A DNA stretch of 50,834 nt from Singulisphaera sp. (lineage in GTDB: Bacteria; Planctomycetota; Planctomycetia; Isosphaerales; Isosphaeraceae): positions 1-50,834 of the forward strand of contig DAIDJG010000127.1 of the NCBI GenBank assembly GCA_027451445.1, written 5' to 3'. The notes below the pieces were generated by a model. The model searched no databases and had not been told where the DNA came from. It saw nothing but the letters and a program-made list of their open reading frames with translations. The number at the start of each line of letters is the position of its first letter. Position 1 is the stretch's first letter. Shown here in pieces: positions 1 through 50,834 of the stretch. The position numbers and the translations under genes were made by a program.

Positions 1-172
1 TTTCTGCCAAGGGCTTACGACGAAACGCACTTAGTGTGCTTCCGTCTATGTCGCAAATATGGAGCGGGGATTATATCGCCGAACTCATTGTGGCATAAAG
101 ACTAACGGAGCGTAATCGTCCGCGACCTGCGGAAAGTGGGAAGGAGGACAGACCACCATTGCGCCTGGAGAC
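1..172. other. No gene recognised at left edge
   Basis: No coding region is convincing here. An AAGGAGG ribosome-binding-like string lies at 141-147, upstream of the doubtful small frame that follows. Confidence 0.3.
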
Positions 173-430
173 ATGGCCTCGCTTCGAACGCTCGTCCCCA
201 AACTTCCCTCCTCCCAAAGCTGGATTCCGCATGGGAACACCCTCCTGGTCGGCTTTTCTCGCAACGGCACGTGGGTGACGCGGACCTACGACACGGATCG
301 ACTGCCAGCCGAGATTTCGGAAGTGGTCGCCAAGACGTGGGCAACGAACCCCTGGCAGCGCACACGCGGAGGTCCCGCCCCCGCCCCCGCCCCCCCGAAG
401 CCTCCCGGGGGATCTCGGAGCAGACCCTGA
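173..430 (+). CDS. Doubtful small hypothetical protein (85 aa)
   Basis: This frame has GC-rich third positions and a protein-like middle (LLVGFSRNGTWVTRTYD), followed by a low-complexity Ala/Pro tail encoded by a CCCGCC run near 374-396. The ATG at 173 has GGAG only two bases upstream, which is too close. The better AAGGAGG at 141-147 would instead serve an in-frame ATT at 158. I recognise no family. It could be a degraded C-terminal piece of a larger beta-rich protein or a chance frame. The remainder up to 511 holds nothing I can support. Confidence 0.25.
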   Translation: MASLRTLVPKLPSSQSWIPHGNTLLVGFSRNGTWVTRTYDTDRLPAEISEVVAKTWATNPWQRTRGGPAPAPAPPKPPGGSRSRP

Positions 431-511
431 ACGAAAGGCCGAAACGGGGAGCTCAGGAGCCGTTCTGTGATTAAGAATCCCTGACCCTTTTCCGCCTCGG
501 TGATCCCCCTC

Positions 512-1669
512 TCAATTCCGAGGATCAAACCGCCGATCGATCCGACACAGGGATTGGGTCAGCGCGCGGCGCAGCTCGGGGATCGTCGCATAACGGTCGG
601 CCGGGTCCTTCGCAAGGCAGCGGTGCACGATCTCGTCGATCCGCCCGGCCTCGCGGGCAAACCGGCGCGGGATCGCGGGAACGATCGACGGTGGGTCGGT
701 CCGGCAGTGCTGGCGTTCCAGCTTCGCGACCGTGTTGCCCCGGAAGGGAAGCCCACCCGTCAGCATCTGGAACAGCACGATGCCGAAGGAGTAGACGTCC
801 GCGCGCAGATCGGCCGACTTGGCGTCGTGGAACTGCTCGGGGGCCATGTAAGGGAGCGTCCCCACCATCACGCCGGTGCGCGTCAGGCGGCTGACCGTGG
901 TGTCCGGGGTACCCATCCGAAGGAATGGGATATAGTCGATCGTCGACTCGAGGTGCGTCTCATCGAGAACCGGTCTCGCGGGTGGAGGCACGGCCGGTGG
1001 AACGATGGGCTCAACTGCATCGATGGGCGGCCCGCGCCGAGGGACGACGCGGGGAGGGCTCTGGCCGTCCTGGTCCCGGGGGTCGTCCCAGATGATGAGT
1101 TGCTCCTCGGACGACTCCTCCAGGGCGATCGGCTCGTCGGCCCGGTCGTGTCCTGTGCCAATGATCTCGTCGCGGATGGCGGCGAGGCCGAAGTCGGTGA
1201 TCTTCAGAGCGCCCGTCCGTGTGAGGAGCAGGTTAGCCGGCTTGATGTCGCGGTGGCACCGGAGCCCTTGGCGAATCGCGTGTTCCATCCCGAGGCAGAA
1301 TTCGATCCCATGACGGAGAGCGCGGGGCAGGTCGAGTCCTGGCGTGCCGATTTGCCGCCTCAGGTCGCCCCCGGTGATCAGCTCGAGCAGGATGTGGGGG
1401 CGTCCCTCGATCTCCTCGACGGCATACGCCTGGACGACGTTCGCGTGGTTCCCGAGGTGGACCCAGAGATGACATTCGGACGAGAACCGCGCGCTCCGTT
1501 CGCGATCGAGGAACAGCTCATCGTGGAGTGTCTTGAGGGCGATGATGGGTCGTTCCGGGGTCCCCATGCGGTCCTTGACCGCATAGACGACGCCCATCCC
1601 ACCCTGGTGGACCTCAAAGATCTCGAACCGATCGGCGATCCAGTCCCCGACCTGTCTGGGCCCTGGCAT
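512..1669 (-). CDS. Soluble Ser/Thr protein kinase (PknB/Hanks type) with long activation-loop insert
   Basis: A Hanks-type kinase of about 385 residues expected to phosphorylate Ser/Thr on cytosolic partners. Visible features are a degenerate Gly loop (HQGGMGVVY), the VAIK-type lysine in PIIALKT, the catalytic loop HRDIKPAN with Asp141, DFG at 159-161, and APE at about 276-278. The DFG-to-APE segment is roughly 117 residues against the usual 20-35; it is acidic and then Pro-rich. No membrane helix or sensor domain follows, and the protein ends about 20 residues after the last kinase helix. The start at 1669 (MPGPRQVGDW) is preferred because the upstream extension has no kinase-like content; GGAG lies about 11 bases upstream. 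It is divergent from the archaemetzincin gene. The kinase call is firm; its target is unknown. Confidence 0.9.
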   Translation of the reverse strand: MPGPRQVGDWIADRFEIFEVHQGGMGVVYAVKDRMGTPERPIIALKTLHDELFLDRERSARFSSECHLWVHLGNHANVVQAYAVEEIEGRPHILLELITGGDLRRQIGTPGLDLPRALRHGIEFCLGMEHAIRQGLRCHRDIKPANLLLTRTGALKITDFGLAAIRDEIIGTGHDRADEPIALEESSEEQLIIWDDPRDQDGQSPPRVVPRRGPPIDAVEPIVPPAVPPPARPVLDETHLESTIDYIPFLRMGTPDTTVSRLTRTGVMVGTLPYMAPEQFHDAKSADLRADVYSFGIVLFQMLTGGLPFRGNTVAKLERQHCRTDPPSIVPAIPRRFAREAGRIDEIVHRCLAKDPADRYATIPELRRALTQSLCRIDRRFDPRN

Positions 1670-1954
1670 GATGGGATCGCTCCCGTGTCGGTGCGGACGC
1701 GCTCCTTCAGTCGACAGCGGCTTACCCTCGAGTCGCGCGCAGCCTGCCGTGCTTGCAACACTCAAGAATATCCTCGGCCGCCGCACGCCTCAACGCTTCG
1801 CTCAATGGCCAGTATTTCCTTCCGAACCGCGAATCGATTTCTCCCGTAAGGTTGCTCCATTGCGGGACCGGACGACTTCTATTACATTTGTAACTGGATC
1901 CGACCGGACCTTCCGATCCGTGATGCAACTCGTGCCCGACCGACGAGGAGCGCA

Positions 1955-2959
1955 ATGAGTGCCCGACGATGGGGTCTTTGGGTCATCTTGTGCCTGGCCG
2001 TGGGGGGCGCGGGCATCGGCCGAATGGCGATTCTGGAGTCGGCCGAGCGCGACGCGGCGCGTTCCGTGTCCGAAGCGTATGACTGCCACCACGAACCGGA
2101 GCTGCGTGCGATCCGCGCCAACGGTGATTTGATCCGGCCGCTTCATCCCCGGAAGAGGCCGGGGCGGCCGGGCGACTGGCTCGACGAGAACTTCGAGCCG
2201 GGACAGTCGTTCCATTTCTATCACAGCGACGACCCAAACCGACCGAACGACCGGCACACGACGTTTTACATTCAGCCGCTCGCCGACTTCAGCCCGACAC
2301 AGATGCGGCTCGTCGAGACGACGGCCGAGTTGCTGGGGTGCTGGTACAGCGTGCCGGTGAAGATCCTCGACCCGATCCGGCTCGACCCCATTCCCGATTC
2401 CGCGCAGCACATCAGTCCGAATCACGGCGGAGTGCAGCTTTTGACGGCGTATCTCCTCGACCGGCTCAGAGAACGGCGCCCTGACGACGCCGTAGCCGTG
2501 CTGGCACTGACGCCCCTGGACCTCTGGCCCAACAAACCAGGCTGGGGCCACGTGATCGGCCAGGCGTCGCTCCACGACCGCGTCGGCGTCTGGTCGCTCT
2601 TTCGCATGGGCAACCCTGAGACCGAGTACGAGACGTGCCTGCGCCGAACATTGAAGACCGCCGTCCATGAGTCGGGGCACATGTTCGGTATCCAGCATTG
2701 CGTCGCCTACGAGTGCGGTATGAATGGCTCGAACGACAAGGACGAGGGAGATCTCCGACCGTTGTGGTTCTGTGCCGACGACGAGATGAAGGTCTGGTGG
2801 GCGTTTGGCGCCGATCCCGCGCGGCGCTATGAGCAGCTCATCGCCTTCGCCGACGCCCACGGTCTTGCCCCCGAGGCACGCGTCTGGCGAGCGTCGGCCA
2901 GGGCGCTGGGACCGACCGGAAAAAAATCGGCGTCAGTTCAGTTTCCCATTGAAAACTGA
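1955..2959 (+). CDS. Archaemetzincin-like zinc metallopeptidase with N-terminal membrane anchor
   Basis: A 334-residue protein carrying the zinc site HESGHMFGIQH (His238, Glu239, His242, His248) followed by C-x4-C-x-M (Cys249, Cys254, Met256), the archaemetzincin layout in which a Met-turn follows the Cys pair. The family's later CxxC is represented by Cys273 only, followed by Ala-Asp-Asp, so the structural zinc site looks incomplete. The first 25-30 residues form a hydrophobic segment (WGLWVILCLAVGGAGIG) suggesting export or membrane anchoring, unlike the cytosolic archaeal proteins. GAGGAG at 1945-1950 supports the start. The stop codon lies inside the hairpin that terminates the opposing vapBC transcript. 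A peptidase role is inferred; the substrate is unknown. Confidence 0.85.
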   Translation: MSARRWGLWVILCLAVGGAGIGRMAILESAERDAARSVSEAYDCHHEPELRAIRANGDLIRPLHPRKRPGRPGDWLDENFEPGQSFHFYHSDDPNRPNDRHTTFYIQPLADFSPTQMRLVETTAELLGCWYSVPVKILDPIRLDPIPDSAQHISPNHGGVQLLTAYLLDRLRERRPDDAVAVLALTPLDLWPNKPGWGHVIGQASLHDRVGVWSLFRMGNPETEYETCLRRTLKTAVHESGHMFGIQHCVAYECGMNGSNDKDEGDLRPLWFCADDEMKVWWAFGADPARRYEQLIAFADAHGLAPEARVWRASARALGPTGKKSASVQFPIEN

Positions 2960-2972
2960 ACTGACGCCGATT
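2921..2972 (-). terminator. Intrinsic terminator of vapBC overlapping the archaemetzincin stop codon
   Basis: A perfect 20-bp stem (2925-2944 with 2953-2972) and an 8-base loop. Read on the minus strand it is followed by six U residues (2926-2921), a canonical Rho-independent terminator for the toxin-antitoxin operon. Read on the plus strand the hairpin covers the end and TGA (2957-2959) of the metallopeptidase gene and lacks a good U tract, so it is at best a weak terminator in that direction. Confidence 0.85.
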
Positions 2973-2989
2973 GTTCAAGGTCGTCTTTC

Positions 2990-3397
2990 TCACGGGACCT
3001 GCCAATCTTCGATCATGAGGCCGGGAACCCGGCTGAACTCGGCGGTGTTGTGGGTGACGAGCGAGCAGCCGTTCGCCAGGGCAATCGCGGCAATCTGCAA
3101 ATCAAATGGGCCGATGACCTGTCCCTTTGGTTCGAGGTGACGACGGATCGTCACGAACTGGTCGGCGGCCGCGTCGTCATACGGGAGACTCGGGAACGGC
3201 CCAATCAACGCCGCCAACGCGGCCCGGTTGGCCGCGGGCTTCGCACTGCGGGCGCACCCGTACCACAACTCCGCGACGACAACCGAGCAGACGCGGATAT
3301 CGGCGATCGGTGCCATGGCGCGGAACCGAGCCGCCAATTCGGCCGACGAGCGGCGAACCAGCCCGATCCAGACGTTCGAGTCGAGCAGGTAGGTCAT
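2990..3397 (-). CDS. vapC: VapC-like PIN-domain ribonuclease toxin
   Basis: A 135-residue PIN-domain protein, the usual VapC size. It opens with MTYLLDSNVWIGL, giving the first conserved acidic residue in the LLDSN signature. It continues with an internal AELWYGC (conserved Glu) and ends with IGPFDLQIAAIALANG, where the third acidic residue sits, followed by LVTHNTAEF, the typical C-terminal PIN motif. These are Mg-dependent RNases acting on tRNA or rRNA in known members. The start overlaps the antitoxin stop by four bases (ATGA), so translation is probably coupled. The terminator begins 18 bp after the stop. A chromosomal toxin-antitoxin role is inferred from this pairing. Confidence 0.92.
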   Translation of the reverse strand: MTYLLDSNVWIGLVRRSSAELAARFRAMAPIADIRVCSVVVAELWYGCARSAKPAANRAALAALIGPFPSLPYDDAAADQFVTIRRHLEPKGQVIGPFDLQIAAIALANGCSLVTHNTAEFSRVPGLMIEDWQVP

Positions 3398-3621
3398 TCG
3401 AGATCCAGGGGCGGCGGCACAGGCGGTTGGGAATGAACGACCAACGTGTCGTCGTCAACGGACCCGATCAGGTCGAAATAGCCGGGCGGCAGCAGCGGGC
3501 CGCTCACCGTCGGACGCACCACCAGTTCGACCTCGAACTCCGTGTTCGGGGAGCCGACGGGAAGCTCCAGGTGCAGCTTTCCGTCCGGGCCGCTCACGGA
3601 ACGCAGCGTGATACTCGTCAT
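3394..3621 (-). CDS. Antitoxin partner of VapC-like toxin
   Basis: A 75-residue protein immediately upstream of and overlapping the PIN toxin. It has a beta-rich N-terminal half (MTSITLRSVSGPDGKLHLEL) and a Pro-rich acidic tail (PPVPPPLDLE), the type of flexible tail that wraps the cognate toxin. A clear AbrB or ribbon-helix-helix signature is not evident, so the class is unassigned. AAGGAG is placed nine bases before the ATG. By family analogy it would neutralise the toxin and may autoregulate the operon. It resembles small planctomycete and cyanobacterial proteins that precede VapC genes, but I cannot name the family. Confidence 0.8.
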   Translation of the reverse strand: MTSITLRSVSGPDGKLHLELPVGSPNTEFEVELVVRPTVSGPLLPPGYFDLIGSVDDDTLVVHSQPPVPPPLDLE

Positions 3622-3937
3622 GGCTCGATCTCCTTCGCTCTCCCATCATACCCGAAGGAAAAAAAGAACAGCCATCTTGTGATCGCTGTTTCCGTATTCA
3701 CCAGCATTGGCAAGCCGTGGCAGAGATATAAAATAATAGTCAGGCACCAAACCTGGAGAAGATTGTGGAATTCAACATCAAAAACCCGATCAGGCAAACC
3801 AAATCTCCGAAATCCGCATCCAATATTTCGCTCGCAAGGGACGAGTCTCCATAAAGATTACCTGATTCCTTATCAGCATAGCAGGCAAAAGTCCTACAGT
3901 GTGGGGTCAGGAGAGGGAAATAGGGATTTCTCCATCA
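3622..3937. other. Non-coding, AT-richer intergenic stretch
   Basis: Between the antitoxin gene and the palindromic element the base composition drops compared with the flanks. No open frame with protein-like content was found. It could hold the vapBC promoter close to 3622-3700, but no clear -35/-10 pair is visible. Confidence 0.4.
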
Positions 3938-4243
3938 CTGTAGCAAGGATGCCGGGGTTGTTCCTCCTGGGTATAGGCTGGTAGACGGAGGCCGCAGGCT
4001 TTGGCGTGCGGGGGCTTGCTCCCGCTTTCGCGCTGGAAATGCGGCTGGAAAGCGGAGGTCCGGGAAGGCCGTTCGAAAGCGACAGGGGCCCTGTCGGAGC
4101 GCGCAGACGGTTCGAAAGCGGGAGCAAGCCCCCGCACTCCAAAGCCTGCGGACTGCTTCGGACGAACGGATTCGGCTATGACAATGAAACGGCCCTGGCT
4201 CGTCCGAGGCTGCAGAAAACAACACCCGGCATCCTTGCTACAG
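3938..4243. mobile_element. MITE-like palindromic element with nested inverted repeats
   Basis: A 306-bp non-coding element. The outer terminal inverted repeats are identical over 19 bases (3938-3956 and 4225-4243). Nested inside are two long arms, 3992-4030 and 4113-4151, that match as inverted complements at 38 of 39 positions. Between them is a smaller palindrome around 4080-4095. No transposase frame lies inside, so it would be non-autonomous. No convincing target-site duplication flanks it. The remaining bases up to 4606 contain no gene that I can support. It could alternatively be a structured RNA or a REP-like cruciform. Confidence 0.65.
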
Positions 4244-4606
4244 CGTCGACTTTCGTCGTATCTCAGGCTGTGCGCAGGCCGCGGCCCTCGCTTCGCAATG
4301 CCGTTGTCCAAGCCGGGTTCATCGCCTGCCTTGTCGTCAGCCTGGCTGCGACCGACGCCACAGCCGCCTTCGCCATGATGCGAGACAAGTACACGATACC
4401 CTGGTTCGTGCGGAATACCCATGCGTCGTCGATGATAACCCAACAGGTCGGCCCGGGCCCACCTGGGTGGACCGATTCGGTTGCGTCGTCGGCTCGGCCT
4501 GCCTAGGAATCAATGCAATTCCGCATTTTTATTGGCGAACTAGCCCTTTGATTTCAGACCGGTTCTTGGAATTCTAACGGGGCGGCAACAATGGGGGATC
4601 CGGGGG

Positions 4607-4981
4607 TCACAGTTTCGTCCCTGTCAGCGATTTCCAAAGGTTCTCGACTTTATCGAGCAAATCCGAAAGGTCTTTGTATTTCTCATCTTTAAGATTTTTC
4701 TTATCTGCACTCTTTTTCAAATCCTCATACTTTTCTTTCATAGTTTTTGCAAGATCTCTGAGATTTGTCGTGGATTTTATGAATGATTCGGCCTTTTGCA
4801 TCCATTCCTCTGCTTTCTCCTTCTTTTCCCCTTCGTTTCCGGACTTGAGTTCCAGGCGATCAAGCTTCTTCTTGTCGGCATCGAGGCTGTCGGCTTCGAT
4901 GCTGTGAAGCTTAAGAGCCTTCTCATACTCCTTGAGAGCAGTCTCCAACGCCATCATTTTCAACTGCGTCGCGACTCCCAC
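4607..4981 (-). CDS. Lys/Glu-rich coiled-coil hypothetical protein (124 aa)
   Basis: A small, almost entirely helical and highly charged protein (KKLDRLELKSG, GEKKEKAEEW, TMKEKYEDLKKS) with no signal peptide or membrane helix. Heptad-like spacing of Leu, Ala and Met suggests a coiled coil. I recognise no family. It lies downstream of another tiny Lys-rich gene on the same strand (gap of about 65 bp), so the pair may be co-transcribed. Base composition is lower in GC than the surrounding genes, which may point to acquisition or simply to the Lys content. Function is unknown. Confidence 0.65.
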   Translation of the reverse strand: MGVATQLKMMALETALKEYEKALKLHSIEADSLDADKKKLDRLELKSGNEGEKKEKAEEWMQKAESFIKSTTNLRDLAKTMKEKYEDLKKSADKKNLKDEKYKDLSDLLDKVENLWKSLTGTKL

Positions 4982-5047
4982 GTATGTGGCTCCTAGGGTG
5001 CAAAGGGGTGCTCGATCAAAGCGGCTCCGGCTGCTCCGCCCGCCGCG

Positions 5048-5203
5048 TCACTCATCCACCAGCTTCTTCGACTCACGGGACAGGGTTGCGATCTTCCCCT
5101 TGGCCGCCTTCACCTTTGTCAACTCTTTGTCGATCTCGCTTTTCTTCTTGTCGAGCAGTTTTTTCAGGGCGTCCATTTTCTTCTGCGTGGCGTCGTCGGC
5201 CAT
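5048..5203 (-). CDS. Very small Lys-rich helical protein (51 aa)
   Basis: Starting at MADDATQKKM, this 51-residue protein is helical and charged (LLDKKKSEIDKELTKVKAAK). An in-frame ATG 45 bases upstream would add MVGDTASFPFKEPRI, which looks less natural. AAGGAG-like bases (TCAAGGAGCC, read on the minus strand) lie about seven bases before the chosen start, supporting it. Its neighbour downstream is the related-looking 124-residue coiled-coil gene. No family is recognised; a structural or nucleic-acid-binding role would be a guess. Confidence 0.6.
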   Translation of the reverse strand: MADDATQKKMDALKKLLDKKKSEIDKELTKVKAAKGKIATLSRESKKLVDE

Positions 5204-5641
5204 GATCCGAGGCTCCTTGAAAGGAAAAGATGCCGTATCGCCAACCATTTCCGATACCGCGGAATATCGATCGATGTCAATCGACTACAGCCTGCCATCG
5301 CTATCAATGCTTTTCAACACAATTTTCGACAATCTTCTATTCTAATCGCGTTCATCCGCGACGCGAGCTTTGGCGCGGCAAAGCGAATCTCTAACTTCTC
5401 AGCGGACCGGCCCGCCGCGAACCACACCGATTCGAGCGGCGGATGTTGGGCCGGGCCATTATCACCCGACGCCTTGAAGGACGGCGCCAGGCGAGGACGA
5501 TTCCTCCAGTTGTCGGTCAATCCCGACTTACGTCGTTGCGGTGGCGCTCCACTTTGCAATAATGGGGTTCGATTCGACCAATACGGGGTGAACAGCCGTG
5601 CCACCGACGTGCGGAAGCGGCTGGTCAATCGGACGCCCACC

Positions 5642-8600
5642 ATGGCCGAAGAACGCGACCTGCTGTTCGGATTGCTCGCCCTGCAGAACGGCCTGATCGA
5701 TCAGGGCCAGCTCGTGACCGCGTTCCAGGCCTGGGTTCGCGACCGGTCTCGGCCGCTGGCTGAGCACCTTGCTGTCCGAGGCGATCTCGACCCCGATGAC
5801 CGGAGCGCGATCGAGGCCCTGGTCGTCCGCCATCTCAAGAAGCACGCGGGGGACGTCGAGCAGAGCCTCGCCGCCGTCCCCGTCGGTCGGGCCACTCGCG
5901 AGCAATTGGCCGCACTTTGCGATCCTGAGCTGACCGGCGCCGTCGCCCAACTCCGCTCAGGTTCGACGGAGCCCGACGCCGAGCACACCGTCACGTACAG
6001 TGTCGGCACGGCAACCAGCGATGGCCAGCGATTTCGCGTTCTCCGACCCCATGCGCGCGGCGGCCTGGGTGCGGTGTTCGTCGCGCTCGATGCGGAACTG
6101 CACCGCGAAGTCGCGATCAAGCAGATCCTCGACCGCCATGCCGACGACCCCGACAGCCGGCGCCGCTTCCTGCTGGAGGCCGAAATCACTGGTGGTTTGG
6201 AGCACCCGGGGATCGTTCCGGTTTACGGGCTGGGAACTTACGGCGACGGCCGCCCCTACTACGCGATGCGGTTCGTGAAAGGCGAAAGTCTCAAGGAGGC
6301 CATCCAGCACTTCCACAACGACGCGAGCCTAAAACTGCGTTCGGGCCGCCGATCGTTGGAACTCCGCAAGCTACTCCGGCGATTCACCGATGTCTGTAAT
6401 GCGATCGGTTATGCTCACGCGCGCGGGGTGCTCCACAGGGACATCAAGCCGGGCAACGTCATCGTCGGTAGGCATGGCGAGACGCTCGTTGTCGACTGGG
6501 GGCTGGCCAAGGCCATCGGTGAGGCTGAACCCAGCCCACTGACTGAGGATCGGCCCTTGCGCGCGCTTTCGACCAGCGGCAGCTCTGAGACCTTGCCGGG
6601 TGCAGCGCTAGGCACACCGGCGTACATGAGCCCTGAGCAGGCCGCGGGCGACCTTGACCGCCTCGGACTGACGTCCGACGTCTACGGCCTTGGTGCGACA
6701 CTGTATAACCTGCTCACGGGGAAGCCGCCGTTCGAGGGGGACGACCCTGGTGCCATTCTTCGTCGGGTCCGTGCGGGCGAATACCCACCACCCCGCCAGA
6801 TCGACGCGACAATCGACCGCGCGCTGGAGACGGTTTGCCTCAAGGCGATGGCCCTGAAGCCGGAGGACCGCTATGCGTCGTGTCGCGCCCTCGCCGACGA
6901 CGTCGAACGATGGATGGCCGACGAGCCAGTCTCGTCCTGGCGCGAGCCGCTGTCACGGCGCGCGAGCCGCTGGGCACGACGGCACCGACCTTTGGTCGCT
7001 GGGGGAACCGCGCTGCTGATCTCCGCAGTGCTCGGCCTTTCGATCGGCGCCTTGCTGATCAATCGCGAGCGGGCAAAGGCCGATGCCAACTTCCGCCAGG
7101 CCCGCGCGGCGGTGGACGAATACTTCACCACGGTTAGCGAGAGCAAGCTGCTGGACGTGCCAGGGCTCCAACCGCTCCGCAAGGAACTGCTCGACGCCGC
7201 GCGGAAGTATTACCGAGAGTTCCTCGACCGCCACGGCGACGATCGCAACGTGCGGGCCGAAGCCGCGGCTGCCTCATTTCGTATCGGTTGGATCAACCTG
7301 GCGATCGGCCAACCCTCGGAAGCGCTGGAACCGTTACAGAATGCCACCGTGATGTACGACGGACTCACCCGCGCTCATCCGGGCGAGATCGCATATCGGC
7401 GGCTCGCGGCGATGGCCCATGGCTCCATGGGACTGCTGTACTCACGACTCGACCGCCCCGATGAGGCGCTGGCGGCTCATCTCCAGGCTCTGGAGTTGCG
7501 GGAGTCAATCGCAAGGTCGGCTCCGAACGATATCGTAGCGCAGAGCGACCTGGCCCGCAGTTATCGCAACATCGGCGACCTCCAGCGCGGCGTCGGAAAG
7601 TTGAAGGAGACTCTAACACAGTGGGAAAAGGCGATTGCCGTCGGCCGGAAATTGCTCCGGGGACCAATTCCCCACGATGCCGGCGGCAGCGACCTGACCG
7701 GGCGGCGCGATCTTTCGACGATTGTTCGCGAGGATCTGGCGGGCGTTCTCCTCGACCTGGCCAGCGTCCTCCGCGAAGTGGGCCGACTCGACGAGTCGCG
7801 GGCCTCCTGGCAACAGTCGCGCGAATTACTGGAAACGCTCGCGACCGAGCAACCCGCCAATCAAGCGGTTCGCCGACGGCTGGCCGGTGCCTACCTGGAC
7901 GACGCGCTGCTTCAGATCGACCGCGGACGGTTCGACGAGGCACGCGCGGCCCTGCGGCGCGGCCTGGGAATCCTTGATGGACTCGCCGCAGCCAACCCGT
8001 CGGTGGTTGGCTGCCGTGTGTTGCAGGCCGAGGGCCAGCTTCGACTCGGCTGGACCCTGCGCCAGCTCGGCCACGCTCCTGAATCTCTGGTGGCTTACGA
8101 GAAGGGGACCGCGATCGCGGAGTCCCTCGCGGCGAATGAGCCGGGCTCGGCCGAGATGCAAAGCTTGCACGCCCAGTGCCTCACACAGCAAGGGAATCTG
8201 CTGCTTCGTCAGGACCGGGCGAGCGATGCTCGCCCAAAGCTGCAACGCGCCCTGGAAATCCATGAGAAGCTGGCGCGGGCCCACCCGAATTCCATAAGCC
8301 ACCGCAGCGCACTGACAACGGCTCGCCGGGGGGTCGGTCGGGCCGAGGCCGCGTCGGGCGAGCCGGCCGCGGCGAGTTCTGCCTTCGAACGAGCCGCTGA
8401 AATCGATCGCTCCCTCGCATCCTACCCGGGCTGCCGTTACAATCTGGCCTGCTCGCTGGCTCTCCTGGTCCCCGTCTCCCCGCCCGACCGTCGTGAGGCG
8501 CTAGCTTGCCAGGCTGTGGAGGCTCTCCGCCAGGCGCAGGCGGCCGGTTACTCCAACGTCGTTTCCATCAACACCGACAGCGATCTGGACTCCCTGCGCA

Positions 8601-8671
8601 ACCGCCCCGACTTTCAGAGCCTCCTTGCGAAGCTGGCCTCGACCGTCGATCCCTTCACCCAGCGCGATTGA
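5642..8671 (+). CDS. Membrane Ser/Thr protein kinase with C-terminal TPR region
   Basis: A roughly 1009-residue kinase receptor of planctomycete type. Residues 1-100 form a helical N-terminal region (LLFGLLALQNGLIDQGQL) often seen before these kinases. The kinase domain follows, with the Gly loop HARGGLGAVF, VAIKQIL lysine, HRDIKPGN (Asp267) and a DWG in place of DFG, then GTPAYMSPEQ. A single membrane helix lies near residues 449-474 (LVAGGTALLISAVLGLSIGA). The remainder is helical repeats with TPR-like periodicity (ALEPLQNATVMYDGL, DEALAAHLQALELRE, WEKAIAVGRKLL) that probably bind partners or ligands outside the membrane. The frame is open upstream to 5474, but the ATG at 5642 begins the conserved part. 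No operon partner is apparent. Kinase activity is likely; the signal is unknown. Confidence 0.93.
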   Translation: MAEERDLLFGLLALQNGLIDQGQLVTAFQAWVRDRSRPLAEHLAVRGDLDPDDRSAIEALVVRHLKKHAGDVEQSLAAVPVGRATREQLAALCDPELTGAVAQLRSGSTEPDAEHTVTYSVGTATSDGQRFRVLRPHARGGLGAVFVALDAELHREVAIKQILDRHADDPDSRRRFLLEAEITGGLEHPGIVPVYGLGTYGDGRPYYAMRFVKGESLKEAIQHFHNDASLKLRSGRRSLELRKLLRRFTDVCNAIGYAHARGVLHRDIKPGNVIVGRHGETLVVDWGLAKAIGEAEPSPLTEDRPLRALSTSGSSETLPGAALGTPAYMSPEQAAGDLDRLGLTSDVYGLGATLYNLLTGKPPFEGDDPGAILRRVRAGEYPPPRQIDATIDRALETVCLKAMALKPEDRYASCRALADDVERWMADEPVSSWREPLSRRASRWARRHRPLVAGGTALLISAVLGLSIGALLINRERAKADANFRQARAAVDEYFTTVSESKLLDVPGLQPLRKELLDAARKYYREFLDRHGDDRNVRAEAAAASFRIGWINLAIGQPSEALEPLQNATVMYDGLTRAHPGEIAYRRLAAMAHGSMGLLYSRLDRPDEALAAHLQALELRESIARSAPNDIVAQSDLARSYRNIGDLQRGVGKLKETLTQWEKAIAVGRKLLRGPIPHDAGGSDLTGRRDLSTIVREDLAGVLLDLASVLREVGRLDESRASWQQSRELLETLATEQPANQAVRRRLAGAYLDDALLQIDRGRFDEARAALRRGLGILDGLAAANPSVVGCRVLQAEGQLRLGWTLRQLGHAPESLVAYEKGTAIAESLAANEPGSAEMQSLHAQCLTQQGNLLLRQDRASDARPKLQRALEIHEKLARAHPNSISHRSALTTARRGVGRAEAASGEPAAASSAFERAAEIDRSLASYPGCRYNLACSLALLVPVSPPDRREALACQAVEALRQAQAAGYSNVVSINTDSDLDSLRNRPDFQSLLAKLASTVDPFTQRD

Positions 8672-8756
8672 GTCAGGGCCGTTTGATCGCCGCCACGAGC
8701 CGCCTCGCCGCCGATCACGCGGACGGCGTCTCGGTATGGTCAATCACTTTCGAGCG

Positions 8757-8804
8757 CCCGGAGGTTCGCGCCTCCGGGACACGCCCGCTGCGCGGGCTTG
8801 TCCC
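8757..8804. repeat. Two overlapping hairpins downstream of the kinase gene
   Basis: The first hairpin pairs 8757-8764 with 8771-8778 (8 bp). The second pairs 8776-8781 with 8799-8804 and 8783-8788 with 8792-8797, separated by one mismatch. They share GGG at 8776-8778 and therefore cannot form fully together. There is no U tract, so they are not clear terminators. They may be a REP-like repeat or an mRNA 3-prime-end stabiliser. Confidence 0.55.
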
Positions 8805-8948
8805 CGGCCACTCCTCCACAATGCCGTGGTGGTGATGAGCGACGAGTTTCCAATTCCCCGCTCTTAAGCCAAAGAAAAAAGGCCCATCGCGCGAGCGGAG
8901 ACCGGACCACACTGGCGTTGGGCACCCTCCTGCGCTACCCTCTTCTTC

Positions 8949-9461
8949 ATGAGCGAAGAGGAGCCAACATTCGGCATGGCCGGAGTGCCGCCCTCAGCGC
9001 GGCAAGCAGTTCCAACTGATCCGGCCGACCACGCCGTGGATTTCTCGTGGCGATACGTTGAAGACCTCGACATCGTCGCTGGCCAGGCGATGATGGACAT
9101 CGGAATTCCTGATGGACAAATGGGCGCGGGCGATCCGGATCGCCTTGGCCAACATCACAGCTTCCATCCCAATGACCGGACGGGAGGAAGTTACGGACCG
9201 GCCGGACAGATCACGGTCGATTCGGGAGTCATGAACCCGAATCTCTTCGATCGAGGCTACGACCAGGACACGCAAAACCTCTGGCGCAACACCCGGCTGA
9301 AGGATCGGGTTCATGCGATCCTCGCGCACGAATACGAGGAGTACCGCAACGGCTCGGATCACGAGCAGGCCCTGCGACACGCGCCAACGACGGCGCTGGC
9401 CATCAGCGAGCATGCTCGTGAACTCTGCAGGCGGATGCAAATGGGGTGGCGCGGGTGTTAG
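8949..9461 (+). CDS. Hypothetical protein with HExxE-type motif (170 aa)
   Basis: A soluble 170-residue protein with no signal peptide. The C-terminal third contains ILAHEYEEYRNGSDHEQALR, a helix with His-Glu-x-x-Glu spacing and later His residues that could bind a metal, followed by PTTALAISEHARELCRRM. The central part is Gly/Asp/Asn-rich. C-terminal domains of this flavour occur in polymorphic-toxin-type proteins, but I cannot confirm any family. The stop overlaps that of the convergent gene by four bases. Translation start at 8949 is accepted because a shorter alternative (MAGVPPSARQ) has no better ribosome site. Confidence 0.65.
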   Translation: MSEEEPTFGMAGVPPSARQAVPTDPADHAVDFSWRYVEDLDIVAGQAMMDIGIPDGQMGAGDPDRLGQHHSFHPNDRTGGSYGPAGQITVDSGVMNPNLFDRGYDQDTQNLWRNTRLKDRVHAILAHEYEEYRNGSDHEQALRHAPTTALAISEHARELCRRMQMGWRGC

Positions 9462-9925
9462 GACGCGGTCGCTTCGATTCCCGCTAGTTCAAAGCGCCGT
9501 TGATAGCCCCAGTAGGTGAGTCGGAAGCTCGCTTCCGGGCCACCGACAAACCCATTCAACGGGGTCATGATTCGTGCCCCAGCCAGTTCGCGGTACGCAG
9601 GCAAGTTCTCTGGAGTGACTTTGCGCTCGCCCGCCAAATGACGCCGAAGCGTTTCCCTCGCGGCATCCGAGATGTCCTTGTCGGGCGGGGCGTACCGCTC
9701 GCGCTCAATTCGGTCCCGCTCGGCCCACACAATCTCCGTTCCGTGCCTGAGGCCTGCTTCGGTCATCCGGAACTCCGTCTCGGCGGCCGACACGGGTTCC
9801 ATCAGTCCGGCAGCCGCCAGTTCCCGGAAGGCGGGTAGCCTTTGCTCGGTAATGGGCACTCGCAGCCCCTGGAGCTTGAAATGAAGCAATGCGACGGCAG
9901 AATCGGACAGGCCGGCGGTCGCCAT
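9458..9925 (-). CDS. Hypothetical protein with duplicated helical domain (155 aa)
   Basis: The chosen start (MATAGLSDSAV) has AAGGAGG upstream; a longer open frame to 10084 lacks conserved-looking content. The protein consists of two similar units of about 50 residues. The first includes ITEQRLPAFRELAAAGLMEP then EFRMTEAGLRH; the second includes VTPENLPAYRELAGARIMTP then SFRLTYWGYQRR. Each resembles a small winged-helix-like fold, so nucleic-acid or protein binding is possible. The gene is convergent with the preceding one and their stop codons overlap. No established family is recognised. Confidence 0.75.
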   Translation of the reverse strand: MATAGLSDSAVALLHFKLQGLRVPITEQRLPAFRELAAAGLMEPVSAAETEFRMTEAGLRHGTEIVWAERDRIERERYAPPDKDISDAARETLRRHLAGERKVTPENLPAYRELAGARIMTPLNGFVGGPEASFRLTYWGYQRRFELAGIEATAS

Positions 9926-10309
9926 GGTTCCCTCCTTGTGACCACCATTATACCGCCGCTTCGAGAAGAGGGAACTCAGGGTTGCCGAACTCCCGCGATG
10001 GTTTGCCGAGCGCAGAAGCGGCGGCTGCGGAGCGAGAGAATTCGCCAGTCGCTCTCGTCGAATTCTGTGGCACCGCAACGCCACACATTTGTAGAATGCT
10101 CGTCATCTCATCGCTCCCCGAGGGTCGTGCGGGCGATGTCCGCTTGCTGCTTCGTATGGGTAACGCAGCCCGTTGCATCACGGCAGGGCAGGCTGCAGCG
10201 CGGGGCGCCTGGAATCGTCCTTTCTGCTTTCGAACAGCCGTCCCGCGCGTCCCCATTTGGTCCTGGGCGGACCGTGACGAGAGCATGAACCATGGGAGAG
10301 GATTTCGCG
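9926..10309. other. Intergenic region, nothing recognised
   Basis: A 384-bp gap between divergent genes. It should carry both promoters, but no confident sigma-factor site or RNA structure is visible. Open frames here look like chance frames rich in Arg and Cys. Confidence 0.4.
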
Positions 10310-11806
10310 ATGCGTCCGACACGGTTCCGAAACGCGCTTCGTGGTTTACTTGGGGTCTTTGTCGGACTTGTCGCGACGGGTTCGGCCTCGGCAAATTATT
10401 ACGACCTGTTACAGCGTGTGCCCGATTCGGCCAACGCGCTGATTATGATCGATGTGGAACGCATGCTCATGACCCCTGTCGCCATGAAGGAGAAATGGCG
10501 TGACAGGGCGAACTCAATCGAGGGGCCGGCGCTCCACTTCCCGATCGAATCCGAGCGCTACATGCTGGCCTCGAAGCTTAACTTCGTCTCCAACTTCGAG
10601 AACATCTGGGACGTCGCCTTGATTGAGACGACCGGTGACGTATCGCTGCCGTACCTGGCCCGGAAGGAAGGGGGGTATCTCGATACGGTCGAAGGCCTGC
10701 AGGTCGCCTACTCACTACGAAACGCGTTCATCGTCTCGTACAAGCCAACCCTCCTGGGCGTCTACTTCCCTGCCAATAAGCAGGACCTGGCTCGCTGGCT
10801 GCGATCGATCCAGGCACGCAATTGGCCCCAGGTTTCGGAGTATCTCAAGAGCGCGGTCACGCTCGCGCATGGCGACGACGTCGTGGTCGTCGCAATCGAC
10901 CTCGGCGACCTGTTGACGAGCCGCCAGGTGCGCGACCTGTTGCATCACTGCGAGAGCCTCGCGGGCAAGAAGCTCGATATGGATGCGCTCACCAAGGTGA
11001 TCACCTCGGTGAAGGGCGTGACGCTCACCTTGCAGGCGACCGATCGCCTCCAGGGCAAGGTGCGGGTCGAGTTTGGTGAATCGACCGCGCCCATTCGGGA
11101 AGTCGCCAAGGCGTTGATGTTCGAGGTGCTCGAGAATAACGGCCTGTGGCTCGACCCTGAAATGAAGAACTGGGTCGTGCGCCACGAGGCCAAGGCGGAA
11201 ACGCTCGAGGGGCGGTTGAGCACCAAGGGACTGCGGGCCTTGACCGATCTGATTCCCTTCCCCGCAGAAACCATGGCGCTCAAGGAAATCGACACAAAAC
11301 CCGGGCAGCCAGCCCGAGGCTCCGACAGTGCCTCCTCGACCCAGGACTCGAAAGCCGCGACGTCCAGGAAGTATTTCCAGCACATCAGCCTGCTCGTGGA
11401 CCAACTTCGTACCGATTGCAGGGACCCCAAGACGACCGCGAAGCTCGCACTCAGGATGCTCGACAAGGCGGCGCTGGAAATCGATCGCCTGCCGGTGCTG
11501 AACGTGGACGAGGAATTGCTCGCCTACGGCAGCGGCGTAAGCGGGAGTTTGCGCAACATGCGCAACCTATCAAAATTCGCGAGCCTCGACGCGATGTTCC
11601 GCCAGGCGTCGCTGGTAACCTATGGCGGGTATGGCTATTACGGGGGTTACACGCCCGGGGGCGGGGACATCCTCGGCACCACCGTCATGCGCAAACAGGA
11701 GACCGCCACACTCAAGGCAAATGAGCTTGCGGTCTTCACCATGCTCGAGGAGAAGACCGCGGAGATCCGCAAGAAGATGTCGCTCAAATACCAGGTCGAG
11801 TTCTAA
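10310..11806 (+). CDS. Secreted hypothetical protein (498 aa)
   Basis: The protein starts with a classical signal peptide: Arg-rich MRPTRFRNALRG, hydrophobic LLGVFVGLVATGS, then ASA before NYYDLLQ. Mature residues contain alternating beta/alpha segments (ANALIMIDVERML, GLQVAYSLRNAFIVSY, GVTLTLQATDRLQG) and a Gly/Tyr-rich loop near the C-terminus (YGGYGYYGGYTPGGG). GGAGAGGA at 10295-10302 supports the ATG at 10310 over the ATG at 10292. I recognise only a planctomycete-style secreted unknown family. The gene is followed after about 137 bp by the glycosyltransferase on the same strand; whether they are linked functionally is not visible. Confidence 0.8.
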   Translation: MRPTRFRNALRGLLGVFVGLVATGSASANYYDLLQRVPDSANALIMIDVERMLMTPVAMKEKWRDRANSIEGPALHFPIESERYMLASKLNFVSNFENIWDVALIETTGDVSLPYLARKEGGYLDTVEGLQVAYSLRNAFIVSYKPTLLGVYFPANKQDLARWLRSIQARNWPQVSEYLKSAVTLAHGDDVVVVAIDLGDLLTSRQVRDLLHHCESLAGKKLDMDALTKVITSVKGVTLTLQATDRLQGKVRVEFGESTAPIREVAKALMFEVLENNGLWLDPEMKNWVVRHEAKAETLEGRLSTKGLRALTDLIPFPAETMALKEIDTKPGQPARGSDSASSTQDSKAATSRKYFQHISLLVDQLRTDCRDPKTTAKLALRMLDKAALEIDRLPVLNVDEELLAYGSGVSGSLRNMRNLSKFASLDAMFRQASLVTYGGYGYYGGYTPGGGDILGTTVMRKQETATLKANELAVFTMLEEKTAEIRKKMSLKYQVEF

Positions 11807-11943
11807 TCGGGCGACAAAAGAGGACACAGCCTATGGGAGCGCCACGCCGGGCTCCGCGTCGGGCCGGAAGGGTCGCTGGCCCCTGGCGAACGGCGCGACT
11901 TCTCTTGACGTGGAATCGAAGATGAGATAAACACCCGTTCCGT

Positions 11944-13710
11944 GTGTCGAGCGAAGACGCGAGTTCCGGCGTTACGATATCAGGGAACGAACCGATGGAA
12001 CGGTTGCTGACGCGCGGGCCCATCCCGGCGCTCTTTGGTGTGGCGCTGGGGGGAACGGTGCTCCGTGCGATCGACCTGGACCGGCACTGGTTCTGGATCG
12101 ACGAAGCGCTCATTCTGAACGTCTCGGCGCTCCGCCTTTCCGCGCTCGAATACGCCCGTTCGGTCTGGTCCGACACGACCTACAATCCCGGTTGGCCGCT
12201 GCTCGTGTGGGGATTCCTGCGGACTTTCGGCGATAACCTGTTTGTCGCCAGGCTACCGTCACTCCTCGCGGGCGCGCTCACGATCCCGGCCGTCTATTGG
12301 GCGGCGCGGGCGATTCGGCTCGACCGTGCCACGGCGCTCATGGCGGCATTCCTCACCGCGTTCTCGTGGATGCAGGTAACCCACTCGCGCCAGGTTTTGC
12401 CTTACCAGGCGGTTCCGCTCTTGACGGCGATCGCGATTGGCTTAGTCGGGTCACTTAGCGCCACGCGAGCCGGCCGCCTGCGGGTGCTCGCGTTACACCT
12501 GGGCTTGGTGATCACCTGCGTCGTCTGCGTGGCGATCCACAACTCGTTCTTGCTGACGCTGCCGATGCTTGTGCTCTTCCTCGGACTGGGCCTTTTCCAG
12601 CACCAGCCAGCGCAGTCAGTCGCGAATGGGCCAGCGCCGCGCTTCGACGTGCCGAGCGCTGGGCGTGTGGCGCTCGCGGCGTTGACGCTCGCGCTCATTC
12701 TTGGGCCGGCATACTTCTTCTACGTCGCCAAGAGCGGCGAGGGTTTCCGCGACTATCTCGGCGCCTACTACCTGACGACGTTCCGGACGTCGGTCGTCAT
12801 GAATCCATCGAGCTATCTGTTTGGCCTGGACAACTGGTACAAGGCGACGATTCCGTCGGTTGCGTCGCCGCTCCAAGACATCCCCTACTTCGTGGCCACA
12901 CGGACGATCGACTGGCTCGGCGTGATCCTGAACCCGCGTTTCACCTTTTCCTCGTCGGTGGACTGGGTGCTATTCGCCTTTCCCGCGATCGGCCTGTTCG
13001 TCTTCGGCGGAGTGTCAATGCTCCGGGGCAAGGGCGGACGCCTGGCGACGGTGCTCGGACTATGCGGCGCGGCGAGTCTGCTGTTCACCATCTTGCTCAA
13101 TTTCATGAAGATGTACCCCTATGGGGGCTTGCGGCAAATGCTTCCGCTGGCTCCTTTCGCGACGCTGGCGACGGCCTTCGGCGCGAGGAGGTTGTTCGCA
13201 CTGTTCCCCCGCGCGACCCGGGCGCTCGCAGTATCCTGGGTCGCGGTGGCGCTGCTCTCGATCCCGAACTTCTACGCCCAGACGCGCAGGGCGTTCGACG
13301 AGCGTACGCTCCATGAATTGACGTGGAACGTCCAGGCGCGGGCGATCGTGGCCGGCGATGGCTGGTGGTCGTTCCTGCCGCTCCAGTACCTGAGCCGCGC
13401 TCGGAATCACACTCCGGAGATCCCGGTACTGTTTCCCTTTGGCCCCGCGTTCGACGCGCTCGTCCAGTCGCGCCAACCCTTCGTCATCATTTCGCTTTCG
13501 GCACCGGCCCTGTGTCCGGACTCGACACACGGAGGCTGGCAGGTCGCCCCCGGTCTGAAGGGCGTCTACTCCGCTATGTTCGACGTCCGAGACTATCACG
13601 TGAAGATGCTTAAGACCGCAGTCCCCGATGGCCTACAGCCCACTACGGCCTTCATCGTCCACTATCAACCCGTCGCCGCGGCGGTAGAGGCCAAGCACGC
13701 CGTAAAATAA
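11944..13710 (+). CDS. GT-C type membrane glycosyltransferase (ArnT/PMT-like)
   Basis: A polytopic protein of about 588 residues with roughly nine to eleven membrane helices (VYWAARAIRLDRATALMAAF, FLLTLPMLVLFLGLGLF, VDWVLFAFPAIGLFVFGG). The first loop contains FWIDEALILN, matching the conserved acidic pair in the first extracytoplasmic loop of GT-C enzymes that use lipid-linked sugars. The C-terminal 150 residues form a soluble periplasmic-type domain. Such enzymes transfer a sugar from a polyprenyl-phosphate donor to a lipid or protein acceptor outside the membrane. The frame begins at a GTG (11944); an in-frame ATG at 11995 (MERLLTRGPI), preceded by AGGGAACGA, is an alternative I consider equally likely. 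Acceptor is unknown. Confidence 0.85.
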   Translation: MSSEDASSGVTISGNEPMERLLTRGPIPALFGVALGGTVLRAIDLDRHWFWIDEALILNVSALRLSALEYARSVWSDTTYNPGWPLLVWGFLRTFGDNLFVARLPSLLAGALTIPAVYWAARAIRLDRATALMAAFLTAFSWMQVTHSRQVLPYQAVPLLTAIAIGLVGSLSATRAGRLRVLALHLGLVITCVVCVAIHNSFLLTLPMLVLFLGLGLFQHQPAQSVANGPAPRFDVPSAGRVALAALTLALILGPAYFFYVAKSGEGFRDYLGAYYLTTFRTSVVMNPSSYLFGLDNWYKATIPSVASPLQDIPYFVATRTIDWLGVILNPRFTFSSSVDWVLFAFPAIGLFVFGGVSMLRGKGGRLATVLGLCGAASLLFTILLNFMKMYPYGGLRQMLPLAPFATLATAFGARRLFALFPRATRALAVSWVAVALLSIPNFYAQTRRAFDERTLHELTWNVQARAIVAGDGWWSFLPLQYLSRARNHTPEIPVLFPFGPAFDALVQSRQPFVIISLSAPALCPDSTHGGWQVAPGLKGVYSAMFDVRDYHVKMLKTAVPDGLQPTTAFIVHYQPVAAAVEAKHAVK

Positions 13711-13906
13711 CGAAGCCGAAAAGGTTTTTGAGCCTTGGGAATTAACCCCCTGATCTTCCTGGATGCCGTCGACGGCGACAATGGAAGGCCGGGAGCTTAC
13801 GCCTCGGCTCCGCGCTGGTTACGATAAGCAACGGGGCGGAACGCAGAGCGATCGCGAGGCCGGCTCGAAGTCAACCGATCGACCCATAAGAGCACAGAGA
13901 GAACCG

Positions 13907-15652
13907 ATGCGACTGTCCACGCTCCTGGGAATCGTCTCGACCGTCTTCGTGTTAGGCTCCGGGCCTGCCCACGCGCAAACGTTCAAACGCCACGTCGTCG
14001 TCGCACAGGAGGGCCACGCGGCGGACATCGGCCGCGACGTCCTGAGAGACGGAGGCACCGCCGCCGACGCCGCGATCGCCACAGCCTTTGCGCTTGCCGT
14101 GACTCACCCCGCGGCGGGCAACCTGGGCGGCGGCGGGTTCATCGTCGCCTTCGTCGCCGACCGACGCGAAGTGCTCACGATCGACTTTCGCGAGGTCGCT
14201 CCCAAAGCCGCCACCGAGCGAATGTACCTGGGACCCGACGGCAAGCTCCTGCCGCACCACCGCGCCGGCGCCCGCGCGGCCGCCGTGCCAGGGACCGTGC
14301 GCGGGCTTGGCCTGGCGCACGCAAAGCTCGGAAAGCGACCCTGGCGCGACCTGGTCGCGCCTGCCGCGCGTCTTGCACGCGAAGGGTTTCCCGTCTCCGA
14401 TGAGCTCGCCCGATCGCTGAACGTGCAGCTCTTCAACCGAGCGCGCTTGCCCGACTTCGACCCCGCGAAAGACGATCTCAGCGGCCGTTCCGACCGCCTG
14501 GCCGATTTCCCCGAATCCGTGGCCGCATACCGCAAGGCCGATGGCACGCCCTGGCGCAATCGCGATCTCCTGATCCAACCGTCCCTCGCCGACACCCTCG
14601 ACCGCATCGCCCGCGATGGGCCCGACGAATTCTATAAGGGCCAGACCGCGCAGTTGCTTGCCCGCTACATGGCCGATCACAACGGCCTGGTCACCCTCGA
14701 CGACCTTGCGGCCTATCAGGCCAAAGAACGCCCTCCCGTTCACACCACGTTCCGAGGCCACGACGTTTACGGGATGGGGCCTCCCTCATCCGGGGGAATC
14801 GTCGTCGTTCAGATGCTCAATATCCTGGAGCGTTTCGACCTCAAGGCGGACGGTCCGTTCGCACCGTTGACGCTTCATCGCATCACGGAGGCGATGCGAC
14901 GCGCTTATTTCACGCGTGCGACGGAGATCGCTGACCCCGACGTCGTCGCCATTCCCATCGCCAAGCTGAGCTCGAAATCCTACGCCGACGAGCTCGCTCG
15001 ATCGATCGGCGACCGCGCGACGCCGAGCGCCAGTCTTGCAACGTTTCCGATCGCGTCGGCAGAAGGTCCGCATACCACCCATTTTTCGACGCTCGACAGT
15101 GCGGGCAATGCGGTGGCGCTGACGTACACGCTGGAAGAAGGTTACGGCTCGAAGGCGGTCGTGGCCGGAGCGGGGTTTTTGCTCAACAACGAGATGGGCG
15201 ACTTCAACCTGATTCCGGGGCGTACGGACGCGACCGGCCGGATCGGTACGCCGGCGAACCTGATCGCGCCCGGTAAGCGGGTGTTGAGCTCACAGTCGCC
15301 GGCCATTGTGTTGCGGGACGGGCACGTCCGACTGGTTACGGGTTCGCCCGGCGGCCGGACGATTCCGAACACGGTGCTCTGGGTCATTCTTAACGTCCTG
15401 GAGTTCGGCCGGTCGCCTCGCGAGGCGATCGATGCCCCTCGGACGCATCACCCCTGGTTTCCGGACGTGCTCACGGTGGAAGGTCCGAAGTGGCCGGCGG
15501 AAACGCTCGATGCGCTGAGGGCGATGGGTCACGAGGTGCGCAGGGGCGGAATTCAAGGGGATGCCCACTCGATCGTCGTGGATCCCGGCTCGGGAACGAT
15601 CCACGGAGTGCCGGATCGCCGCCGCGTAACGGCACGCGCCGCGGGCGATTAA
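13907..15652 (+). CDS. ggt: Gamma-glutamyltransferase
   Basis: An exported gamma-glutamyltransferase (glutathione hydrolase/transpeptidase), 581 residues when started at 13907. A signal peptide is clear (LLGIVSTVFVLGSGPAHA, then QTFKRHVVVAQ). Family marks include DGGTAADAAIATAFALAVTHP and GGGGFIVAF in the large subunit. The autocleavage site lies in GPHTTHFSTLD, where the first Thr (about residue 390) would become the N-terminal nucleophile of the small subunit. It also carries GSPGGRTIPNTVLWV, which forms the gamma-glutamyl site. The enzyme would cleave gamma-glutamyl bonds of glutathione or related peptides in the periplasm. The open frame extends upstream to 13763, but the signal peptide fixes the start. 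It seems monocistronic. Confidence 0.95.
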   Translation: MRLSTLLGIVSTVFVLGSGPAHAQTFKRHVVVAQEGHAADIGRDVLRDGGTAADAAIATAFALAVTHPAAGNLGGGGFIVAFVADRREVLTIDFREVAPKAATERMYLGPDGKLLPHHRAGARAAAVPGTVRGLGLAHAKLGKRPWRDLVAPAARLAREGFPVSDELARSLNVQLFNRARLPDFDPAKDDLSGRSDRLADFPESVAAYRKADGTPWRNRDLLIQPSLADTLDRIARDGPDEFYKGQTAQLLARYMADHNGLVTLDDLAAYQAKERPPVHTTFRGHDVYGMGPPSSGGIVVVQMLNILERFDLKADGPFAPLTLHRITEAMRRAYFTRATEIADPDVVAIPIAKLSSKSYADELARSIGDRATPSASLATFPIASAEGPHTTHFSTLDSAGNAVALTYTLEEGYGSKAVVAGAGFLLNNEMGDFNLIPGRTDATGRIGTPANLIAPGKRVLSSQSPAIVLRDGHVRLVTGSPGGRTIPNTVLWVILNVLEFGRSPREAIDAPRTHHPWFPDVLTVEGPKWPAETLDALRAMGHEVRRGGIQGDAHSIVVDPGSGTIHGVPDRRRVTARAAGD

Positions 15653-16045
15653 ATCGTGCGACACGAGACGGCGATGTTGCCGTAGATTATCTGACAGCTT
15701 TAGAAAACGAGCGGTGTTGGCCAACCGTCGGAACAAAAGCTAGTGTTCTCATGCCGGAGCATTGCGAGGAAGTGGACCCGTATGAGTGGGGTCCGCTTCG
15801 AAAGGACTCGCCTTACAAAACTTAGGGTGTGCTCCGGGCCGTTTGTACGACGCGGGAACGCTTGAATCCACCGTGCTGGCAGTCGCCATACGCTGGGTCG
15901 AGAAGCGTCCGTCCTGCGGGAATTTGGTTCAGCAGAGTGTGCGCCATCGTCTCGAGGCTCGGGGTCTCGCCGTGCGCCTTGGACGCGGCAGGTTGTTCAA
16001 CACGCGAAATGTTTCTGGTCAACGACCAGGTTGGAGTTGAAGTCG
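15653..16045. other. Intergenic region, nothing recognised
   Basis: A 393-bp gap after ggt. No RNA gene, repeat or convincing coding frame was seen. Frames crossing it in both strands are Arg/Ser-rich and look spurious. Confidence 0.4.
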
Positions 16046-16255
16046 ATGTGGAACCGGACGCATTCAGTCAGCCCGACGGTCCTGTTGCGGATTACGGACG
16101 GTCAGCTTCACATGCACCGTTCCTTCAGCGAGTTCGGCCAGGCGACCCGGAGCGCCGAGGCGTATGCAGCCGCAGGCTTCGCGGTGTCGATGATCTCGGC
16201 GACCGGGAAGTTTTTGATGGAGTTCGAGCCTCGCAGCCGGCGCGTTGCGGTCTGA
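16046..16255 (+). CDS. Small hypothetical protein (69 aa)
   Basis: A short frame beginning MWNRTHSVSP with GGAG nine bases upstream. Its sequence reads like a compact alpha/beta domain (TVLLRITDGQLHMHRSF, SAEAYAAAGFAVSMISATGK) and differs from the neighbouring random frames. No family is recognised. It lies alone between ggt and the HU gene, on the same strand as both. About 230 bases separate it from the HU start, so a shared transcript is possible but not shown. It may be a small conserved planctomycete protein; confidence is moderate because of its length. Confidence 0.5.
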   Translation: MWNRTHSVSPTVLLRITDGQLHMHRSFSEFGQATRSAEAYAAAGFAVSMISATGKFLMEFEPRSRRVAV

Positions 16256-16482
16256 GCGGTGACGCACGGACCCTTGCATTTTTCGGCTCGAACGGCTCGC
16301 CGGGGCGAAAAAAGCGGGGAAAAACGGCCGAGCTGAGGCCAAACCCCGATTTTTTCTGCACCTTGCCGCTCCAATCGTCGAAATCGATCGACAGGAGTGT
16401 CGGGCTCGTCCTGGACTCGGGGCGAGCCCAACTGTTTCGCAGGATGTGAAACGGTGCAGTTTTCCAGGAGGAAGTGAAGAGC

Positions 16483-16878
16483 ATGGCCAAGAAAGCCGCC
16501 CCGAAGCCCGCCGCGGAGAAGGCCCCCGCCCCCAAGGCCGCCGCGGAGAAGGCCCCCGCCGAAAAAGCCGCCGCCGCGAAGTCCGCGACCAAGGGCGAGG
16601 TCTTCACCCAGCTCAGCGAAAAGACGGGACTGAGCAAGAAGCAAGTCGCGACCCTGTTCGACTCACTGACCGAGCTGATCGCTGCTGAGCTCGGCAAAAA
16701 GGGCCCCGGCCTGTTCACCGTCCCCGGCCTCTTGAAGCTGAAGGTTGTGAACAAGCCCGCCACCAAGGCCAAGCAGGGGACCAACCCCTTCACCAAGCAG
16801 CCCATGACGATCAAGGCCAAGCCCGCCCGTAAGGTGGTCAAGGCAGTGCCGCTCAAGGCGCTCAAGGAACTGGTCTGA
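16483..16878 (+). CDS. HU-family DNA-binding protein with Ala/Lys/Pro N-terminal tail
   Basis: A nucleoid-associated protein of about 131 residues. The first 40 residues are a low-complexity tail with repeated AEKAPAPKAA-type units, like histone H1-style tails. The HU/IHF domain follows: GEVFTQLSEKTGLSKKQV (helices), then GPGLFTVPGLLKLKVVNKP and a basic beta-arm region around TNPFTKQPMTIKAKPARKVV, ending KALKELV. AGGAGG at 16466-16471 lies about eleven bases before the ATG at 16483; a GTG at 16474 would be too close. The protein is expected to bend and compact DNA, with the tail adding non-specific binding. The next feature on the same strand is a tRNA-Leu gene. Confidence 0.92.
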   Translation: MAKKAAPKPAAEKAPAPKAAAEKAPAEKAAAAKSATKGEVFTQLSEKTGLSKKQVATLFDSLTELIAAELGKKGPGLFTVPGLLKLKVVNKPATKAKQGTNPFTKQPMTIKAKPARKVVKAVPLKALKELV

Positions 16879-17161
16879 TCGGCGCCGACGACCGGCCTCC
16901 GCTTATCGAGCGGTCCGGAAACGCGACTCGAATCGGATTCACGGGAATCCAACGACGGAGGACGACGATGTCCTCCGTTGCGTTGCGCGCAGACAGGCGA
17001 ATGCCTCAACCTCGGGTCCACCTTCGGTGTCTGGATTCGCTCTACGCCTGCTCCGACCGTTCTCCCCTATCCGGGAGAACGTCGCGGGCGATTCGTCGGC
17101 AAGGCCACTCGCTTATTGACGACATTCCCGTACGCCGGACATGATGGTCGCGCCATTCTGA

Positions 17162-17246
17162 GCCGGCGTGGCGGAAAGGCAGACGCAGAGGACTTAAAAT
17201 CCTCCGGGGGGCTACCCCCGTGTGAGTTCGATTCTCACCGCCGGCA
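17162..17246 (+). tRNA. tRNA-Leu (anticodon UAA)
   Basis: A complete class II tRNA of 85 bases without encoded CCA. The 7-bp acceptor stem pairs GCCGGCG with CGCCGGC, with discriminator A at 17246. The anticodon stem GAGGA/TCCTC closes the loop CTTAAAA, giving UAA. A long variable arm (about 17 bases) and the T arm GTGAG-TTCGATT-CTCAC follow. No integrase or attachment-site duplication is seen nearby. Confidence 0.97.
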
Positions 17247-18020
17247 CTCGCACTGAACCGGGAAGTCGATCGCAGTCCCCCCACAAACAGGCGACCCTCG
17301 CCAAGCGCCCGCAAATCGTGCGCACTGCTTGTGGAGCGCAGACGCAGCGGAAGCTGATGCCCGCGAGAAGGCGGTCGCGCATTGGCGTTCGCGTCCAGCC
17401 CGGCTTCATGAATCGAAAGCGGCTGACGCCGGAGTGGAAACTGGGCGTTGAAACATGAAGTGTGTTTAGAAGCAGCGTCAACCGATTCCGCTCTATCCCA
17501 TAATTCTGCGTCAGTGGTTCGGATTTTTGAAACTGACTTCTTGACATTCGGATCGTCAACTCGCATATTCAAAATTCAGATCCAGTCTCAATGAATGGTC
17601 GCAGAGCCTCCAGCCATGATTGCCGGAGGGAGCTCCGGCGTCGCGTTCGTGACGTAGGAGACGGTTTGAGATGTCGCAGATGGGGCACTTGTCCCATTGG
17701 CTGCCGTTCGTCTTCGGTGTCTGCGAGTGTCGGTTTGCCCGTCACCGTTACGTGTCAAGGGACCCCTTGATGGGCATCCCCTTGGCGGATGTTCGGGCTC
17801 GGGGCTGCGCGCTGGAGTTCCCGCCAGTCGACGTATGCCTCTCCTAAAGTGATCATGTGATCTCGACGATTTTTATCGATTTAAGAGTTAGTTGATCGCA
17901 TCGCTGGAACGCGTGGTCAATCCTCGCTGCGTCGGGATTGCGCGCGGGACGTTGTCGTCAGTCCGTGGTTCGCCGGGTCTTATTTCTCTCAGACTGGGGC
18001 GTATACCCCGAGGAGTCCTC
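17247..18020. other. Intergenic region before the DUF1559 gene, nothing recognised
   Basis: A 774-bp gap. Frames in it are short and not protein-like; no further tRNA, repeat or attachment-site copy was found. The AT-rich stretch around 17840-17890 could contain the promoter of the following gene. Confidence 0.4.
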
Positions 18021-19106
18021 ATGCGCAGACGTGGTTTTACGCTGATCGAACTGCTGGTGGTAATCGCAATTATCGCCGTTTTGATCGCCTTGCTGCTGCC
18101 CGCGGTGCAAGCCGCCCGTGAGGCGGCGCGTCGGACGCAGTGCGTCAACAATCTGAAGCAAATCGGTCTGGCCCTGCACAATTACCATTCGGTCCACAAT
18201 TCGTTCCCGCTTGGGGTCAGCAGCGCGACTTATACCGGACCTGGAGTTTACAACGTCAAACAGAACTTCGGCCCATTGGCGCTGATGCTGGGCTTCCTCG
18301 AGAAGACGCAGATCTACAACGCGATCAACTTCAGTTGGGGCTGCGAAGACTCGACGGGTGTGATCTGTTACAAGATCAACTCAACGGGAACGAACGCCCA
18401 GATCGCCACGTTCATGTGCCCCTCCGACCCCGGGTCAGGCACACCGGACCACAACAACACGACCAACACGAACAACTACTACGCCTGCGTGGGCACGTCG
18501 ACGTGGTTCGGACTCATCGGCCATCAGGCGCCCGCTCCCAACCTGAACGTCATCTCGATCAATATGCCGAGTACGGGACTGTTCACCTGGCAGGCGTCGT
18601 ACAACATTGGGAACTGCATCGACGGCACGTCGAACACGATCGCGTTCTCGGAAGCCGCGGTCGGTAACCAACACGAGTTGCCCAAACAGAAGCTGATTGG
18701 GCTACAGAATGTGAAGATTCCCCTCAGCTCGATGCTTCAGGATGCCTGGAGCAACGTCGCGGCAACCCAGGCTGCACTGACGCTTTGCAATCAGGCGTAC
18801 GCCTCGGGAAGCACCACCTACATTGATAAGCAACGCGGTGAGGAATGGGCGCACGGCTGCATGGCCATGACGCTCTTTAACACGATCGCACCTCCCAACG
18901 CCTACGCGTCCACGTGGACGAACTGCGGGCTCGACTCGTCCGCTCGGTCGGTCTTCAGCAATGCCGACAGCTACCACCCCGGCGGTGTGAACGCCACGAT
19001 GGCTGACGGTAGCGTGAAGTTCATGAAGAACTCGATCAGCCAGAACGTCTGGTGGGCGCTCGGCACCAAGGCCAACGGGGAAGTGATCACGGCGGATAGC
19101 TACTGA
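18021..19106 (+). CDS. DUF1559 family prepilin-like protein
   Basis: A 361-residue protein with a type IV pilin-like N-terminus: [20 protein letters not shown], where the leader would be cut before Phe by a prepilin peptidase and the next residues form the membrane helix. The continuation [20 protein letters not shown] and the C-terminal [18 protein letters not shown] are diagnostic of DUF1559 (the H-x-G-G family very expanded in planctomycetes). The body is presumably an extracytoplasmic beta-rich domain. GAGGAG at about ten bases upstream supports the ATG at 18021 over the frame extension to 17892. The pseudopilin partner and assembly machinery are not in this window. Specific function is unknown. 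Confidence 0.95.
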
Positions 19107-19115
19107 TGAGTGGAG

Positions 19116-19144
19116 GGGCCGGGGCAATCGTTGCGCCCCGGCCC
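19116..19144 (+). other. GC-rich hairpin after the DUF1559 gene
   Basis: A 10-bp perfect stem (19116-19125 with 19135-19144) and a nine-base loop, ten bases after the DUF1559 stop. There is no U tract, so it may be a 3-prime-end stabiliser or an atypical terminator between convergent genes. Confidence 0.5.
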
Positions 19145-19222
19145 GGCGATCCATGGAAGCGGTTCATCGTTATCGGTTCAGTGCGTCGAAATCAAGGCAA
19201 GGCCGACGAGCATGCGGCGCGA

Positions 19223-22200
19223 TCAAAGAAAGGGCCGCAGTTGGTCCAGAATCGCAAGTGTTCCCATCCCACCGAACGGTATGAGGACCGCCCGGATGAT
19301 GGGGTTGTCGGCCAGGCGACAGAACGCGCCCCGATTGGCCGACTCGACTTCCTGGATCATGGCCAGAATCTGATCCTCCTGAACGACGTTCGGCGGGCTG
19401 CCGCTGGCCCGCACGCGGCCCAACTCGTCGTGCATCTGCTTCAAGGCGTGGGTCCGAAGCCGCTCGGCATCACGGCGCATAATCATAGCACAATAGACTA
19501 ACATCGAAGAGCAGATAAGATACCCGATGAATAAAGGAGGTGGCCAGTCCCAGTTGTCGAACACGTGGTAGCGCGACACGAACATCACGAGCAGCGCCAC
19601 CGCCGGCCAGTAAATGAACTTATCAACGGTCTCGGTCCGTTGCTCGACGATCCGGACCGTGATCAAATGCGCCAACGATTCGCAGTCTACGCCGGGCCCG
19701 TCGAGCCCCTGCTTCTCGGCGGCGTCGCGTCGCATGTTGTCGGGCCATTCGAGCTTCGTCTCGGTCTCGTCGCGATAGAGGAGGCGAATGAAGTGATCGC
19801 AGAGACGGGTCGCGTCGAACACGAAAAACACCAACCAGATCAACAAAAATACGCTACTTGCGATGAATATTGCATCAATACAATTGTTCAATGTTCCGCG
19901 CCCTGGCGACGTCGGCTGTCCCAGCATGACAATCAGGACGCGGGCGAATACAAAATAAACGACAGCCAGGCACAATGTTCGACGAACCCGAGCCCCGATG
20001 GACCCATCGCGGCGGTAATCATCCCAGAGCGCGACCGCGTCGACGCGACCGCCCGCCCCGTCCCAGTTCCACAGCCGGTCTGGCGCCAGCCAGTCGAGAA
20101 CAATGAACCTGTGTTTCCGACGCTTTGCGTGGGCCGACTTGTGGTCGGCGTCGTCGCGCAGACCAAAGTCCCTGCTGATCTCTCGAGCATTCCGCTCGGA
20201 CGAGCGCATGATGGCGCACGTCCCGTAGAGCGAGAAGACGCAAACGAAGAGCCGAAGAAACTCGGTCGGCCAGGTGCTGATCCCCTCGAAAAGGAAAAAC
20301 GGTTCGTGCGCGTGTCCGAGTTTGGGATGCCGGGCGTCGACCACGATGAGCAAAAACAAGCTGACGAAGAAGACGACTCCCGTCGTCGCGATCGCACGCA
20401 TTCGTCTGTTCCACGGTTCGTCCTCGGGCAAGTGTGTCGCCGGACGCCGTTTCCGCAACACGGAATGTGCCACGGACCGCCAATACGAGGGACGGAGCAG
20501 AATCGTGAATGTGAGCACCAGCGCCAGCGCCCAGAGCACGAACCCTGTACGCCCGTCGCGCGTGATCCAGCCCGCGATATCGTCAGGAGGAATCGGCGGC
20601 TGTTCAGGGGAGGAGGCGCTGAGAAGGTACCGTCCACTACGTCCAATCTCATAGAGGAAAGGGGCGGGTTGATCGAACGGTTCCATGGCCCACTCGTTAG
20701 GCAGAAAATCGGCATCATGGAGTGCAATCAGGCAGCCTCGGCAGACGGCTGTCTGGTAAGAATCCCGAAACGGAGGTATCTGCAGGCGATGGGTGTTTTT
20801 CCATTTGATGTTGAGATCGTAATGCGAGGCAATAAGCAAGTTATGGGTCGACGGATACTCAGAGGGGTCGAGCAGGCGGGCATCAAGGTCGGTCGTGAAA
20901 AAAACCGCGTGGGGCGCAATCGGCCGCACGGCCTGCATCAGAAGAATCTTATCGTAGACGTCTGAGCCCAGAATTCCGATGAACCTGAGGCCGCCGTCCT
21001 TGTGGAGATTCTCTTGCACGAGGCGGCTGAGATAGTCGACCTGCTTGAGCCCGCTCGCTTTCAAGTCCGGCCGCTGCGGCGACCGTCGCAGGAGGCGCGC
21101 GGAGTCTGTAGGCTGAGGCACTTGCTCCTTCGCCGGAGAGGGTTCGGTGAGCTTGCCGTCCAGGCCGCGCAAATAATAGTAGAGTTGCACCTTGCCATTT
21201 GTGTTCGCCCCCTGTCCGCCACCAAATCTCTTTTCCAACGCGCGGACGAGGCCAGCGCCATATTCCGTGTCCCACTCGACAAGCAGAGCCATCCGATCCT
21301 TTGCCGTCAGTCCGCGTCGCTTCAACTCAGCTTCGAGGACGTCGACGAGTTCGTCGTCGGTGCCGGTCTCCAGCTTAACGTTGAATAAGGAATCTCGCTT
21401 GAGTTCATTGTGCTTCTCCGCCTCAGCGGAGTACTTCTGGTACTTGGCGACGGACTCCTGCGATGTTGTCAGGGTCGAGTGGAACGTAATACGGTGCCGC
21501 TTCTCTAAAGACCTAGGACAATCGGCAAGAAGGCGTGAGGCCTCGCTCACCATCACATCCAGCATGCCGGAGTCGGGCGGGCCTAACACCGGGAGAACCC
21601 GCGGAAATCTTTCGCCGATCGTCGGGGTCAGGAGCCCGATCAGGTCGTCGACAAGAGTCTGCACCTTGGCGAGCGGACATTCCTCGAGTAGATCGTCGCC
21701 GACCCATAAGACGCAAACGCATTTGTGATTTTTGTTATCATCGTACTCAAACCACTCGTACGGAATCAGGCGGTGCGGAGTGTTGAACCCGCAGGCGTCG
21801 GTTTTCGGCGAAACATAGTGTAAATGCTGGCTATCTGTTGGTTGGAAGCCTGCCAGCGCGAGCGCCGAGAGGACCGCGTATCGGTGTCGGATGCGAACCT
21901 CCGTTCCCTCGTCGAACGGGCTTGCGGTGACGAGAACGGGCATGATGAGATAGGTGTCGGATCGTTCGCTAGAACTTTTTGGGGGAGACTTGAGTGTCAT
22001 GTCAGGAACCCCCGATTCCTTGGAGTTCTTCGTCACGTCCGCAACTGCGGCAAGCGGGTCTTCCCAGAGATGGGCGGAAACTTTCGCTGCTGTTTGCCCG
22101 GACGGGAGCGTGCCGTTTTCCGGGGTGGGCCGATGGCTCTCCAGGGAAGCGGGGGCGGAGACGATCCCCCAGGCGACGAGCAGCATGAGCACGACGCTGG

Positions 22201-22240
22201 GCCAGCGGAATATGGGGCTGCGTTCCGATTCATCGGACAT
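19223..22240 (-). CDS. Large polytopic membrane protein of unknown function (1005 aa)
   Basis: An N-terminal hydrophobic segment (VVLMLLVAWGIVSAPASL) precedes a soluble region of roughly 500 residues, followed by about seven to eight membrane helices (GFVLWALALVLTFTILL, GVVFFVSLFLLIVVDA, FIYWPAVALLVMFVS). The soluble part alternates strands and helices and includes GLRFIGILGSDVYDKILLM and HAVFFTTDLDARLL. That is reminiscent of type I periplasmic-binding folds, an impression I cannot verify. No kinase, nuclease or transporter signature is seen. AGGAG about nine bases before the ATG supports the start. It stands alone, divergent from the SGNH gene and convergent with the DUF1559 gene. A sensor or envelope role is possible but unproven. 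Confidence 0.8.
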   Translation of the reverse strand: MSDESERSPIFRWPSVVLMLLVAWGIVSAPASLESHRPTPENGTLPSGQTAAKVSAHLWEDPLAAVADVTKNSKESGVPDMTLKSPPKSSSERSDTYLIMPVLVTASPFDEGTEVRIRHRYAVLSALALAGFQPTDSQHLHYVSPKTDACGFNTPHRLIPYEWFEYDDNKNHKCVCVLWVGDDLLEECPLAKVQTLVDDLIGLLTPTIGERFPRVLPVLGPPDSGMLDVMVSEASRLLADCPRSLEKRHRITFHSTLTTSQESVAKYQKYSAEAEKHNELKRDSLFNVKLETGTDDELVDVLEAELKRRGLTAKDRMALLVEWDTEYGAGLVRALEKRFGGGQGANTNGKVQLYYYLRGLDGKLTEPSPAKEQVPQPTDSARLLRRSPQRPDLKASGLKQVDYLSRLVQENLHKDGGLRFIGILGSDVYDKILLMQAVRPIAPHAVFFTTDLDARLLDPSEYPSTHNLLIASHYDLNIKWKNTHRLQIPPFRDSYQTAVCRGCLIALHDADFLPNEWAMEPFDQPAPFLYEIGRSGRYLLSASSPEQPPIPPDDIAGWITRDGRTGFVLWALALVLTFTILLRPSYWRSVAHSVLRKRRPATHLPEDEPWNRRMRAIATTGVVFFVSLFLLIVVDARHPKLGHAHEPFFLFEGISTWPTEFLRLFVCVFSLYGTCAIMRSSERNAREISRDFGLRDDADHKSAHAKRRKHRFIVLDWLAPDRLWNWDGAGGRVDAVALWDDYRRDGSIGARVRRTLCLAVVYFVFARVLIVMLGQPTSPGRGTLNNCIDAIFIASSVFLLIWLVFFVFDATRLCDHFIRLLYRDETETKLEWPDNMRRDAAEKQGLDGPGVDCESLAHLITVRIVEQRTETVDKFIYWPAVALLVMFVSRYHVFDNWDWPPPLFIGYLICSSMLVYCAMIMRRDAERLRTHALKQMHDELGRVRASGSPPNVVQEDQILAMIQEVESANRGAFCRLADNPIIRAVLIPFGGMGTLAILDQLRPFL

Positions 22241-22615
22241 GAGAGGCGACTCCTACGCCCCCTCGATGGGGGGAATGACCAAGACCGGGCGAAAGAACGA
22301 ACGCACCGAGTCCCTGTCGTAGGGTGCCTCATCCCGAACGGACACTAGAGCCGACGCCATCCGGGTGAAGGAAGGAGCGTTTTCCGCGAGAGGTTCGCGA
22401 CGCTTCTTAGCGTCGCCCAGCCATCACGCAAGAAAACGACCTCATGTCACCTTACCGAGCGTGATCCCCGCTTGCAATAGCTCTGAGATCAAAAAATCTG
22501 GCCAGGGATGTCACGTTTGATACGGCGCAGCTACGGCAACGCACAAAGCCCATTTCTGCCGGTTTTCCGCAGCGCCTGTCGCAAGGTGCGTTCGCGTCCG
22601 CTACGATGCTGAGCC
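22241..22615. other. Divergent promoter region with a small hairpin
   Basis: A 375-bp gap between two divergently transcribed genes. It contains a 7-bp hairpin (22397-22403 with 22410-22416). No operator or known riboswitch was recognised. Confidence 0.4.
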
Positions 22616-23959
22616 ATGACGACGAAACTTCATGCGCGATTGAGCCAACTCGGCCGGGGACTGCTCGGCGCGTTCTGGATCGTCAGCCTGGCACTACTCT
22701 GGCGCACGTTGACGGCCAATCCTCGACATCTCCTCGCCGTGCTGGCCGCAAGTTATCTGCTGGTTTGGGGCGGCCTCGCACTGATCGCAAATCGCCCTTC
22801 GAGCGAATGGAGGCCGCGGTTCGCGCTCACGACGTTCGCGCTGGGCTTTATGCTGTTCGGGTTGGAGGCGTTCGGGCTTGCGGGGTTGGTGGATTACCGG
22901 CTCCTCTTCGGCACCCCAGCACCCGAAGTCTGGCTCAACCCACGGAATCGGCTCGACGACGACCTGCTGCACATTCCTCGGCCGCATATGACGATGCGCG
23001 GGACGACCGCCGGCGATATCGTGGTGAATGCACGGGTGGACCCCCGCCAACACACGCTCTTCCGGTACGATTACCGCACGGATCACGACGGCTTTCGCAA
23101 CGATGCCGACTCCGTTACGGCCGACATCGCAGTGCTCGGCGACTCGTTCGTGCAGGATCCCCTCGTGCCAGGTGACAAGTTGCTAACGTCCGTGCTCGCG
23201 AAACTTCTCCAATGTCGCGTGCGGAACCTCGGGCAGTCCTACTACGGCCCGCAGCAAGAACTGGTTGTTCTGAAGCGGTACGCGCTGCCGCTCAAACCGG
23301 CGCTCTGTGTCTGGGCCTTCTTTGAAGGGAACGACCTCAAGGACGTGGCTCGCTACGACCGCTTGCGGGCCGACTGGGCTGCGCAATCGTCGGGATTTCG
23401 ATCACGGTCCGATCGCTCGTTTTCCAAGAACGCCGCGCAGGCGTTGCTGCGGCTCTGGCCGCTCGAGGCGCAACCGGACTCCGCACTGAACGAGCGAGCG
23501 GGAACGTTTCGCGATGCGCAAGGTAAGACGACGCGGCTCTACTTCGCGTACGCTGGCCAACCCCTCACGCCGAGCGACGAGCACGCCCTCGATAAGACCA
23601 CCGAGATCTTGAAGACCGCTCAGGGACTGTGCACGCAACAAGGCGTCCGGTTTCTTGTCGTCTTCGTTCCGATCAAGTACCGCGTTTACGGCCCATTCAC
23701 CAAGTTTTCCGCCGACTCGCTCGGTCGGGACTGGGTCCGGAATGACCTGCCGGAGCGGTTCCGAGAACGCGTTGTGCAAATCTCAACGCAGGTTGATTAC
23801 CTCGACCTGACTCCGGTTCTGACGGAGCGGGCGAAGGCTGGTGATGTCCTCTACTTCCCCGAGGACTCGCACTGGAACGCCGAGGGTCAAGCGGTCGCCG
23901 CGGCGGCGATACGCGACTATATCGTGAAGCAAAGCTTGCCCGTCAAACCGGGGCCGTGA
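22616..23959 (+). CDS. Membrane-anchored SGNH/AlgX-like hydrolase or acyltransferase
   Basis: A 447-residue protein with three N-terminal membrane helices (GAFWIVSLALLW, LLAVLAASYLLVWGGLALIA, TTFALGFMLFGLEAFGL) and a C-terminal SGNH-fold domain. Catalytic blocks are visible: GDSF with nucleophile Ser177, FFEGND (Asn block), and DSHWN with Asp417 and His419. The order matches AlgJ/AlgX-type polysaccharide O-acetyltransferases and GDSL esterases. The domain would face the periplasm and may acylate or deacylate envelope glycans or sialic-type sugars. The gene is single; it converges with the DUF454 gene 70 bp downstream. Direction of reaction cannot be judged from sequence. Confidence 0.85.
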   Translation: MTTKLHARLSQLGRGLLGAFWIVSLALLWRTLTANPRHLLAVLAASYLLVWGGLALIANRPSSEWRPRFALTTFALGFMLFGLEAFGLAGLVDYRLLFGTPAPEVWLNPRNRLDDDLLHIPRPHMTMRGTTAGDIVVNARVDPRQHTLFRYDYRTDHDGFRNDADSVTADIAVLGDSFVQDPLVPGDKLLTSVLAKLLQCRVRNLGQSYYGPQQELVVLKRYALPLKPALCVWAFFEGNDLKDVARYDRLRADWAAQSSGFRSRSDRSFSKNAAQALLRLWPLEAQPDSALNERAGTFRDAQGKTTRLYFAYAGQPLTPSDEHALDKTTEILKTAQGLCTQQGVRFLVVFVPIKYRVYGPFTKFSADSLGRDWVRNDLPERFRERVVQISTQVDYLDLTPVLTERAKAGDVLYFPEDSHWNAEGQAVAAAAIRDYIVKQSLPVKPGP

Positions 23960-24028
23960 AGGGTCGCTTACCCTCGAAGCGCTGGCGTACACGGCCCCTG
24001 AGGCCGTTGTACGCGAAACGTCCTGCGC

Positions 24029-25168
24029 TCAGGGTGCCGGGAGCGCAAGGACCGCTCCCGCCCTTCCCAAAAGGCCGACTTGAGCGTCGTTCGCGAGGTT
24101 CGGCATCCTCCAAATCCCGTAGAAACCGATAAGCGACAGAAGAACCATCACGCCGACGGACGTTGGGGCCAAGGCCATGAACACCGCGGACACGACGACG
24201 ATCGCGGCCGTCAGGAGCACCAACTTCCCCTTCGAGTTGCGGCTCAGGGCACCGTGATCTTCCCACTCCTGGAGCATCGGACCGAAGAAGGCCGTGCGGC
24301 GGAACCAGGCGTCTAACGAAGGGGAGGAACGGGCCAGGTAGTAACCCGTGGCGAGAAGAAATGGGAAGGTGGGAATGCCGGGCAGGATCAGTCCGACGAT
24401 CGTCAGGACGAAGGCCCCGCCCGCGAGTGCCGTGTATTTCCAGCGTCGCCAGCCGGTCGCAAACAGGGCAGGAACCTCTGTCTTCGGATCGGCGAGACCC
24501 AAGGCACAGTCGGCCCCTTGCAAACCGCCGGCTTTCAGCTCCCCGAGGATCCGTTCGACCCGATCCAGAGTGCAGCCGTCCCACGGGTCATTGGTCGCGT
24601 CGCACACGATGGTGATCCGGTGCGACCAGAATGACACGCGACACTGTTCGACGCCTTCGAGGGCCAACACGCGCTCGGCCAGTTCCCCGTAGAGCGACCG
24701 GTCGCTGGAGCGGCCGCGATGGAGCAGGCGCGTTTGCCCCTCGTCGTCGACGTAGGTCTCCCACAAGGAAACGTCGCCGAAGGACCGGAACGCCGTCAGG
24801 GTCGTCCACCCCGCGCTTCGCGTCCACCACCACGGACGGCCGGCGCGTGTCGAGGCGCTGCGCACCGCGTTGACGAACACCTCGGCCATGAACGCCGTCG
24901 TGTTCGAGGCGAGGTCGAAGTCGACCCGGCAAGTGGACGTGACGAGGTCGACCTCCGCCTTCCGGACTCCGGGATTCTCACAGAGCGCTTCGAGAAGCCG
25001 CTGCGCGTACACCCGCCGATCGGCCCGAAACAGCCGCGCGTCGTTCACCCGGATGTGCCCAGCCTGGTCGTCGAGCTCGATATCCAGGCATGAGTCCGAC
25101 TCGTTGGGAGCGGACTCCAGGCTGGCGGCCAGGGGAAGGAACGGCATCGGGGGGCGATCGAGTTCCAT
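24029..25168 (-). CDS. DUF454 (YbaN-like) inner-membrane protein with N-terminal HMA-like tandem domains
   Basis: A 379-residue fusion. Residues about 25-100 (GHIRVNDARLFRADRRVYAQ, then AEVDLVTSTCRVDFDLA) and about 130-215 (QTRLLHRGRSSDRSLYGELA, then VEQCRVSFWSHRITIVCD) look like two ferredoxin-fold units. They correspond in order and motif to the N-terminal pair of the P-type ATPase and pseudo-ATPase in the same cluster. The C-terminal part is DUF454: GLILPGIPTFPFLLATGYYL, the RSSPSLDAWF loop, and two further helices. E. coli YbaN is about 125 residues, so the N-terminal module is an addition. AAAGGAAGG precedes the ATG. It is the last gene of the minus-strand cluster. Role is unknown; recruitment to the ATPase complex is inferred. 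Confidence 0.85.
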   Translation of the reverse strand: MELDRPPMPFLPLAASLESAPNESDSCLDIELDDQAGHIRVNDARLFRADRRVYAQRLLEALCENPGVRKAEVDLVTSTCRVDFDLASNTTAFMAEVFVNAVRSASTRAGRPWWWTRSAGWTTLTAFRSFGDVSLWETYVDDEGQTRLLHRGRSSDRSLYGELAERVLALEGVEQCRVSFWSHRITIVCDATNDPWDGCTLDRVERILGELKAGGLQGADCALGLADPKTEVPALFATGWRRWKYTALAGGAFVLTIVGLILPGIPTFPFLLATGYYLARSSPSLDAWFRRTAFFGPMLQEWEDHGALSRNSKGKLVLLTAAIVVVSAVFMALAPTSVGVMVLLSLIGFYGIWRMPNLANDAQVGLLGRAGAVLALPAP

Positions 25169-25194
25169 GAGGGCCTTCCTTTGACGGCGGATCG

Positions 25195-25551
25195 TCAGGC
25201 CGGAGCGAGCGCAGGGGTCGCCGCGTCAGGCGAGGATTCGCTACCTTCGGGGTAGAGCTCGTCCACTTTCCGCCAAGCGGCATGAGAGCCCTCGACCAGA
25301 CCGCGGACCGCCGCGTTGTTCACAGGAATGGAGCGGGCGAGGAATACCGTCGGGAAGACAACGCCGTAAGAGACCGTGTAACAGGTTGTGTAGATAAACC
25401 GGCTCATGAACCGGCCGGCCGCCGTCCAGGTTCGAGCCGCCGCCTCGCGCGCGTCCGCCGCGCCGTCCTGCGCGGCCTTCGTGACGAGTTCCAGGGTTCC
25501 GTTCGCCGAGGGAATGGGGTCGTGGCTTGAGTTCGCTTGGACGTCGGACAT
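25195..25551 (-). CDS. YGVVFP-motif small protein, paralogue 1 (118 aa)
   Basis: Starting at MSDVQANSSHD. After a helical, Ala-rich region (KAAQDGAADAREAAARTW) comes the core RFIYTTCYTVSYGVVFP, then FLARSIPVNNAAVRGLVEG. The core matches the protein encoded at 35666-35998 at 29 of 52 aligned positions. The motif segment is mildly hydrophobic and might associate with the membrane. Phasin-like helical composition was considered, but no family can be named. The stop lies 26 bp upstream of the DUF454 gene start, so the two are probably co-transcribed. The longer frame to 25596 has no better ribosome site. Confidence 0.8.
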   Translation of the reverse strand: MSDVQANSSHDPIPSANGTLELVTKAAQDGAADAREAAARTWTAAGRFMSRFIYTTCYTVSYGVVFPTVFLARSIPVNNAAVRGLVEGSHAAWRKVDELYPEGSESSPDAATPALAPA

Positions 25552-25723
25552 GCGAGTTGGCCCCGTGAAAAGAAGGTCCGGATCGCGACAACACACATGC
25601 TAACTCTACCTAATTTACCGAGACGGAGCATGGTGTCTTACAGGAATTGACCGTGGCGAGTTGCTGTTTCTTACGATCCGGAACCGATTGGAGACGTCAG
25701 AACGCCTCAAAACATGCCACGTT

Positions 25724-26713
25724 TTATTCGCGCTCGAGCTGGTCCGGCCCGAGATCGAGCACCTGGGCGCGGTACGACGCCGGGGTCGTTTTCATAAAGC
25801 GGCGGAACACAGTAGTCAGGTGGCTCTGCGAGGAGTAACCCACGGCAAGGGCCACGTTCACAATGGGAATCTGGGGGTTGGCCAGCAACTCGCAGGCCTT
25901 GGCCACGCGTTTTTCCGTCAGGAAACGATGGGGCGTCTTTCCCGTGGCTTTCTTGAAGGCGCTCAGGAAATAGTTCGGACTCAGGCCCGCGAGGTCGGCG
26001 AGATCGATCAGGGAGATTTCGGAGGCAAGCAGAGCGTCGAGATAGTCGATCACGCGCTGAAGACGAACATCAGAGAGCCGTTCTTCGGACTCCTTGTGGT
26101 CGCGAGGTAGCGACGAGAAGTTCCAGAGAAGCTGGATCGCGAGCTGCGTCCAGAGGGTCTCCGCGTAGAGATCGTTGCCCGTGCGAGGTGCGCGAAGTAG
26201 GGCGGCGAGGGACTGGCCCAGGGCAACGACCTCGGGCGTGGTCTGGTGATAGACGGGGGCAATCTCGATCGTCCTGCCATAGTGCTTCCACTCTCGGTCG
26301 GCAAGACCACGAAGCTGGTCGACCCCGAACACCAGGTTCAGCGTTTGGAGAGGCCGGTCCATGCCGAACGTGTTGTCCTCGCCTGCGGGAACGATCGTGA
26401 ATGCCCCAGGCGAGCCGACGAACCGCGACAGACGCCCGCCGCGCTTCCATTCGATGCGCGCGTTTCCCTTGAGGCCGAAGACCAGGGTGGTCGCGGGCGA
26501 GCGGTGCAGATAAACGTCGGGCAACTGCCCTTCGAGGATGACGGCGTGTCCGACCGCGCCGAGTGCTCGGGACGTCGAAGCCACGATCGGCATGCTTTCC
26601 GGCCAGGGCGGCGGCGTGGGGCCGTCGGGGAGGCCGGGCCGCGCGGGGGCGATCCGCATGTCGTGGTGCGCTCCAACAAAGACTTCGCGCGGGGAGATGT
26701 TACTCAGCCGCAT
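25724..26713 (-). CDS. AraC-family transcriptional regulator
   Basis: A regulator with a cupin-like N-terminal half (HAVILEGQLPDVYLHRSP, GSPGAFTIVPAGEDNTFGM) and a C-terminal AraC/XylS DNA-binding domain of two helix-turn-helix units: LIDLADLAGLSPNYFLSAFK, then TGKTPHRFLTEKRV, and IVNVALAVGYSSQSHLTTVF with FRRFMKTTPASYR. The best starts are ATG at 26713 (MRLSNISPRE) or 26658 (MRIAPARPGL); the longer open frame is Arg-rich and overlaps the upstream EcsC gene. It is the only transcription factor in the minus-strand cluster and separates EcsC from the second YGVVFP gene with gaps of about 155 and 172 bp. It is likely to control some of these neighbours, but no operator was found. Confidence 0.92.
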   Translation of the reverse strand: MRLSNISPREVFVGAHHDMRIAPARPGLPDGPTPPPWPESMPIVASTSRALGAVGHAVILEGQLPDVYLHRSPATTLVFGLKGNARIEWKRGGRLSRFVGSPGAFTIVPAGEDNTFGMDRPLQTLNLVFGVDQLRGLADREWKHYGRTIEIAPVYHQTTPEVVALGQSLAALLRAPRTGNDLYAETLWTQLAIQLLWNFSSLPRDHKESEERLSDVRLQRVIDYLDALLASEISLIDLADLAGLSPNYFLSAFKKATGKTPHRFLTEKRVAKACELLANPQIPIVNVALAVGYSSQSHLTTVFRRFMKTTPASYRAQVLDLGPDQLERE

Positions 26714-26868
26714 CGTGCGGTCAATGCAATTCCGTTGCCGAAGCCCACCACGTCGGCATTCGTATTCGCGGATGGGACCCGGGGCCAAATTGTGCTCTCG
26801 GACCGGATTGATTATGGCAGAGCCCGTCCATCGGATGCAAGACGCGCGGCCGGCGACCGGGGTCGCGT

Positions 26869-27900
26869 TTAACCGGTGGACACAGGCGCCGATCCCAGCG
26901 CACCGAGCGTCTCGCCCGTTTCGCTCCAGCCGGCCCGGAACTCCTCGACGGAGCGCATGGCATCCCGAGCACCATCGCGCGCACCCCGCCTCGCCGCACT
27001 GGGCAGCACGCCCGCCGCAAGGCCGACGGCTGCGATCGGCAAGACGACACCGAAGCCGATCCCGAAGCTGGCGAGGTACATGGTCTGGCCGGCGATTTCG
27101 CGCAGGTTCCGGACGGCTTCGTCGCGGGGATGCGCCGGAACGGCGGCGATTTCGCCTTCGATGCGTCCGTTGTCTTTCAGCCAACGCTCCTGGAAGACCA
27201 TCCGGGCGGTCCGGTCTACGCGTTTCATCATGGTGTAGTCGAGAATGATTGCCACTGGATCGCCGACAATCGGCACGGCTTCGAGCGCGAGATCGGACGC
27301 GACGCCCTCCTCGACGGCATCGAGACCGATCGGCGGCTCCGCATTGCCCACCTGACCCTGGTCCATTCGTGCCAGGCGCCGGCGGATGGACTGGCGGCGG
27401 GCGGGTTCATTCACACAGGCGAGCTCGAGCACGCCCAGCAGGTAATGCCGGCCCGCCTGCGCTGCGATGCAGTAGCCGTAACAGAGCGCTGTACGGTGAA
27501 TCGAGCGGAGCGCGGCGGTGAGGAACAAGGGGATCCCGGCAAGCTCTGTGGGGAGACCACCCACGCCCGCCGCGGCGCCCAGGCCGAGCGCCATTCGCTC
27601 AGCCCGCACACCGCCGCGCAGGGCCAACCGATCGCATTCTTGAAGAGGCGCGCGCTGGAGGTCTTCGACCCTGGTGACTCCCGCTTCCTTGAGAAACTCC
27701 GGAACCTGCCGGTCGGTGTCGAGCGCGGCCTCCAGGCTGTCGAGCGCTTTTCGGAGCGTGCTCTCGGGGATCAGGTGTTCGCCGAGACGGCCGAGCGGCC
27801 GGCGGACCCAGTCCATGGTTCGCGAGGCCCAGCCGAGCTCTTCACCCTTCCACGAGGCGATCGCCTCCAACTGGAGACGTTCGTAGTCGGTCAGGGGCAT
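26869..27900 (-). CDS. EcsC-family protein
   Basis: A 343-residue protein matching the EcsC domain: MPLTDYERLQLEAIASWKGE at the N-terminus, the GLGAAAGVGGLPTELAGIPL segment, LTAALRSIHRTALCYGYCIA, then a C-terminal hydrophobic region (GIGFGVVLPIAAVGLAAGVL) that may insert into or associate with the membrane. EcsC was first described beside an ABC transporter in Bacillus, but the biochemical role of the family is unknown. AGGAG eight bases before the ATG supports the start, and the PGPGW-like gene ends 25 bp upstream, so the genes are probably one transcript. Within this cluster it is likely to act at the envelope together with the neighbouring membrane proteins. Confidence 0.88.
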   Translation of the reverse strand: MPLTDYERLQLEAIASWKGEELGWASRTMDWVRRPLGRLGEHLIPESTLRKALDSLEAALDTDRQVPEFLKEAGVTRVEDLQRAPLQECDRLALRGGVRAERMALGLGAAAGVGGLPTELAGIPLFLTAALRSIHRTALCYGYCIAAQAGRHYLLGVLELACVNEPARRQSIRRRLARMDQGQVGNAEPPIGLDAVEEGVASDLALEAVPIVGDPVAIILDYTMMKRVDRTARMVFQERWLKDNGRIEGEIAAVPAHPRDEAVRNLREIAGQTMYLASFGIGFGVVLPIAAVGLAAGVLPSAARRGARDGARDAMRSVEEFRAGWSETGETLGALGSAPVSTG

Positions 27901-27924
27901 GAGCTGACTCCTCGCGCAAGAGAT

Positions 27925-28275
27925 TCATTCGGCCGTGCGGTCACAATTCTCGAGCGGGTAACGGCGTTCGAGGTCATCGATGAACCGGGTCACCTGACGC
28001 ATGCTTCCGTGATAGAACTTCGGGCAGCGCCGTTCGACGTAGGCTTGAACGCCTCGAAACGCGCGGGGCCAGAGGATCACGCCCCCCACGATCAGGAACG
28101 GTGAGCCGACGGGTCCGGGAAGCAAGAGTCCGCCGATCCCCGCGACGACGAGAAGCACGCCGACCTCTTTCGGCATCTTTTCGATCCGCCGGACCTGGTC
28201 GTCTTGACTCACGGGCTCGGGCTGGGGTGCGGGCTCGGGCTCGGCGTGCTTTTTCTTGACTCTTCTCTTGGCCAT
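27925..28275 (-). CDS. PGPGW-like small membrane protein, paralogue 1 (116 aa)
   Basis: After a basic and Pro/Glu-rich N-terminus (MAKRRVKKKHAEPEPAPQPE) there is a helical hairpin in the membrane: EVGVLLVVAGIGGLLLPGPV, a turn at GSP, then FLIVGGVILWPRAF. The turn LLPGPVGSP resembles the LPGPGW signature of the putative transmembrane PGPGW family. The C-terminal helix (SMRQVTRFIDDLERRYP) is amphipathic. The next gene upstream encodes a close paralogue. GGAGG lies ten bases before the ATG. Function is unknown. The LPG turn also occurs in the DUF454 protein of the same cluster, which suggests related hairpin architectures. Confidence 0.82.
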   Translation of the reverse strand: MAKRRVKKKHAEPEPAPQPEPVSQDDQVRRIEKMPKEVGVLLVVAGIGGLLLPGPVGSPFLIVGGVILWPRAFRGVQAYVERRCPKFYHGSMRQVTRFIDDLERRYPLENCDRTAE

Positions 28276-28312
28276 GGGGGCTTCCCTCCGAAATCATCTT
28301 CACCAGCCGGTC

Positions 28313-28771
28313 TTAGCCCTGAGTGGCGTCTGGAAAGCGCCGTTCGAAGTCGTCGAGATAGCGGCCGACCTGCTTCATCCCCTTATTATAGGCAGAAGGG
28401 TATCGGCGCTGGGCCCAGCGTTCGAGCTTTCCGAACATGTTCGGCCACAGGATCAGGCCTCCCGCCACGAGCGCCGGCGTGCCGGCCATGCCGGGCAGGA
28501 CCCAGCCCAGGGCACCGACGGTCACGAGCATGACACCCACTTCCCTGGGAAGCTCCTGGAGCTTGCGGTGATTCGCGTCCGCGGGGAAAGCGCTCACTTC
28601 GTCGCTCGCGGGATCTCCGGGTGAGTCGCTCGCGGCACCCGCCGAGGAGGCGCGAGCCTCGGGCTCGTTTGTTCCGCTGTCGCTCATGAGGGGACATGTG
28701 TCCTCACCTGGTGGCGGCAAGACGCCGACCACCCCATCCGCGCTGGATTCGTCCATGCTCCGATCTTCCAT
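28313..28771 (-). CDS. PGPGW-like small membrane protein, paralogue 2 (152 aa)
   Basis: An acidic, Ser/Ala/Pro-rich N-terminus of about 70 residues precedes the same membrane hairpin as the neighbouring paralogue: REVGVMLVTVGALGWVLPGM, then GTPALVAGGLILWPNMF, and a C-terminal helix GMKQVGRYLDDFERRFP. The long N-terminal region differs from the basic one in the paralogue, so the two may have opposite charge partners. AAGGAG nine bases before the ATG at 28771 supports this start. The gap to the pseudo-ATPase stop is 15 bp, indicating the same operon. No enzymatic motif is seen. Confidence 0.82.
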   Translation of the reverse strand: MEDRSMDESSADGVVGVLPPPGEDTCPLMSDSGTNEPEARASSAGAASDSPGDPASDEVSAFPADANHRKLQELPREVGVMLVTVGALGWVLPGMAGTPALVAGGLILWPNMFGKLERWAQRRYPSAYNKGMKQVGRYLDDFERRFPDATQG

Positions 28772-28786
28772 CGGGTCGATTCTCCT

Positions 28787-31192
28787 TTAGACTCCGAGCG
28801 AGTGGGAAACCAGTCGCCGCGGCACTCGACTGCGGCCCGGCGCAGCGAGCGAGCCCGAAGCTCGCCGATAAAGCTCCAGCGTGCTCAGATTACTGATCAC
28901 GACAACCGCGAGCGCCGTGGCCCCGAGGAGGAACGCGCCCGCGACGCAGAGCGCGTTCGGTACGAGCACGAGTCTCTGCGCCGCTTCGACCCGGAGCGTG
29001 TGCGAGCGCGCGACGTCGCACAGCTCGGCGAACAGGTCAAGCCGGGGCTGGAGCAAGATCACCTCGGCCGGATCGTCGTCCCAGTCGGCCTCGCTCGAGG
29101 TCGATACGGCGACGGTTGCGACTTCAGCGACTTCACGTCGCGCGCGACAGTCGCCGATAAACGCCGTCCGCGCCCCGCGCTCTCGGCACTCGCGGAGATA
29201 GCGTTGCTTATCGGACGTAGCGAGACCCGCGCCAAAACGCGTCACTCCAAGCCGTGACGCTAGCCCTGCGACTTCGCTTTCGGGTCGGTCCGAAAGCAGG
29301 ACGACCGAGACTCCCGGCTGTGCCTGCAAACGTTCCACCACGCTCGCAGCCTTGAGCCGTTTCGAGCGCCCAAACTCCAGGACCGCCACCAGATCGCCGT
29401 CGACCTCAACCGCCAACGGGCCGGAGCTTCCACCCTCCGGATCGAGTTCACGGACCCGGACCCGGTGCTTGCCGTGCTCGATCGTAACTCCCGGATCAAA
29501 TTCCACCGCCGGGAGGTTCAGCACGTGGCAATGGCGTTCGCGACACGCGTCGAGCAACGCCTCCGCCCGCTCGTCGGCCATGTGGCGGAAGGCGCTGGCC
29601 GCATAGCGGAGCAGGAGCGGCTCCGGGAGCCGCGACTGAACGTCGACGACCTCCAGAGCGCACGAGCGCAGGGCAGGGGAGTCATCGAGTACGACGGTGT
29701 CGACCTTCGCCAGGCGGTTGAAGGAATCCGGAAACCGTACGACGATCCCAAGCCGAGCGCAAGCGGTCGCGTCGCGCAAGGTTTCCAACGAGAGAGCAAC
29801 ACCGGGACCAGTCGCATAGTCGGGACGGAGCACTGCCGACGCCATCGTGATGTCGCCGGCGAGCAATCCCACACCGGCCATCGCAAACGTCGGGACGACC
29901 GCCTGCTCGGCAAACACCTCGGTCTGCTTCACCGGCGATCCCGCCCCGGGTGCGAGGTTAGTCGCCGCGACGAGGGCCCGGCCGATCTTCCCCGCCGTCG
30001 TCGCGTCGGCTGACCGCGCAACCTGAACGCACAGTGACCCTTTCAGCACAGTCGAGCCGGCGAGGACCGTGTCCCCCTTCCGCACCCGCGACGCCCCCTC
30101 CAGCGCCCGCAGTGCCTGTTGCTCGACCATCCCCTCACCCCGGATCACCCGGCCATCCGCCGGCACCAGATCACCCGCGCTCACGACGATCAGGTCGCCC
30201 GGCCTGAGTCGGTCAACCGGGGCAAGCACCTCGCCTTCGGCCACCTCGACGCGCGCCAGCCGCGGCAACGGCAGGCACTCGGCCAGCAACCGCCGGCGCT
30301 CGGCGGAAAGGTCGTGGCGCAGCCGGGCGTTCCAGAACCGGAACGACCACATCATCAAGGCGGATGCGAGGAACTGTCCGCCCGTCAGAGTCCCCGCGAC
30401 GATCACCGTGTAGAGCACCGGCAGTCCGACCGTGCGCTGGCGAACCTGTTGCCACGCCAGCCGGAACGTCCGCAGGTTGCTGCCGACGAGCATGATCGCG
30501 CTGACGGGCGCGAGTGCGGAGACGAGCAAATCGGCCGCCGCACCCACGACCAGGTTCGCATTCGCGAGCGCGAACGAGGTCTTGGGAGGCGGCGGGACAG
30601 CACGTTCCCACCAACCGGGGTTGTCGAGCGCCTCTTCAGCCAGCCGAATCAGCCGCGAACTCGAGACCGTCGACGGGGTGTAGCGGACGGTCAAGGCCCC
30701 AGTGCGGCGGTCGAGCGCCGTGCGATTCACGCCCGGTACGGACGCCATGAGCTTGTGGAACTCTCGGGCCAGAATCGCGTCCTGGCGCAACGAACCGTGG
30801 CGGAGCCGCAACAGACCGGGTTGGTCAATGACGACTTCGCACGTCGAGAGCAGAGCGCCATGCCGGTAGACGGTGAACGTCGACTCGCGCACACCGCGCG
30901 GTAGGGTCGGCGAAAGTCCGTCGTCCGACCGGAGCGCCGCCGCAAGGGTCCTGATGAATGCCTGCGGGTCCGGCGGCGTGTGTACCGGCCGAACGAGGGC
31001 CAGGGCCGCAGCCCGATCGATCGAGACGGACGCGACCTCGGCAAGGTAAAACGCGCGTTCGAGAAAGCGCCGGGTGTGTCCGTCGGCGCCGAGTCCAAGC
31101 AGAGACTCGTTCTGCACCTCAAGCACGCCTCCGGACCACGCCACCCGGGCGGGCTTGGGCTCGGATCGGGGGGTGGAGGGAGGCGGGTTCAC
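28787..31192 (-). CDS. P-type ATPase homologue lacking catalytic motifs (pseudo-ATPase)
   Basis: About 801 residues from a GTG at 31192; an ATG at 31255 is in frame but lies inside a repeat. The overall order is that of a heavy-metal P-type ATPase: two HMA-like N-terminal units (HTRRFLERAFYLAEVASVSI; QPGLLRLRHGSLRQDAILAR), membrane helices, actuator (PGDLIVVSAGDLVPADGRVI), P/N domains and two last helices. The signatures are all altered. TGES is replaced around ALEGAS, the membrane CPC by TGPGVALSL, DKTGT by DDSPA (Asp503 kept), HP is absent, and GDGxND reads GDCRARRE (680-687). A continuous 2.4-kb frame argues against decay. It probably no longer pumps; a regulatory or scaffold partner of the intact ATPase upstream is inferred. 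Confidence 0.88.
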   Translation of the reverse strand: MNPPPSTPRSEPKPARVAWSGGVLEVQNESLLGLGADGHTRRFLERAFYLAEVASVSIDRAAALALVRPVHTPPDPQAFIRTLAAALRSDDGLSPTLPRGVRESTFTVYRHGALLSTCEVVIDQPGLLRLRHGSLRQDAILAREFHKLMASVPGVNRTALDRRTGALTVRYTPSTVSSSRLIRLAEEALDNPGWWERAVPPPPKTSFALANANLVVGAAADLLVSALAPVSAIMLVGSNLRTFRLAWQQVRQRTVGLPVLYTVIVAGTLTGGQFLASALMMWSFRFWNARLRHDLSAERRRLLAECLPLPRLARVEVAEGEVLAPVDRLRPGDLIVVSAGDLVPADGRVIRGEGMVEQQALRALEGASRVRKGDTVLAGSTVLKGSLCVQVARSADATTAGKIGRALVAATNLAPGAGSPVKQTEVFAEQAVVPTFAMAGVGLLAGDITMASAVLRPDYATGPGVALSLETLRDATACARLGIVVRFPDSFNRLAKVDTVVLDDSPALRSCALEVVDVQSRLPEPLLLRYAASAFRHMADERAEALLDACRERHCHVLNLPAVEFDPGVTIEHGKHRVRVRELDPEGGSSGPLAVEVDGDLVAVLEFGRSKRLKAASVVERLQAQPGVSVVLLSDRPESEVAGLASRLGVTRFGAGLATSDKQRYLRECRERGARTAFIGDCRARREVAEVATVAVSTSSEADWDDDPAEVILLQPRLDLFAELCDVARSHTLRVEAAQRLVLVPNALCVAGAFLLGATALAVVVISNLSTLELYRRASGSLAAPGRSRVPRRLVSHSLGV

Positions 31193-31206
31193 GGGAAGGG
31201 ATCTCT

Positions 31207-31378
31207 CAAGATGGATGCAAAATGTCAGATGCGAAATGGCAGATGCGAGATGCAAAATGGTGGGTGCAAGATGGCAGACGGCGACTCTCGGCGTGTGGCC
31301 AGAGACGGTGATGCAGACCGCAGTCCGTCCTCATCGAGCATCTGGCATCTGCCATTTTGCATCGGACATCCGCCATTC
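31207..31378. repeat. Degenerate GATGCAAAATGGCA-type repeats in inverted arrangement
   Basis: From 31207 to about 31275 there are several imperfect units of the form GATGCRARATGGCA. At about 31338-31376 the reverse complement of the same units recurs. The block separates the 64-residue gene from the pseudo-ATPase and may form a long hairpin. It looks like an intergenic repeat that has expanded by slippage. An ATG of the pseudo-ATPase frame (31255) falls in it, which makes that start doubtful. Confidence 0.7.
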
Positions 31379-31390
31379 CCCAGTTCCCGT

Positions 31391-31585
31391 CTACCCCGCC
31401 GCATACGGCTTGAGCTCGCCTCGACTCACCATGCCTTCGAGGGCGTCGGCGATGAGGCTTTCCTCTTTGTCAAACACGTTGAAAACCTCGCGCAGGCGGC
31501 CGCGCTGGCGAGTCAGCTCGAAGCCGAAGTAGGTCACCACCAGCAATCCCACGATCGCCGGGATGATCGGGACTTCTTCGTTCAT
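31391..31585 (-). CDS. Small single-pass membrane protein (64 aa)
   Basis: MNEEVPIIPAIVGLLVVTYF gives an N-terminal membrane helix, followed by a charged helical region (QRGRLREVFNVFDKEESLIA) and a short end. GGAG is about ten bases before the ATG. It lies 32 bp after the stop of the upstream gene, so it is part of the same minus-strand transcript. Small helices of this sort often stabilise membrane complexes such as P-type ATPases, but there is no family signature here to establish it. Confidence 0.7.
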   Translation of the reverse strand: MNEEVPIIPAIVGLLVVTYFGFELTRQRGRLREVFNVFDKEESLIADALEGMVSRGELKPYAAG

Positions 31586-31617
31586 GGCGCTTCGTCTCCG
31601 TTCCCAGGTGAATGATG

Positions 31618-32145
31618 TCAGAGCAATTCGATCGACGCCTCGGAGGCTTCGTGCAACAGCCGGATCGCTCCCGAGACGCCTTCGCGATGGAGTTCCTTCT
31701 TAACCTCGACGTCGAGGCACTCGGCCGTGCGGTGCAGGTTCACAAAGCGAAGGAACTCCTGGAGCCTCGCGAGCGCTTGTTCGCCATTACGGAATCGTCC
31801 GAGGTGAATGCGGAATCCCTTGTACTTGCCGTGGCCGATGCCTTTGGGAGCGTGCAAGTCGTAGATCAGGATGGTGGGATCGCGGCCAATCAACTGGGGC
31901 TCGCGGCGGAGAATCTCCACCGACTGCTCGGCGCTCAGGATGTAGAGCGAATCTTGCTTGTTGAAGCTGTGGAGGATTGGTAGGTGGGCCTGGACCAACT
32001 TGGAAACGTGTGCGTTCCAGCCGGTATCGATCAGAAAGATGTCAAACCGCTTCAACTCCGGCGAAATGCACTCGGTTACCTTTTGGGCGCGCAGGCTCAT
32101 GAAGGGAATGTGAGCCGAGGGGGCTTTCCGCGCTTTGCCGGTCAT
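31618..32145 (-). CDS. Hypothetical protein (175 aa) in the P-type ATPase cluster
   Basis: Starts at MTGKARKAPSAHIPFMSLRA with GAGGG about eleven bases upstream. It is a soluble alpha/beta protein: CISPELKRFDIFLIDTGWN, LPILHSFNKQDSLYILSAEQ, DPTILIYDLHAPKGIGHGKY, and a helical C-terminus ending SEASIELL. A flavodoxin- or thioredoxin-like fold is conceivable from the strand/helix alternation, but no catalytic Cys pair is present. No known family is recognised. It is followed closely by the 64-residue membrane gene and preceded by the 103-residue gene (34-bp gap), so it is part of the cluster operon. Confidence 0.75.
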   Translation of the reverse strand: MTGKARKAPSAHIPFMSLRAQKVTECISPELKRFDIFLIDTGWNAHVSKLVQAHLPILHSFNKQDSLYILSAEQSVEILRREPQLIGRDPTILIYDLHAPKGIGHGKYKGFRIHLGRFRNGEQALARLQEFLRFVNLHRTAECLDVEVKKELHREGVSGAIRLLHEASEASIELL

Positions 32146-32179
32146 GACAGGTCGCCCTCTGGATGCGGGACAACAGGGA

Positions 32180-32491
32180 TCAGAGCCCCAGGTCGGTCGC
32201 GATCGAGTCGATGAACCGGACGGCGTGCTGTCGGTGCACATCGGTCGCAAACGCCTTCGCCGCCCAGGAAAGTTCGGCATCCACCTGGAGCGCTTCGGCA
32301 GTAAACCGCACAACGAACGACGCCCAGTCGGCCTGAATCGTAAACTGCGGCTTCTCCGGATGCCAGGTCAGCGCGGTGCGTACTGGAATCTCATGCTGTC
32401 GCCGCGAGAACTCGTTGGTGATCGCTTCCCGCGTCGGCGCGTCGAGCGGCCGTTGGAGCGGGCGCGTGTACAGGGTTTCTTTCCATCGCAT
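32180..32491 (-). CDS. Small conserved-looking protein overlapping the ATPase 3-prime end (103 aa)
   Basis: The ATG at 32491 lies inside the ATPase gene, giving a 101-base overlap in a different frame. The protein has a helix (APTREAITNEFSRRQHEIPV), two or three strands (ALTWHPEKPQFTIQADWASF; RFTAEALQVDAELSWAAK) and a final helix (FIDSIATDLGL). This pattern resembles the polyhydroxyalkanoic-acid-system family (PHA_gran_rgn), but the match is only by feel. No in-frame start downstream of the overlap would keep the first helix. GGAG lies about 13 bases upstream, a weak site, so coupling to ATPase translation is likely. Confidence 0.65.
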   Translation of the reverse strand: MRWKETLYTRPLQRPLDAPTREAITNEFSRRQHEIPVRTALTWHPEKPQFTIQADWASFVVRFTAEALQVDAELSWAAKAFATDVHRQHAVRFIDSIATDLGL

Positions 32492-35150
32492 AAGCTTGAC
32501 TCATCTCCAGCCGGTGCCGGCGTTCCGCCTCGATTTGCGCGACTTTGCGGAGTGGAAGCACGCCGTTCGCCAGGGCGGCCAGAGCGGCGACGTTGTTGGT
32601 GACCACCGACGCCATGATCCCAAAGCCCATCGTAAATACGCCCACGATGCACGCAATGTTCGGCGCCAGGATCATCGACCAGCTTCGCTTGACGTTCAAA
32701 TCCAGATCGCGGGCGATGTCCCTGAGCTCGCAGAGCTTCGCCAGCCCCTCCTCCAGGAACACAATGTGGGCCGTGTCGGTCGCGATCGACGACGCCCCCC
32801 GCAATGAGATCGATACGTTGGCCTTCTTGAGTGCGATCGAATCGTTGATCCCATCGCCCACGAAGCAGACCTTGCATCCCTCCTTTTGCAGTTTCTCCAC
32901 GTAGTCGGCCTTGTCCGCCGGCAGCACCTGGGCGAAGTAACGGTCCATGCCAAGCGACTCCGCCAGCTTCTTCGTCGGCGCCTCGTGGTCACCCGAGATG
33001 ATCGCGATGTGCTTGATCCCCCGCTTCCGCAGGCCAGCGATGATGTCCTTCACCTCGGGTCGAACGGAGGCCTGAAGCTCGATCGCGCCGCCGAGCTCGT
33101 CGTCGACGCCGACCATGACCATCGTGAACCCTTCGCGGTGTGCCTCGTCGAGGGCTTCCACCACCTCGGGCGTGAGCTCAATCCCCTCCATCTCCATGAA
33201 CCGCTTGCTGCCCACCCGTATGGTGCGGCCCTCGATCTCGACCGTGATCCCGTAGCCGACCTTGTACTGGGTATCGTCCGTTTCGGGCAGCTCGAGGTTC
33301 AGGTCTTTCGCCTTGTGCAGGATCGCCAACGCAATGGGATGGTGGAACTTGCGCTCGGCAGCCGCGGCGTAACCGAGGATCTCGTCGGGGTCGAACCCCT
33401 CCGATGCAATCACCCGCCCGACCTCCGGACGCTCACGGGTCAGGGTGCCCGTCTTGTCGAAGAGGACGGTGTCGATCTCGTTCATCAGCTCCAGGGCGCG
33501 GCCGTCCTTGACGAGGATCCCCTTGTTCGCGCACAGGGCCAGTGAGCTCAGCATCGCCAACGGGGCGGCCATCCGAATGCCCGTGCCGAAGTCGCTGTTG
33601 AGCACCGCCACGGCGCCCGCAGGGCCCATCGCGGCCAGGCCGAGCGAGCCGACGCACAGAGTCGGGATCACGGCCTTATCGGCGAGCCGCTCTCCCTTGT
33701 GCTGCGACGCCAGCTTGTAGCCAGCCGTGTCGTTGAGGATCTGGCTGATCTTGGCGGACGCAGTTTCCGTTCCCGAAGTTTCGACCGAGACGTACACCTT
33801 ACCCGCAACCATAACGGTCGACGCAAACACCCGGTCGCCCACGCCCTTCTCCGCGGGCGTCGACTCACCGGTCAGGGCGTGCTGATCGATCATCGCCATG
33901 CCTTCGACCACGTGTCCGTCGACAGGGACGACCTCGCCGGTGTTCACGACGATGATGTCGCCCTTGTTGAGCTTGTCGAGCGAGACCTGCACCTCGGTGC
34001 CGTTCCGATACAGCCAGACGTATCGCGGCTGCTTGCCGAACGCGTTGAGGAGAAGCTTCTTCGAGTTGTCCTGCGTGCGCTTGACCAGCACCCGGCCGAA
34101 GCTGAGGCACCAGCAAAGCACGGTCCCCGGGAAGATCGACATGGTCCCAAGACAGCCCACGACCACGATCGCGTCGAGCACGTCGACCCCGAGCCGCTTC
34201 TCCTCGAACAGGACGTGCCGCGCTTCACGGAAAGTCGGTATCGACGTGTAGGCGAACAACAACGCGGCCGCCGGCAATAGCCCGGGCATCGCAAACTGTG
34301 CGGCCGCCGCGAAGGGAACCGACGCGGTGCAGAGGGGCAAATGCAGGTCGAGCTTATCGAGCTTGGTCGGGTGCTCGGCGTTCGCGAGGGCGCTGTCGAG
34401 GATCTCGATCACCTGGTCGCGCGACAACTGCCGAGGGTCGTAGTCGACCTGGACGTTGCATGTGATCGAGCCGGTCTTGTACTGCTCGATCCCGAGGATG
34501 CTCATCAGCTCCCGCTCGATCGCCTGGCAGAGCTCGCTCTTGCGGTAGAGGACGGGATTCTTCAAACGGATCCGTCCTGGGCGGTCGAGTTTGACCTCCC
34601 AGCCCGCGTGCGCCGCAACCGGACGAGAATACCGCACGACCCCGTCGCGGCTCCGCGCCTCGGACACGTCGGCCAGTGACGACTTCGCCGGACTGGCCTG
34701 GGGCGCGTGGGGAACCGCCCGGCCATTGCCGTTTGGACTGGCATGACCATTTGTTGCGTGTCCGTTCGCATGGCCATGGGTCACATGCCCGTTCGTCGCG
34801 TGTCCGTTCGCGTGGCCATGGGTCGCATGACCGTTGGCTGCATGACCGTTCGTCGCGTGACCGTTCACATGCCCGTTCGCGGTGTGACCGCTGGTCTCTG
34901 GCGCGAGTCTAAGCAGGGAGGCGACCCGGTTCAACACGCCCTGGAGCGTCCATTTCTTCGGGCAGTAGCGGAGCTCCGCGTGGGGCGAATCACCCCTGCG
35001 AATGATGATGTCGGAGATTTCTTCCGCGAGGAACGCGCGCTCGACGAACCGCCGGCAGGTTGCGCTGTCGGCATCGCCGAAAAGGACCCGGCTGGAAAGT
35101 CGAATGATCCCTCGATCCGGAAACGTGACGGCCAGATCTTGGCTGCTCAT
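32391..35150 (-). CDS. P1B-like P-type ATPase with His-rich linker and no CPC motif
   Basis: A 919-residue cation-transporting ATPase. Layout: first HMA-like unit (residues 5-65, TCRRFVERAFLAEEISDIII); a His-rich repeat (about 87-138); second HMA-like unit (about 184-260, PGRIRLKNPVLYRKSELCQA); membrane helices; actuator with TGES at 427-430; helices containing GTGIRMAAPL where CPC is expected; DKTGT with phosphorylated Asp565; the HP pair in ERKFHHPIA; GDGIND at 765-770; and two last helices. The machinery is intact, but the CPx metal site is absent, so the transported ion cannot be predicted and may not be Cu, Zn or Cd. The start overlaps the upstream 40-codon frame by one base (TGATG), and its end overlaps the next gene by 101 bases. 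It is the likely central enzyme of this cluster. Confidence 0.95.
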   Translation of the reverse strand: MSSQDLAVTFPDRGIIRLSSRVLFGDADSATCRRFVERAFLAEEISDIIIRRGDSPHAELRYCPKKWTLQGVLNRVASLLRLAPETSGHTANGHVNGHATNGHAANGHATHGHANGHATNGHVTHGHANGHATNGHASPNGNGRAVPHAPQASPAKSSLADVSEARSRDGVVRYSRPVAAHAGWEVKLDRPGRIRLKNPVLYRKSELCQAIERELMSILGIEQYKTGSITCNVQVDYDPRQLSRDQVIEILDSALANAEHPTKLDKLDLHLPLCTASVPFAAAAQFAMPGLLPAAALLFAYTSIPTFREARHVLFEEKRLGVDVLDAIVVVGCLGTMSIFPGTVLCWCLSFGRVLVKRTQDNSKKLLLNAFGKQPRYVWLYRNGTEVQVSLDKLNKGDIIVVNTGEVVPVDGHVVEGMAMIDQHALTGESTPAEKGVGDRVFASTVMVAGKVYVSVETSGTETASAKISQILNDTAGYKLASQHKGERLADKAVIPTLCVGSLGLAAMGPAGAVAVLNSDFGTGIRMAAPLAMLSSLALCANKGILVKDGRALELMNEIDTVLFDKTGTLTRERPEVGRVIASEGFDPDEILGYAAAAERKFHHPIALAILHKAKDLNLELPETDDTQYKVGYGITVEIEGRTIRVGSKRFMEMEGIELTPEVVEALDEAHREGFTMVMVGVDDELGGAIELQASVRPEVKDIIAGLRKRGIKHIAIISGDHEAPTKKLAESLGMDRYFAQVLPADKADYVEKLQKEGCKVCFVGDGINDSIALKKANVSISLRGASSIATDTAHIVFLEEGLAKLCELRDIARDLDLNVKRSWSMILAPNIACIVGVFTMGFGIMASVVTNNVAALAALANGVLPLRKVAQIEAERRHRLEMSQAYAMERNPVHAPAPTAARRADAGSDHQRVLAATA
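34737..34892 (-). repeat. Tandem 12-15-bp repeats encoding the His-rich NGHAT linker
   Basis: Within the ATPase gene, about eleven units of the form x-Gly-His-(Ala/Val/Thr)-x-(Asn) follow each other, mostly NGHAT or HGHA. They encode thirteen His residues between the two HMA-like units. The DNA units are imperfect copies of 12 or 15 bases and probably vary in number between strains. His-rich stretches of this kind bind Zn, Ni, Co or Cu in other transporters. Confidence 0.9.
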
Positions 35151-35272
35151 CAGAAGCGACCTCGGTGGATTCTTGGAAGCATGAATTCAAGGTGCGTGAT
35201 GGAGAGGTCGAGCGTCTCGGTTTCCCAACGGAGAGGGGGGTTCGCCGCGGGCAGTTTTTTCGATTCAGACAT
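35150..35272 (-). CDS. Tiny ORF (40 aa) coupled to the P-type ATPase start
   Basis: A 40-codon frame (MSESKKLPAANPPLRWETET, then a basic end) whose start overlaps the end of the 90-residue gene by 8 bases and whose stop overlaps the ATPase ATG as TGATG. No ribosome site precedes it, so it would depend on re-initiation. It might be a translated coupling leader and not a functional peptide. It could also be a chance frame, though both overlaps being in phase with the neighbouring signals makes this less likely. Confidence 0.5.
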   Translation of the reverse strand: MSESKKLPAANPPLRWETETLDLSITHLEFMLPRIHRGRF

Positions 35273-35537
35273 GTGCAGGCGAATATGTACCAGCACCATT
35301 TCGCGCCGGTGGTTCCCAGGAAGGCTGTGAAGCCGCCTCAGGCGTCGGCGCGGCGGCCTCAGCCGCCATGTTCTGTGCGGCGGTCTGAGCGTCATGAAAC
35401 GCCGCTGCGGCCCCTTCCATGAGGGCCGAGACCAGCGGGGCTACCTTGTGTTTCCACTTCGGGTACGTCGCGAGCGCAAACGCCCCAACGGCGACACCGG
35501 CCGTGAAGGAAACCACACTCGGTCGCAGTAACGGCAT
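35265..35537 (-). CDS. Single-helix small protein upstream of the ATPase (90 aa)
   Basis: MPLLRPSVVSFTAGVAVGAF gives one N-terminal membrane helix with Gly/Ala spacing. A short KWKHK basic patch and a helical Ala-rich tail (GAAAAFHDAQTAAQNMAAEA) follow, then a Pro/Ser/His end. AAGGTGAT nine bases before the ATG supports the start at 35537. The general build (one helix then an amphipathic Ala-rich helix, next to a P-type ATPase) recalls the DUF1490/PacL and DUF5132 type accessory proteins of mycobacterial and cyanobacterial metal ATPases. This is an analogy by architecture, not a demonstrated match. Confidence 0.75.
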   Translation of the reverse strand: MPLLRPSVVSFTAGVAVGAFALATYPKWKHKVAPLVSALMEGAAAAFHDAQTAAQNMAAEAAAPTPEAASQPSWEPPARNGAGTYSPAHV

Positions 35538-35665
35538 GGCGATCACCTTCCGTTGGAGAGCGAGAGGAACTCGTAACCGAATCGGCAAGCACGCTTGAGC
35601 CGCTTACAGAGCGCCCCGGGGCCCATCCCAACCCTCGACCCGTGGACGACCGCTCCCATGCCCGT

Positions 35666-35998
35666 TCAGGGGGTAATGATCGTCGGCGGCTTGGGCTTGA
35701 TCTCATCGACCAAATCCATCGCGGCGCGTGCCCCATCGATAAACCCGTGGACGGCAGCGTTTTCCTTGGGGACCGCGCGGGCAACGAACGCCGCCGGAAA
35801 GACCACCCCGTAAGAAACCGCGTAACATGCGTTGTACGTCAGCCGCGAGAGGAAACTGCCAACGGCCGGCAACGCTTCCGATGCAGACGACCGGACCTCC
35901 TCGAGCCCCCCCTTGGCCGCCTGAGCCGCAGCGTCCAGGGCATCGGCGACCGACTTCAAGGGGTCGTCACTCACGCTGTTCACCGCTTCGTTCGACAT
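35666..35998 (-). CDS. YGVVFP-motif small protein, paralogue 2 (110 aa)
   Basis: Starting at MSNEAVNSVSDDP with GGGAG eight bases upstream. After a helical N-terminus (VADALDAAAQAAKGGLEEVR) comes the core RLTYNACYAVSYGVVFP, then FVARAVPKENAAVHGFIDG, and a Pro/Lys end. It is a clear paralogue of the protein at 25195-25551 and is the first gene of the minus-strand cluster, separated by about 128 bp from the 90-residue gene. A promoter for the cluster is therefore expected upstream of 35998, but I cannot point to a box. Function unknown. Confidence 0.8.
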   Translation of the reverse strand: MSNEAVNSVSDDPLKSVADALDAAAQAAKGGLEEVRSSASEALPAVGSFLSRLTYNACYAVSYGVVFPAAFVARAVPKENAAVHGFIDGARAAMDLVDEIKPKPPTIITP

Positions 35999-36236
35999 GT
36001 AATCGGCTCCCCGAATACGAGAGTCCAACTTTCTCGGTATTCTGAAAATGATACCCTATTTTACCCACTTTGCTTTCAAGGAATTCTCCCAGCCGGTTTC
36101 GAATTCTACCGCAAGCAAGGATCGGGCCGGTTTTGGGGGTTGGTGGGGTTCGTCGTTATGGCGGCTCGGGAGGGCGCAAACCGTGAACCAAGACGCGAAC
36201 GTTGATGGCAAGATGCACCTCCGCTAGGATTTTGGT

Positions 36237-36485
36237 ATGAAGGTCCAGGCGTTTCGTGAGCTTTTGACTCAGCGCCCTTTCAAACCATTTCGGTTGGTCA
36301 TGTCGAGTGGCCAGTCGTACGACGTGCGACATCCAGAGATGGCGATGTTAACCCGCACAAGTCTCCTCGTCGGTATTGACGAGATGGACGACGGCATTCC
36401 CGGCGAGTTCAAGATTTGCTCGCTTTTGCACGTTACCGCCATTGAACCGTTATCGACTGGAACAGAACAATCAGCCGACATGTAG
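36237..36485 (+). CDS. Small conserved planctomycete-type protein (82 aa)
   Basis: The segment QRPFKPFRLVMSSGQSYDVR followed by HPEMAMLTRTSLLVGI and ICSLLHVTAIEPL follows a pattern that I know from many small planctomycete proteins of about 70-85 residues (R-P-F-x-P-F-R ... D-G-x ... V-x-H-P-E ... I). These are compact beta-rich proteins of unknown role. No ribosome site is strong; the ATG at 36237 is the first that includes the conserved part. The gene is divergent from the YGVVFP paralogue and stands alone. Confidence 0.75.
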   Translation: MKVQAFRELLTQRPFKPFRLVMSSGQSYDVRHPEMAMLTRTSLLVGIDEMDDGIPGEFKICSLLHVTAIEPLSTGTEQSADM

Positions 36486-37083
36486 ATACGAGCAGAATCA
36501 AGAAACATGGCAGTTGAGTTTTGGAGCGGCGACGCTCGCGAAATTCCTGAATGCGGGATTCAAACTCCTGGCGGGCGGGTCCCACCCGACCTTCAGCTCT
36601 CGGCTGGGCGCATCGCGAAGGTGCGGCACTGGCCCGGCGTCGAGGGCGCATGAGAACGCGTCACGCACACGCCTGGCGTGAGCGATGGCGAAACCGCCCC
36701 GTGAAGAGCAGCATCGAGCACATCGTCTCATTTCGTCCGCCTTGGACCGGAGGCACGCCCTTCCGACGACTCGTGACCTTCTCGGCTCACCTGCAATGCC
36801 TCCGATCGGGCCGCGGGTGGAGTCACGCCGGCCTGCTACCTCAGTATCAATGAGCGTGAAGACCCGCCGATAACGCTGCCACAGCGTTTCCTTGACAGTG
36901 GAATTTCGCACTGTCAGGATCATGAATCTGATGCGACCACGAAGCGGGCCAACCGCGAACGACTCGGCGGCCCAGGGCAGGATGCTGGTCGCCGACACGA
37001 TGTACGTGTGTTGATTTCCGGTTCGTTTCTCATTCCCTAAACCCACGAGTGTGGTTCGGCGGATACCCTGAACGGGAGGAAAC
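36486..37083. other. Intergenic region with one hairpin
   Basis: A 598-bp gap. It contains an 8-bp perfect hairpin at 36893-36900 paired with 36909-36916. A minus-strand frame across this region runs on antisense to the coiled-coil gene and has no protein-like content. No RNA gene was recognised. Confidence 0.45.
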
Positions 37084-38271
37084 ATGAACAAGACTGATGT
37101 TGCCGCGATCACCATCAAGAAGTCCTTCAACAAGAAGTGGTGGGACAGCAAGCGCACGCTCAAGGTGCGCGGTTCTGGGACGGGCGAGGCACTGGAGGAA
37201 TGGAAGAAGCAGTGCCCCGAGGATGTCGCCGCACTCAAGGATCCGGCCGATGTGGAAAAGGCCGAGGCCACCTGCGAGAAAGTGCGCAAGACGCTCAAAA
37301 CTGCCTTGAGCAAGGCCGGCGACGACGAGCACATGGTCGCCGGCATCAAGAAGATGATGAAACTGATCGACGAGTACGAGGTTGAGCTGCTCAACCAGAA
37401 AAAGGCGCAGACGAACAAGTACGCCGAGCTCAATTCGAACTTGCAGGATGTGATCGATCTGACGAGGCAGCTTCGGCAGGCACTCCCCCAGCAGGCGAAT
37501 ACCATCAAGGACGTCCGGAAACGCGTGGAAGAATACGAGGAGGCCGCTGACATGGTCGAATTGCTCGACGAATCGGGCAAGCAGAAACTGCTGCGAGAGA
37601 TCACCGACGACGAGGGCGAGATCGACAAGGTTGACAAGGCCGTGTCCAACATGGCGCTCGCCGTCAAGAAAGCGGACGGGAAATACCGAGAGGACGTTTA
37701 CACGGCCAGCAAGGATGCCAAGTTCCGGCCCACCCTGGAGCGGTACCGGAAGGGGACCGCCGAATTCGACGCGGAGCACTCCGAGGTCTACGACGGCGTC
37801 ACGGAACTCAGGCGCCGACTCAGCACCGTGAAGCTGATTGTCGAGAAGGGTGAGACGGTTGAAGGAGCGATCGAGGAGCTGAAAAAGCTCGAAACCATCA
37901 TGGGCAGCATGGAGATCGCCCATTTTCGCGAGACGGTCGAAATCATGAAGGAGCGCACTCCGACCATCATGGAGTGGTCGAAGAACCCGTCCGCCATGAC
38001 GGACAAAAACTGGGAACGTGCCGCCTTGTGGGAAGACGATGCCAAGGGCGCAATGGACAAGGTTCCCACAACCACCCGCACGCTCGAAAACGCGAAACGG
38101 GACCTTCAGCGCTATGCCCGCAAGTACGGTGAAAACACGGACGTCAAGCGGCTTCTCGCTACGATCACCAAACTTTACAACGAAGCCATTGCAGACCGCG
38201 GCAAGATGCTGAAGTTTTCTCCACCCTATCGCAAGCAACTCGAGAGCTTGCTGGAGAAGCATCATTCGTGA
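37084..38271 (+). CDS. Long helical coiled-coil protein of unknown function (395 aa)
   Basis: An almost wholly alpha-helical, charged, soluble protein without signal peptide. Typical stretches are EALEEWKKQCPEDVAALKDP, RKRVEEYEEAADMVELLDES and AIEELKKLETIMGSMEIAH. Cys is nearly absent and heptad-like patterns suggest long coiled coils. GGGAGG six bases before the ATG gives firm support, in contrast with an equally long antisense frame. No family is recognised. The high Lys/Glu content is reminiscent of the two small coiled-coil proteins near 4.6-5.2 kb, though no alignment is claimed. It is followed by a hairpin terminator. Confidence 0.8.
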   Translation: MNKTDVAAITIKKSFNKKWWDSKRTLKVRGSGTGEALEEWKKQCPEDVAALKDPADVEKAEATCEKVRKTLKTALSKAGDDEHMVAGIKKMMKLIDEYEVELLNQKKAQTNKYAELNSNLQDVIDLTRQLRQALPQQANTIKDVRKRVEEYEEAADMVELLDESGKQKLLREITDDEGEIDKVDKAVSNMALAVKKADGKYREDVYTASKDAKFRPTLERYRKGTAEFDAEHSEVYDGVTELRRRLSTVKLIVEKGETVEGAIEELKKLETIMGSMEIAHFRETVEIMKERTPTIMEWSKNPSAMTDKNWERAALWEDDAKGAMDKVPTTTRTLENAKRDLQRYARKYGENTDVKRLLATITKLYNEAIADRGKMLKFSPPYRKQLESLLEKHHS

Positions 38272-38307
38272 CGCGAGGAACCCCGCAGGCGGTCACGAGT
38301 TGAGGAA

Positions 38308-38344
38308 GGGTGGCTGGACTTGTTCCCAGCCACCCTGCGCTTTT
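38308..38344 (+). terminator. Probable Rho-independent terminator of the coiled-coil gene
   Basis: A perfect 10-bp stem (38308-38317 with 38326-38335), an 8-base loop, then TGCGC and four T residues (38341-38344). The T run starts five bases after the stem, so it is suboptimal, but position 37 bp after the stop is right. Confidence 0.65.
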
Positions 38345-38362
38345 CGTGAAACGCAGCGATCC

Positions 38363-41300
38363 TTAATCAACGAACATAAACTCGTTCGTCAACAAGAGCA
38401 CCTGCGCATACTCTTCCCAGGGCGAGAGCAATCCCGCCGAAGGACCGTGGAAGTCTTCCTGGGAGTGCCAGGAGGTGGCGAGTGAACCGCTCTCACGCAA
38501 TGTGGGCGACCAGGTGAACGAATCGAAGCCATCGCCCGAACGACAGTCGACAGTAAAGTCGATCGTGTCCCCTCGGTGCACCTCGATCGCATCGACGTGA
38601 GTCGCGACCTTGGCGTTGTGAGCAACCCAGGTCCCGAGAACTCCCGTGCGGCTCGACACGATTTGGCCGTGGACGCCGTCGCCGCGGCTTTCGGAGTGTG
38701 CGAGCGTGCCGTCGATCGTGATGACGCCATCGTGCTGCGCCGTCCAGCGCCGGACGGCCGCGTGGTTCGCGTCTCCGCCCGTGTGGCCGCCCACCGCGCT
38801 CAAGTGGAGGTAGCCCCCTTTCGGATCGGGCAGCTTGGGCCCAAATTGCCAGGCGGTTCCGCTCCAGTGAGGTAGGGCTTCAAAATGGACCACCCGTTGG
38901 GTTGACTCGTCGACCTGCCCAACGCCGTACTGCCAGACCGCCGTTGGCGCTTTGGACTCGCTCTGTTGGCGAATGAAGCCGAGGGCCATGCTGCGCTCGT
39001 GAGCGGTGGGTGTGCGGCTGAAGAGTCGCGTGTACAGCGCATCGACTCGCGCCTCGGGGCTTTCGTTGTGCGACTGACACCACGCCGCGAGGGCGCGGGC
39101 CTGTTCGATCACGAACGGACTGTTCAACAGGAACAGAGCCTGCTGCGGAACCACCGTGACGAACCGCTGCGGGCTCGTCGCGTCGGGGCTCGCGAAGTCG
39201 AACGTGCGGTACATGCTGTCGAGGTTTTGCCGGTCGATGAAGCCGTAGACGGTCCTACGCGCCGAAAACGGTGCCTCGGTGATCGAAACTGGACGGCCGC
39301 CGAGCGTGCGGTCCAGCCGCCCCGATGCGGCCAAAAGCGAGTCGCGCATCTCTTCGAAGTCCAGCCGTTGCCGGTTGAACTTCCAGAGCCAGCGGACTTG
39401 CGGGTCGCGCTCGGCGTAGGCGGGATTGTTCTCCCCCTTCTGCTGGTAAACGCTGGAGAGCATGATCCGCCGATGCAGCGCCTTGATTGACCACCCCCCG
39501 CGCAGGAATTCCGTTGCGAGGAAATCAAGCAAATCGGGGTGGGAGGGAGGATCGCAGCGCAGGCCGAAGTCGCTCGGGCTCGTGACCAGGCCCTGGCCGA
39601 AGTGGCGGAGCCAGACGCGGTTGACCAAGACGCGCGCCGTCAAAGGGTTGTCCGGCCTTACGATCGCCTGCGCCAGTTCCAGACGGCCGCTCCCGTTCTG
39701 GAACGGCTGCCGATTGACGCCGGAAAGAAGTTTGAGGAATTGGCGCGGGACCGGTTTGCCTGGCCGGCCGGGGTTGCCGCGGATGAAGACGTGCGGCTCG
39801 ACCGGCTGCGGGCGGTCGTTCAGCACCATCGCCCGGGGGGGTGCTGCGGGGTGGGTGGCCTGCACCTCCTCGATTTTTTTCGAGAGCTCCTGCAAGCGGT
39901 TCCGCTCGTTCCGTTCCAGCCAGCGAGAGCGAGCGTCGCTGGCGAACGCGAGCAGGCCGTCCGGTCCATGCAGGACCTGCCGGAGTGCCTCCCATTCCGG
40001 TTCGGGAAGCGCATTGGCCTTGGATTTCGCGGCCTCACGCCAGCGTGTCTCGACCTGCCCAAACAAGGCCCCGTAACGCGCGGCGACTTCGCTCAAGCTC
40101 GCCAGCGGCGTTTCGGTGAGCGCCTTGACCACGAGCGGATTGGCCGACTTGGACACAGCGATCCCTGCCGAGACACTCACGGCCTTCTGGCTGAACTCAA
40201 TCGCGGGCAACGCGCTGAAGGCGTGCCACGGCCCAAAAACCGGATCGTCCTTCTTCCCCGTCGCGCGGGTTCGCCAGCGTTCCATCACGAAGCGCAAACG
40301 GCCGGACATCAACTTGTCCTTCTGGACGCGCTCGTCAAACTTCGCATTGCGGGAGTTGAACTCCAGGTCAACCGCGGCACGGAGATAAGCGTCGAACCGC
40401 CCGCTCACGTCCGACTCGGCCTCGGCGACTCGGCGCGCGAGATAGTCATCGCGCTCCTTCCGCTTGGCGGCCACCGCTGCCTCAAAGGCGACTGCGTCCG
40501 GGTTCGTTGCGGAGACCGGGATCAGCGGCAGCTCATTGGGCTCGACCGACGAAGCGAAGACGCCGAAGAGCGAGTAATAGTCGTCGGTCGGGATCGGGTC
40601 GTATTTGTGGTCGTGACAACGCGCACACGCCACAGTCAGTCCCAGCAAGCCGCGCGTCACCACGTCGATCCGGTCGTCGATGATGTCTTCGTTGTTGTTG
40701 AGAAATCGCCGGCCGACGGTCAGGAATCCCAGGGCGGTCAACGTGTGAGTGTCACTCGCGGTGGGGAGCCGATCGGCGGCGATCTGTTCGAGGAGGAACT
40801 GATCGTAAGGCTTGTCATCGTTGAAGGCGCGGATGACATAGTCGCGGTATGTGTACGAGTACGGATAGCGCCGTTCCTGGTTGAAGACGTAACCCTTCGT
40901 GTCCGCATAGCGTGCCACGTCGAGCCAGTGCCGTCCCCAGCGCTCGCCGTAGCGGGGCGAGGCGAGGAGCCGGTCGACGACTTTCGCGAAGGCGTCGGAC
41001 GCACTGTCGGACTCGAACGCCGCAACCTCTTCCGGCGTAGGCGGCAGCCCCGTCAGGTCAAACGTCGCGCGGCGGATCAAGGTCCGGCGGTCCGCCTGCG
41101 GGGCAGGGGACATCCCCTGCTCCTTGAGCTTGGCGAGGACGAACGCATCAATAGGCGACTGACCCCAGGCCGAGCCCTCATTCTTGGGCGGGACGACGTC
41201 CTTGATCGGCTGAAACGCCCAGTGTACGGGCGCGGCCTTGGCCTGGTCGGTCGCGGAAAGGCTGGGGGCCTTCGACCACGGTGCCCCCATCTTGACCCAG

Positions 41301-41659
41301 GTCGCAAGCGCCTCGACGGCCGCATCGGGGAGCTTCGTCTTGGGCGGCATCTTGATATCGCTGTGCACGTACCGCACAGCCTGAATGAGCAGGCTCTTGT
41401 CCGGGTCGCCGAGGACGATCGCCGGGCCGTTGTCGCCCCCTTCGAGCAGAGCAGCGCGGGAGTCGAGACGGAGGCCCGAGGACTGCTTCTTCTGGCCATG
41501 ACAGCGCAGGCACGACTCGGCCAGCACCGGCCGGACTTGCTTTTCGAAGAACTCAATCCCGTTCGGCTCTTCGGCCCAAGCGCGGGGGCTCGTAAGTCCG
41601 AGCCACGCGGCGGTGAGCGGGAGTGCCAACCAAATCAGCCAGTATTTCGATTGGGTCAT
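38363..41659 (-). CDS. PSCyt1 - DUF1549 - DUF1553 secreted cytochrome protein (1098 aa)
   Basis: A planctomycete-specific exported protein. A signal peptide (LIWLALPLTAAWLGL, cut after AWA) precedes a c-type haem site CLRCHG (Cys50, Cys53, His54) in the PSCyt1 domain. DUF1549 follows with AFVLAKLKEQGMSPAPQADR and RYGERWGRHWLDVARYADT, then DUF1553 with the segments NPLTARVLVNRVWLRHFGQG and FEEMRDSLLAASGRLDRTLG. About 150 extra C-terminal residues look beta-rich (GGYLHLSAVGGHTGGDANHA). The domain set is often linked to sulfatase or carbohydrate breakdown loci, usually next to a DUF1501 gene. No DUF1501 gene is present on either side here. Function remains unknown; haem-dependent redox chemistry is inferred. 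Confidence 0.94.
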   Translation of the reverse strand: MTQSKYWLIWLALPLTAAWLGLTSPRAWAEEPNGIEFFEKQVRPVLAESCLRCHGQKKQSSGLRLDSRAALLEGGDNGPAIVLGDPDKSLLIQAVRYVHSDIKMPPKTKLPDAAVEALATWVKMGAPWSKAPSLSATDQAKAAPVHWAFQPIKDVVPPKNEGSAWGQSPIDAFVLAKLKEQGMSPAPQADRRTLIRRATFDLTGLPPTPEEVAAFESDSASDAFAKVVDRLLASPRYGERWGRHWLDVARYADTKGYVFNQERRYPYSYTYRDYVIRAFNDDKPYDQFLLEQIAADRLPTASDTHTLTALGFLTVGRRFLNNNEDIIDDRIDVVTRGLLGLTVACARCHDHKYDPIPTDDYYSLFGVFASSVEPNELPLIPVSATNPDAVAFEAAVAAKRKERDDYLARRVAEAESDVSGRFDAYLRAAVDLEFNSRNAKFDERVQKDKLMSGRLRFVMERWRTRATGKKDDPVFGPWHAFSALPAIEFSQKAVSVSAGIAVSKSANPLVVKALTETPLASLSEVAARYGALFGQVETRWREAAKSKANALPEPEWEALRQVLHGPDGLLAFASDARSRWLERNERNRLQELSKKIEEVQATHPAAPPRAMVLNDRPQPVEPHVFIRGNPGRPGKPVPRQFLKLLSGVNRQPFQNGSGRLELAQAIVRPDNPLTARVLVNRVWLRHFGQGLVTSPSDFGLRCDPPSHPDLLDFLATEFLRGGWSIKALHRRIMLSSVYQQKGENNPAYAERDPQVRWLWKFNRQRLDFEEMRDSLLAASGRLDRTLGGRPVSITEAPFSARRTVYGFIDRQNLDSMYRTFDFASPDATSPQRFVTVVPQQALFLLNSPFVIEQARALAAWCQSHNESPEARVDALYTRLFSRTPTAHERSMALGFIRQQSESKAPTAVWQYGVGQVDESTQRVVHFEALPHWSGTAWQFGPKLPDPKGGYLHLSAVGGHTGGDANHAAVRRWTAQHDGVITIDGTLAHSESRGDGVHGQIVSSRTGVLGTWVAHNAKVATHVDAIEVHRGDTIDFTVDCRSGDGFDSFTWSPTLRESGSLATSWHSQEDFHGPSAGLLSPWEEYAQVLLLTNEFMFVD

Positions 41660-41714
41660 CGGGAAGGCCCGGGGCAGGCGAGTGAGGGCGGGTTTTTGTG
41701 TCGGAGACTTGAGA

Positions 41715-42302
41715 TTATACGCGTTTACGGGGTTTCGCGTCCAACCCGGCCAGCTCGGCGTGGCGGAAGCAGGTCACCAGGTGGTCGTTGACCACCCCGG
41801 CCGCCTGGAGAAACGCGTAGCAAATCGTCGAGCCGACGAACGAGAACCCCCGGCGGCTGAGATCCTTGCTCAGTGCGTCCGAAAGCGCTGTGCGGGCCGG
41901 GACTTCCGCGATCGCCGTCCACCGGTTGACGATCGGCTTGCCGTCCACTCGACTCCAGAGATAAGCGTCGAACGAGCCGAATTCGTCCCGCACCGCCAGG
42001 AACGCGCGGGCGTTCTTGATCGCGGACGCAACCTTCTGGCGATTGCGAATGATGCCGGAGTCGGCCAGCAACGCTTCCACCTTTTCGGGACCGTAGGCCG
42101 CAACTCGGACCGGATCGAAGCCGTCGAACGCCTTGCGATAGTTCTCGCGCCGTTTGAGAACGGTTCCCCAGCTCAGGCCGGCCTGGACACCACCCAGGAC
42201 AAGGAACTCGTAGAGCAGGCGGTCATCGTGCAGCGGGACGCCCCATTCCTCATCGTGATACCGAAGCATCTGGTCGTCTTTGATCCAGGCACAGCGTTCC
42301 AT
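41715..42302 (-). CDS. tag: DNA-3-methyladenine glycosylase I
   Basis: A 195-residue base-excision repair enzyme that removes 3-methyladenine. It begins MERCAWIKDDQML with Cys4, then RYHDEEWGVPLHDDRLLYEF, where the His after Tyr is a zinc ligand. It ends with NDHLVTCFRHAEL, which supplies the other His and Cys zinc ligands. The central LEVLGGVQAGLSW-type block (here LVLGGVQAGLSWGTVLKRRE) and the helix-hairpin-helix region match Tag of E. coli (187 residues). It is divergent from trmL with a gap of about 98 bp. Complete, with no anomalies. Confidence 0.96.
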   Translation of the reverse strand: MERCAWIKDDQMLRYHDEEWGVPLHDDRLLYEFLVLGGVQAGLSWGTVLKRRENYRKAFDGFDPVRVAAYGPEKVEALLADSGIIRNRQKVASAIKNARAFLAVRDEFGSFDAYLWSRVDGKPIVNRWTAIAEVPARTALSDALSKDLSRRGFSFVGSTICYAFLQAAGVVNDHLVTCFRHAELAGLDAKPRKRV

Positions 42303-42400
42303 GAAACTTCGCCCCGTCGGTTGTGTTGGGACCTCAAACCTGGCCCTGCCCGTTGTATGATCGAGAGGGTGTCGATTTCAAGGCGAAAGGGTGGACGGGC

Positions 42401-42886
42401 GTGGATCACAGCGAGCCGGTCGCAACTGCAGGAGCACCCAGGCTCCACGTCGTCCTGCTCGAGCCCGAGATCGCGGCCAACACGGGAGCGATCGGCCGCA
42501 CCTGCGTCGCCGTCGGCGCCATGCTCTGGCTCGTCCGCCCGCTCGGCTTCCATCTTGACGACCGCAATCGCCGACGCGCGGGGCTCGACTACTGGGAACA
42601 CTTGCAGTGGCGAGTGGTCGATCATCTCGATGAGGTCGTCACCGAGCTGGGGGCGGAACGGATCTGGTCGTTCACCACGAAGGGCAAGCGCCTTTACACG
42701 CAGGCTGTCTACCAGCCGGGTGACGCGTTGCTGTTCGGCCCCGAGAGCCGGGGATTGCCGATGCGCTGGTTGGGAGCGCAGGGCGAGCGGGCTGTGCGGA
42801 TCCCGATTCGCCCCGAAGCGCGCAGTTTGAACCTGGCGAATGCGGTGGCGGTCGGAGTTTTTGAGGCGGTACGGCAATTGGGTTGA
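42401..42886 (+). CDS. trmL: tRNA (cytidine(34)-2'-O)-methyltransferase
   Basis: A SPOUT-fold methyltransferase of about 161 residues (E. coli TrmL is 157) that methylates the wobble base of tRNA-Leu isoacceptors, including UAA-type. Motifs are LHVVLLEPEIAANTGAIGRT at the N-terminus, LLFGPESRGLP forming part of the trefoil knot, and RSLNLANAVAVGVFEAVRQL at the C-terminus. A GTG start at 42401 with AAAGGG about eight bases upstream fits the family length; the open frame runs upstream to 42323 with unrelated residues. The window also carries a tRNA-Leu(UAA), one of its expected substrates, about 25 kb away. Confidence 0.94.
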   Translation: MDHSEPVATAGAPRLHVVLLEPEIAANTGAIGRTCVAVGAMLWLVRPLGFHLDDRNRRRAGLDYWEHLQWRVVDHLDEVVTELGAERIWSFTTKGKRLYTQAVYQPGDALLFGPESRGLPMRWLGAQGERAVRIPIRPEARSLNLANAVAVGVFEAVRQLG

Positions 42887-42959
42887 GGACGAATCGGGCC
42901 GGCGTACAATCGCGAGGTTCTCGGTCACGAACTGATCGCGCACCAATACGCTTGCATTG

Positions 42960-43353
42960 CTTCGGATCGAACGATTCGCCCAACGCCAGGAAGTAGTGTC
43001 GCTTCCCGTCGTGGTCGTTGCCATCGTGGATCGCCAACACGCCTCGGCCGACCACCCGCAGGTGATCACCTTGCACGATGATCGCGGTGTCTTCGTCGAT
43101 CCCCCACCTCCCTTTGGGTGCGCGGGCCGAGATAAGAGTCGACCAGCCGCCACTGTCGCCCTCCCGCAAACGAGACGGCGCGGGCGGTTTTCAGGGGCGC
43201 AACAAACTTCTCAGACTCCGCCTCGTCGCGCCTGGTCGTGTGGAGAACCGTGATGCGCTTCATTTCGAGCGACTTGGTCAGGGCCTCAGCGGCCTTCTGA
43301 GGGTCAATTACGTTGCCGGCGGCGGTGGGGATCAGGGCGGAGGCATGCACCAC
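42960..43353 (-). pseudogene. Cyanophycinase (peptidase S51) remnant
   Basis: Two adjoining frames give pieces of a cyanophycinase-like protein. The first has ALIPTAAGNVIDPQKAAEAL and SFAGGRQWRLVDSYLGPRTQ; the second has GIDEDTAIIVQGDHLRVVGR and AIHDGNDHDGKRHYFLALGE. They join near 43110 with a frame change and without the roughly 100 residues that should carry the catalytic GGSSAG serine. The N-terminal quarter before ALIPTAAG is also gone. The relic follows directly after the DUF4405 gene. It can encode no active peptidase. Confidence 0.8.
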
Positions 43354-43365
43354 CGCGTCGCGCCT

Positions 43366-43839
43366 TCACATCGGAGGACGCTTGATCGTGATCACCGCGA
43401 CAATCGTGGTGGCGAGCATGAAGGTCACAATGCCAATAAAGACCGCGACACCGTAGACCGCGTTCAGGCCTTCGTCCTGTCGATACTTGACCTTTAAGAC
43501 CTTGGTCGCGATCGCGCCGCAGACCCAGTTCCAGTGCAGGGCCAGATGCTCGAGTCCGAGCAGGCCGAAGACGCAAAGTGCGCCGAACTGGACGTCGCGC
43601 CACTGGTCGAACGTCAAACCCCACAGTTCCCAACCGCGCGCGGTTGTGGGCGCGGGGAAGACGATCTGCAACAGGGCGGACACCCAGCCGAGGAACGCGA
43701 GCGAAAGCAAGAGCGCCGCGTCCAAACAGACGTTGATGAGAGCCATCGGCGTCTTGCGACGAGTGGTTTTCGGTTCCGAGTTTTCCGCCATGGGCTGGGG
43801 CGGGGCTGCATCGGTCTGAGTCAACATCGCGGGTGACAT
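43366..43839 (-). CDS. DUF4405-like small membrane protein (157 aa)
   Basis: Three to four membrane helices: ALINVCLDAALLLSLAFLGW, then FGALCVFGLLGLEHLALHWN and NAVYGVAVFIGIVTFMLATT. The LEHLALHWNW block, with two His residues facing the helix, matches the DUF4405/FmdE-like haem-binding style of small cytochrome-type membrane proteins. The ATG at 43839 (MSPAMLTQTD) is preferred; a longer antisense-derived frame continues to 44667 but is Arg/Ser-rich and overlaps the Uma2 gene. Downstream lies the cyanophycinase remnant. An electron-transport role is inferred from the family, not from context. Confidence 0.8.
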   Translation of the reverse strand: MSPAMLTQTDAAPPQPMAENSEPKTTRRKTPMALINVCLDAALLLSLAFLGWVSALLQIVFPAPTTARGWELWGLTFDQWRDVQFGALCVFGLLGLEHLALHWNWVCGAIATKVLKVKYRQDEGLNAVYGVAVFIGIVTFMLATTIVAVITIKRPPM

Positions 43840-44041
43840 GAGCGCGTCCTGAACGATCGGTCCTCGAGCGCAAAAGAAGAGCCCCGCCTCCGCACGATCG
43901 CGGAACGGGGCCAACATGGCGAACTGACGCGCCCGTCGTGAGCGTCGCCTTCTTGTGTGTAGAATACGCTGCTCGGTACCAAAGGTCAAGCCGTTGTGAA
44001 CGTACAACCACCTGGCCTTTCGCTGCGCCCAGGGGTCTGGA

Positions 44042-44794
44042 CTATCGCTCAAGCCGCGGAGCCAATTCGATGCGAGCCCACGCGCGCAAGCGCCGCGCCC
44101 ACGCCGAGTGGTTGCTCGAATCCTCCTCGATGACCCACCGACGAACCTCGTCGGCCCGTATGGGCAAAAGCCCGCTGGTCTCGACGGCATGGTAGGCCCC
44201 ATCCGCCCCCAGCCGCTCGATGAGGACCCGTTCGCCCGGACCCTCAAAACGCCAAACTTCCGCGACCTGAAGCGCGGCATAAATTCCGGGCCGATCGATT
44301 CGCGAACGCGAGATGTCGACTTCGATGCCGAGGTCAGGATTGGGATAATCCGCCACGTTCCGTGACCGCCGCGCTTTGGCCGTTGCCGCGGCGGCGATCT
44401 TCTCCGGCTGGAAGTAATAGCATTCATCCGCCTCGAGGCCGCGGTTGACCTCGGGCCGTTTCCACGTCGTCTGACCGTAGCCCTGGTACGGGATTTCCAA
44501 TTCTTGCGCGACGGCCTCAACAAGCTGACCGAATAGCTTCTCTTCTCCATCGTGGAGTGGGCTGAGGGACATGAGCTCGATGTCCTTCCCGTCAAAATCG
44601 GCGTGCAGGTTGGCCCCCTCGGGGATCGAGTCAACGAGTTGTTCGTAGAAGGCCCAATCCACATCACGAATCAGGACCCGCTCATCGGGCTCGGACGTCC
44701 ACACGTAAAGCTGTTCCAGGGTCGGGACAACTCGCGGAGCATCGAGAGTGGGTGGGGAAGATGCCGGCGTATGATCAGTTGCCGCCGAACTCAT
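44042..44794 (-). CDS. Uma2-family (DUF820) putative endonuclease-like protein
   Basis: About 250 residues, starting at MSSAATDHTP; an in-frame ATG at 44845 adds 17 residues. The central region has DIELMSLSPLHDGEEKLFGQ and a conserved acidic site PDLGIEVDISRSRIDRPGIY, followed by the strand VAEVWRFEG. This corresponds to the restriction-endonuclease-like (PD-D/E-x-K) core of Uma2 proteins, which are greatly expanded in cyanobacteria and planctomycetes. The biological target of the family is not established. The C-terminal 40 residues are helical and charged. It is not linked to a modification enzyme, so a restriction role is not supported here. Confidence 0.9.
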   Translation of the reverse strand: MSSAATDHTPASSPPTLDAPRVVPTLEQLYVWTSEPDERVLIRDVDWAFYEQLVDSIPEGANLHADFDGKDIELMSLSPLHDGEEKLFGQLVEAVAQELEIPYQGYGQTTWKRPEVNRGLEADECYYFQPEKIAAAATAKARRSRNVADYPNPDLGIEVDISRSRIDRPGIYAALQVAEVWRFEGPGERVLIERLGADGAYHAVETSGLLPIRADEVRRWVIEEDSSNHSAWARRLRAWARIELAPRLER

Positions 44795-44917
44795 GGCGCC
44801 TCCCTTTCGGATCGAACCTTCGCCGTCGACAGTAACCATTCCCAACGGTCGATCGGTTCCTCTATCATAAACCGACTTCCGGTGCGAATCTTCCCTTCTT
44901 CTGGAGCCCGGCGCCGC

Positions 44918-45823
44918 TCAGCCTCCCGCGCCCGGGATCCCGAAGCGATTGCGCAGGTCGACGACCAGCTCGCTCATATCCGAGGGCAGGGCGGCTTCCA
45001 CCCGAATGTCTTGACCCGTGAGCGGATGACGAAATCCGAGGGTCTGCGCGTGCAGGGCCTGACGGTGGAATTGAGCCTTCGAGCGCGGGCGTTCGCGAGG
45101 GCGATAGACGGCATCACCAACGACGGGATGCCCCATCTCGGCAAGGTGAATGCGGATCTGGTGCGTACGCCCCGTTTCGAGCCAGCAGGCGACGAGTGAG
45201 GCCACGGGTCCAAAGCGTTCGACAACGCGGTAGTGGGTGACCGCCCGCCGGCCTTCGCCCGGCTCTCGCGCGACACCCCGGCGCAGGTCGCCTCGATCGG
45301 TCACAAGGGCCAGGTCGATCGTCCCTTCAGGGCGAGCCAGTGTCCCTTCCACAACCGCGAGGTACTGGCGTTCGATATCATGGACCTTGAACAGGGCCTG
45401 AAGGGCGCGGCCGGCGTCGGGAGTGCGGGCAAACGCCAGGGCGCCCGAGGTGTCCTTGTCGAGCCGGTGAACCACCCCCGCGTACGGCCGCTGGTCGCCG
45501 TGCCGAAGTGTGAGATAGCGCCGGACGCGCTCAACCAACGTGTCGCGCTCGCGATCCGGAGTAGGGAGCGTGAGTAACCCGGCAGGCTTATCGACGATGA
45601 TGAGATGACGGTCCTCGTACAGGACCCGGAGCCGCCCGGCGACCGTCCGTGCCTTGGGACGGTTGGGGAAGAAGGCGATTGGGGCGTCGAGCTCAACTTC
45701 GCGCCCCGGCTCGTCACAGCGTTCGCCCGCAATGTCGATCCGGCCGTTGCGCACCGCCTCCTGAGCAGCCCTGCGCGACAGGCCGAACTTCTCGGCGACG
45801 AGCTTGTCGAGACGAATCGGCAT
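44918..45823 (-). CDS. RluA/RluD-family pseudouridine synthase
   Basis: A 301-residue rRNA pseudouridine synthase. It starts with an S4 RNA-binding domain (IRLDKLVAEKFGLSRRAAQE). The catalytic core has HLIIVDKPAGLLTLPT and VHRLDKDTSGALAFARTP, where the Asp after Leu in HRLDKDTSG is the catalytic residue. It then carries GRTHQIRIHLAEMGHPVVGD and ends with FRHPLTGQDIRVEAALP. Members of this group modify uridines in 23S rRNA or tRNA, but the particular site cannot be read from sequence, so no RluD symbol is given. It lies downstream of the rpoC terminator and has its own leader of about 300 bp. Confidence 0.95.
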   Translation of the reverse strand: MPIRLDKLVAEKFGLSRRAAQEAVRNGRIDIAGERCDEPGREVELDAPIAFFPNRPKARTVAGRLRVLYEDRHLIIVDKPAGLLTLPTPDRERDTLVERVRRYLTLRHGDQRPYAGVVHRLDKDTSGALAFARTPDAGRALQALFKVHDIERQYLAVVEGTLARPEGTIDLALVTDRGDLRRGVAREPGEGRRAVTHYRVVERFGPVASLVACWLETGRTHQIRIHLAEMGHPVVGDAVYRPRERPRSKAQFHRQALHAQTLGFRHPLTGQDIRVEAALPSDMSELVVDLRNRFGIPGAGG

Positions 45824-45847
45824 GAAAGGACCGAAGGCCAGAAAGAG

Positions 45848-45916
45848 GGCGGCCGACCGCTCCGTCGTGGCCGCCCCTTGCCGTGATTCTCACCGTCCCG
45901 AAAACACGGTGAGAAC
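45848..45916. promoter_or_regulatory. Two hairpins in the leader of the pseudouridine synthase gene
   Basis: One 8-bp stem pairs 45848-45855 with 45870-45877; a second perfect 10-bp stem pairs 45888-45897 with 45907-45916. Both lie between the rpoC terminator and the synthase start at 45823. They may be part of an untranslated leader; no known riboswitch family was recognised. The rest of the 301-bp gap shows nothing else. Confidence 0.5.
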
Positions 45917-46062
45917 CGCGGTCAGTCTCCAGGGTGCGGACCCCTTTTTGGCGAGGTGGCCCTCCTCGCTCACGTCATTATACCGACCGAAAGTTTCGAT
46001 TCCAGTACGTAGCCTTTAGTCCTTCAAGGGCACCTTGAGATCCCGCACAGCCTATGCCAAAC

Positions 46063-46100
46063 AAAAACGGCCCGTCCCCTCGTGTCGAGAGGACGGGCCG
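46063..46100 (-). terminator. Intrinsic terminator of rpoC
   Basis: A 10-bp GC-rich stem (46068-46077 with 46091-46100), extended by two further pairs after one mismatch, is followed on the minus strand by five U residues (46067-46063). It lies 25 bp after the rpoC stop. It ends the rpoC transcript before the pseudouridine synthase gene. Confidence 0.92.
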
Positions 46101-46124
46101 CGGTTCGATCACCGCAAACCTCGG

Positions 46125-50408
<4,284 letters not shown>

Positions 50409-50834
50409 GAGACACACTCCTCTGCACGCGATAGACGGTGCCGCAGCGGGGTTGTTTTAATCAGGGGAAAGTCAGTTCAAAGCGGGTTAACGGGGTTGGC
50501 AGGCTCGGAATCAGCGTCGGTCAGGCGTCGAGCCGTGGCCAAAACAAAAAAGCCCGCGGGCCGTGCTCCCCCTGAAGACAGGCGAAGAACCGCCGCGGTT
50601 CCCTCAGACGGTCATCCTGGACCATCATCAAGATGCACCGGCATCCTCCTTGGCCGGGAATGGAAGACTCCAGGAATCAAGTCCAAGACCTCGAAACACG
50701 CGCAGCGGCACCGTCCGGACAGTGTCCAGCCGGGCCGCCGATGGAGTCGGTTCCCGTCGATCATACGCAATCTCAAGGCCGATTCCAAGAAAAATTTGCG
50801 GGGCAAAGGATTTTTTTCTGAAGTTTTGGTGAGT
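50409..50834. promoter_or_regulatory. Leader region upstream of rpoC
   Basis: No coding frame for an rpoB end or other gene is visible. On the minus strand a short GC palindrome followed by six U residues lies near 50545-50560 and could be a weak terminator or pause site of an upstream gene. Promoter boxes cannot be assigned confidently. Confidence 0.4.

Follow-up and report, generated by a model that had tools for sequence, protein, structure and literature searches.

A P1B-fold ATPase with a cysteine-less M4 motif and a predicted catalytically dead companion in a Singulisphaera gene cluster

In P-type ATPases, helix M4 is normally unwound at the ion site. Plasma-membrane H+-ATPases use an Asp together with an Arg as internal counter-ion, and in SERCA, the P2A Ca2+-ATPase, the site is built from oxygen and amide ligands (Asp/Glu, Thr and Asn) contributed by M4, M5 and M6. 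The P1B pumps are regarded as a family of soft-metal exporters, the CPx members of which have CPCALGLATP in M4. A poorly characterised P1B6 family, with DYSCALK in M4 and HN in TM6, was described by Boudehen et al. (PMC9374683), and P1B6-type ATPases often adjoin DUF6110 proteins (PMC9374683). In the mycobacterial PacL-Ctp effluxosome (PacL1/CtpC), the pump is encoded together with a small protein that has one TM helix and an amphipathic tail (PMC9374683, PMC13043812). Here, these systems are compared with a gene cluster in a 50,834-nucleotide stretch of DNA from Singulisphaera sp. (the window; contig DAIDJG010000127.1).

The window encodes a 919-residue P-type ATPase of P1B-type fold, pump A (32,391–35,150, minus strand), at exactly the position given in an earlier sequence-only reading. 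That reading had described HP, DKTGT and GDGIND as intact, and the translation agrees: DKTGT lies at 565–569, HP at 604–605 (within HHPIA, 603–607) and GDGIND at 765–770, and TGES is likewise present at 427–430. With DKTGT, TGES, GDGxND and a three-domain cytosolic head, pump A belongs to the P-type ATPase superfamily, while its HP motif, eight membrane helices and score of 410.5 bits against TIGR01525 (heavy metal translocating P-type ATPase; cut-off 346.25) place it in P1B. The hallmarks of CPx-ATPases were missing, with no CPx, SPC or TPC in M4, as had been claimed, and no CxxC heavy-metal domain in residues 1–260. Helix M4 reads NSDFGTGIRMAAP, the counterpart of which in an alignment to A. 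fulgidus CopA is CPCAFGLATP, and VLNSDFGTGIRMAAP of pump A shares columns with VACPCAFGLATP in the same alignment. The M6 pattern is TNN...N. Two HMA-like domains are present at the N terminus, where the match to HMA_2 stayed below threshold (28.3 vs 30 bits, Pfam). A tandem repeat at 34,741–34,894, in the 5' part of the gene, gives rise to an NGHA/NGHV His-rich linker (residues ~86–140), the length and His content of which differ strongly among orthologues.

The AlphaFold2 model of pump A (mean pLDDT 82.3, pTM 0.69) displays a P-type head and eight membrane helices. A Foldseek search with the model returned the P1B pumps CopA and ATP7B at the top (7r0g, 4bbj), and VIA-align matched it to CoaT, HMA4, CopA and ZntA with Z of 28–33, the comparison with 7qbz giving Z 32.6 and an rmsd of 10.0 across 578 residues. 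A structural view of the membrane site, which the sequence-only reading had proposed as a check, revealed that M4 is interrupted at residues 519–521 (S519-D520-F521). A CPx motif in a helix that had been mis-assigned, the objection foreseen in that reading, was rejected: neither the alignment nor the model contains one, although conserved Cys residues lie in M1, M2 and M5.

The cysteine-less M4 motif is widespread. Among 21 planctomycete orthologues, picked on overall similarity and not on the motif, N518–P530 is invariant with the single exception of S519A, and a degenerate DNA pattern for DF[GA][TS]GIR matched at least 115 stretches, which among the matches listed came from Cyanobacteria, Planctomycetota, Myxococcota, Actinomycetota, Chloroflexota, Kiritimatiellota and Pseudomonadota. 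Of the 80 listed loci, 78 have a P-type ATPase reading frame that is open and includes DKTGT, the other two ending at a sequence edge. More divergent members have DLGTAIR (L078) or, on the Methylobacterium plasmid pMRAD05 (46% identity), DLGTGIR. The invariance in similarity-chosen orthologues, together with the recurrence across phyla, argues against a one-off loss, and the conservation of the motif excludes a sequencing or assembly artefact as its source. One match, from Methylococcaceae (L126), is 71% identical and may represent transfer or mis-binning. N831 and N853 are invariant in 35/35 rows of an alignment of diverse members (A1) and played no part in selecting its sequences, whereas the invariance of D520–P530 in that alignment is partly built in, as loci were selected by the motif pattern.

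Phylogenetic placement, also proposed in the sequence-only reading, put the Cys-less M4 sequences in one clade (SH-aLRT 98) in a quick tree with SH-aLRT support only, from which the motif columns had been removed. The sister of this clade consists of DYSCALK pumps from a more distant planctomycete family (f45), Azospirillum and Vibrio (SH-aLRT of the union 96), and the joint group is separate from CopA-, CoaT- and other CPx-type pumps. The pump A group thus falls outside P1B6, as its sister (SH-aLRT 98, with six P1B6 sequences included), and pump A has Thr and NN in place of the DYSC-type Cys in M4 and the HN in M6; HN is retained by some actinobacterial members of the Cys-less clade. The picture of a lone CPx-less enzyme holds for the absence of CPx but not for the isolation, since the clade is widespread and its P1B6 sister is itself already without CPx. 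A plasmid-borne P-type ATPase of Priestia megaterium (pBM400, L106, 2,599–4,713), has DFICGIK in M4 and three flanking HMA2 proteins, and may be intermediate between P1B6 pumps and the Cys-less clade. No study of CPC-less P1B pumps was found in the open-access literature, a scope outside which most subscription papers fall, and this is weak evidence of novelty.

Just downstream of pump A lies a paralogue, companion B (28,787–31,255, minus strand; 822 residues, TTG start uncertain), on which the sequence-only reading was silent, as it was on the conserved Cys residues in M1, M2 and M5. B shares 27% identity with A over an alignment spanning most of B, and its structure model has the P1B fold. 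It is predicted to be catalytically dead: DKTGT is replaced by DDSPA, TGES by RALE and GDGIND by GDCRAR, and HP is gone. These losses recur throughout the B family; the acceptor Asp often survives, and some nucleotide or phosphate chemistry in B is therefore conceivable. RPDYATG in M4, PN in M5 and N in M6 are retained. B was found in 29 of the 30 A-bearing genomes of the order, the contig of the lone exception stopping ~0.9 kb past A, and in 0 of 15 genomes without A; in three genera (g6, g17 and g20), species have both genes or neither. Measured against the nearest relative, dN/dS was ~0.14 for A and ~0.26 for B. The dN of B was 0.16–0.21 in the membrane segments and 0.33 in the P-domain region, while A displayed the opposite pattern, with the P domain most constrained (dN 0.01). 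Over 30 residues at the former phosphorylation site of B, dN was also low (0.13) in the nearest-relative pair but not in the two other pairs. B is under purifying selection, which is stronger in the membrane part.

The B sequences form a single clade that branches from inside planctomycete A. Cyanobacterial clusters contain further predicted-dead copies, some beside an active copy; these loci were partly selected by match to a dead query, and a frequency was not estimated. Forcing the planctomycete and cyanobacterial dead copies into one clade was rejected (lnL lower by 404, p-AU 2e-74), so that dead companions evolved at least twice. Both kinds mostly keep the M4 Asp, the M5 PN and the M6 N. 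On two cyanobacterial contigs (L250 and L255), two active Cys-less subtypes, DFGTGIR plus DFGYGIR or DFSHGIR, are clustered with one dead copy. Another class of dead A-like paralogues occurs in some Isosphaeraceae-type genomes (L067, L068, L069, L071 and L072); their M4 motifs include DFGTGLR and DLDTGPR, and in several of these genomes they lack an N domain. The open-access literature searched yielded no report of a dead P-type companion, again weak evidence of novelty.

Both genes belong to a cluster at 24,029–36,028, entirely on the minus strand, in the order smD, sm107, A, g31618, B, pgp2, pgp1, EcsC, AraC, smC and HMA-DUF454, and its smD–pgp1 core is found again in other members of the family. 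The first gene, smD (35,666–35,998 or 35,666–36,028), encodes a small conserved membrane protein of the YTTCY..SYGVVFP type, and the small membrane protein encoded by smC (25,195–25,596) resembles it; the two related genes bracket the cluster, are conserved across the family and have no Pfam match. The small protein sm107 (35,265–35,537), with the conserved start MPLLRPS, has one TM helix with GxxxG followed by an Ala-rich amphipathic tail, and had no match in Pfam, including PacL, DUF1490 and DUF6110, for three orthologues at E<=1 or for the window copy at E<=0.1. Between A and B, g31618 (31,618–32,313) encodes a conserved soluble protein of unassigned family. The syntenic small membrane proteins pgp2 (28,313–28,771) and pgp1 (27,925–28,275) resemble each other in sequence, and are followed by an EcsC-family protein (26,869–27,900), in place of which several relatives have a PF01699 gene after pgp1. 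An AraC-type regulator (25,724–27,184), whose ORF begins upstream of the true start, and an HMA + DUF454 membrane protein (24,029–25,168) at the end of the co-directional run complete the cluster. A large PSCyt-like cytochrome-type protein, typical of the phylum and recognised by eye only, adjoins the cluster at 38,363–41,659. PADLOC gave no defence-system match.

From the sequence, we propose that the ion site of pump A is composed of D520 and T523 (M4), N831 (M5) and N852/N853/N862 (M6), with R526 possibly acting as internal counter-charge. Asp, Thr and Asn are ligands that hard cations would prefer, and no conserved Cys is left in the membrane core of the wider Cys-less clade. Nine of the 30 genomes having A carry a gene for a PF01699 Ca2+/H+-antiporter-like protein no more than 6 kb from A, compared to a rough chance expectation of ~0.1 (one to three copies per 4–11 Mb genome), the nine genomes being related and hence not independent. 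The gene occupies three different positions, either upstream of smD or next after pgp1 or g31618. A PF01699-type gene also adjoins several cyanobacterial members of the Cys-less clade, and one cyanobacterial cluster contains an Nramp gene and another an Mntp gene. No antiporter gene is found near pump A within the window, where EcsC comes after pgp1; the two PF01699 antiporter genes of this genome are on other contigs. The oxygen- and amide-rich ligand set and the linked PF01699 genes in two phyla suggest that the cargo is a hard divalent cation, Ca2+ or Mn2+. The sequence-only reading had left the transported ion open, which is correct in that no known motif gives the substrate, although the ligand set and the PF01699 linkage narrow down the cation.

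A different explanation starts from the conserved Cys residues, and holds that planctomycete A still exports a transition metal (Zn2+, Cd2+ or Fe2+) through a relocated thiol site of C333 (M1), C346 and C348 (M2) and C834 (M5), to which the His-rich linker would deliver the metal. C333, C346 and C348 occur in 21/21 planctomycete orthologues and C834 in 20/21, and the A group of the wider set retains C333 in 14/14 members, Methylobacterium among them. These residues could bind soft metals, which counts against a hard cation, and the NGHA linker of the window protein, the HMA-type domains and the neighbouring DUF454/HMA protein are consistent with such a cargo. However, C346 and C348 are variable among distant A members, the linker is short and His-free in some orthologues (L052 and L063), and all four Cys residues are missing from the cyanobacterial and actinobacterial sister clade, which has the same M4 motif. 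Transition-metal export along this route appears rather unlikely to us.

The M4 Asp/Arg pair might instead serve a non-metal cargo such as H+, K+, a polyamine or a lipid. The same pairing is found in plasma-membrane H+-ATPases, the wider clade is without a soft-metal ligand, and EcsC and other membrane proteins are neighbours, but the placement beside P1B6, the HMA_2-like domains and the Ca2+/H+-antiporter-like, Nramp and Mntp genes linked in relatives make this improbable. It is harder still to see A as a metal-responsive ATPase switch or sensor: an AraC regulator in the cluster and the unusual ion site are compatible with such a role, yet conservation extends to every catalytic motif, to the membrane domain with its eight helices and to the break in M4, and we give the idea very little weight indeed. 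For B, the loss of four catalytic motifs and a dN about three times that of A could reflect a decaying duplicate without a role. This would be hard to reconcile with a frame that stays open in long contigs, a dN/dS of ~0.26, a membrane signature that is kept, co-inheritance in 29/30 genomes and the independent cyanobacterial parallel, and is thus highly improbable.

The explanation that we tentatively favour, and consider quite possible, is that A is a P1B-fold pump that exports a divalent cation harder than Cu+ or Zn2+ and acts with the non-catalytic B. Beyond the fold, motifs, phylogeny, co-inheritance, selection and recurrence established here, we infer transport by A, the identity of its cation and an A–B complex. 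A would be an exporter working on the ordinary E1–E2 cycle, in whose clade the metal-binding Cys of M4 has been replaced by Thr. The cation, with Ca2+ or Mn2+ as first candidates, would be held by the M4 Asp and Thr and the Asn residues of M5 and M6, with R526 as probable built-in counter-charge. B would be a partner devoid of phosphoryl-transfer chemistry that has kept the membrane ion-site signature, and would probably shape the membrane assembly or sense the ion. More speculative, and on balance unlikely in full, is the general proposition of a heteromeric P-type ATPase, made up of a catalytic subunit and a dead paralogue, that arose on two or more occasions from a P1B chassis in which soft-metal cysteines gave way to oxygen ligands suited to a hard divalent cation. 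If true, the P1B scaffold has a widespread branch with a rebuilt ion site, and a pump and dead twin inherited almost obligately constitute a P-type ATPase organisation unreported in the open-access literature searched. If the reading of the ion site is right, 'heavy metal translocating ATPase' would be a misleading annotation for the Cys-less M4 clade.

Compared to described systems, pump A shares with the CPx-type P1B pumps CopA, ZntA and CoaT the fold, the DKTGT, TGES, HP and GDGIND motifs and the eight membrane helices, but has an Asp and an Arg in M4 instead of CPx and is without the N-terminal CxxC. The likeness to SERCA, which is of a different subfamily, is chemical only. With the PacL-Ctp effluxosome, the locus has in common the layout alone, a pump plus a small protein in which one TM helix with GxxxG precedes a charged or Ala-rich amphipathic helix; CtpC has CPC, sm107 lacks a DUF1490 match, and no dead paralogue is described for that system (PMC9374683, PMC13043812). 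Beside the cyanobacterial members, the small-protein part of this likeness is taken by DUF5132 genes, DUF5132-like proteins being present at 38 of 94 loci. P1B6 and the pump A clade are alike in the M4 layout of Asp, small residue and Lys or Arg, in the M5 Asn, in the second Asn of the M6 HN and in the HMA_2-type N-terminal domain; between the two, the M4 Cys is changed to Thr, the M4 Lys to Arg and, in most members, the M6 His to Asn, and pump A further differs from P1B6 in being accompanied by a dead companion.
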